DNA of 32,975 nt from an uncultured Oscillospiraceae bacterium (lineage in GTDB: Bacteria > Bacillota > Clostridia > Oscillospirales > Oscillospiraceae), in NCBI GenBank assembly GCA_944385365.1, contig CALWWW010000062.1, forward strand, positions 1 to 32,975. The letters are read 5' to 3'. How positions within the stretch are numbered: the first letter of the stretch is position 1; the number at the start of each line of letters is the position of its first letter. The notes below the pieces were generated by a model. The model did no database searches. It saw only the letters and a list, made by a program, of their open reading frames with translations, and was not told the DNA's origin. Below are positions 1 to 32,975 of this stretch, piece after piece. The position numbers and the translations under genes were made by a program.

Positions 1-333
1 ACATTATTTGTATTAAACAGTACTAAGATGCCAGCTATACTTATTGAGTGTGGTTTTATGACAAACAAAGATGAAGCCGAGCTTCTTCTGAGTGATGATT
101 ATAGAAGAACTGTTGCAGAAGCTATTGCTAAAGGTGTATGTAGATATTATGGTGTAGTTTACAGAGAGAAAGAGGAGGAAAAAGAAGTGGAAATAAGATA
201 TAATAATATAGAAGAAGTTCCAAGTTGGGCAAAAAGTGCAGTACAAAAATTAATTGATACAGGTAAGTTTGCTGATGTAAATAAACTTGATTTAAGTTAT
301 GATATGGTTAGAATGATTGTGCTTTTAAGTTAA
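1..333 (+). CDS. N-acetylmuramoyl-L-alanine amidase (endolysin), C-terminal part
   Basis: The reading frame is open from base 1, so the gene is cut at its 5' end by the window edge. The segment TKMPAILIECGFMTN is the Amidase_3 signature, and its Glu is the catalytic residue of this zinc amidase family. A Glu/Lys-rich linker (about residues 55-65 of the fragment) follows, then a tail (VPSWAKSAVQKLIDTGKF) like the short C-terminal repeat domain of clostridial phage endolysins, thought to bind the cell wall. It would cut the amide bond between MurNAc and the stem peptide during lysis. A terminator follows at 417. The holin at the far right end of the window is its expected upstream neighbour. 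The family call is firm; the role of the tail domain is inferred. Confidence 0.85.
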   Translation, partial: TLFVLNSTKMPAILIECGFMTNKDEAELLLSDDYRRTVAEAIAKGVCRYYGVVYREKEEEKEVEIRYNNIEEVPSWAKSAVQKLIDTGKFADVNKLDLSYDMVRMIVLLS

Positions 334-416
334 TTGTATTTTTTATAAATCTATGATAAAATTATATTTGCTATGATATAATTTTAGACATAGCTATGTA
401 GTATAGTTATTGTCAG

Positions 417-445
417 AGAGTCGGATTATTCCGGCTCTTTTTTTT
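417..445 (+). terminator. Rho-independent terminator after the endolysin
   Basis: Stem AGAGTCGG / CCGGCTCT (one G-T pair) with a six-base loop, followed by eight T. It closes the rightward late/lysis transcript. Confidence 0.85.
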
Positions 446-468
446 ATGCATCGAAAGTGCAGGTGAAA

Positions 469-640
469 GACCGACGTCAAGACGTCGGTCATTTCCTCAA
501 ATCTCCCGCAGTGCGGGGATTTTTTGCTGACGTCAAAAATATGGGCTTGACGTCGGTATCAGAGTTGTTTGGCTTAATAAATTGATGTTTGCTTAGAAAA
601 AATAAGGTTTTTGGCTGACATCTATTGTGACGTCATAACA
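469..640. repeat. Cluster of GACGTC palindromes
   Basis: Five copies of GACGTC lie at 473, 481, 529, 549 and 629, in a genome where this 6-mer should occur about twice in the whole window. The first two form a perfect 10-bp inverted repeat, GACCGACGTC - AA - GACGTCGGTC (469-490). CCGACGTCAA at 471-480 is the exact reverse complement of TTGACGTCGG at 547-556. A degenerate copy (TGACATC) is at 615. No ORF covers the region. It could be a protein-binding array, a recombination site or a replication site; the sequence does not decide. Confidence 0.6.
504..525 (+). terminator. Terminator-like hairpin
   Basis: GC-rich stem CCCGC / GCGGG (505-509 with 513-517) around a three-base loop, followed by six T. 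It lies inside the GACGTC cluster and may be a second rightward terminator or part of the structured non-coding region. Confidence 0.5.
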
Positions 641-647
641 ATTTAAA

Positions 648-720
648 GCCTGAGCGGAGCGAAGTCAGGGGTTTGGGGTTTTCCCAAAAAAGCAGGAAAT
701 GTATATACATTTCCACTGCT
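648..720. other. Structured non-coding region with inverted repeats, oriT-like
   Basis: Three adjacent inverted repeats. CCTGA/TCAGG (649-653 with 665-669) surrounds the string GCGGAGCGAAG. TTTGGG/CCCAAA (672-677 with 683-688) has a five-base loop. The perfect 20-bp palindrome GGAAATGTATATACATTTCC (695-714) is framed by AGCA/TGCT. The 'GAGCGGAGCGAAG ... GGGGTTTGGGG ... CCC' layout resembles, from memory, transfer-origin regions of mobilisable elements in Bacillota. No relaxase is encoded in the window, so any mobilisation would be in trans. This is an inference; the hairpins themselves are certain. Confidence 0.35.
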
Positions 721-762
721 TGCAATTCAGCCATTTATTTAGTGTTTGTAAAAAAAATATAA

Positions 763-788
763 TAAAAAAAGGAGGTTATAAACCTCCT
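763..788 (-). terminator. Terminator of the leftward 792-2917 genes
   Basis: Read on the minus strand, an AGGAGGTT / AACCTCCT stem with a three-base loop runs into a stretch of T (A-run 764-770 on the plus strand), a few bases past the stop of the last leftward gene. Confidence 0.8.
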
Positions 789-791
789 AAG

Positions 792-1313
792 TTAGTTTAA
801 TTCAAATTCTTTTTTTGCCCAATCTTCAAAATAAAAAATATCTTTTTCTAATTCTTCATCATAATAATATGATATAGCATTATTACCCCATTCGGATTCG
901 GCTTTATCAATTATTTTTGTCCAAACTTCTTCAGATAAATTTTTATCATCAACGAAATCTTCAAGGTCGTCCAAATAATAAAAATTAAATTTGTGAGATA
1001 TATTAATGTAAAATGGAACACATTCAATATCTATATCAGAATATTTATAAATGTCCCCACCGTCTATCCATTCGTCATCATCATCGTATATTTTTTCTTG
1101 CACGAAATATTCTTCTACAACTTTATAGTTCTGAATACCACCTCTGTAAAATGTGGTTCTGTATTTCTTTAATTCATTAAGTGCGTCTTCTGCTGTGTTA
1201 AATTTGATTGCAAAATCGTATTCAGTTGCCTCGTCAGTACAACCTATCTTTATTTTATCATTTTTTATTTCTGTTGATGCTTTGATTAATTCATATACTG
1301 TTCTCATATACAT
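792..1313 (-). CDS. Acidic hypothetical protein
   Basis: 173 codons, not recognised. It is rich in Asp, Glu, Tyr and Trp, with an acidic run (DDDDEWIDGGD) near residue 75 and no membrane segment or signal peptide. AAAGGAGA lies just upstream. The first ATG is only 4 nt from it, so the second ATG (residue 3, at 1307) is equally likely. It is the last gene of a leftward run that ends at the hairpin at 763-788. Like its neighbour at 1338 it is strongly acidic, as many phage accessory or DNA-mimic proteins are, but nothing assigns a role. Confidence 0.7.
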   Translation of the reverse strand: MYMRTVYELIKASTEIKNDKIKIGCTDEATEYDFAIKFNTAEDALNELKKYRTTFYRGGIQNYKVVEEYFVQEKIYDDDDEWIDGGDIYKYSDIDIECVPFYINISHKFNFYYLDDLEDFVDDKNLSEEVWTKIIDKAESEWGNNAISYYYDEELEKDIFYFEDWAKKEFELN

Positions 1314-1337
1314 TATCTCCTTTTAATATTATCTAAA

Positions 1338-1868
1338 TCAATACCACTTCTTGCCATTATATATAGTATTCTCAAGGTCAATTTTTTCCCAACCACCATA
1401 TTTTTCAACATACATTAATTTAAGTTCTTCAAATCGTTCTTCAGATATTTCTATTGTTTCAGTTTCTCTATAATAATAGAAATTATTGTCATCATTAAGT
1501 ATTGGTTCTGCATTTTCTAAAACTTCTCTGTGACAATGATATAACCATTGCCAGGAAGTCAATAAGGTATTGTAGGCTTTAAGATACGCTTCTCTCTTTT
1601 CTTCTTTTTCCTTTTCTTTTTTTCTTATTTTATATTTTTCATAATTTTCTTTATTTCTTTCTTTTTTGTATAATTCAAATTCGGAGTCAGACATTTTAAC
1701 AACTTCATTTTCCGAATAGTAAATGAAAGTTGAATTGCAGAATTGATTCTGCCAAAGTTCAACGCCAGTAGCATTATCTTTAATCTTAAATCCTATTTTT
1801 GCCCATTGCTTTTCTGTTTTGTAATCTTTGTACTCTTCATGATAATTTTTAACTTTTATATGTTTCAT
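1338..1868 (-). CDS. Hypothetical protein with charged helical middle
   Basis: 176 codons, not recognised. Residues about 66-95 are a Lys/Glu-rich stretch likely to form a coiled coil. Flanking segments are rich in Trp and Tyr (QWAKIGFKIKD, SWQWLYHCHRE). No transmembrane segment. AGGTG lies 7-8 nt before the ATG, and that leader contains another GACGTC at 1871, the same palindrome that clusters at 473-634. It lies between two other unknown leftward genes and probably shares their transcript. Confidence 0.7.
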   Translation of the reverse strand: MKHIKVKNYHEEYKDYKTEKQWAKIGFKIKDNATGVELWQNQFCNSTFIYYSENEVVKMSDSEFELYKKERNKENYEKYKIRKKEKEKEEKREAYLKAYNTLLTSWQWLYHCHREVLENAEPILNDDNNFYYYRETETIEISEERFEELKLMYVEKYGGWEKIDLENTIYNGKKWY

Positions 1869-1913
1869 TAGACGTCACCTGATTTATAAATTTAATTTTG
1901 TTCAAGCTTTTCT

Positions 1914-2246
1914 TTAAAATTCCAAAATTTTTTCAGCATATTTCTCTATTTCTTCAAAATCATATATTTCACCATCTCCAGCACCTGTAATATATTTTAC
2001 GTCTTCTGCAGTTTCGCACCCTACAATATTGCTATAGTCTGCATTTTTAGCATATTCAAATGTCAATCTTTCATCAAAACATTCATCTCCAAAGCAAAAA
2101 CATTTATTTTCTTTGTCCACAAAAGCTACCATATTGTATGCATTTGTTTTAATAAAAAATACTTTAAAATATTCTTTAATAACTTTCATATCTTCTCTTC
2201 TATCTTTCATATTTTGAATTCTTCTTTTGATTTCTTCTTTTTTCAT
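1914..2246 (-). CDS. Hypothetical protein
   Basis: 110 codons from the ATG at 2246. A GTG three codons upstream lies inside the AAGGAG ribosome site, so the ATG 8 nt after AAGGAG is the better start. The N-terminus is basic and helical (KKEEIKRRIQNMKDRRED). The remainder is a mixed acidic domain (FVDKENKCFCFGDECFD, ETAEDVKYITGAGDGE). Not recognised. The start follows directly after the stop of the ribbon-helix-helix gene (TGA at 2251-2249), so the two are likely translationally coupled. Confidence 0.7.
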   Translation of the reverse strand: MKKEEIKRRIQNMKDRREDMKVIKEYFKVFFIKTNAYNMVAFVDKENKCFCFGDECFDERLTFEYAKNADYSNIVGCETAEDVKYITGAGDGEIYDFEEIEKYAEKILEF

Positions 2247-2248
2247 TT

Positions 2249-2434
2249 TCAACACTCCTTATTTTTTTCTATATATTCTTTTATTGCCAATCTAAATACA
2301 CTAGCTTTACTATCACCAGTTCTTTTTACAGCTTGGTCAAATTCTTCAACCAAGTCTTTTTCAATTCGGACTTGAATTCTTTTATAATTTTCTTCAAGCC
2401 ATTTAGCTTTTGCTTTCGTTGCTGAAGTACCCAT
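2249..2434 (-). CDS. Ribbon-helix-helix (Arc/CopG-type) DNA-binding protein
   Basis: 61 codons. YKRIQVRIEKDLVEEFDQAV has the alternating beta strand of a ribbon-helix-helix fold, followed by helix A, a turn (TGDSKASV) and helix B (FRLAIKEYIEKN). Such proteins bind as dimers to short repeated operators. GGAG lies 10 nt before the ATG. As the first gene of the 792-2434 group it is a likely autoregulator of the leftward genes. The palindrome between -35 and -10 at 2966-2985 is a candidate target. A role in partition is less likely because a second such protein sits beside parA. Confidence 0.75.
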   Translation of the reverse strand: MGTSATKAKAKWLEENYKRIQVRIEKDLVEEFDQAVKRTGDSKASVFRLAIKEYIEKNKEC

Positions 2435-2506
2435 TTAAAATTGTCTCCTTTAACTATAATCCTATTTTTTTAACTGCTATTTCCAAACCATTAATTCTCC
2501 TTTTAT

Positions 2507-2917
2507 TTAATTAAATTTATATCTCCAATCTTTTTTGCCATAATTGCCGCCACATTTTGCAATAATTTTTATTTGCATATACAACTCTTTAAAATTCTTA
2601 ACGTTTTTAAAACAATCAATAACTTCACCAGCATAAGAATGTTTGATGTTATATATTATGTTTTCATTAAACATTTTTATTACGTCTTGGTTTTCTTTAG
2701 TAACTTTGAAATAATCTTCAGAACTATATATTTCTTCTACACATTTTTTTATTGTATTAAGAATATCAGATGCCCAAGTTTTTTGTTTTTCACTTCCTGT
2801 CATACTTAGAGTATTTTTTGCAAGACTCCAAGCCTTTTTAAGGCAATCACTAAATTTAATATTGAATTCTTTTTTAAATTTCCAAGCTCTTTTAAAGATT
2901 TCTGATTTATTAAACAT
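2507..2917 (-). CDS. Hypothetical phage/plasmid protein (MFNKSEIFKRAW type)
   Basis: 136 codons from the ATG at 2917, which lies 8 nt after AGGAG; a GTG three codons earlier overlaps that site. The N-terminal pattern 'NKSEIFKRAWKFKK ... FSDCLKKAWSLAK' is an aromatic helical motif I recognise from many small phage and plasmid proteins of Bacillota without a known function. The middle is Lys/Glu rich with one cluster of Asn. It is the first leftward gene after the promoter at 2965-2994 and faces away from parA. Confidence 0.65.
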   Translation of the reverse strand: MFNKSEIFKRAWKFKKEFNIKFSDCLKKAWSLAKNTLSMTGSEKQKTWASDILNTIKKCVEEIYSSEDYFKVTKENQDVIKMFNENIIYNIKHSYAGEVIDCFKNVKNFKELYMQIKIIAKCGGNYGKKDWRYKFN

Positions 2918-2964
2918 ATATAACACTCCTTTTTATTTTTTTATTTCCCGTTCTTTATATTTAT

Positions 2965-2994
2965 AATATACTACACGCAGTATATAAAAGTCAA
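2965..2994 (-). promoter_or_regulatory. Leftward promoter with internal palindrome
   Basis: On the minus strand: TTGACT (2994-2989), an 18-bp spacer, TATATT (2970-2965). The perfect inverted repeat ATATACT - 6 nt - AGTATAT (2966-2985) occupies the spacer and enters the -10, as a repressor site would. It drives 2917 and probably the genes to 792. Confidence 0.6.
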
Positions 2995-3009
2995 GTATTT
3001 TTTCAAAAG

Positions 3010-3105
3010 TTCTTGTACTTCTTGTACTTACTGTGTATAATTAAATACGATGTATAAGAAGTATAAGAAGTATAATAAGTACATCAAGTATAACACGTAC
3101 AAGAA
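3010..3105 (+). repeat. 9-bp iteron array in the parA promoter/leader
   Basis: Six tandem 9-mers start at 3052: GTATAAGAA, GTATAAGAA, GTATAATAA, GTACATCAA, GTATAACAC, GTACAAGAA. Two further copies in the opposite orientation (TTCTTGTAC, 3010-3018 and 3019-3027) cover the parA -35. The last direct copy abuts the parA ribosome site (AAAGGA at 3104-3109). The layout is that of a centromere that is also the operator of its own partition operon, read by a ribbon-helix-helix protein. The same unit recurs at 3802, 7050 and 8857. Confidence 0.85.
3013..3041 (+). promoter_or_regulatory. Promoter of the parA operon
   Basis: TTGTAC (3013-3018), 17 bp, TATAAT (3036-3041). The -35 lies inside the two inverted 9-mers and the expected start (about 3048) is just before the six direct copies, so protein bound to the repeats would block transcription. 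Confidence 0.7.
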
Positions 3106-3117
3106 AGGATGTTTGAT

Positions 3118-3739
3118 ATGGAAATAATAACAATCGCAAATCAAAAGGGTGGGGTTGGTAAAACAACTACTGCATCAGCTCTTGGAGCTGGCTTAATCAA
3201 AAAGGGGAAAAAGGTTCTTTACATAGACCTTGACCCACAAATTAATTTAACTACATCGCTGGGTGGAGATGAGAATAAAACATCTATATATGATGTAATT
3301 AAAAGTGATATTGATATTAATGAAGCAATTCAAATTATAAACGGAAAACATATTATAGTGGGTGATAGAGCTGCAAGTGGTGCTGACACAGAATTTAATC
3401 TTCCAGGAAGGGAGTATAAATTAAAAAAAGCATTATCAAAATTAAATGATGAATATGACTATATAATAATAGACACGCCTCCTGCATTAGGTGTATTGAC
3501 TATAAACGCATTAACAGCATGTGACAGGGTTTTAATTCCTGCTGAAGCTGATGTGTCAAGCATACAGGGTTATTGCAGAGGCTATTGGTACAAAAGTATA
3601 CACTCAACCAATAAGAGAGTGTGTGGCATTAAAAGAGGCTAAAACACAAATACAAGATATATTTGAATATTCTAAAAACAGTAATGCTACTAATGATTAT
3701 TCTGCATTGATTGAAGAAATTTTAAAGGAGTGTAAATAA
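3118..3739 (+). pseudogene. parA: ParA-type partition ATPase with internal deletion and frameshift
   Basis: The N-terminal part (3118-3570) is a complete ParA nucleotide-binding half: deviant Walker A KGGVGKTT near residue 10, the Walker A' region DLDPQ and Walker B DYIIIDTPPA. After DVSSIQG (to 3570) the frame runs into unrelated residues and stops at 3642. The genuine ParA C-terminus (VIAEAIGTKVYTQPIRE, then VALKEA and IFEY...SNA..DY.ALIEEIL) continues in another frame to 3739. Compared with usual ParA length (about 250-260 residues), some 45 residues between SSIQG and VIAEAI are missing. Loss of about 134-137 bp plus a frame change explains this. The start is the ATG at 3118, 9 nt after AAAGG. 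As it stands the full protein cannot be made, unless the join is an assembly error. Confidence 0.8.
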
Positions 3740-4071
3740 TGGCTAAAAGTTTTAAAAAATCAGATAACCCAGCTCTTAATTTCATTAATATAGAAAAAAA
3801 TATACAACAAGTACACGATGTACAAGAAGTACAAAAACCACAAGAAGTATCAGAAGTTAAAAAGACAAGAACATCTAAAGATACACAGGGCAGAAAAGGT
3901 CAGAAACTTCCAAGAATGAATATGGGATTTTATGATGATAACTTAGAATATATACAAAAAATGTCAAGACTTCGTGGTATGACTATGACTGAGTATATGA
4001 ATGAATTAATTTATGAAGACAAGAAAAAAAAGAAAAAAATTTTAGAGCAATTTGAAAAATATATAGATTAA
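3739..4071 (+). CDS. ParB-like centromere-binding protein (ribbon-helix-helix)
   Basis: 110 codons. The ATG overlaps the parA stop (TAATG) and follows AAAGGAG. Residues about 55-95 (RMNMGFYDDNLEYIQKMSRL then MTMTEYMNELIYEDK) fit a ribbon-helix-helix domain with a basic tail. The disordered N-terminus holds the tripeptide series IQQ-VHD-VQE-VQK-PQE-VSE (residues 22-39), which is the in-frame translation of the same 9-bp repeat that precedes parA. By position and fold it is the DNA-binding partner of ParA and probably represses the operon at 3010-3105. It ends at the hairpin at 4083. The partner role is inferred from context. Confidence 0.75.
   Translation: MAKSFKKSDNPALNFINIEKNIQQVHDVQEVQKPQEVSEVKKTRTSKDTQGRKGQKLPRMNMGFYDDNLEYIQKMSRLRGMTMTEYMNELIYEDKKKKKKILEQFEKYID
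3802..3855 (+). repeat. 9-bp iterons inside the ParB-like gene
   Basis: Six consecutive 9-mers in codon phase: ATACAACAA, GTACACGAT, GTACAAGAA, GTACAAAAA, CCACAAGAA, GTATCAGAA. The third copy is identical to the unit at 3097 and 8902. It may be an intragenic extension of the centromere. Confidence 0.75.
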
Positions 4072-4082
4072 TATTATTTATA

Positions 4083-4118
4083 GGTGTCAGAACTTGACGG
4101 TTTTGACACCTTTTTTTT
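4083..4118 (+). terminator. Terminator of the partition operon
   Basis: Stem GGTGTCA (4083-4089) / TGACACC (4104-4110), extended by AAC/GTT, followed by eight T. Confidence 0.85.
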
Positions 4119-4192
4119 ATTCTTGATATAATAACTTTATAACAGTATCAAAAATAAGTGTCAAATATACGCTGTGAAAGGAGTTTTATTTT

Positions 4193-4786
4193 ATGGGTAA
4201 AATATATGGCTATGCAAGAGTTTCTACTACAGGACAGTATAAACAGGGCAATAGTATAGAAAATCAAATTGAACTATTAAAAAATGCTGGATGTGAAATT
4301 ATACACCAAGAAGCCTGCACTGGAACAAAAAAAGATAGACCTGTATTTAAAAGTCTACTCAAAGAATTAAATACAGGAGATACACTTGTTGTTACAAAAT
4401 TAGATAGACTGGCAAGAACTGCTGTGGAAGGTGTTTCATTAGTTCAAGAGCTACTTGCTGACGGTATAAATGTATATATATTAAATATGGGAATGATAGA
4501 AGATAGTCCCGTTGGAAAATTAATACTAACAATAATGCTTGCCTTCGCAGAATTTGAAAGAGATTTAATAATAGAACGTACCCAGGAAGGAAAAGAAATA
4601 GCCAAGAAAAATCCTGACTATAGAGAAGGCAGACCAAAAAAATTTAAAAGAAAACAAATAGAACATGCACTTGAGCTACTTGAAGAACATACATATAAAG
4701 AAGTAGAAGAGATTACAGGTATATCCAAAAGCACTTTGATAAGGGCAAAAAGAAAAAATATTGCTTTATCTCTCTCAAATAAATAA
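4193..4786 (+). CDS. Serine recombinase (resolvase/invertase family)
   Basis: 197 codons. [10 protein letters not shown] at residues 6-15 contains the catalytic Ser11 and its partner Arg9. TKLDRLAR (about 68-75) and [15 protein letters not shown] (about 118-132, start of the E-helix) complete the catalytic domain. [18 protein letters not shown] at the C-terminus is the helix-turn-helix. It has the length of small resolvases such as Tn3/gamma-delta, not of large phage integrases. Beside a partition operon and a RepA_N gene it would resolve multimers of the circular prophage; inversion of a segment is the alternative. AAAGGAG lies about 10 nt before the ATG. The AT-rich 4119-4192 leader could hold its res site, but I cannot define subsites. 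Confidence 0.9.
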
Positions 4787-4833
4787 TAAATTTAGTATTG
4801 TTGAATATTAGTATTATTGAAGGCAGGATATAT

Positions 4834-4880
4834 AAACTTTTAAAAGTTTGTAAGAATGAACTTTTGGATGTTCATTTTTA
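4834..4880 (+). terminator. Palindrome and terminator after the resolvase
   Basis: A perfect 16-bp palindrome AAACTTTTAAAAGTTT (4834-4849) is followed by ATGAAC (4856-4861) / GTTCAT (4870-4875) with five T after it, suitable for ending the resolvase transcript. A further weak stem AATACAA/TTGTATT lies at 4917-4950. The rest of 4787-5001 is AT-rich, with no gene seen. Confidence 0.5.
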
Positions 4881-5001
4881 TGAACTTCAATTAAAATTTT
4901 GATAAAATTAAAAAAAAATACAACCTTTATGTCAATTTGAAGATTGTATTTTGCTTAAAATAAAAAAAATAAATATAAAAAATATAAAAAAAGACACGAC
5001 A

Positions 5002-5038
5002 AAAAGCCATAAGTTATATAGTTAAATTTATGGCTTTT
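5002..5038 (-). terminator. Terminator of the rep gene (bidirectional)
   Basis: 11-bp stem AAAAGCCATAA (5002-5012) / TTATGGCTTTT (5028-5038) with T-runs on both strands. It lies about 25 nt past the stop of the leftward rep gene. Confidence 0.8.
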
Positions 5039-5061
5039 AAAATTTATTCAGTTTTTTAAAA

Positions 5062-5601
5062 TTATTCTTTTAAAATTGATTTTATGTACTTTCTTTCAAG
5101 TTCCCTTATTTTATTAAAATCCCATTGACGCTGCTCATAGTTACAAAATCTATTTTGTTTTTTAGGTTTTGATGTTTGCATCTTATGAGCTGTTGGGACA
5201 TTTTTTATATTTTCTTTTTCTTCCTGTTTCTGCTCTTTAGGCAGTTCATCAGAATTTACCTGTGCAGGTATTATATTATTTACGTAGATTAAATTAGGTT
5301 TATTTAACCCACGTCTTACAGTTTTTATTAAACCAATAGCAGGGTCTCTTAATTGGTTTAATAACTGTATGGCTTTGGTCTTTCCGCAACCTATAATTTC
5401 TTTTATTGCATTAATTGTAAATATTATATATGTGTTGCCATCTTTATCTTTCCAATTGTTTTGGATTGATAGTTGATGACGGTCAAGCATAAGCATGTAT
5501 AATATTTTTGCATCTGTACTTAAAGATTTATATGTAGATGTGAATAATTCCTTTGGAAACATGCAGAAGGAATTATTTTCATAAATTGTTGTATTAATCA
5601 T
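5062..5601 (-). CDS. repA: RepA_N-family plasmid replication initiator
   Basis: 179 codons from the ATG at 5601, placed 8 nt after AAAGGGG; the longer upstream reading has no ribosome site. Residues about 12-107 match the RepA_N domain closely: MFPKELF, LSTDAKILYMLMLDR, NWKDKDGNTYIIFT, CGKTKAIQLLNQL, then RRGLNKPNLIYV. The domain opens replication of low-copy theta plasmids in Bacillota. The C-terminus has the NRFCNYEQRQWDFNKIRELE pattern seen in clostridial phage/plasmid initiators. At 179 residues it is shorter than the roughly 300-residue staphylococcal relatives. It is transcribed leftward from 5848-5876 through a leader of about 240 nt that carries an attenuator. It explains how the prophage can persist as a plasmid. 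Confidence 0.88.
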   Translation of the reverse strand: MINTTIYENNSFCMFPKELFTSTYKSLSTDAKILYMLMLDRHQLSIQNNWKDKDGNTYIIFTINAIKEIIGCGKTKAIQLLNQLRDPAIGLIKTVRRGLNKPNLIYVNNIIPAQVNSDELPKEQKQEEKENIKNVPTAHKMQTSKPKKQNRFCNYEQRQWDFNKIRELERKYIKSILKE

Positions 5602-5614
5602 AGTTATTTCCCCT

Positions 5615-5788
5615 TTACATATGTATTTTTTGTCGTTTTTTGTTAAAAATGAATAAAAAAATGCTAATGTGAAAAATCGCATTAGCCAAAAATACAGTAT
5701 TGTAAAATTTACATTTCAATGATATAATACAATAAATTTGATTTTTGGTTTGTTTGGCTTTGGTGTGGTTAATGCGATTTGTCATCAT
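5615..5788 (-). CDS. Possible rep leader peptide
   Basis: 57 codons from the ATG at 5788, which lies 9 nt after AAGGA. The stop TAA overlaps the rep ribosome site (AAAGGGG) and lies 14 nt before the rep ATG, as in translational coupling. The frame spans the attenuator hairpin (5655-5687) and the antiterminator strand (5770-5780). The peptide has no recognised domain, only a hydrophobic C-terminal stretch (ANAIFHISIFLFIF). It may be a regulatory uORF or a chance ORF in an AT-rich leader. Confidence 0.3.
   Translation of the reverse strand: MMTNRINHTKAKQTKNQIYCIISLKCKFYNTVFLANAIFHISIFLFIFNKKRQKIHM
5655..5687 (-). terminator. Attenuator hairpin in the rep leader
   Basis: On the minus strand GCTAATG (5686-5680), a 10-nt loop, CATTAGC (5669-5663), then A and seven T: an intrinsic terminator upstream of rep. 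Its 5' arm with the loop (TAATGCGATTT, 5684-5674) is perfectly complementary over 11 bases to AAATCGCATTA (5780-5770) further upstream in the same RNA. That upstream segment can therefore act as antiterminator. Confidence 0.75.
5700..5728 (+). promoter_or_regulatory. Promoter of the antisense RNA
   Basis: TTGTAA (5700-5705), 17 bp, TATAAT (5723-5728), on the strand opposite to rep and inside its leader. No protein gene follows before the terminator at 5805-5840. Confidence 0.75.
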
Positions 5789-5840
5789 TTCAAACATTCC
5801 TTTTCCCTAGTTTGCGGCCAACAAACTAGGGATTTTTTTT
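5735..5840 (+). ncRNA. Countertranscribed RNA controlling rep (predicted)
   Basis: Predicted start about 5735 and end at the T-run 5833-5840, so roughly 106 nt, wholly complementary to the rep leader. It covers the antiterminator strand at 5770-5780, so pairing would leave the terminator at 5655-5687 free to form. Its 3' hairpin loop (CGGCCAA side) faces a target loop in the rep mRNA that contains UUGG, a YUNR U-turn sequence typical of loops used for fast antisense pairing. The organisation matches antisense attenuation known for pT181 and pIP501, and antisense control described for RepA_N plasmids such as pSK41. The length and ends are predictions. Confidence 0.72.
5805..5840 (+). terminator. 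Terminator of the antisense RNA
   Basis: Perfect 10-bp stem CCCTAGTTTG (5805-5814) / CAAACTAGGG (5822-5831), then A and eight T. It points rightward although no rightward coding gene precedes it, which is what first indicates an antisense transcript. Confidence 0.88.
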
Positions 5841-5847
5841 GCCTTTA

Positions 5848-5876
5848 ATTATAATTCATTTTTACACAATTTGCAA
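5848..5876 (-). promoter_or_regulatory. repA: Promoter of rep
   Basis: On the minus strand TTGCAA (5876-5871), 17 bp, TATAAT (5853-5848), with the expected start near 5841, exactly opposite the 3' end of the antisense RNA. It lies immediately after the stop of the DUF4236 gene. Confidence 0.75.
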
Positions 5877-5882
5877 TATATT

Positions 5883-6908
5883 TTAATAACATCTGCCACA
5901 AGGTTGTATTCCTCGTGCTTTTGCATCTTCCAATGATATTTGAACAGGATTTTTCATACCACTACAAGTGGATTTTTTATGATACTTTCCTGAACCGTCA
6001 GCTGGAGTCCAAACCATTGGAACATATTCTTGTTGAGTAGTTTCTTGTTCAGCTGCTGCCTGTTCTTGAGCAAGTCTTTCTTCCTCGGCTTTTCTTTCAG
6101 CTTCTTCTTGAGCAAGTCTTTCTTCCTCAGCTTTTCTTTCAGCCTCAGCCTTTTCCTGTGCAATACGTTCTTCATCAATTACTGTAACTGTAACTGAATT
6201 ACTTTTAACATTACCACTTTTAGCAGTTATTGTTGCTGTTCCTTCTGATTTACTTTCTAATGTTACAACTCCGTCTTTTGTTGTTAATGCAATTACATCT
6301 GTATTGTCAACAATGTATTCTATTTCAGAATTTGCATCACTTGGAGTCAATGTTGTATTTATATTTTGAGTTTCATTAATATCCATTTCAGTTTGTGCTG
6401 AAATTTCAATAGCTTTAGCAGGTGTAATAGGATTTAATGCCCAGTTTGCTATAATTATGATAGATATTATACAAAATACTCCAGCTACTATGTCATAAAT
6501 TTTCTTTTTGTTTTGGTCAACTTTCTTTCGCCATATTGCAAAATATAATATGGCCGGAATTATTCCTAAAAGGAATATGATAGGTAAAAATATAATTATA
6601 AGAATTGTTAATAATATATTTTTACCTTTTTTGGGTGGTTGATTTTGATGACCATTATTGCTTCCCGTAAAATTCAAAGGCTCATTACTAGACCTTTGAT
6701 TATTTTGGTGATTATTACCGCCTAAATTAGTTGTTCGTGAGTAAGATATTCCAGAGCCAGGAATTCCAACAGTAGTTGTTGCTCTACCTTTGGAATTAAC
6801 AGACACTCTTGCTCCACGAGTGCCGGCTGATATACCGACACTATTTTTATTAATATTTAATTTAACCCCCGGTGCAATTTTAATGCTTTTTCTAAATTTA
6901 AAACCCAT
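5883..6908 (-). CDS. DUF4236 membrane protein with Ig-like and C-terminal cysteine domains
   Basis: 341 codons; GGGGG precedes the ATG by about 8 nt. Residues 1-57 (MGFKFRKSIKIAPGVKLN ... TTTVGIPGSGISYS) are a DUF4236 domain. An Asn/Gln-rich linker follows, then hydrophobic segments at about 98-126 and 139-158. Residues about 165-245 look like a bacterial Ig-like (Big_2) domain (DNTDVIALTTKDGVVTLESK, then GTATITAKSG). A long Glu/Ala/Arg repeat helix spans about 247-290. The C-terminus (about 300-341) is a small Cys domain, KYHKKSTCSGM ... GIQPCGRCY, probably metal-binding. It has no known phage structural or replication role. Its place between the repressor and rep suggests a gene expressed from the prophage that alters the host envelope; that is inference. 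Confidence 0.78.
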   Translation of the reverse strand: MGFKFRKSIKIAPGVKLNINKNSVGISAGTRGARVSVNSKGRATTTVGIPGSGISYSRTTNLGGNNHQNNQRSSNEPLNFTGSNNGHQNQPPKKGKNILLTILIIIFLPIIFLLGIIPAILYFAIWRKKVDQNKKKIYDIVAGVFCIISIIIIANWALNPITPAKAIEISAQTEMDINETQNINTTLTPSDANSEIEYIVDNTDVIALTTKDGVVTLESKSEGTATITAKSGNVKSNSVTVTVIDEERIAQEKAEAERKAEEERLAQEEAERKAEEERLAQEQAAAEQETTQQEYVPMVWTPADGSGKYHKKSTCSGMKNPVQISLEDAKARGIQPCGRCY

Positions 6909-6935
6909 AATATACCCCCTTAATTTATATTTTTA

Positions 6936-7505
6936 TTATGCGTTTTTCTTTGCGTAATCTTCGTAAACTGATGATGTTTTCCCTTTTTTCTCGGCTTCAA
7001 GTTCAAGACGATAAGCCTCAAGTTCTCTTTGAATGTCTTCATCAATTTGGCTTTGCACTTCTTGTACTTGTTGTTCTTCTTGTTCCTGTTGTACTTCCTG
7101 TTCTTGTTGTTCTTCATATACTTGTTGCACTTCTTCAATGTGTTCAGAAGCATACTTGAGTGCAACTTTTTTTATATAGTCTAAAAGTGGCTTTATTTCT
7201 TCTGGCTCAAGTGTAACAAGAACATCAAGACAAGATTTTACAATATCATCTAAATTGTACTTCACAACTAACTCGTTGACAATACTTTTTTCATCTTGGC
7301 AGAACATTTCTCCAATACCGTCACGCAACCATTCTTCATTTACATTGAATTTATTGCAAATATCTTGAATAGTTCTGTCTGATAAGTTTCTTTTCCCATT
7401 TTCAACAAGAGATATTGAATTTCTTTGTAGATTTAATTTTTTTGCAAATTCACTTTGGCTTAATTTTAAAGTTTCTCTAATTTCCTTTAATCTTTCGTTT
7501 ATCAT
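6936..7505 (-). CDS. Cro/CI-type repressor with XRE helix-turn-helix
   Basis: 189 codons; GAGGTGA precedes the ATG. Residues 1-65 (MINERLKEIRETLKLSQSEF ... NSISLVENGKRNLS ... FNVNEEWLRDG) are an XRE helix-turn-helix as in phage repressors. There is no S24 peptidase domain, so RecA-style self-cleavage is unlikely. Residues about 70-120 are helical. Residues about 123-152 are a Glu/Val/Gln low-complexity repeat (EVQQVYEEQQEQEVQQ) encoded by degenerate copies of the plasmid-wide 9-bp repeat. It is divergent from the early genes across operators at 7545-7630, the position of the master lysogeny repressor. Confidence 0.85.
   Translation of the reverse strand: MINERLKEIRETLKLSQSEFAKKLNLQRNSISLVENGKRNLSDRTIQDICNKFNVNEEWLRDGIGEMFCQDEKSIVNELVVKYNLDDIVKSCLDVLVTLEPEEIKPLLDYIKKVALKYASEHIEEVQQVYEEQQEQEVQQEQEEQQVQEVQSQIDEDIQRELEAYRLELEAEKKGKTSSVYEDYAKKNA
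7050..7139 (-). repeat. Degenerate 9-bp repeats inside the repressor gene
   Basis: On the minus strand about nine 9-mers in codon phase, including GTGCAACAA, GTATATGAA, GTACAACAG and the exact consensus GTACAAGAA (7067-7059). Others read GAACAACAA or GAACAAGAA. It is weaker than the arrays at 3052 and 8857, and protein-level low complexity could account for part of it. Confidence 0.55.
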
Positions 7506-7526
7506 TTATTTTCACCTCGTTTATTT

Positions 7527-7555
7527 AATATATTATTAAAATGCTAACTTGTCAA
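7527..7555 (-). promoter_or_regulatory. Repressor promoter
   Basis: On the minus strand TTGACA (7555-7550), 17 bp, TATATT (7532-7527). The -35 is part of the operator TTGACAAGTTA. Confidence 0.75.
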
Positions 7556-7630
7556 CATTTAAAAAGGCGTTAATCAACATTAATATTGACAAGTTATCTT
7601 GATTATTATAAAATTTGCTTACAAGTTATC
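7545..7630. promoter_or_regulatory. Operators of the genetic switch
   Basis: A perfect 11-bp pair TAACTTGTCAA (7545-7555) and TTGACAAGTTA (7586-7596) in inverted orientation, plus a third variant TTACAAGTTATC (7619-7630). Each of the first two contains the -35 of one divergent promoter, so one regulator bound there would control both directions. The early copy continues into TTATC as the third site does. Confidence 0.75.
7586..7614 (+). promoter_or_regulatory. Rightward early promoter
   Basis: TTGACA (7586-7591), 17 bp, TAAAAT (7609-7614), with its -35 inside an operator copy and a third operator-like site just downstream of the -10. Confidence 0.75.
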
Positions 7631-7655
7631 AAAAATAAAAGGATAGGTGAGAATT

Positions 7656-7802
7656 ATGGAGGAAAAATTAGAAAAGAAAAAAGAACTTTTAACTGAATGT
7701 GCGACAGAATTAGAAAAATTACCAGAAGATGCTGTTATGGACATGTTGTTAGTAATAAAAGGTGCAGCAATCGCCTATAAAAGCAAAATGAAAGCAAGCT
7801 GA
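7656..7802 (+). CDS. Small early protein (48 residues)
   Basis: ATG at 7656, AGGTGA 6 nt before it, TGA at 7800-7802. The product begins MEEKLEKKKELLTECATELE and ends with a helix rich in Ala and Met (DAVMDMLLVIKGAAIAYKSK). It is the first gene after the early promoter, the position usual for Cro or an early regulator, but no helix-turn-helix is evident. A terminator-like hairpin follows at 7817. Not recognised. Confidence 0.6.
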   Translation: MEEKLEKKKELLTECATELEKLPEDAVMDMLLVIKGAAIAYKSKMKAS

Positions 7803-7816
7803 CAGTTAAATATCAA

Positions 7817-7851
7817 AAAAAGTCTCTATTTTGACCATATAGGGACTTTTT
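7817..7851 (+). terminator. Terminator-like hairpin early in the rightward operon
   Basis: Stem AGTCTCTAT (7821-7829) / ATAGGGACT (7839-7847) with flanking A/T pairs and five T. Genes downstream need readthrough, antitermination or a second promoter (possibly in 7858-7890). Confidence 0.75.
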
Positions 7852-7883
7852 GGGACTTTGTAATAATTATTGTTAAGTTAATA

Positions 7884-7908
7884 TTTAACGTTTGTTGTAG
7901 ACGTTAAA
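7884..7908. promoter_or_regulatory. Inverted repeat before the second early operon
   Basis: Perfect 8-bp inverted repeat TTTAACGT - 9 nt - ACGTTAAA, 14 nt before the ATG at 7923 and not followed by T. It is a candidate operator or mRNA hairpin. Confidence 0.45.
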
Positions 7909-7922
7909 AAAGGGGAAATTTT

Positions 7923-8153
7923 ATGAAAACAATTAATATCAAAGTGGGGGATATTGTAAAAATAACAAAGTCAATTGTTGACTATGAAAATGAAAATCCT
8001 CAAAAGACAAGGAAATCTCTTGTAAATTATAAAGTTATAGCACTCTATCCCCATGGAGTGCTTTGTCAAAGAAAAGTGATGAAAGGCATTATTCGTGAGT
8101 TTTTTTGTTATAACTTGTTTAGAACAGGCGAGTGTATTTGGAGGAGAGTTTAA
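7923..8153 (+). CDS. Small hypothetical phage protein
   Basis: 76 codons; AAGGGGA lies about 8 nt before the ATG. The N-terminus KVGDIVKITKS and the later YKVIALYPHGVLCQ with GIIREFFCYNLFR match a small early-region protein of clostridial phages whose function I do not know; an SH3-like barrel is plausible. The stop overlaps the next ATG (TAATG). Confidence 0.65.
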   Translation: MKTINIKVGDIVKITKSIVDYENENPQKTRKSLVNYKVIALYPHGVLCQRKVMKGIIREFFCYNLFRTGECIWRRV

Positions 8154-8452
8154 TGTTTAAATTTGAGTTTGATAAGAAAAATAGAAAATACGACTTAAAA
8201 GTTGAAGATATTCCAGGATTTGAAATATTAAATGCAATAGAAAGTTTTGGAAAAAGTATACAGTTGCTTATTAAAAAAAATGTCCTACCTGATGCAGAAG
8301 AAGAATTTAAGAGAGATGCTTTTGATTGTTTTAAAAATGGCTTATATTCGCAAGGCTCTTACAGTCATGCGAAAAGATGCTTTGAAAATACATTGATAGA
8401 AAGAGAATTTCAAAGAACATTAGAGGAAGTGTATTCAAGGAGGAGTTTATAA
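8153..8452 (+). CDS. Hypothetical protein
   Basis: 99 codons from the ATG at 8153, preceded by GGAGGAG; an upstream in-frame start lies inside the previous gene and has no ribosome site. The N-terminus is charged (FEFDKKNRKYDLKVEDIPGF) and the rest helical and mixed, with two Cys. It is coupled to its neighbours on both sides (TAATG before; TAAGTG after). Not recognised. Confidence 0.6.
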   Translation: MFKFEFDKKNRKYDLKVEDIPGFEILNAIESFGKSIQLLIKKNVLPDAEEEFKRDAFDCFKNGLYSQGSYSHAKRCFENTLIEREFQRTLEEVYSRRSL

Positions 8453-8845
8453 GTGGGATACAGGTCAAGTAGGAAAAGTAAAAAAAATAATATTGAACGT
8501 ATTCAAAAAGATTTAAAAACATTGAAAATGCGAAATAAGGTTTTGGAAAAAGTCGTAATTGATACCAACAATGAATATCATCAAAAATTTTTAAAAATGC
8601 AAGCCAATGTATCATATGCTCAGGGAAGTTGTGCAGGTGCAGTTGCACGTATTGATGAAATCGAAAAAGAGCAAAAACATTTAAAAATAAGTGTTCGAAA
8701 AAACAGAGAAAGAAATAATGTCAGATATTTTTATATGCTTAGAAAATTAAAAAATAAAGTTGATGAACCTGCTATTAAGGTTTATGTTTTTACCGGAATA
8801 TCAGCATTTTTAGGCTGTTCATTAGCATATTTAATTTTTACATAA
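8453..8845 (+). CDS. Coiled-coil protein with C-terminal membrane anchor
   Basis: 130 codons with a GTG start immediately after the previous stop; AAGGAGGAG lies 8-9 nt before it. Residues 1-85 are strongly basic and helical (SSRKSKKNNIERIQKDLKTL). Residues about 108-129 (VYVFTGISAFLGCSLAYLIF) form one membrane segment at the C-terminus. A tail-anchored, DNA- or protein-binding rod at the membrane is plausible. Not recognised. The iteron array at 8857 begins 11 bp after the stop. Confidence 0.65.
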   Translation: MGYRSSRKSKKNNIERIQKDLKTLKMRNKVLEKVVIDTNNEYHQKFLKMQANVSYAQGSCAGAVARIDEIEKEQKHLKISVRKNRERNNVRYFYMLRKLKNKVDEPAIKVYVFTGISAFLGCSLAYLIFT

Positions 8846-8856
8846 AAGCATATTAA

Positions 8857-8919
8857 GTATAAGTTGTACAAGTTGTATAAGAAGTATAACTTGTACAATA
8901 AGTACAAGAAGTATAAAAG
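8857..8919 (+). repeat. 9-bp iteron array before the replisome organiser
   Basis: Seven exact-period 9-mers: GTATAAGTT, GTACAAGTT, GTATAAGAA, GTATAACTT, GTACAATAA, GTACAAGAA, GTATAAAAG. The last runs into the AGGAGGG ribosome site of 8931. This is the same family as the array before parA (3010-3105), so one protein could bind both. Confidence 0.85.
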
Positions 8920-8930
8920 GAGGGTTTTTT

Positions 8931-9794
8931 ATGGCAACTATAAGAGTGGAAAAAAATAAAAATTACAGCGTTATGAGTAATACACCATTGCAAGATAAAA
9001 ATTTGTCATTGAAGGCAAAAGGTCTTTTGGCTCTTGTTTTTACACTTCCGGAAGATTGGGAGTATAGTATTAACGGAGTTTGTAAGATAGTTAAAGAAAG
9101 TAAAGCAGCTGTTATGACTGCTTTTGATGAACTTGAGAAATTTGGATATTTAAAAAGAGAACGCAACAGAGCAAAAGGTGGAAAATTTGCAGGGTTTACA
9201 TATGTTTTTTATGAAACACCACAAGAAACTAAGTCTGAAGAAGAATGTACAGATATAGAAGAACCATATTCTGAAAAACCGTATACCGAAAAACCGTATA
9301 CCGAAAAACCGTATACCGAAAATCCGACACAACAAAATACTAATATAACAAAATACTTAAATAAAAAAACATGTCAGCAGTCTAAAGACTGTGACGCTGC
9401 TCCTGATGAAGTGTCTTGTTTTGATGAAAATTCTCAAGAATATATTATAGCTAAAACATTAAGTGATAACATTCTTGAGTTACGACCAAAAGCTAAAGTT
9501 CCAAGAAACTTTAAAGACATGCAAAAATGGGCAGAATTGATTGACAAAATGATTAGGATTGATAAAGCTGAGCCTCAAGAAATTTACGATGTGCTTAATT
9601 TTGTCAAATCAGATAAGTTTTGGAGTAAAAATATATTGTCTCCGTCAGCTTTAAGAAAGCATTTTGATAGACTTATGATAACCATACAAAACCAAAAACC
9701 ACAGGAAAAACCTACACCACAGCCACAGACTGTATCGTCAAAAGCTGATAAAGTGCTTGAAAAATTAATGGGTGAAGGTGGTTTATATGACTAA
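8931..9794 (+). CDS. Replisome organiser / DnaD-like initiator with helix-turn-helix N-domain
   Basis: 287 codons; GGAGGG lies about 8 nt before the ATG. Residues 1-95 (IRVEKNKNYSVMSNTPLQDKN, LSLKAKGLLALVFTLPEDWE, KESKAAVMTAFDELEKFGYL) are the winged-helix domain common to replisome organisers of Bacillota phages. An acidic linker with four PYxEKPYTEKP-type repeats follows (about residues 108-130). The C-terminal part (about 165-250) is helical and ends in a disordered Gln/Pro region. It lies directly before DnaB and overlaps it, so it probably opens the origin and loads the helicase in lytic growth. Two repeat sets, in its leader and within its linker DNA, are origin candidates. Confidence 0.82.
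   Translation: MATIRVEKNKNYSVMSNTPLQDKNLSLKAKGLLALVFTLPEDWEYSINGVCKIVKESKAAVMTAFDELEKFGYLKRERNRAKGGKFAGFTYVFYETPQETKSEEECTDIEEPYSEKPYTEKPYTEKPYTENPTQQNTNITKYLNKKTCQQSKDCDAAPDEVSCFDENSQEYIIAKTLSDNILELRPKAKVPRNFKDMQKWAELIDKMIRIDKAEPQEIYDVLNFVKSDKFWSKNILSPSALRKHFDRLMITIQNQKPQEKPTPQPQTVSSKADKVLEKLMGEGGLYD
9258..9332 (+). repeat. 15-bp tandem repeats inside the replisome organiser gene
   Basis: GAAAAACCGTATACC occurs perfectly at 9273, 9288 and 9303, with degenerate copies before (9258) and after (9318). The unit contains the palindrome GTATAC and is five codons long. Many phage origins (lambda O is the known case) lie as repeats within the initiator gene. Confidence 0.7.
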
Positions 9795-11103
9795 CAATTT
9801 GTATGATATTGAAGCCGAAAAAGCCTTGATTTCTTCTGTTTTTTTGGGTGGAAATGCTGTTTTTTTAAAAGTTGCAAATGTTGAGCCTAAAGCATTTTAT
9901 CATACAGGTTGTAGGCTTATTTGGGAGGCTATAAGCAAAATACATAAAAAAGGCGAAAACATAGATGTTATAGCTGTTTCTGATGTGTTGAAACAATCCG
10001 GAAATTTTGAAAAATGCGGTGGAACAGCTTTTTTGACAGAGATTGTTTCGAGTGTTGGAAATAGTGTGAATAGTGCTATATATGCATCTATTGTACTTGA
10101 AAAAAGTGCAAGAAGAAATATATTGCCAATACTTAAAAATGCTGAAAAATTAGCAGAAAAAGGCTCTTTTGATGACCTTTGCAAGAGTCTTGAAAATTTG
10201 AAAATTGAAAATGTTGGTGTATCGGAAACACCTTCAGCTGTTGAAGTATTTGAAGAATTTTTTAAGTTAAAAATGGAGCAGAAAGACAGTGGTCAAAAGT
10301 TCACTGGTATCAAAACTGGATTTCATAAGTTAGACGTAATGACAGGTGGACTCCAAAAGGGAGATTATATACTTGTGGGTGCAAGACCTTCAATGGGTAA
10401 GACAGCATTAATGTGCGATATTGCGAGGAATGTTGCAAGATTGCAAGATTGCGATGTTTATATATTTTCGCTTGAAATGTCAAAAGATGCACTTATTTCA
10501 AGATTTGCTTCAAGGGAGTTTAAGATTGACAATCAAAAATGGAAAACTCCGGCAATGTTGGAGAATGAGGATATTTTGAACATTCAAAGAGGTGCAGATG
10601 ACTTTGAAAAAATATTTAAGAACGTGTTCGTAATTGACAATCCCAATATGTCAGTATCGGACATATACAGAACTACGCTTGAGTTAGCAGTAAAAAGGGG
10701 GCGAAAGCCTGCATTGGTTTGTATAGATTATTTACAGAGGATAATTGGAGAAGGACAGACAAGTGTAAGTGTTTTTACGAACATTTCACGAGAATTGAAG
10801 ACGTTTGCAAGGGATATAAACCGCCCTATGATTGTGCTTTCACAGTTATCACGAACCTGTGAGACCAGGGCGGATAAGAAACCTGTACTTTCAGACATAC
10901 GAGAGTCTGGAGCTATTGAACAAGATGCCGACATTGTAGCTTTTCTTTTCAGAGAAGATTATTATTTCCCAAATTCAGAGAAAAAGGGAATGGCTGAGCT
11001 TATAATCCAAAAGCACCGTAACGGTGAACTTGGTACTGTTGATTTGATTTTTAAGAAGGAATTTACCGGATTTTATAATCCAGAAATGAGGAGAATAAAA
11101 TGA
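9787..11103 (+). CDS. dnaB: Replicative DNA helicase, DnaB family
   Basis: 438 codons from the ATG at 9787, which follows AAGGTGG and overlaps the end of the organiser gene by 8 nt; a GTG 15 nt upstream is less well placed. Residues 1-105 are the DnaB N-terminal domain (LYDIEAEKALISSVFL). The RecA-like ATPase has Walker A GARPSMGKT (198-206), Walker B VCIDYLQ (near 311-317), LSQLSR and the DIRESGAIEQDAD / KHRNGELG signatures. It unwinds the template at the phage fork, loaded by the upstream protein. Length is normal for the family. Confidence 0.95.
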   Translation: MTNNLYDIEAEKALISSVFLGGNAVFLKVANVEPKAFYHTGCRLIWEAISKIHKKGENIDVIAVSDVLKQSGNFEKCGGTAFLTEIVSSVGNSVNSAIYASIVLEKSARRNILPILKNAEKLAEKGSFDDLCKSLENLKIENVGVSETPSAVEVFEEFFKLKMEQKDSGQKFTGIKTGFHKLDVMTGGLQKGDYILVGARPSMGKTALMCDIARNVARLQDCDVYIFSLEMSKDALISRFASREFKIDNQKWKTPAMLENEDILNIQRGADDFEKIFKNVFVIDNPNMSVSDIYRTTLELAVKRGRKPALVCIDYLQRIIGEGQTSVSVFTNISRELKTFARDINRPMIVLSQLSRTCETRADKKPVLSDIRESGAIEQDADIVAFLFREDYYFPNSEKKGMAELIIQKHRNGELGTVDLIFKKEFTGFYNPEMRRIK

Positions 11104-11246
11104 TTAAAGAAATAAAAATTTGCGACTGTTGTGGAAAAGAATGTGATTTTTTTTACACAAATATTGAAATAGATATATGTAAAGAATGTTATGAAAGTTT
11201 TGAAGAATGGCTTAAATCAAAGCGTTTGAATGAGGTGAAAGAATGA
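11100..11246 (+). CDS. Small zinc-ribbon protein
   Basis: 48 codons. The ATG overlaps the DnaB stop (ATGA), and its own TGA overlaps the next ATG. ICDCCGKEC and DICKECYESFEEW supply two Cys-x-x-Cys pairs about 20 residues apart, so a single zinc ribbon is likely. Such small proteins are common among phage replication genes; the function is unknown. Confidence 0.7.
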   Translation: MIKEIKICDCCGKECDFFYTNIEIDICKECYESFEEWLKSKRLNEVKE

Positions 11247-11599
11247 TAGAGTATTTGGAAAAACAAAAAGAAATAATGGACAAAGCATTTGAATTATATA
11301 AGCAAGGCTATCAAGTACATTGTTCACTAGAAGCACATATTGAAGAAGTCTATATTACATTTTACACAGATACAAAATATTATAACAAACATAAAGAATG
11401 GCAAAATAATATTAATATATTTTGTTTACCTTGTAACTTAAATAAAAATATAGCACATATAAAGTTTGAATATAGTCGTGATGATGATGTTTACAATGCA
11501 ATTATGGATACTTTTAAAGAAATAGAAAAAAAGAGTATTAAAGTTTACGCTTGGAATGAAGCAAAAAATTTTATAAAAAGAAGGTTTGAAAATGAATAA
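11243..11599 (+). CDS. Hypothetical protein
   Basis: 118 codons with a start coupled to the zinc-ribbon gene (ATGA overlap). It is mixed alpha/beta with an N-terminal helix (IEYLEKQKEIMDKAFELYKQ), a Tyr-rich central part and a basic C-terminus (WNEAKNFIKRRFENE). It overlaps the ssb start by 8 nt. Not recognised. Confidence 0.6.
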   Translation: MIEYLEKQKEIMDKAFELYKQGYQVHCSLEAHIEEVYITFYTDTKYYNKHKEWQNNINIFCLPCNLNKNIAHIKFEYSRDDDVYNAIMDTFKEIEKKSIKVYAWNEAKNFIKRRFENE

Positions 11600-12005
11600 A
11601 GTTTTATTACTTGGCAGGCTTACAAGAGAGCCAGAAGTCAGATATACACAAGGTGGAGAGCCTATGGCTGTTGCAAGATATACTCTTGCTGTTAATCGTA
11701 AACTTACTAAAAATGGGCAGCAGGAGGCGGATTTTATAAATTGTGTTGCTTTTGGCAAATTGGGAGAGTTTGCAGAGAAGTATTTGAGAAAAGGACAACT
11801 TATAAGCATTGTTGGAAGGCTTCAAGTTCGCTCTTGGGACGACCAAAACGGTCAGAAAAGGTGGTCTACTGAAGTAGTGATTGAAGAACATTACTTTACT
11901 GAAAGTAAGAGAAGTTCTAGAAATAAACAACTAGGGAATGAAACACATCCAGAAGGATTTTATCCAATAGATGAAAGTCTTCAAGATGATGATGTACCAT
12001 TTTAA
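11592..12005 (+). CDS. ssb: Single-stranded DNA-binding protein
   Basis: 137 codons from the ATG at 11592, 6-7 nt after AAGAAGG. The OB fold is clear: MNKVLLLGRLTREPEVRYTQ, then TLAVNR, ADFINCVAFGKLGEFAEKYL and KGQLISIVGRLQVRSW. The C-terminus ends in DDDVPF, the acidic tip by which SSB recruits partner proteins. It is slightly short for bacterial SSB, as phage versions often are. It coats single strands made by the helicase encoded upstream. Confidence 0.95.
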   Translation: MNKVLLLGRLTREPEVRYTQGGEPMAVARYTLAVNRKLTKNGQQEADFINCVAFGKLGEFAEKYLRKGQLISIVGRLQVRSWDDQNGQKRWSTEVVIEEHYFTESKRSSRNKQLGNETHPEGFYPIDESLQDDDVPF

Positions 12006-12064
12006 TAATCAAGAGGTGATACATTGAATATAGCGGGAAAAATTATACACCGAATACTGATTAT

Positions 12065-12235
12065 ATGTGTTTAAAAAATATTGCAGAGGAAACAGCTGAT
12101 TTGGAGTTGTGTTTAGATGTACTCAAATTGAGTTTAACTATAAACAGCACAATTTTTATAAAAAAAGAAAAGGCTGCTGTAAAAGAGAAAAAGTTGGATA
12201 GATGGGTTGAAAGATTGGAGTTGAATTCAAAGTGA
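12065..12235 (+). CDS. Small early protein, probably with a damaged start
   Basis: 56 codons from the ATG at 12065 to the TGA at 12235; the stop overlaps the GTG of the next gene (GTGA), which supports translation. The product has LKNIAEETADLELCLDVLKL and ends KLDRWVERLELNSK. The frame remains protein-like upstream to 12023 (EYSGKNYTPNTDYM) but lacks a normal start. The well-placed TTG at 12024 (after AGAGGTGA) is one base out of frame. A single lost A in TTGAA at 12024-12028 would restore a start M-K-Y-S-G-K. The true gene is therefore probably 12024-12235 with a one-base deletion or a sequencing error. Confidence 0.55.
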   Translation: MCLKNIAEETADLELCLDVLKLSLTINSTIFIKKEKAAVKEKKLDRWVERLELNSK

Positions 12236-12669
12236 GAGAGGTTTTATCTAGAGCAAAAAGAGTTGAAGATAATCAATGGGTTGAAGGGAATTATGTGAAA
12301 TACCAAAAGAGAATGGTTTGCCCGATTGGTGATAGTTTGAAAGATGAAGATGTAGAGCATTTTATGTTTTTTGAGAGTTTTGCTGATTGGAATATGCCAC
12401 GAGAATTAATGTATACAAAAATAAAACCTGAAACATTAGGGCAATATACAGGAAAACTAGACGTAAACGGAAAAAGAATTTTTGAAGGTGATATATTAAA
12501 TATAATGTTATACGGTAAAAATTTAAAGGTTGTATGGTGGCAAGCAGTCTGTGGCTTTGGATTGAATGATAAAGATGAAAAAGGTCTTTTATTTATGAAT
12601 GAAGTACATAGTAATGGGATTGATGTTATAGGTAATATATATGATAATCCTGAATTAATGGAGGAATAA
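12232..12669 (+). CDS. YopX-family phage protein
   Basis: 145 codons, GTG start overlapping the previous stop. The segment IKPETLGQYTGKLDVNGKRI followed by FEGDIL and VVWWQAVCGFGL is the YopX signature, common in phages of Bacillota; biochemical function unknown. It lies in the early operon among small accessory genes. Confidence 0.85.
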   Translation: MREVLSRAKRVEDNQWVEGNYVKYQKRMVCPIGDSLKDEDVEHFMFFESFADWNMPRELMYTKIKPETLGQYTGKLDVNGKRIFEGDILNIMLYGKNLKVVWWQAVCGFGLNDKDEKGLLFMNEVHSNGIDVIGNIYDNPELMEE

Positions 12670-12672
12670 ACA

Positions 12673-12909
12673 ATGATTATTTTTAAATGGTATGATGTTA
12701 AAGGAAAAGAGAATGAAAAAAAAGAAACGGATTTTGAAGTAAAAAATGAATATACCCTTAGTTTAATAACTTCTATTACAGCATATATGGAAAATATAGG
12801 TACAGTTATTAGTTCTAATTCAGATTTAGATGATACTGAAAAAATGCGTATAAAAACTGCAATGAGAGCAGCTTTTGAAGCAGGTATCAAAAATACTTTT
12901 GAGGAGTGA
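12673..12909 (+). CDS. Hypothetical protein
   Basis: 78 codons; GGAGG lies 7-8 nt before the ATG. Acidic, with an N-terminal beta-type stretch (MIIFKWYDVKGKENEKKETD) and a C-terminal helix (RIKTAMRAAFEAGIKNTFEE). Not recognised. It is in the same orientation as, and tightly spaced with, its neighbours. Confidence 0.6.
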   Translation: MIIFKWYDVKGKENEKKETDFEVKNEYTLSLITSITAYMENIGTVISSNSDLDDTEKMRIKTAMRAAFEAGIKNTFEE

Positions 12910-12915
12910 TAAGAA

Positions 12916-13242
12916 ATGAGATTAGAAGATGCAACAAAAGAAGAGCTTATATGTTTTATTGAAGAAAATAGTTTCATATTGGAACATGCATTGAAAAATT
13001 TTGAATCAACTATAGTATTTTATAGGCTACAAAAAAGATTAGAAGAAAGAAATATAGTATTTAAACAGTATTCAAAAGCTCTTAATGAATATGTTGATTT
13101 CTTAGAGCCTTATGACAATATTAATGATATGCCAAAAGAAATTTTTGAAAAAGGTCTTGAATTAGAAAGAAAAATGAAGGCTTTAGAAAAAAAAATGCGT
13201 AAAGTAGAAAAAAAGTATGAAAATCTTAGGAGTAAAAAATGA
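12916..13242 (+). CDS. Coiled-coil hypothetical protein
   Basis: 108 codons; GGAG lies about 9 nt before the ATG. It is almost wholly helical, and the C-terminal third (LERKMKALEKKMRKVEKKYE) is a basic coiled coil. Its stop overlaps the next ATG (ATGA). Not recognised. Confidence 0.6.
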   Translation: MRLEDATKEELICFIEENSFILEHALKNFESTIVFYRLQKRLEERNIVFKQYSKALNEYVDFLEPYDNINDMPKEIFEKGLELERKMKALEKKMRKVEKKYENLRSKK

Positions 13243-13592
13243 GCCTTAAAGATACGGTTTTAAAATATACACAGGAAAACAATATAAAAAAAGAATATTC
13301 CCAAAATGAAAAAATAAGGCTGATTGAAAAGGAACTTGAAAAGTTTAACGATGATTTTTGGGAAGAACAGCTTGCAAAATTAAAAGAATTTGCTACTGAT
13401 GAAAATTCAAATAAATATTGTGAGTTATACATTAAAAGGTTGATTTTAAAAAGAGATTATTATCAAGAAATTTTAAAAGAACCTGGGTTAGTAGATTATA
13501 AAATGCAAGAATTAAAAGGAAAATTAAATAAAATATCAGCAGAAATGAAGAAATTGAAGGTTAACGATTTTAATTTACAACAGAGATTGTAG
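13239..13592 (+). CDS. Coiled-coil hypothetical protein
   Basis: 117 codons, start coupled to the previous gene. Helical and charged throughout (EKIRLIEKELEKFNDDFWEE). Not recognised. It precedes the late regulator at 13606. Confidence 0.6.
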   Translation: MSLKDTVLKYTQENNIKKEYSQNEKIRLIEKELEKFNDDFWEEQLAKLKEFATDENSNKYCELYIKRLILKRDYYQEILKEPGLVDYKMQELKGKLNKISAEMKKLKVNDFNLQQRL

Positions 13593-13605
13593 GTGGAGGG
13601 TTGTG

Positions 13606-14049
13606 ATGGAAGGTAAATATCCAGATATAATTAAAATGTTAGATATATATAAAAATAAGGATGAATTAATTGATAACATTTATTACAATATTGAAAATAT
13701 AAATATTTTAAAAGCAGGTATCTATGATGTAAAGAGTGTTTGTTGTGATGGTCTTCCTAGAGCTTCTCAAAAACTAGATATATCTGATAAAATTATAAAT
13801 GATAAGTACAACAAACAGATTAAAAAATTTGAAGTAGAACTTGAAGAGATTGAAAAAATCTGTAATATATGTGAAAAGATATTAAAAGGTCTTGAGCCGA
13901 AAGAATTTGATGTAATTAATTTATATTATATAAAATCTTATAAATGGGCTAAAATTGCAAATAAAACATCATATTCTATAAGACAAATAAGACGTATTAG
14001 AGATGGTGCATTAAAAAAAATGAATACAGCATATAAGTTGTATTTCTGA
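13606..14049 (+). CDS. ArpU/DUF1492-like late-gene regulator
   Basis: 147 codons from the ATG at 13606, after GGTGGAGGG (a GTG one codon earlier is too close to it). The C-terminal 55 residues (GLEPKEFDVINLYYIKSYKW ... IANKTSYSIRQIRRIRDGAL) form a sigma-region-4-like helix-turn-helix, as in phage regulators of the ArpU/RinA/DUF1492 group. The N-terminal half is helical. It is the last early gene and stands just before two terminators, a possible promoter and the packaging genes, the usual place of the activator of the late operon. Confidence 0.72.
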   Translation: MEGKYPDIIKMLDIYKNKDELIDNIYYNIENINILKAGIYDVKSVCCDGLPRASQKLDISDKIINDKYNKQIKKFEVELEEIEKICNICEKILKGLEPKEFDVINLYYIKSYKWAKIANKTSYSIRQIRRIRDGALKKMNTAYKLYF

Positions 14050-14054
14050 AAATG

Positions 14055-14077
14055 GGACATAAACATGTCCTTTTTTT
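14055..14077 (+). terminator. Terminator of the early operon
   Basis: Stem GGACAT (14055-14060) / ATGTCC (14065-14070), AAAC loop, seven T. Confidence 0.85.
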
Positions 14078-14085
14078 ATGGAAAA

Positions 14086-14144
14086 TATGTGGTAATATAG
14101 TATTATGAATTTTTAGACCAATGTGAAAACACTGGTCTTTTTTT
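14086..14144 (+). promoter_or_regulatory. Candidate late promoter followed by a second terminator
   Basis: Between two terminators lies TGTGGTAATATAGTATTATG (from about 14088), with a TAATAT -10-like box and no clear -35, as expected of an activator-dependent promoter. The following hairpin AGACCA..GTG / CACTGGTCT (14115-14138) with seven T would end the new transcript after about 40 nt unless antiterminated. The terminator is certain; the promoter is inferred. Confidence 0.5.
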
Positions 14145-14176
14145 ATGTAAAAAATAGAAGGGAGGGGATGAATAAT

Positions 14177-14733
14177 ATGGGGTAAAGCCTATAACAGAAA
14201 ATTCTGTGATTTTAGATTTTTCAGATTATCTAAAAGAAAGAAATGAAAGAGATTATGTGTTATTTTGGACTGGCATTTATACAGGAAGACGTATATCAGA
14301 TATTTTAAGTCTTAAAGTTAGAGATGTAAAAAATAAAGACCGTATTATCTTCAATGAAAAGAAAACTGGCAAAAGAGCAGATATTATTGTCAATCCTGAA
14401 CTTAAAAAAATATTTTCTGAGTATTGCAAGGGCAAAAGTGATTATGAATTCCTTTTCCCAAACAATCGACATACTCCTAAACCTATTAGCCGTGTAAGGG
14501 TGTGGCAAATTTTAAATGAAGCTGCTGAAAAATTCGATTATGAAGAACCGTTAGGTTGTCATTCGCTTAGAAAAACTTTTGGATATTGGTTATATAAAGA
14601 TGGAAAAGATGTTATGGCAATAAAAGAAATATTAAATCAAAGTGATATATCTGTAACCAAGAGATATATCGGAGTCGACCAGGAATGCCAAGACAACATG
14701 ATTTGTAAATTGAATTTTAGCAATATTAGCTAA
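14177..14733 (+). pseudogene. XerD-like tyrosine recombinase, frame-disrupted at its start
   Basis: The body (GTG 14206 to 14733) is a short single-domain tyrosine recombinase: catalytic Arg in TGRRISDIL, Lys in EKKTGKR, His and Arg in HSLRKTFG, nucleophile in VTKRYIGV. The second His of the family (NHS before VT.RYIG) is Gln here (LNQSDIS). A ribosome site GGGAGGGG lies 9 nt before the ATG at 14177, but that frame stops after two codons (ATG GGG TAA). One extra G in the GGGG run 14179-14182 would give M-G-V-K-P-I-T-E and join the body. It is therefore broken, rescued by a rare -1 slip, started weakly at GTG 14206, or misread. Genes of this type are common before the terminase in clostridial phages. 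Confidence 0.72.
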
Positions 14734-15004
14734 AAAATTTTTTTTAGACCTTTAATTTAATAAATTATGTCCACATTAAAAATTTGCTTTTTAAAAAAAT
14801 AAATATCCTATAAATATATTAAAAAAGTTTCATTTAACAGTTTTATAAGAAACGTTAAATGATATAGTTTTTTATTAAATGCCTTTAAAGACTTGATTTT
14901 AAAGGCTTTGTTAATACTTTTGTGCAACTTTTCAAAGTTTGTTTAATAACTCAAATTTTTATAGCACTTTCAGCAAAAAGTGCCAGAAAAAAGGAGGTGC
15001 TATT
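14734..15004 (+). other. Non-coding region before the packaging genes
   Basis: AT-rich and without a supported ORF. It holds CATTTAAC / GTTAAATG (about 14831-14860), a perfect 9-bp hairpin GCCTTTAAA (14881-14889) / TTTAAAGGC (14898-14906) followed by TTTG, and GCACTTT / AAAGTGC (about 14963-14982) just before the AAGGAGG of the next gene. It may hold a late promoter or part of the packaging site. Confidence 0.5.
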
Positions 15005-15496
15005 ATGGCAAAAAGTTCAGAACAAATTGTTATGGATAATCTTGAAAACATTGAAAACTGGGCAAGTATTGGACTTTCTCAAAAAGAAATTGCAGAGAGG
15101 TTAAATATAGGATATTCAACTTTTAGAGAACTAAAAAGCACAAATCTGGCACTATCGGCACTCTTTCCGAACAGTGCCAGGTTAAAGAGATTTCCCAATG
15201 AAAAGATTAAAAAAGTTGAGAAGGCTTTGTATGAAAGGGCAATAGGTTATGAATATGAGCAAGAGGAACATATCAAAGTTAAAGAGAGTGGATATGATGA
15301 GAGAGGAAAGAAGTGGGAAAAGGAAAGTATAAAAACAGTATCTAAAAAGGTTTTTGTTCCACCTGATGTAGCTGCAGCTAAATTTTATTTAATAAACAGA
15401 GACAGACGAAACTGGAAAGACAATCCTCATAAAGTGGAGAATGATAAGCAAATACTTCATTTAAGGAAAAAGGAAGTAGAGGCGAAAGAGTGGTGA
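15005..15496 (+). CDS. Small-terminase-like helix-turn-helix protein
   Basis: 163 codons from the ATG at 15005, after AAGGAGGTG; longer upstream readings have no ribosome site. Residues about 15-45 (NWASIGLSQKEIAERLNIGY then STFRELK) are a helix-turn-helix. The second half has ALYERAIGYEYEQEE and PPDVAAAKFYLINRDRRNWK, a pattern of phage small-terminase-like proteins. It would bind DNA near the packaging site. Because a second small-terminase candidate lies at 16279, it may instead be an accessory regulator. Confidence 0.68.
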   Translation: MAKSSEQIVMDNLENIENWASIGLSQKEIAERLNIGYSTFRELKSTNLALSALFPNSARLKRFPNEKIKKVEKALYERAIGYEYEQEEHIKVKESGYDERGKKWEKESIKTVSKKVFVPPDVAAAKFYLINRDRRNWKDNPHKVENDKQILHLRKKEVEAKEW

Positions 15497-15500
15497 ATTT

Positions 15501-16199
15501 ATGTGGAGTACAATAAAGCAATTTTACAATAGCCAAGAATGGCAAAAGTGTCGTTTAAATTTAATTGCAGAACGCAGTCCTAAAGGAATAATACATTGTG
15601 AATACTGTGGAAAGATTATTGTGTCTTCGGGAGATGCGGAGATTGACCATATCAAAGAACTCACGCTTGATAATGTAAATGATTACAATATATCTTTAAA
15701 TCCGAATAATTTAAAGATAAGTTGCAAGGCTTGCCATAACAAAAAACATAAGCGTTTTGGTAATTCAAAGGAACATAATGTATATATTGTTTATGGACCA
15801 CCTTTAGCTGGTAAGAAAACATATGTAAAAGAGAATATGGAACGAGGAGATATTGTCGTGGATATGGATAGATTATATAATGCCATATCCTTTTTTGATG
15901 CCTATGATAAGCCGGAGGCATTGAAATACAATGTATTTGCTGTAAGAAAAACTTTAATTGATAATATCAAAACTCGCTATGGTAAATGGAATAATGCGTG
16001 GATTATAGGTGGCTATGCAGACACTCACGATAGGACAAGGCTTGCTAATGAATTGGGGGCAGAGCTTGTGCTTATCGATACACCTAAGGATATATGTATC
16101 AAAAGACTTGATACTTGCCTTGACCTTAGGCATTATCAAAAGAGTGAATATAAAATATTTATTGACGAATGGTTTGAAAAATACTCCCCCCCTATTTAA
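15501..16199 (+). CDS. HNH endonuclease fused to a P-loop domain
   Basis: 232 codons. Residues about 10-82 are an HNH nuclease: EYCGK (Cys33, Cys36), EIDHIKEL (Asp49-His50), NPNNLKISCKACHNKKH (Asn70 region, Cys75, Cys78, His79). Residues 93-232 are a P-loop NTPase like small kinases: VYIVYGPPLAGKKT (GPPLAGKKT at 99-107), VVDMDRLY and VLIDTPKDICIKRL. HNH enzymes next to terminases assist DNA packaging in many phages. The fused kinase-like part is less usual and its substrate is unknown; end repair of cut DNA is one possibility. Confidence 0.82.
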   Translation: MWSTIKQFYNSQEWQKCRLNLIAERSPKGIIHCEYCGKIIVSSGDAEIDHIKELTLDNVNDYNISLNPNNLKISCKACHNKKHKRFGNSKEHNVYIVYGPPLAGKKTYVKENMERGDIVVDMDRLYNAISFFDAYDKPEALKYNVFAVRKTLIDNIKTRYGKWNNAWIIGGYADTHDRTRLANELGAELVLIDTPKDICIKRLDTCLDLRHYQKSEYKIFIDEWFEKYSPPI

Positions 16200-16270
16200 T
16201 TTTTTGAGCTATACCCCAAGACCGTAGCCCCGAAGTCAGATTTCACATAAACCGAAAAAATGAAATCGAG
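16186..16270. other. Candidate cohesive-end/packaging region
   Basis: A run of seven C (16186-16192) at the end of the HNH gene in an AT-rich genome is followed by about 80 non-coding bases between the HNH and small terminase genes. cos sites of HNH-encoding phages often lie here. No inverted-repeat nick site can be proved from the sequence alone. Confidence 0.3.
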
Positions 16271-16278
16271 GTGGAAAT

Positions 16279-16629
16279 ATGGAGAAATTTGAAAAAATAC
16301 AAAAAGAATTTGAAAAACTTCAAGAAATATTTGAAGCGTGTGATGAACCACTTAAGAAGGTTATCAATGGACTTTTACAAGAGACAGCTTTTTTGTCTGT
16401 TGAGTTACAGGATATGAGAGAAGTTCTTGAAAGCACAGGAATGATTAAAATACATCCTACTGATTTAACGAGGCAAAAAGCTTTGCCCATTGCGAATGAG
16501 TATAGAAGAACACTTAATATATATTCTTTAAATATTAAAGTCCTTGCATCTATTCTTAAAAATGTTGATGGTGCAGAAGATGATCCTTTTTTAAACTGGA
16601 TGAAGAAGAAAGAAGCAGAAAATGATTAA
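16279..16629 (+). CDS. terS: Terminase small subunit (P27-like)
   Basis: 116 codons; GAGGTGG lies 6-7 nt before the ATG. Helical protein with LLQETAFLSVELQDMREVLE, then HPTDLTRQKALPIANEYRRT and a C-terminal acidic helix, as in small terminase subunits that pair with Terminase_1 large subunits. The stop overlaps the terL start by 8 nt. It recognises the packaging site and hands DNA to TerL. Confidence 0.72.
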   Translation: MEKFEKIQKEFEKLQEIFEACDEPLKKVINGLLQETAFLSVELQDMREVLESTGMIKIHPTDLTRQKALPIANEYRRTLNIYSLNIKVLASILKNVDGAEDDPFLNWMKKKEAEND

Positions 16630-18319
16630 TTATGATTTGAATACTTTGACTATAAATGGAAAGCATTCTTGGTTTTTAGAATACTATGATGAGATTTTAA
16701 AGGGAAATATTGTAGTTGGTCGTGAACTTAGAAAACAACTTGAAAATCTTATTGAAGACCTAAATGACGACAAATACATTTATGATAACTCAGATGCAGA
16801 ACTTAGAATTGAGTTCATTGAAACTTTTGTTAAACACACAAAAAGTCCATTTAATGGTATGCCTTTTACATTGGAACTTTGGGAAAAGGCTGTTCTTGAG
16901 GTGTTTTATTCTTTCAAGTATGTAGAAACTAAACTAAGAAGGTTTAAAAAGCTTGTGTTGTTAATAGGTCGCAAAAATGGCAAAAGTACATTTTGTGCAG
17001 CTATAAGTTTTGCTGAATTTCTTGTGGGTGACAGTGGTAGTGATATTGTATGCAGTAGCAATGATGATGCCCAAGCGAACTTAATTTTTAATGAAATTGC
17101 AAATATGCGTCAGAAATTCGATGCAAAAAGTAAATATACACATAAAAATTTAAAAGGTATATTTAATAAGTTAAATGATAGCACTATTACCAAACTATCA
17201 GAAAAAACTCAAAATAAAGAAGGTCGAAATATTAATGCTGCAATTCTGGATGAAGCACATGAGATGAAAACAAATGTTATTGCAAAGTCAATAGAGCAAT
17301 CACAGTCTACAAAAGACGAGCCTATATTTATTATCATTTCAACAGAGGGATTTGTTGAAGATGGTTATCTCGACAATGAACTTGAATATGGCAGAGCAGT
17401 TTTGAATAGAGAAATAGAAGATGATGAACTTTTAGTATGGTTGTACACTATGGATAGCGAAACTGAAATATACACGGATAGGACAAGTTGGCAAAAGGCA
17501 AATCCTTCACTGGGCAAGATAAAAAAATATTCATATCTTGAAGGACAATTAAGAAAAGCTCAAGTATCGCAGGCAGATAGAATTTTTGTGCTATCTAAGG
17601 ATTTTAATATTAAACAAAATTCAGTCAACACCTGGCTAATGGAACAGTATATCAAAAATAATTTGAAATTTGATATTGAAGATTTTAGGGATTGGATAGC
17701 TCTTGCAGCTACGGACCTTTCGGAGACAACTGACCTTACATCTGCAAGAATATTGTTGCTAAGAAAAGACAACCGACAGAAGTTTTTCTTTCAACAATAC
17801 TTTATTCCGGAAAGCAAAATTGAAGAAGGCAGTAATGAAGATGGTATTGATTATTTTCAGTTGGCAAAAGAAGGATTTATAACCATTTCGCCAGGGAATG
17901 AAGTTGATTATAGTTTGGTTGTTGCTTGGTATTTAAGTTTATATAAAAAATATGGAATACGAATATATAAAGAAGGTCACGACAGGTGGAACGCAAAGTC
18001 ATTCGTAAAAGAGTTAGATGATTATGGCATTGAGAATGAAAAAATCACTCAAGATTATATGAATTTGTCCAATGCAATGAAATCATTGGAGGCTGATTTA
18101 AAATCCGGAAATATTGTTAATTACAATATGAACCCAGTAGATATATTTTGCTTGAAAAATACAGGTTTTGTAGTGGATAAGTTGGGCAGGATAATGCCTA
18201 CAAAGGCATTGAATAAACAGAATAAGCGTATAGACGGTAGTTTAACTATGATTATGTGCTATGTAATGTTAGACAGATATAAGAAAGAGTATATGGATAT
18301 TATTAATTATAAGTGTTAG
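16622..18319 (+). CDS. terL: Terminase large subunit
   Basis: 565 codons. The ATPase has the Walker A-like LLIGRKNGKST (113-123) and Walker B NAAILDEAHEM (205-215). The nuclease half (about 360-560) includes ALAATDLSETTDL (first metal-binding Asp) and a late DG-containing segment. Normal length for the YmfN/Terminase_1 family. It is the motor and nuclease that fill the prohead. The ATG overlaps the end of terS. Confidence 0.93.
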   Translation: MINYDLNTLTINGKHSWFLEYYDEILKGNIVVGRELRKQLENLIEDLNDDKYIYDNSDAELRIEFIETFVKHTKSPFNGMPFTLELWEKAVLEVFYSFKYVETKLRRFKKLVLLIGRKNGKSTFCAAISFAEFLVGDSGSDIVCSSNDDAQANLIFNEIANMRQKFDAKSKYTHKNLKGIFNKLNDSTITKLSEKTQNKEGRNINAAILDEAHEMKTNVIAKSIEQSQSTKDEPIFIIISTEGFVEDGYLDNELEYGRAVLNREIEDDELLVWLYTMDSETEIYTDRTSWQKANPSLGKIKKYSYLEGQLRKAQVSQADRIFVLSKDFNIKQNSVNTWLMEQYIKNNLKFDIEDFRDWIALAATDLSETTDLTSARILLLRKDNRQKFFFQQYFIPESKIEEGSNEDGIDYFQLAKEGFITISPGNEVDYSLVVAWYLSLYKKYGIRIYKEGHDRWNAKSFVKELDDYGIENEKITQDYMNLSNAMKSLEADLKSGNIVNYNMNPVDIFCLKNTGFVVDKLGRIMPTKALNKQNKRIDGSLTMIMCYVMLDRYKKEYMDIINYKC

Positions 18320-18330
18320 GAGGTGAAAAA

Positions 18331-19566
18331 GTGGGACTATTTGATTTTTTAAAACAAAGAAGGCAATCTGAAACAAAAATGCGATATGTTGAGATGATGA
18401 ACGGAGGAATCCCAGTATTCACATCTTTTGGTGATGATATATACGCAAGTGATATTATACAAGGTTGTATACGTTGTATAGCTACATCAATAGGAAAATT
18501 ACAGCCAAAACATATACGTGCGGATAAAGACGGTATGCAGACTATTGTTGGAAGTAGTATTAATAAATTACTCCGTCATAAACCCAATGAATATATGACA
18601 ACTACAGATTTTTTGGAGAAAATTGTATATATAAGGGAAATGCATAAGAATGTATTTATATATCCAACATATCGAACAATAATAAATGAGGGAAAAATTT
18701 CAAGAGAATATACAGGCTTTTATCCATTAAACCCTATGGATGTGGTTTTTGTGGAGGATAATTCAGGAAAGTTATTTGTAGAGTTTACTTTCATTAACGG
18801 TTATAAAACAACAATTCCTTACTCAGATTTGATTCATTGGAGAAAGGATTTTGCAGCAAATGACCTTATGGGTGGAGATGTTAATGGACATGCTAATAAC
18901 AAAAGCCTTTTAACACTTTTAAATACAGATAATACTGCTATTCAAAGTATTGATAAGGCTGTGAAAAGTTCATTTGGAATTAAAGGAATAATTAAAATTA
19001 ATTCTTTTTTGGATGATGATAAACAACAAGCAGCGATTAAAAGTTTTGAGGAAAAAATAGCAAGTGCAGGTAGTGGAATTTTACCACTTGACTTAAAAAG
19101 TGATTTTATACCTGTTAATATAAATCCTAAAGCTGTTGACACAGAAACAATGCAGTTCATCACAGAGAGGATTCTTCATAATTATGGTGTGTCATTACCA
19201 ATTTTCAATGGAGATTTCACAGAGCAACAGTATCAATCCTTCTTTGAAAAGACACTTGAGGGTATGATTATAAGTCTTGGCCGATGTTTTACAAAAACAC
19301 TGTTTACAGACACAGAGCTTTCTCACGGTAATCAGATTGTATTTTATAATCAAAATTTAGAATACACTACGATAGAAAATAAAATAAAATTCGTTGATAT
19401 AGTAAGTAGTAGAGGCACGTTAACAGATAATCAGATACTTGCTATATTCGGTTATCCACCTTTTGAGGGAGGAAATGTGCGTAAACAATCTTTAAATTTT
19501 ATAGATACATCAATAGCAAATGATTACCAGATGAAAAACGCAAGTAGTGGGAAGGAGGTGAATTAA
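18331..19566 (+). CDS. Portal protein, HK97 type
   Basis: 411 codons from the GTG at 18331, about 6 nt after AGGAGGTG; the longer reading begins inside terL and includes the ribosome site. It has GLFDFLKQR at the start, IIQGCIRCIATSIGKLQPKH (typical of the family's N-terminal half), LIHWRKDF, YGVSLPIFNGDFTEQQYQSF and GNVRKQSLNF at the end. It forms the dodecameric DNA port of the head. Gene order terL-portal-protease-capsid is canonical. Confidence 0.92.
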   Translation: MGLFDFLKQRRQSETKMRYVEMMNGGIPVFTSFGDDIYASDIIQGCIRCIATSIGKLQPKHIRADKDGMQTIVGSSINKLLRHKPNEYMTTTDFLEKIVYIREMHKNVFIYPTYRTIINEGKISREYTGFYPLNPMDVVFVEDNSGKLFVEFTFINGYKTTIPYSDLIHWRKDFAANDLMGGDVNGHANNKSLLTLLNTDNTAIQSIDKAVKSSFGIKGIIKINSFLDDDKQQAAIKSFEEKIASAGSGILPLDLKSDFIPVNINPKAVDTETMQFITERILHNYGVSLPIFNGDFTEQQYQSFFEKTLEGMIISLGRCFTKTLFTDTELSHGNQIVFYNQNLEYTTIENKIKFVDIVSSRGTLTDNQILAIFGYPPFEGGNVRKQSLNFIDTSIANDYQMKNASSGKEVN

Positions 19567-19567
19567 T

Positions 19568-20158
19568 ATGAAAATGGAAGAAAACAAAGAACTTAGATAT
19601 ATGGAGTTTAGAGCATTGGAAAGTCCTGAAGAAAATATGATAATTGAAGGCTATGCCATTGTTTTTGATATTCCACAAACACATAGCTTTGGTAAATATA
19701 AATTTACTGAAGTCATAAAGCGAAATGCTCTTGACTTTACAAATATGAAAGATATTGTGCTTAGGTATAATCATAATGATACAGTTTGTGTATTGGCAAG
19801 GACTAAAAATAACAGTCTTGAATTGACAGTAGATGATACTGGTCTCAAAATTAAAGCAACGCTTCTTGATACTCAAAGTAATAGGGACATATATAAATCT
19901 ATCAAAGCAGGATTAATAGACAGTATGTCTTTTGCTTTCTCTGTTGCACCAAACGGAGATATTTGGAAACATGGAGAGAATGAAACATACAGAACTGTAA
20001 CTAATATTGAAAAGATATTTGATGTTTCTGTTGTAGACACACCATTCTATGAAGACACATCAGTATATGCAAGAAAATTTGATGAGCATTTCAAAAGTGA
20101 AAAACAAAAAGAGTTTGAGTTTAGAAAAAGAAAATTTTTAATTGAGCATAGCATTTAA
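19568..20158 (+). CDS. Prohead protease, HK97 family (U35)
   Basis: 196 codons; AAGGAGGTG lies 7 nt before the ATG. EGYAIVFD and VLRYNHNDTV supply the catalytic His (His69), IKAGLIDSMSFAFSV the Ser (119-121), and VSVVDTPFYEDTSVYAR the conserved end of the fold. It cleaves the capsid N-terminal scaffold during maturation. The final codons form the left arm of a terminator-like hairpin (20145). Confidence 0.92.
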   Translation: MKMEENKELRYMEFRALESPEENMIIEGYAIVFDIPQTHSFGKYKFTEVIKRNALDFTNMKDIVLRYNHNDTVCVLARTKNNSLELTVDDTGLKIKATLLDTQSNRDIYKSIKAGLIDSMSFAFSVAPNGDIWKHGENETYRTVTNIEKIFDVSVVDTPFYEDTSVYARKFDEHFKSEKQKEFEFRKRKFLIEHSI

Positions 20159-20183
20159 GTATTTAAAATGTTGTGCTTTTTTT
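20145..20183 (+). terminator. Terminator-like hairpin between protease and capsid genes
   Basis: 12-bp stem AGCATAGCATTT (20145-20156) / AAATGTTGTGCT (20166-20177, two G-T pairs), then T to 20183. It overlaps the protease stop and precedes the highly expressed capsid gene. Confidence 0.7.
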
Positions 20184-20201
20184 ATTGAAAGGAGATAAGA
20201 T

Positions 20202-21410
20202 ATGAATTTACAAGAACTTGTAGAGAAAAGAAAAAATCTTCTCGCTGAGGCTTCAAAGGCTACAACTAATGAGGAACTTGATAAAATTGAAGTCGAAATG
20301 AGAAAACTTAACATTCAGATTGAGGCACTTGAACAGGCACAGGGAAGTGGTGAATTCAACCCTGTTAATACATTTAGAAATTTAGGCAGTTTATCTGATG
20401 ATAATAGTGATAATGAAGATATTTATTCATCTATGGAATATCGAAAAGCTTTTAAAGATTATATGCTTAAAGGGACTCCAATCCCTGAAAAATTTGTTAC
20501 AAAAAGAGAAGCTGGAATTACACTTGCAGAGGATATTGGTGCTGTAATTCCAACAACAATTATGAATAAAATTATTGAGGATATGAGTGTTGCAGGTAAA
20601 ATCCTTTCAAGAGTAACACAAACAGCATATCAAGGTGGTGTTCAAATCCCTATTTCAGAATTAGACATTACTGCTACTTGGATAGGTGATGGAGAAGTAT
20701 CTGAAGAACAAAAGGCTAAGATGGACGCAAAAATCTCATTCACATATCATACATTAGAAGCTCGTGTATCTATTGGACTTTTGGCACAAACAGTATCTTT
20801 ACCAATGTTTGAGGCTACTATGGTGAAACAACTTAAAAAAGCTATGGTGAAGGCTATTGAATCAGCTATAATCTCCGGTACAGGTACTGGACAACCTAAA
20901 GGTATTACAAAATATGATGACCTTCCAGCGGAGCAGGTTATTGAAATGGATGAAAATACAATAGGAACTGTTAAAGCATGGGCGACTGTAGAAGCAGCAA
21001 TTCCAGAAGAATATGAAGATGATGTTATATATATTATGGCAAAATCCACTTGGGAAGCGTATTTAAACGGAATGACAGATACAACAGGTCAAAGAATTGG
21101 TCTCGGTAAAATAAATGAGAAAGGACAGAAGATATTAAATGGTAGAGAAGTTCTTGTTGTAAACAAACTTCCGTCATTTGTTAAAGCTACAGCAGGAGAT
21201 ATTTTTGCTATAGTATGTGACCTTTCACAGTATATGTTAAATTCAAACCTTGCTATGTACTATAAAAAATATTTTGATGACAAAGAAAATAAGTGGGTTC
21301 ATAAATCATTAATGATAGCTGACGGACAAATGGCTTTGGGTAAAAATTCATCTGGTACATATGTAGGTGCAAAAGGATTGATATATATCAAGAAAAAAGA
21401 TGTTGCCTAA
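20202..21410 (+). CDS. Major capsid protein, HK97 fold
   Basis: 402 codons; AAAGGAG lies 8-9 nt before the ATG. Residues 1-100 are a coiled-coil delta domain (LQELVEKRKNLLAEASKATT) likely removed by the upstream protease. The mature part begins near residue 105 (REAGITLAEDIGAVIPTTIM) and shows family features: LSRVTQTAYQGGVQIPISEL, ISFTYHTLEARVSIGLLAQT, AIISGTGTGQPKGI. It is the shell subunit. Confidence 0.93.
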   Translation: MNLQELVEKRKNLLAEASKATTNEELDKIEVEMRKLNIQIEALEQAQGSGEFNPVNTFRNLGSLSDDNSDNEDIYSSMEYRKAFKDYMLKGTPIPEKFVTKREAGITLAEDIGAVIPTTIMNKIIEDMSVAGKILSRVTQTAYQGGVQIPISELDITATWIGDGEVSEEQKAKMDAKISFTYHTLEARVSIGLLAQTVSLPMFEATMVKQLKKAMVKAIESAIISGTGTGQPKGITKYDDLPAEQVIEMDENTIGTVKAWATVEAAIPEEYEDDVIYIMAKSTWEAYLNGMTDTTGQRIGLGKINEKGQKILNGREVLVVNKLPSFVKATAGDIFAIVCDLSQYMLNSNLAMYYKKYFDDKENKWVHKSLMIADGQMALGKNSSGTYVGAKGLIYIKKKDVA

Positions 21411-21424
21411 AGAAGGTGTAAATA

Positions 21425-21685
21425 ATGGACTTAGATGAGGTTAAATTGTATTTAAGATTGGATACAGATGATGAAGATGGATTGATACTTGAGTTTATAT
21501 CTGCGGCTGAAAATTATCTTAAAAGTTCAGGTATAGCACCCGACTATACTAACGCACAGTATAAATTAGCTGTAAAAATGCTTGTCGCTGAATATTATGA
21601 TGGTCGAACATTAAACGGAACTATGGGTATAATGTTTAAGTCTATTATTATACAGCTTGCGTCAGCTCAAAAAGAGGTGGAATAA
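21425..21685 (+). CDS. Head-tail connector, gp6-like
   Basis: 86 codons; AAGAAGGTG lies before the ATG. MDLDEVKLYLRLDTDDEDGL with AAENYLKSSGI is the start of the gp6-like connector family (Phage_gp6). It attaches below the portal. It directly follows the capsid gene as expected. Confidence 0.87.
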   Translation: MDLDEVKLYLRLDTDDEDGLILEFISAAENYLKSSGIAPDYTNAQYKLAVKMLVAEYYDGRTLNGTMGIMFKSIIIQLASAQKEVE

Positions 21686-22018
21686 ATGGGACTTTCAAGT
21701 CGTTTAAAAAATAGAGTTGATATTTATGGAAAAATGGATTTTACAAATGAATATGGTGAAATTGATTTACGATATGGCAAAATAAAATCATTGTGGGCAG
21801 AGGTAACCCCACAAAGTGGTAGGGAAGTTGCCGGAAAAGGCAACACTATATATAGTGACGTTAGCCATAAATTCACTGTACGTAGTAATTCAATCCCAAA
21901 TTTGACTAACGATATGTATTTCATATTTAAAAATCAAAGATACGATATTAAATACTTTAATCCGAATTATAAATATGGTGACAGTATAGACATTTTTTGT
22001 AGCTTGGTGGTGGAGTAA
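21686..22018 (+). CDS. Head closure / head-tail joining protein
   Basis: 110 codons starting right after the connector stop; AAGAGGTGG lies just upstream. SSRLKNRVDIYGKMDFTNEY, then SLWAEVTPQSGRE and a C-terminal RYDIKYFNPNYK fit the SPP1 gp16 / Phage_H_T_join family. The stop overlaps the next ATG (TAATG). Confidence 0.87.
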   Translation: MGLSSRLKNRVDIYGKMDFTNEYGEIDLRYGKIKSLWAEVTPQSGREVAGKGNTIYSDVSHKFTVRSNSIPNLTNDMYFIFKNQRYDIKYFNPNYKYGDSIDIFCSLVVE

Positions 22019-22437
22019 TGTTTGATTTTGATGAATTAAATGTATATGATAGAAATATTTTAAGAATTGCTGAAAATGAAATGCCTCGTGAAACCAAAAA
22101 ATTTGTAAAAACAGAGGGCAGGAAGTTAAAAACAAAAACAAAGAAAAAAGCAAGAAGTAAAGTTAAGAAAAGAACAGGAAACTATTTAAAAGGTATAAAA
22201 AACGGAAAAGTCTATAAATATAGCGGCGATGGCGGAACGTCAATTCGTGTCTACAGTGGTAAACCTGCACATCACGCACATTTAATTGAATATGGACACA
22301 TTGTAAGAAATAAAAGTGGTGAAGAAGTTGGTTTCGCTCCTGGTTATCATGTATTTCAAGAAGCAGCTGATGAATTTCAACCGGAATTTTATAATGATGT
22401 TCAGAAATTTATTGATAAAATGGCTGATGAATTATGA
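22018..22437 (+). CDS. HK97 gp10-like tail-completion protein
   Basis: 139 codons. Basic N-terminal half (FVKTEGRKLKTKTKKKARSK), then KKRTGNYLKGI and HAHLIEYGH, the hallmarks of the HK97 gp10-like family. It joins head and tail. It overlaps both neighbours (TAATG and ATGA). Confidence 0.87.
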   Translation: MFDFDELNVYDRNILRIAENEMPRETKKFVKTEGRKLKTKTKKKARSKVKKRTGNYLKGIKNGKVYKYSGDGGTSIRVYSGKPAHHAHLIEYGHIVRNKSGEEVGFAPGYHVFQEAADEFQPEFYNDVQKFIDKMADEL

Positions 22438-22877
22438 TTACGTTTAATCAAATTAACATTGCTATTAATGACAAAATTAAAAATGCTATTAAAGATGTGT
22501 TTGAATATGACGTGTCTTTGGTTGCTGAAGATGTTTCAGAACCAATAATAAGACCGAGTATTAAAGTTATATTTGAAAATTCAACTTCTGCAAAATTTAA
22601 TGAACAGTGTAAAGAACGAAATATTTCTTGCAGTGTTTATTTTTTTGCAAAAAACAGACAAAAACCAAAATCTGAAAATATAGCTATAAGAGAGGCTATT
22701 GAAAATGAATTTATAAATGATATTCAAGTGACTGATACCTTTTTTATTCCTGTTGAAAACTTAGAATTTGAAACATCTGACGGTGTTTTGATAGTATCTT
22801 TTGACCTTTACACGATAGAACTTCTTCCAGACATAGACACAAGTGAAATTATGGAAGAAATTAACTTTAAAATTTAG
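22434..22877 (+). CDS. Tail terminator protein, DUF6838-like
   Basis: 147 codons, start coupled to gp10 (ATGA). ITFNQINIAINDKIKNAI, then EPIIRPSIKVIFEN and YFFAKNRQKPKSEN match the tail-terminator family of PBSX-like phages. It caps the tail tube and sheath. It is followed by a hairpin at 22907 before the sheath gene. Confidence 0.77.
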   Translation: MITFNQINIAINDKIKNAIKDVFEYDVSLVAEDVSEPIIRPSIKVIFENSTSAKFNEQCKERNISCSVYFFAKNRQKPKSENIAIREAIENEFINDIQVTDTFFIPVENLEFETSDGVLIVSFDLYTIELLPDIDTSEIMEEINFKI

Positions 22878-22906
22878 ATTTTTAAAAAAACGACTTTGTA
22901 TTAAAG

Positions 22907-22979
22907 GCTATAAGGCTTTATTTTAAAATTTAGGATGTAAATATCCAAAAAAAATAAAATGCCTTATAGCTTTGTTTTT
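22907..22979 (+). terminator. Terminator-like hairpin before the sheath gene
   Basis: GCTATAAGGC (22907-22916) pairs perfectly with GCCTTATAGC (22961-22970), with GGAT/ATCC inside the loop and TTTGTTTTT after it. It occupies most of the 126-nt gap between head and tail genes. Confidence 0.5.
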
Positions 22980-23003
22980 GAGTATTTAAAGAGAGGTGAT
23001 AGT

Positions 23004-24116
23004 ATGGCAGTAACAATGCCGACCATTGAGGTTGTATTTAAGCAGCTCGCAGGTTCGTTAATTGAGAGAAGTGAGCGAGGCATAGCTATTTTAATTGTCA
23101 AAGATGACACAGACCAAAGTTTCAGTTATAAATCGTATAGTGACATACCTCAACTTAACGAGGATAAAGAAAAGTATACAGACGATAATTATAATGCTAT
23201 AAGAGATTGTCTTGCTTTTAGTCCTGTGAAGTGTTATGTATTTAGAATTAATGCAGAAGATGGCACTCTCAACGAGGCTTTGAAAAATATGGAAAGTAGA
23301 GTTAAAACAGGCTGGATAACAGTTGTAGGCGGTCAAACAGAGGATTTTACCGGACTTGTTAGTTGGATAAAATCAAAAGAAAACAAGGGAAAAACATATA
23401 AGGCTGTTGTTTATAAAACTGCTACAACCGATAGTAGACATATTGTTAATTTTTATAATGACAAAGTAACATTTGCTGATGAGAGAGGAGAAAAGGAAGG
23501 CAGCTTTTATTGTCCTTCACTTGTAGGTATTCTTGCAAGTTGCAATGTGAAACGAGGCTGTGCATATTTTACGTGCACTAACCTTACGGAAGTACAGGAG
23601 TTTACTGGAGAAGGCGATATTGATGAAAACAGAGATGAGGCTCTTGGTGCTGGTAAGTTTATTTTGTTTAATGATGATGATGTAGTTAAAATAGCACGAG
23701 GTATTAATTCTTTAACGACAACAGACGGATTGAACCTTACTGAAGATATGAAATTCATTGATATAGTCGAAACAATGGATTTAATCAATGATGATATTTC
23801 CAAGGCTTTCATTGAAACCTATTTAGGTCGATACAAAAATAACTATGACAATCAGATGTTGTTCGTGTCTGCTATAAATAGCTATTTCACAGACCTTGAG
23901 AATGAGCGTATATTGGATTACAACTATAATAATACTGTTACCATTGATACGGAAACACAGCGTAATTCCTGGCTTGGAGTTGGTAAGACTGAGGCTGCTG
24001 ACTGGGATGATGTAACTATTAAAAACAATACATTCAAACGTAGTGTGTTTTTAAAAGGTGATATTAAAATATTAGGTGCAATGGAAGATTTGAAATTTAC
24101 AGTTTACTTATTTTAA
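23004..24116 (+). CDS. Tail sheath protein (XkdK-like)
   Basis: 370 codons from the ATG at 23004, 6-7 nt after GAGAGGTGA; a longer reading lacks a ribosome site. PTIEVVFKQLAGSLIERSER and RGIAILIVKDDT are the start typical of PBSX XkdK sheaths. NSYFTDLENERILDYNYNNT and WDDVTIKNNTFKRSVFLKGD with KFTVYLF are its conserved C-terminus. A sheath means a contractile tail, so the phage is a myovirus by morphology. Confidence 0.92.
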   Translation: MAVTMPTIEVVFKQLAGSLIERSERGIAILIVKDDTDQSFSYKSYSDIPQLNEDKEKYTDDNYNAIRDCLAFSPVKCYVFRINAEDGTLNEALKNMESRVKTGWITVVGGQTEDFTGLVSWIKSKENKGKTYKAVVYKTATTDSRHIVNFYNDKVTFADERGEKEGSFYCPSLVGILASCNVKRGCAYFTCTNLTEVQEFTGEGDIDENRDEALGAGKFILFNDDDVVKIARGINSLTTTDGLNLTEDMKFIDIVETMDLINDDISKAFIETYLGRYKNNYDNQMLFVSAINSYFTDLENERILDYNYNNTVTIDTETQRNSWLGVGKTEAADWDDVTIKNNTFKRSVFLKGDIKILGAMEDLKFTVYLF

Positions 24117-24131
24117 AAAGGGGGTGTTGAA

Positions 24132-24554
24132 ATGGCTATAAATAATCGATTTTTAGTAGGGACAAACGGAGCAGTTTGGGTTAATGGTGAAAAACTTGCG
24201 AATATAAAAAAAGTCGAAATAAAGGTCAAAGGCTCTTTTGAAGATGTAAGCGTTGTTGACGACTTTGGAACTCACCCTGTATACACAGGCTATGCTATTG
24301 AGGGTACATTGACCATGCAAAAAGTAGACAGTTTTGTATTGAAAACATTGGGAAATGCCTTTGCTACAGGTGTAATGCCGGATATTAAGATTATAACAAG
24401 GCTAACAGATAAATCTACAGGTAAAACAGAACGTGCCGCCGTTACAAATGTAAACTTTACCGAGTTCGATATTGCGAATTGGGAGTCTAAAGGACTTATT
24501 GAAGAGGCTGTACCGCTTAAGGCATCGTATTATGAAATTTTAGATACTATTTAA
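24132..24554 (+). CDS. Tail tube protein (XkdM-like)
   Basis: 140 codons; GGGGGTG lies before the ATG. NRFLVGTNGAVWVNGEKLAN, VEIKVKGSFEDV and KTLGNAFATG match XkdM. It forms the inner tube around which the upstream sheath assembles. Confidence 0.9.
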   Translation: MAINNRFLVGTNGAVWVNGEKLANIKKVEIKVKGSFEDVSVVDDFGTHPVYTGYAIEGTLTMQKVDSFVLKTLGNAFATGVMPDIKIITRLTDKSTGKTERAAVTNVNFTEFDIANWESKGLIEEAVPLKASYYEILDTI

Positions 24555-24566
24555 GGAGTGATTATT

Positions 24567-24968
24567 TTGAATAAAGAACAACATAAAAAACTAACTTTTG
24601 ATGATATTTTGGCAAGAAAAATGCAACGTGAAAAAGACAAAATGAAGGTTATGTCTATATATATTCCTTCTATGGGTGGTGAGCTTATTTTCAATAGCCT
24701 TCCGGAACATAAATTACTTAGTATTTTAGATGGAATTAGCGGTGATAATAGAGCCGAAGATATTAATATGGAAAGAGAATTTATATATTCAAGTTGCAAG
24801 GACTTACAAAATCCTGAATTACATAAGATGCTTGGAATTATCGACCCAATAGATGTTGTTAGAGAAGTATTTACACTTCAAGAAACCGATGATATTGCTA
24901 AGGAAATTTTAAAATTTAATGGTATTGGAACAGATGAAAATAAAATTGTTGCAAATATAAAAAACTAA
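24567..24968 (+). CDS. Tail assembly chaperone, short form (XkdN-like)
   Basis: 133 codons from the TTG at 24567, 8 nt after AAGGAG; a GTG at 24558 overlaps that site. It has TFDDILARKMQREKDKMKVM, then SMGGELIFNSLPEHKLLSIL and a helical acidic end, as in XkdN. It lies between tube and tape measure, where tailed phages encode two overlapping chaperone products. The final codons ATA AAA AAC TAA contain a -1 slippery heptamer. Confidence 0.82.
   Translation: MNKEQHKKLTFDDILARKMQREKDKMKVMSIYIPSMGGELIFNSLPEHKLLSILDGISGDNRAEDINMEREFIYSSCKDLQNPELHKMLGIIDPIDVVREVFTLQETDDIAKEILKFNGIGTDENKIVANIKN
24959..24965 (+). promoter_or_regulatory. Programmed -1 frameshift site
   Basis: A_AAA_AAC in the zero frame (ATA AAA AAC TAA), a canonical X_XXY_YYZ slippery heptamer directly before the stop codon. 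After slipping, the next codon is CTA at 24965. Confidence 0.8.
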
Positions 24969-25141
24969 TAAAGCACGACGGAGATATGCAGATGTATGCT
25001 TTTTATGCTGTAAGAGGTTATACATTAGAATATCTCAGCAACCTTTCCCTTTCGGAAAGGTTGTTTTTGAGTTGTGCTATGGAACAATATTATAAAGAAG
25101 AACAGGACAAATTTAAAGCATTAACAAAGGCGGGTGTTTAA
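24965..25141 (+). CDS. Frameshifted extension of the tail assembly chaperone
   Basis: Frame -1 relative to 24567-24968, open to the TAA at 25139-25141, giving 58 residues (HDGDMQMYAFYAVRGYTLEY, then LERLFLSCAMEQYY-type helices and ALTKAGV). It has no ribosome site of its own. Joined through A_AAA_AAC at 24959-24965 it would yield a protein of about 191 residues. Such G/GT-type fusions are a general feature of long-tailed phages. It ends 3 nt before the tape-measure start. Confidence 0.75.
   Translation, partial: LIKHDGDMQMYAFYAVRGYTLEYLSNLSLSERLFLSCAMEQYYKEEQDKFKALTKAGV
25039..25068 (+). terminator. Strong hairpin with T-run inside the frameshift extension
   Basis: Perfect 10-bp stem CAACCTTTCC (25039-25048) / GGAAAGGTTG (25054-25063), five-base loop, five T. 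It has the form of an intrinsic terminator although it is coding (…SNLSLSERLF…) and lies 75 nt past the slippery site. Confidence 0.55.
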
Positions 25142-25144
25142 AAT

Positions 25145-27268
25145 TTGGGTAGAGTCATTAATACAATATTAAATTTACGCGACAATTTCAGTCCTACTCT
25201 TAGAAGAACATCTGAAAATACTAATCAATTTAAAGTACAGTTGCGTCAAGCCAATGAAGCCTCAAGTAAAATAATATCAACTTTTGGTACTTTTGCAAAA
25301 TCTGCTTTAGGTGTAGGAACTGCTCTTGCTGGTGCTGGTATAGCAGCTGCTACAAAAAGTTTTGTTGATTATGATAACGCATTAAGACAAGCAGCAGCAT
25401 CAACAGGTGCCACGGCTACTCAAATGGGTGAGCTTGGAGATGTAATTAAAGGTGTCTATGCTAATAATTTTGGAGAGTCTTGGGAAGATGTTGCAAATTC
25501 CGTTGCAGAGGTAACAAAAAATATAGGTGGAACATCTGAAGAAATTAAAAAAGCCACAGAAAACGCTCTTACTCTTAGAGATACTTTTGGATATGAAATA
25601 CAAGAAAGCACAAGAGCTGCAGATATGATGATGAAGCAGTTTGGAATAACAGGAAATGAGGCTTTTAATCTTATTGCACAAGGTAGTCAAATGGGACTTG
25701 ATAAAAACGGAAACTTTCTCGACTCTTTAAATGAATATTCGGTGCATTTTAAGCAATTAGGTTTAGGTGCAGAAGAAATGTTTAATATTTTTTCTGCAGG
25801 TGCGAGTAAAGGTATCTTTGACATTGATAAAATGGGTGATTCCTTCAAAGAGTTTGGTATTCGTGGAAAAGATGGAAGTGACAGCACAACAGAAGCATTT
25901 AAGACACTTGGACTTAATGCTACTGAAATGCAAAATGCTTTCGCCAAAGGTGGAGAGTCTGCAAGTTCGGCTTTTCAAAAAACATTAGAGGCTCTTAAGA
26001 AATTAGAAGATCCAGTACAAAGAAACCTTGCTGGAGTTAATCTTTTCGGTACAATGTGGGAAGATATTGGCGGAGAAGCTGTATTGGCCGCATTAGATGT
26101 TGAAAATGCATTTAATAAAACGGCTGATACTATGGGTGAAATAAATAAAATAAAATACAGTAGTTTCACCGAGGTTATCAAGGGTATTGGTAGGCAGATA
26201 GAAGTTGCTGCACTTCCAATTGGTGAAAAACTAATGCCTCATTTAAACAATTTTGCTAATTTCTTAAATGAGAAGCTGCCACCTGCTGTTGAAAAATTCA
26301 CAGGATTTCTTGACAATAATTTAGATACAGCTATAAACAATGCAAAAAATGTTGTAAATGGACTTAAAACAGCTTTTGAATTTTTGAAGAACAATATGGG
26401 TACTATACTTCCAATAGCTTCTGGTGTTGTTGGTGCTTTGGGTGCTTTTGTTGTAGTTACAAAGGTTGTTACTTTGTTTGATAAACTTAGAAATGCAACA
26501 GCACTATTAAATACTACATTGCTTGCAAATCCTATAACTTGGGTTGCTATTGGTATAGGTTTGCTTATAGCTGCATTTGTATTGGCATATAAAAATTCAG
26601 AAACATTTAGAAACAAGGTAAATGAGTTATGGAATACATTACAACCATTAGCCACATTTATAGGAACTATATTTTCTGTTGTATTTGTTAATTCATTTAG
26701 CCTTATAACGTCACAGGCTATGAATTTTATAACAATGATAGGTGGAATTTTAGAAGGTCTTATAACTATCTTGAATGGCATTATAACATTTGTTGTTGGT
26801 GTATTTACAGGCAACTGGCAAATGGCTTGGCAAGGTGTTTCAGATATATTCAATGGAATATTTATTCAAATAGAGTCAATTGCTAAAGGCATTGTAAATG
26901 GAATTATAAACACAATAAATGGCATTATTGGTGGAATTAACGACCTTGCAAGTAAAGCAAGTGAAGTTCCTGGACTTGGTTGGGCAGCAGGAATTAATAT
27001 ACCTTTAATACCTACATTCGCAAAAGGTACAAACTGGTTTGGTGGCGGTGTTGCACTTGTCGGTGAAGAAGGTCCTGAGCTTGTTAATTTACCAAGCGGT
27101 AGCAGTGTTAAAACAGCCAGTCAGACTAAGAGTATATTAAATAAATCAAGCCAAAATGTTCAAGTTACAGTTCACGTTCACGGTAATTTTTACAGCAACG
27201 ATAAAGCTGTAGATGAGCTTGGTGAAAAAATCGTGAAGAAATTTATAACTGCTTTAGGAAATACTTAA
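25145..27268 (+). CDS. Tail tape measure protein (TP901/XkdO-like)
   Basis: 707 codons, TTG start 3 nt after the chaperone extension. N-terminus NTILNLRDNFSPTLRRTSEN. Residues about 60-330 match the TP901 tape-measure core (NALRQAAASTGATATQMGEL, TKNIGGTSEEIKKATENALT, ADMMMKQFGI). Hydrophobic segments lie near 418-445, 465-487 and 505-560. C-terminus FGGGVALVGEEGPELVNLPS. It sets tail length and may take part in DNA entry. It is short for a tape measure, predicting a tail of about 100 nm at the usual ratio. Confidence 0.93.
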   Translation: MGRVINTILNLRDNFSPTLRRTSENTNQFKVQLRQANEASSKIISTFGTFAKSALGVGTALAGAGIAAATKSFVDYDNALRQAAASTGATATQMGELGDVIKGVYANNFGESWEDVANSVAEVTKNIGGTSEEIKKATENALTLRDTFGYEIQESTRAADMMMKQFGITGNEAFNLIAQGSQMGLDKNGNFLDSLNEYSVHFKQLGLGAEEMFNIFSAGASKGIFDIDKMGDSFKEFGIRGKDGSDSTTEAFKTLGLNATEMQNAFAKGGESASSAFQKTLEALKKLEDPVQRNLAGVNLFGTMWEDIGGEAVLAALDVENAFNKTADTMGEINKIKYSSFTEVIKGIGRQIEVAALPIGEKLMPHLNNFANFLNEKLPPAVEKFTGFLDNNLDTAINNAKNVVNGLKTAFEFLKNNMGTILPIASGVVGALGAFVVVTKVVTLFDKLRNATALLNTTLLANPITWVAIGIGLLIAAFVLAYKNSETFRNKVNELWNTLQPLATFIGTIFSVVFVNSFSLITSQAMNFITMIGGILEGLITILNGIITFVVGVFTGNWQMAWQGVSDIFNGIFIQIESIAKGIVNGIINTINGIIGGINDLASKASEVPGLGWAAGINIPLIPTFAKGTNWFGGGVALVGEEGPELVNLPSGSSVKTASQTKSILNKSSQNVQVTVHVHGNFYSNDKAVDELGEKIVKKFITALGNT

Positions 27269-27280
27269 TGGGGGTGTTAT

Positions 27281-27709
27281 ATGGATATTATTTTCTCGGC
27301 AAATAATAATGAAACTGTTCTTGTAATGCCTGTATTACCGGAGAAAATGCCAGAACTTATAAACTCTTATAATAACAGTACATTTGAAACGGTGAAAGGT
27401 GAAATTAATTTAATAGGTCAACGAGCATTAAGGACTGTTAATATACAGTCCTTTTTCCCGGTAAATAAAAACTATCCTTTCATTAGACCGCAGGCCGAAA
27501 AAGACGGTTGGAAATACGTTGATTTTTTCAACAAATACGCAAATCAAAGAGTACCAATAAGAATGGTTTGGACCAATGGATTCAATGAAATATCCAATTT
27601 GGCTTATACAGTGGAGAGTTTCTCCACACAGATTAACAGAAGGGGAGATATTGAATTTAATTTGGATTTAAAGGAATATCGCTTTGTTTCAGCATTGCCG
27701 GAGGTGTAA
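27281..27709 (+). CDS. XkdP-like tail protein without LysM domain
   Basis: 142 codons; GGGGGTG lies before the ATG. MDIIFSANNNETVLVMPVLP, then RTVNIQSFFPVNKNYPFIRP and IRMVWTNGFN with FNLDLKEYR resemble the N-terminal domain of PBSX XkdP. The C-terminal LysM repeat found in longer relatives is absent. It lies between the tape measure and the hub protein, as xkdP does. Confidence 0.75.
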   Translation: MDIIFSANNNETVLVMPVLPEKMPELINSYNNSTFETVKGEINLIGQRALRTVNIQSFFPVNKNYPFIRPQAEKDGWKYVDFFNKYANQRVPIRMVWTNGFNEISNLAYTVESFSTQINRRGDIEFNLDLKEYRFVSALPEV

Positions 27710-27717
27710 TTTTAATA

Positions 27718-28698
27718 ATGAATATTTATATTGTAAAGGACAACAAAACATATGATATTACATCTTTTGTTGGCAATGTTAGTTGGAGTGATTCCGTTGA
27801 TACATTAGGTAGTCAACTTGATTTTTCAACGGGTTATTCAAGTGAAAAATATTTCCCCCAATTTGATATTGAATGTGGTGATATTGTTGTAATGACGGAA
27901 GAAAATGAAATTTTCAGAGGAATAGTCGTTACATCTGATTTCAGCAATTATTCGGAAAAATCATATACAGCATTTGATTTCCTGTGGTATTTTAATAAAT
28001 CTAAGGTAATTAAACAGTTTAATGGTGTTAATGCAGGAGATGCAATAGGTCAATTATGTTCAGAATTTTCTATTCAAGTAGGTAGTATCGCACCGATGAG
28101 GTGTTTAATAAATCATATTTACTATGAAAACACTGTATCTGAAATTATAGATGATATTTTAGAGCAAGAATTCAACGAAACAGGCAAGACCTATATTAAA
28201 GAAATAGACAAAGGCAGTTTTTATATATTTGAAAAATATTCTAAGATAGTTCAAGGATTTTTTAGACCAGCAAGTAATATTGCACCATTTGATGTTACAC
28301 TTGCTCCTGCGATGCCTTCAAGAAGTTTTAGCATTGAGGATATGAAAAACTCTATATTGATTATATCCGGAGAAGAAAACTCCGTTTATACAGTCGGAAA
28401 AGCACAAGATACAGGTTCTATAAGCAAATATGGGTTGTTGCAGGAGATAGAAAATGTTGATGATGAAGACCTGAATAAAGCACAAAATATAGCTGAAAAT
28501 AGACTGAAAGAGTTGAATAAAATAAGTGAAACGGTAAGTGTTCAATTATTTGGAGATTTCAATGTTCGCTCCGGTCGTGTGATAGCTATTAAAGAAGATT
28601 ATACCGGATTGAATGGTAATTATTTTATAAAGTCTTGCAGTCATAGCTGTTCATCAGCGGTTCATACAATGGATTTAGAACTTGAAATAGTGTTGTAA
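27718..28698 (+). CDS. Tail hub protein (XkdQ / gpD-like)
   Basis: 326 codons. It has ITSFVGNVSWSDSVDTLGSQ, LDFSTG, FDIECGDIVVMTEENEIFRG, YTAFDFLWYFNKSK and a C-terminal SGRVIAIKEDYTGLNGNYFI. This matches XkdQ, the gpD/gp27-like hub through which the tube meets the baseplate. No lysozyme domain is fused to it. Confidence 0.87.
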   Translation: MNIYIVKDNKTYDITSFVGNVSWSDSVDTLGSQLDFSTGYSSEKYFPQFDIECGDIVVMTEENEIFRGIVVTSDFSNYSEKSYTAFDFLWYFNKSKVIKQFNGVNAGDAIGQLCSEFSIQVGSIAPMRCLINHIYYENTVSEIIDDILEQEFNETGKTYIKEIDKGSFYIFEKYSKIVQGFFRPASNIAPFDVTLAPAMPSRSFSIEDMKNSILIISGEENSVYTVGKAQDTGSISKYGLLQEIENVDDEDLNKAQNIAENRLKELNKISETVSVQLFGDFNVRSGRVIAIKEDYTGLNGNYFIKSCSHSCSSAVHTMDLELEIVL

Positions 28699-28710
28699 AA
28701 GGGTGATTTT

Positions 28711-28965
28711 ATGAGTGATTGGGCAGGAAAAATGGCTAATGAATTTAAAAAACGAAATAATCAATCTACGTTAGGATTTCTTACAGGTGTTGTTGTGTCA
28801 GAAAATCCTTTAAAGATAAGTGTTTTAAGTGGTCAAGTTATTATAGATAAAGGATATAAGTTTGAAAATGCCACGTTTGAAGTAGGTGATAATGTGGTTT
28901 TAATGGCTACGGGTGATAATCAGTCTTTTTTTGTTGCTGGAAAATGCGAAAAATTCGGCGAATAA
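28711..28965 (+). CDS. DUF2577/XkdR-like baseplate protein
   Basis: 84 codons; AAAGGGTGA lies before the ATG. FLTGVVVSENPLKISVLSGQ, then GDNVVLMATGDNQSFFVAGK is the OB-like pattern of DUF2577 proteins, which lie between the hub and gp25-like genes in PBSX-type tails and probably belong to the spike/hub. Confidence 0.77.
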   Translation: MSDWAGKMANEFKKRNNQSTLGFLTGVVVSENPLKISVLSGQVIIDKGYKFENATFEVGDNVVLMATGDNQSFFVAGKCEKFGE

Positions 28966-28977
28966 GGGGGTGTGTGC

Positions 28978-29439
28978 GTGTTTCCTGCAATCAATACAGA
29001 TATAGACCGCCTAAGTACTATAAACGCAGATACAGCGGAAATAAAGCCCTTAGGAAAGTCATTTATTTTTAATTTTAAAACAGGCAAGCATAATGTTATA
29101 GACGGAAGGCTTCAAGAATGCACATTTACAGAAAATATATCACAATGGATAGAAGTTATTTTAAGGACAGAATTGAACAAATATAAAATCTATACAGAAG
29201 ATGAAACAGAAGACTTTGGGATTTCTATATATAAATATATAGGACAGCGAAATATTCCATTAATATACCTTTCTTCAGAATTAAAAAGAGAAATTGAGGA
29301 ACAACTTTTGCAACATAGATTTATAGAAAGCATCACAAATTACAGCACAGAAAGAGTAAATAGAGGATTACATATACAATTCACTGTTTTATTAAAAAAC
29401 AGTGAAACAATCAACAAAGAGGTGATTATTGATGTTTGA
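28978..29439 (+). CDS. Baseplate wedge protein, gp25/XkdS-like (DUF2634)
   Basis: 153 codons from the GTG at 28978, 6-7 nt after AAGGGGGTG; a GTG two codons earlier is too close. FPAINTDIDRLSTINADTAE, then KSFIFNF and NISQWIEVILRTELNKYKIY match DUF2634/XkdS, the gp25-like sheath initiator at the baseplate. It overlaps the next start. Confidence 0.84.
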   Translation: MFPAINTDIDRLSTINADTAEIKPLGKSFIFNFKTGKHNVIDGRLQECTFTENISQWIEVILRTELNKYKIYTEDETEDFGISIYKYIGQRNIPLIYLSSELKREIEEQLLQHRFIESITNYSTERVNRGLHIQFTVLLKNSETINKEVIIDV

Positions 29440-30502
29440 AAATAAAACCTCAGACGAAATACAAGCCGAAATGTTTGAAAATATTGATGATACTTATGAA
29501 AAAACAAAAGGTTATTTCCTTTGGGATACACTAAAGGGAGTTGCAATAGCTATAAAAAACCTGTATTCACAATTATTAGTTGTGTTTCAAAAATTGGATA
29601 TTGAAAATCTTACCGGAAGTGAATTAGACCGTTTTGTTTCTCAAAGGACAGGAATTGAAAGACGTACGGCCACATATGCAACAGGAATATTAACAGTAAC
29701 AGGTAATGGAACAGTTGAAAAAGGTAGTTTTTTTGAGACTAAAGGTCTTGTAAGGTTTGAAGCTGTTGAAACAACAGTTATTGAAGGTGAAGCAGATATT
29801 GTAGTTCAAGCTGTTGTTGCAGGTATAAGCGGAAATGTGCCACCTGAAACGGTAACACAAATCCCAATAACTATAACTGGTATTAATAAATGCACGAATA
29901 AAGAAGCATTTACTGGTGGATATAGGGAAGAAAGCGATGAAGAATTAAGAATACGTTATTATGAAGACCTTCAACAACCTATCATTTCCGGAAACAAAAA
30001 TCATTATATCAAATGGGCGAAAGAAGTTCCTGGAGTGGGTAAGGCAAAGTGTTTTTCTCTTGCGTTTGGACCTAATACAGTAGAAGTCTGCATTATTGGA
30101 AATGATGGTCTTTCTGCATCTCCAGAATTGATTGAAGATGTTCAGAATTATATCGACCCAGGAAGCACCGGAAAAGGTGAAGGCGAAGCTCCAGCAGGTG
30201 CATATTGTACAGTTACAACTGCAACAGAAGTTAAAATTAATATAACTGGAAATATAAAAATAATAGCAGGTTATAATTTTGATGTTGTAAAAAAAGAGAT
30301 AGAAACCAATATCAAAGAATTTTTAAAAGAAAAATCTTTTGATGTAGATTATATAAGTTATGCTCAAATAGCTAATGTGATATTTAATACATCAGGTATT
30401 GAAGACTATTCAGAATTGCAGTTAAATGGTTCGATTTCAAATATTCCTGTTGGTGAAAGAGAAGTGGCAACACTTGGTGAGGTGAATTTGAGTGAGCTTT
30501 AA
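29432..30502 (+). CDS. Baseplate J-like protein (XkdT)
   Basis: 356 codons from the ATG at 29432, 7-8 nt after AGAGGTGA. ENLTGSELDRFVSQRTGIER, VVQAVVAGISGNVPPETVTQ, YREESDEELRIRYYEDLQQP and GVGKAKCFSL are the baseplate J/gp47 signatures. It forms the wedge arms with the gp25-like and XkdU-like proteins. Confidence 0.92.
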   Translation: MFENKTSDEIQAEMFENIDDTYEKTKGYFLWDTLKGVAIAIKNLYSQLLVVFQKLDIENLTGSELDRFVSQRTGIERRTATYATGILTVTGNGTVEKGSFFETKGLVRFEAVETTVIEGEADIVVQAVVAGISGNVPPETVTQIPITITGINKCTNKEAFTGGYREESDEELRIRYYEDLQQPIISGNKNHYIKWAKEVPGVGKAKCFSLAFGPNTVEVCIIGNDGLSASPELIEDVQNYIDPGSTGKGEGEAPAGAYCTVTTATEVKINITGNIKIIAGYNFDVVKKEIETNIKEFLKEKSFDVDYISYAQIANVIFNTSGIEDYSELQLNGSISNIPVGEREVATLGEVNLSEL

Positions 30503-31037
30503 AGATACTATAAAAAGCTATATTAATCGTATATACAGAAAAGATGATTTTACTAATGAATATTTAAAGGCTATTGGTTCAGAATTAGACAATGCGGAAA
30601 CAAATATTGCAGATTTTGAATCACAGCTTTTCTTTGATACAGCCACAAACTATGGTCTTAGACTTTATGAGCGTGATTTGGGTATTGTTAATACAAAGAC
30701 ACTAATATCTGATAGAAGACAAAATGTGCAGGCAAATTGGACAGCTGTTAGAGGTAAAAAGTTTAAATTAAGTGACATACAAAACATTTGTAATGCGTGG
30801 AGAAATGGTAAAGTTTCTGTCTCATTTACAAATGGTGTAATTGTACTTGAATTTAATGATATTTATGGTAGACCGTCTGATATAGACAGCCTTCTTGCAA
30901 CAATCGAAAATATAAAGCCTGCACATTTACCTTTAGAATATAGTATTTTATATCACACTTGGGGTGATGTTGCCAAAAAAACTTGGGGATTTTTCGGTGA
31001 TAAAAATTGGAATGATGTGAAAGAGGGTGAGTGGTAA
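30492..31037 (+). CDS. XkdU/YmfQ-like baseplate protein (DUF2313)
   Basis: 181 codons, GTG start overlapping the J-like gene by 11 nt; GGTGAGGTGA lies upstream. FTNEYLKAIGSELDNAETNI, LRLYERDLGI, LSDIQNICNAWRNGKVSVSF and IKPAHLPLEYSILYHTW match YmfQ/XkdU. It links the baseplate to the fibres. Confidence 0.87.
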   Translation: MSFKDTIKSYINRIYRKDDFTNEYLKAIGSELDNAETNIADFESQLFFDTATNYGLRLYERDLGIVNTKTLISDRRQNVQANWTAVRGKKFKLSDIQNICNAWRNGKVSVSFTNGVIVLEFNDIYGRPSDIDSLLATIENIKPAHLPLEYSILYHTWGDVAKKTWGFFGDKNWNDVKEGEW

Positions 31038-31850
31038 GTGGAATACACAGAAAATTATAATTTAAAAAAGCCTGATATGAATGATACTGCATCAATATCG
31101 GATATAAATGAAAATATGGATATTATAGACCAAAAATTAAAAGAAGCAGGACAAAGTGAACAATTGCAAAGTGATGTGACAGAGATAAAAACTGATATTG
31201 GAAGTCCATCTGATATAAGTTCAAGTCCAACAATATTTGGTAAGTTGGCAGAAATTAAAGAAACACTTACAACTAAGTTTAGTGAGATTATTTCCAAAAT
31301 AACTAGTATTGATAGTAAAATTGGCACTACGACAGATACAGGTGGTACTTCATCAGCGGGAGGTATATTTGCAAAATTAAATAAACTATTAACTGATTGG
31401 ACTACAACAAGAGCAAGTCGTATTGATACTATTTATACAAATACAAATACCAGTACCACATCAAGTAGTACAGGAACATTATGTCAGAGGTTGAATTATA
31501 TTAGAGCACTTATTGGAGCAAGTTCAGATAGTGGGACAGATACGATTTTTGGATTATTAAAGGGGTTGTTATCTAAAGGAATTGTAAAGAGTGTTCAAAG
31601 AGGAGAATATAATACAACTTTAGAATCTGATCTTGACTATGAAGATTTAACAATAAATACTATAAACATCAATAAATCTATACTTTTAGTTACAGCTTCA
31701 AATTCAACAGGTAATAATTCATATGTGCAGGCTGCTAATGGTAAAATTTTAAATTCTAATACTATCAGAATATATCGAACTGGATATAGTGTTGTTAATA
31801 GTACAAATAACTATCATAATACTAATTGGCAAGTGATTGAATTTTATTAA
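31038..31850 (+). CDS. Tail fibre / receptor-binding protein
   Basis: 270 codons, GTG start directly after the previous stop. ENYNLKKPDMNDTASISDIN then ENMDIIDQKLKE is the common N-terminal attachment motif of Bacillota fibres. Residues about 45-175 are helical and Ser/Thr/Gly-rich, with DTGGTSSAGGIFAKLN echoed later by SDSGTDTIFGLLKGL. The last 80 residues form a beta-rich tip (SVQRGEYNTTLESDL ... SNTIRIYRTGYSV ... WQVIEF). The tip probably meets the receptor. No variable-repeat or reverse-transcriptase element is present. Confidence 0.82.
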   Translation: MEYTENYNLKKPDMNDTASISDINENMDIIDQKLKEAGQSEQLQSDVTEIKTDIGSPSDISSSPTIFGKLAEIKETLTTKFSEIISKITSIDSKIGTTTDTGGTSSAGGIFAKLNKLLTDWTTTRASRIDTIYTNTNTSTTSSSTGTLCQRLNYIRALIGASSDSGTDTIFGLLKGLLSKGIVKSVQRGEYNTTLESDLDYEDLTINTININKSILLVTASNSTGNNSYVQAANGKILNSNTIRIYRTGYSVVNSTNNYHNTNWQVIEFY

Positions 31851-31863
31851 GAGGTGATTTTTT

Positions 31864-32154
31864 ATGTATAGATATGCAATTATAAATATAAAAACGGGAA
31901 TTGTTAAAGGTATAAGCAACTTAACAGGAGAAGTAAATAAACCTGATATGATTTTAATTTCTTCTGATTTTGATATTACAAACAAAAAATATATAAATGG
32001 TGAATGGATAGAATATACACCTGAGCCGCTTCCTGAGTCTGGACCAACAGATTTAGATATAATAAAAGAAGCGGTATTAAAATCAAATGAAGAATTAAGA
32101 CAAGAAGGCTATGACAACTGTGTAATGGATTTTATAAAGGAAGGTGTTATTTAA
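31864..32154 (+). CDS. Tail fibre-associated small protein
   Basis: 96 codons; GAGGTGA lies before the ATG. The N-terminus reads like a beta-stranded fibre-assembly or tip protein (YRYAIINIKTGIVKGISNLT ... INGEWIEYTPEPLPES) and the C-terminus is a helix. It lies between fibre and xkdX, like the small fibre-associated genes of related phages. The stop overlaps the xkdX start (TAATG). Exact role unknown. Confidence 0.6.
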   Translation: MYRYAIINIKTGIVKGISNLTGEVNKPDMILISSDFDITNKKYINGEWIEYTPEPLPESGPTDLDIIKEAVLKSNEELRQEGYDNCVMDFIKEGVI

Positions 32155-32279
32155 TGAGAAAATTGGTTGAAAGTTTAAAAAGATTATATTTATCCAATAG
32201 ATTAACACTTGAAGATATTGAAGAAAGAAAAACAAAAGGCACTATAAACGAGGAAGAATTTAATTATATTGTTAATTAG
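32154..32279 (+). CDS. xkdX: XkdX-family protein (41 residues)
   Basis: ATG at 32154 (TAATG overlap), TAG at 32277-32279. LVESLKRLYLSNRLTLEDIE and KGTINEEEFNYIVN give the family pattern 'LK.LY...L....I......G.I..EE...I'. XkdX proteins are tiny and of unknown function but nearly always lie just after the fibre genes and before lysis. Confidence 0.82.
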   Translation: MRKLVESLKRLYLSNRLTLEDIEERKTKGTINEEEFNYIVN

Positions 32280-32302
32280 CACATCAATAGATGTGTTTTT
32301 TT
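32280..32302 (+). terminator. Terminator after the tail genes
   Basis: Stem CACATC (32280-32285) / GATGTG (32290-32295), AATA loop, then seven T. Confidence 0.82.
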
Positions 32303-32430
32303 ATTGGGACTTTTTGGGATTTTAAAAAATTTATTATCTGAAAAGGGGGTGATTCCATTGGGCTTATTAATTTAAAACCGTAACTGTTAATTATTACATA
32401 TTATTTAAAAAGAAAAAGGAGAGATTATTT

Positions 32431-32781
32431 ATGAGAATTATTTACAAAGAAACAGGAAAAGAATATACATCAATTAACCCAGAAAAGAATTATGGATATA
32501 TAACACCTGACGGTGTATTCCATATGTTAGATGGTGCGAAATTTGCTTTTGAAGTAGTTGGTAATGGACCTGTTGTTGAGGTTGATGAAAATGAAATACC
32601 TTGTAAAAACGGATACCCACAGAATAACGGTGATAGTGTTGTGGTTCATGGTGTTTCTGATACAGGTCTTTTAAAACAGTTTGGTGATACAAAAGAAACA
32701 AGAACTTATAAGACAATTCCTTGTAACACTCCTGTTTTAGTTAAAATAGCTGAAGCTTACAGAATGATTTTAAATGCTTAA
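32431..32781 (+). CDS. Hypothetical protein of the lysis region
   Basis: 116 codons; AAAGGAGAG lies 8-9 nt before the ATG. Mainly beta in character (GYITPDGVFHMLDGAKFAFE, VVGNGPVVEVDENEIPC), with no membrane segment or signal peptide. It lies between two terminators just before the holin. It is therefore probably expressed as its own unit, as a virion accessory or lysis-linked protein. Not recognised. Confidence 0.6.
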   Translation: MRIIYKETGKEYTSINPEKNYGYITPDGVFHMLDGAKFAFEVVGNGPVVEVDENEIPCKNGYPQNNGDSVVVHGVSDTGLLKQFGDTKETRTYKTIPCNTPVLVKIAEAYRMILNA

Positions 32782-32793
32782 ATTACATAAATA

Positions 32794-32816
32794 AAGGGGC
32801 AAATGCCCCTTTTTTA
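32794..32816 (+). terminator. Terminator before the holin
   Basis: Stem AAGGGGC (32794-32800) / GCCCCTT (32805-32811) with a four-base loop and a T-run. Transcription of the holin must read through it or start after it. Confidence 0.82.
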
Positions 32817-32837
32817 TTATGAAGGTGGTGAAAATAT

Positions 32838-32975
32838 ATGGAATATAAAGCAATATTAATTACTGTAACAGGTGCTGTTGGCGGATTTTTTTCAATGCTT
32901 TTTGGTGGGTGGTCTACTGCATTAACTACTTTAATTTTATTTATGGCTATGGATTATATTACAGGTCTTATTGTT
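32838..32975 (+). CDS. Phage holin (Phage_holin_4 type), N-terminal part
   Basis: 46 codons, open to the window end; AAGGTGGTG lies 7 nt before the ATG. AILITVTGAVGGFFSMLFGG followed by WSTALTTLILFMAMDYITGL matches the 'toxin secretion/phage lysis holin' family, with the conserved second-helix DY.TG motif. Holins of this family are about 130-150 residues. It makes the membrane lesion that frees the amidase, whose 3' end is at the start of the window. Confidence 0.87.
   Translation, partial: MEYKAILITVTGAVGGFFSMLFGGWSTALTTLILFMAMDYITGLIV

Follow-up and report, generated by a model that had tools for sequence, protein, structure and literature searches.

The window analysed here is an entire contig of 32,975 bp, the ends of which show no exact overlap. 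It encodes phage functions (terminase, portal and tape measure) together with the plasmid functions RepA_N and a ParA-RHH (ribbon-helix-helix) pair; structural genes, a plasmid Rep and Par, the combination by which phage-plasmids are recognised, lie on one element, which seems from its gene content to be a phage that lives as a plasmid. The contig may be misbinned. The features of concern are as follows.

3010..3027, minus strand: two inverted 9-mers, GTACAAGAA GTACAAGAA (direct reading)
3052..3105, plus strand: six direct 9-mers immediately 5′ of the start of parA, probably serving as centromere and operator (direct reading, matrix)
3109..3642, plus strand: broken ParA, first piece, 177 aa (AAA_31, 9e-48; phrog_164)
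3551..3739, plus strand: broken ParA, second piece, in another frame, 62 aa (ParA profile, 9.2e-14)
3739..4071, plus strand: P0001, RHH ParB-like protein, proposed reader of the repeats (family profile; ParG 1p94, E 3.9e-5)
3802..3855, plus strand: six 9-mers within the RHH gene, coding for a V-Q linker (matrix, codon test)
5062..5682, minus strand: RepA_N plasmid initiator, without an array (domain match, matrix scan)
6936..7505, minus strand: P0002, HTH_3 repressor carrying an array (domain and PHROGs matches)
7050..7139, minus strand: about ten degenerate 9-mers where the HTH repressor gene encodes the tail of its product (matrix, codon test)
8857..8919, plus strand: seven 9-mers ending 12 bp 5′ of the start of the replisome organiser gene, possibly an operator or an additional parS (matrix)
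8931..9794, plus strand: P0003, replisome organiser or DnaD-like helicase loader (protein and domain profile matches)

The four repeat arrays are confirmed as genuine. An earlier reading of the sequence alone had placed six direct and two inverted units before parA, six in the RHH gene and seven before the organiser, and direct reading bears out these positions and counts; it had also claimed one exact unit at all four sites, and GTACAAGAA is indeed common to them. The degenerate array that it reported in the repressor gene is likewise present, as nine degenerate units at 7059–7139 on the minus strand and a tenth (GTGCAAAGC) at 7050–7058. Two of the six units at 3802–3855 depart from the consensus at their first letters (ATACAACAA, CCACAAGAA), and we propose [G/A][T/C]A[C/T]AA[G/C]A[A/T] as the consensus of the 9-bp unit. 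Exact GTAYAAGAA occurs nine times on the two strands of the window, every time within the four arrays, compared with a mean of 1.6 and a maximum of 5 in 100 runs of a second-order Markov null; tolerating one mismatch raises the number of places to 42, where 26.2 are expected. We note that the inverted pair at 3010–3027 overlaps a possible −35 element, TTGTAC at 3013–3018, lying 17 bp before TATAAT at 3036–3041; these elements were read by eye and are absent from the promoter-scan list.

The position-matrix scan that had been proposed as a check recovers the arrays at 27.8–42.0 bits in the window. The matrix was built from 44 units in the intergenic arrays of three relatives (L012, L013 and L017) with the window excluded, so that the window and the loci other than these three are its only fully independent tests. 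Its four-unit scores are 42.0 bits at 3802, 39.2 at 7059, 37.0 at 8875, 34.2 at 3070–3105 and 27.8 at 3001–3036, with 19.0 for the remainder of the repressor array; no place in the window outside the arrays exceeds 13.3, which is also the ceiling in dinucleotide shuffles of the window, a small null of 20 per locus. The other contigs of the same assembly (380 kb), which are richer in G+C, reach a maximum of 17.1. All ten matches in that assembly to a tandem two-unit pattern with no more than two mismatches lie on the window contig; with three mismatches there are 25 matches against 21 for a backwards control, and only the close matches are therefore telling.

The genes beside the first two arrays have the organization of a type Ib ParABS system, in that a Walker-type parA lies directly upstream of the gene for a small centromere-binding protein (CBP) in all 19 loci, window included (with a gap of 164 bp in L032). 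The ParA of the window consists of two broken pieces, and because of this the partition module may be dead or misassembled on this contig; some relatives, L030 among them, have an intact ParA. P0001 by itself has no Pfam or PHROGs match at E 0.001, and a Foldseek search with its predicted model returned nothing at E≤0.001, the best ten entries below that standard being those of Arc, KacTA and AtaTR, which we take to be RHH proteins. A profile of the RHH family matches seven PDB sequences at E≤10, among them AvtR, ParG (1p94, E 3.9e-5, the best solved-structure match) and, weakly, Arc (0.045), and omega of pSM19035 is not one of the seven. The Pfam ParG family PF09274 matches nine of 18 family members at E≤1 (best 1.4e-4), P0001 not being one of them. 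The family shares an invariant stretch, K-x-x-R-x-N-x-x-F (K56, R59, N61, F64), which by its match to ParG and Arc would be the DNA-reading strand. In the predicted model of P0001 residues 13–42 have pLDDT<50 and helices span 66–79, 83–97 and 99–109; a small CBP with a C-terminal RHH fold and a flexible N-terminus is what a type Ib system demands. A CopG-like RHH_1 protein is also encoded in the window, at 2249–2434.

Single-protein scans gave no relatives of P0001 or P0003 in the viral contig collection, nor of P0001 in the genome-contig, phage or plasmid collections, and window DNA from 1 to 25000 has nothing near it in the phage collection; relatives in the collections were recovered only by a search with an alignment of five relatives. 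The resulting ParA-RHH-iteron family occurs in assemblies labelled Oscillospiraceae, Oscillibacter, Lachnospiraceae, Mobilitalea, Butyricicoccus and other Clostridia or Firmicutes. Three loci that are the same places as others (L022, L023 and L033, equivalent to L016, L013 and L017) entered the counts once only, L038 in G085, which matches the profile weakly (E 4.4e-5) and has one internal stop, was left out, and L031 and the late addition L096 are absent from alignment A3.

Arrays scoring above 16 bits are present in 18 of the 19 RHH relatives, counts that are not all independent because L012/L029, L013/L028 and L017/L034 are near relatives; among those outside the training set the window-free matrix detects 14 of 15. 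The same threshold is passed in none of ten ParA control loci without the RHH profile, hand-chosen among the 60 rows listed, and in none of 33 homologue loci without RHH (19 organiser, 14 repressor). One ParA control (L105) reaches 14.1 bits. Homologue loci were scanned over about 1.5 kb per side, less at contig ends; the organiser has 34 matches outside its own contig, 19 with loci scanned, and the repressor 16, all with loci, two of which lie on the RHH contig of L013 and were set apart. In G094 and G035 the RHH gene sits on a contig other than the one scanned. At 12 of the 19 loci parA is preceded, at no more than about 400 bp, by an array, and at three more the array precedes a gene that leads into parA, so that a candidate for the short-repeat centromere that type Ib systems have before the par operon is found at 15 of 19 loci and, in the window, at 3010–3105. 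In the matrix scan no array stands near parA in L018, L025, L027 or L032, and L025 has the ParA-RHH pair with no array at all. Within the RHH gene itself, 13 of the 19 loci carry an array above the three-unit threshold. Genes kept with their repeats lost, the outcome named beforehand as counting against the 3739 protein, are seen only for organisers and repressors with no RHH gene nearby, which fits the reading of the arrays by RHH. Comparison across relatives thus supports the view that the repeats belong with the 3739 protein. The broader claim of the sequence-only reading, that this protein reads all of the sites, fares unevenly: the repeats do accompany its family, whereas the array at 8857 has no counterpart to be compared with and that in the repressor gene is the weakest of the four.

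The array at 8857 probably serves as one more site for the RHH protein. Comparison lends it no separate support, since homologues of P0003 and P0006 are absent from all 19 RHH-relative stretches fetched. It is possible, and in our estimation somewhat unlikely, that this array, and that of the repressor gene, are bound by RHH merely as extra centromeres with no effect on the regulation of replication or lysogeny. Such a role would suit L012 and L029, where intergenic arrays are not close before any gene, and the promoter scan lists no sigma-70-like site on the plus strand in the 250 bp before 8857; that scan is not used as evidence because it returns 38 promoter-like sites where 33.4 are expected. 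Against it, the array adjoins the organiser start just as another adjoins parA, and arrays in relatives precede or overlap the starts of tyrosine recombinases or of a zeta-toxin-like gene.

A different objection is that the intergenic arrays alone are protein-binding sites and that the genic ones, above all in the repressor, are low-complexity V-Q-E or E-Q-Q protein repeats with DNA that happens to look like the unit. Codon choice bears directly on this. By synonymous resampling, 15 of 19 RHH linkers show a codon preference for the DNA motif at p<0.05, and the ParA control segments are calibrated (5 of 91); the linker of the window gives p=0.0005, and those of L025, L026, L034 and L096 are negative. 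The 15 of 19 is the first-pass figure, in which L031 has p=0.25; its array-bearing stretch, picked after the array was seen, gives p=0.0002. At loci whose G+C is 0.45 or higher, glutamine is CAA in 28 of 45 linker codons versus 27 of 112 elsewhere, and valine is GTA in 17 of 34 versus 20 of 100. In L021 an array lies inside the parA gene in another reading frame (p=0.0002), and it is therefore the DNA, not one peptide, that is kept. The repressor gene gives p=0.0072 for codons 121–152, which hold the array, and p=0.58 for codons 1–121, both post hoc figures. On the other side, the repressor tail is rich in Q and E, an array in a helicase-like gene of L096 shows no codon bias (p=0.30, with p=0.20 for the RHH linker of that locus), and tandem repeats of the GTACAAGAA type occur in unrelated coding sequence at 11 loci, none with a detectable RHH or ParA profile. 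The three-unit pattern is found elsewhere in six viral stretches and in five of 390 other class genomes (the backwards control, in nine genomes), and five unrelated places in 390 genomes are too rare for one to be expected in a 33-kb contig. We consider it unlikely that the genic arrays are protein repeats only; the repressor array is the weaker case because V-Q-E coding repeats do exist without the RHH family.

The arrays have the look of iterons and one lies beside the organiser, such that they could be replication iterons for a Rep protein, either RepA_N at 5062 or the organiser at 8931. This is very improbable, as the RepA_N gene is without an array, the 19 organiser homologue loci lacking RHH have none, and the unit is kept in relatives whose stretches have no P0003 or P0006 homologue and whose replication proteins differ (RepA_N in the window, phrog_4402 in L013 and L017, DnaB-like in L018 and L096), ParA and RHH being constant. 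That another phage DNA-binding protein reads the arrays, for example the product of 2249–2434, itself an RHH_1 protein, is more improbable still, because the unit tracks the P0001 family across relatives.

In Bacillus subtilis a parS site lies within spo0J, that is, inside the parB gene. The sequence-only reading had supposed that no case of such dispersal was described; this does not hold, since dispersed sites are published for pSM19035, N15, RK2, pMF1 and RedRock/Miko. As far as the portions of these papers drawn on here go, pSM19035 delta/omega resembles our system in pairing ParA and a small RHH protein with short tandem repeats, which overlap the parA, parB and copS promoters (parS1–3), and at least four contiguous repeats are needed for full ParA activation (PMC4498918, PMC9499535, PMC5016525). 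It is a plasmid and not a phage, its sites overlap promoters, and its unit is the 7-bp WATCACW in contrast to the 9-bp GTAYAAGAA-like unit here. Membership in the omega family was considered and rejected, both on the unit and because the RHH profile leaves omega unmatched. TP228 ParF/ParG/parH shares a flexible N-terminus, in ParG, and the roles of centromere and operator, but parH consists of degenerate tetramer boxes with AT-rich spacers and not 9-bp iterons, and the part of the account available mentions no intragenic iterons (PMC7308502). Closer in lifestyle are RedRock, Miko and Rachaly, extrachromosomal prophages with parABS and several parS loci, each of eight 8-bp direct repeats in RedRock and with an additional parS beside repA in Miko and Rachaly; removal of parABS alters the copy number of plasmids derived from these mycobacteriophages. 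Their ParB and repeat are different, and the sections consulted describe no arrays within reading frames or at a lytic replication operon (PMC7157519). N15 sop and pMF1 parCAB also have dispersed partition sites, on a phage-plasmid in the former and, in the latter, on a plasmid with AGATGTCT-like units toward the replication region, but N15 uses SopB with inverted repeats and the ParB of pMF1 is described as without homologues (PMC5016525, PMC7205306, PMC3235114). Our literature search, in which subscription papers are thinly covered, found neither the 9-bp unit nor iteron arrays within an RHH gene. Dispersed partition sites are thus already published, as far as these sources go, and arrays within reading frames are the newer part.

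We think it likely, from comparison of sequences, that the element is a phage-plasmid with a type-Ib-like module whose RHH protein at 3739 reads 9-bp arrays as centromere and operator. Dimers of the protein would bind units arranged head-to-tail, and the arrays at 3010–3105 and 3802–3855 would jointly form the centromere and an operator repressing parA-RHH, the second coinciding with the codons for the disordered N-terminal linker of its own binding protein, which is possible because nine is a multiple of three. The protein would probably load on 8857–8919 too, damping the lytic replication operon, serving as a further parS, or both, and perhaps also on the repressor-gene array. The arrays, their association with this protein family and the codon bias are observed; binding, repression, partition and the link of partition with lysogeny and replication are what we infer in this scheme. 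Because the repeat, probably bound by the partition protein, is scattered over the phage, even within genes, the distribution of copies and the regulation of replication may be coupled through a single protein. More tentatively, and with the balance of our judgement somewhat against it, the centromere may be dual-coded, its sites lying in reading frames, first that of the RHH linker, and having spread to other genes (the repressor, and parA in L021), so as to tie segregation to lysogeny and lytic replication. If so, a single protein would sit on this unit within coding sequence as well as outside it.

The ParA-RHH-iteron family is a coherent one, found on plasmid-like and phage-like elements and with a searchable motif, and in it one can test whether a partition protein governs segregation and phage replication alike. 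Through the codon bias of the RHH gene, selection that acts on a protein linker at the level of the DNA can be measured, which is relevant to how short iterons can propagate in compact genomes and leave the genes intact.

The sequence-only reading had described four arrays of tandem 9-bp units, and direct reading of the sequence finds all of them as described:

3010-3105, before parA
3802-3855, within the gene (3739-4071) of P0001, the ribbon-helix-helix (RHH) ParB-like protein proposed to read the arrays
7050-7139, within the gene of the HTH repressor P0002
8857-8919, intergenic, seven units ending 12 bp before the start of the replisome organiser P0003

The 30 copies in the window give the unit G-T-A-C/T-A-A-G/C-A-A, and all nine exact occurrences of GTAYAAGAA lie inside the arrays (Markov null mean 1.6, maximum 5). 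A position-matrix scan, made with a matrix of 44 units from intergenic arrays of three relatives and with the window left out, recovers the window arrays and nothing else above the shuffle maximum: the arrays score 27.8 to 42.0 and the remaining part of the repressor array 19.0, the maximum of 20 shuffles is 13.3, and no place in the window outside the arrays exceeds that value. The highest score in 380 kb of the assembly's other contigs is 17.1, an imperfect null because those contigs are 49–61% G+C versus 31% in the window. Loose matching is uninformative, as two tandem units with up to 3 mismatches give 25 matches in the same assembly and 21 for the backwards control.

The window is the complete contig C62 (32,975 bp), and encodes terminase, portal and tape measure proteins together with a replisome organiser, DnaB helicase, HTH repressor, resolvase, RepA_N initiator and ParA-RHH pair. 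Because phage structural genes share one contig with RepA_N and the ParA-RHH pair, the element looks like a phage-plasmid; an exact overlap between the contig ends was searched for and none was found. The G+C content is 0.31, versus 0.49-0.61 in 19 stretches from the assembly's other contigs. Misbinning may explain this difference, or the element may belong to a different host; its host is therefore uncertain. ParA (3109-3739) is split into two parts that lie in different frames, and lacks an inner part relative to its relatives, which may reflect true decay or an assembly fault. In the gap from the RHH gene to the resolvase (4082-4132), a terminator-like hairpin overlaps a perfect match to the promoter pattern TTGACA-18-TATAAT. 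We also note a 42-bp tandem repeat of 1.9 copies within a DUF4236 gene (6063-6143).

The RHH protein has few relatives. Single-protein searches detected them in 2 of the 98 other genomes in the relatives set, in 1 of 399 from the family and in 3 of 393 from the order (these sets overlap), and an alignment search gave 14 loci in genome contigs and four in viral contigs; with three duplicates removed and a weak match in G085 omitted, 19 loci besides the window were used. Arrays exceed the locus's own shuffles in 17 of 18 RHH loci (14 of 15 among those outside matrix training), and pass a flat 16-bit line in 18 of 19, L096 included; L025 is an RHH locus without any array. ParA is the next gene upstream of the RHH gene in all 19 loci counted with the window (164 bp distant in L032), and L096 likewise has a ParA-like ORF there. 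At the same 16-bit line there are no arrays in the control loci, comprising 10 with ParA, 19 with an organiser homologue and 14 with a repressor homologue, and the RHH profile matches none of these controls but all 19 RHH loci. One organiser-homologue locus, L045, has a ParA profile match (4.3e-37) in the same stretch and neither a P0001-type RHH protein nor an array. In the ParA region of a Lawsonia plasmid (L097), short periodic ACATATA-like motifs are visible by eye upstream of parA and within the following gene; this may be the same arrangement built on a different unit.

Positions were counted in 19 loci, with the window and without L096. An array lies within about 400 bp before parA in 12, and before a gene that leads into parA in three more (L020, L021 and L024); L018, L025, L027 and L032 have none before parA. 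Thirteen have an array within the RHH gene (three-unit threshold). Others stand upstream of tyrosine recombinase genes or extend over their starts (L018, L021, L024 and L096), or precede a zeta-toxin-like gene (L013) or a small gene of unknown function (L012 and L029), and some further arrays are intergenic. The parA gene of L021 itself contains an array (6607-6651), in a frame other than that used in most RHH genes. L026 has several arrays over about 540 bp before parA (8523-9065) and none in its RHH gene, while the 247-aa RHH protein of L031 (1582-2325) has an N-terminal part full of iteron-coded V-Q repeats.

Arrays in RHH genes mostly encode V/A/T-Q-E/D repeats of a disordered linker. To tell selection on the DNA from selection on the protein, amino acids were fixed and codons redrawn from the same locus. 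Motif content was above the resampled content at p<0.05 in 15 of 19 RHH linkers (p=0.0005 in the window); the linkers of L025, L026 and L034 (first pass) and of L096 did not pass, and that of L031 fails when badly cut and passes on its array stretch. Only 5 of 91 control ParA segments pass, one of them the L021 array, which encodes T-T-Y... (p=0.0002). Tandem duplication, by keeping codons uniform, could produce part of this bias, and some loci are near relatives. The bias of RHH linkers relative to ParA controls, together with the L021 array in its other frame, makes DNA-level selection on the RHH genes well supported. An array-like repeat in a DnaB-like helicase gene of L096 (9066-9101) lacks codon bias (p=0.30).

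The repressor array is less clear. Its codons (121-152) are biased (p=0.0072) and codons 1-121 are not (p=0.58). Among the RHH relative stretches only L013 has a P0002 homologue, in fact two in tandem (5266-6180). The second is followed, at about 60 bp, by an array in its reading frame, yet past two stops. A search from the motif side gave three-unit matches in six viral stretches and in 5 of the 390 other genomes from the class (9 genomes for the backwards control); the arrays are in open frame in all nine loci viewed, mostly as V-Q-E, E-Q-E or Y-K-K repeats. Because none of these 11 loci has an RHH or ParA profile match, simple coding repeats of the V-Q-E type arise without the ParA-RHH system. 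One of them, L107, has perfect V-Q-E repeats (12668-12703) within what seems, by eye, to be a phage replication protein, in a stretch without either match. On balance we are inclined to count the repressor array as a member of the set.

RHH centromere-binding proteins are described as binding short repeats, serving partition and repressing their own operon (PMC7308502, PMC5016525). In reports on pSM19035 the arrays bound by such a protein cover the promoters of parA, parB and copS, and full ParA activation requires at least four contiguous repeats (PMC4498918, PMC9499535); the window arrays consist of six to ten units. The 3010-3105 and 3802-3855 arrays would, by analogy, act as centromere and operator. 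A -10-like TATAAT (3036-3041), read by eye, separates the inverted from the direct units; a promoter scan of 2900-9000 found sites no more numerous than chance. The organiser array would be an additional site for the RHH protein, through which it could damp lytic replication, although the direction of any such effect is inferred. The stretches of the 19 RHH relatives contain no homologue of P0003 or P0006, and the organiser-array position thus has no comparison there.

The earlier suggestion that such dispersed sites had no described case does not hold: dispersed partition sites are reported in pSM19035, N15, RK2 and pMF1 (PMC3235114), and several parS loci in phages RedRock and Miko (PMC7157519). 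As far as the literature searched shows, what is new is the P0001-type RHH family, its 9-bp unit, and arrays that lie within reading frames and bear a codon signature.
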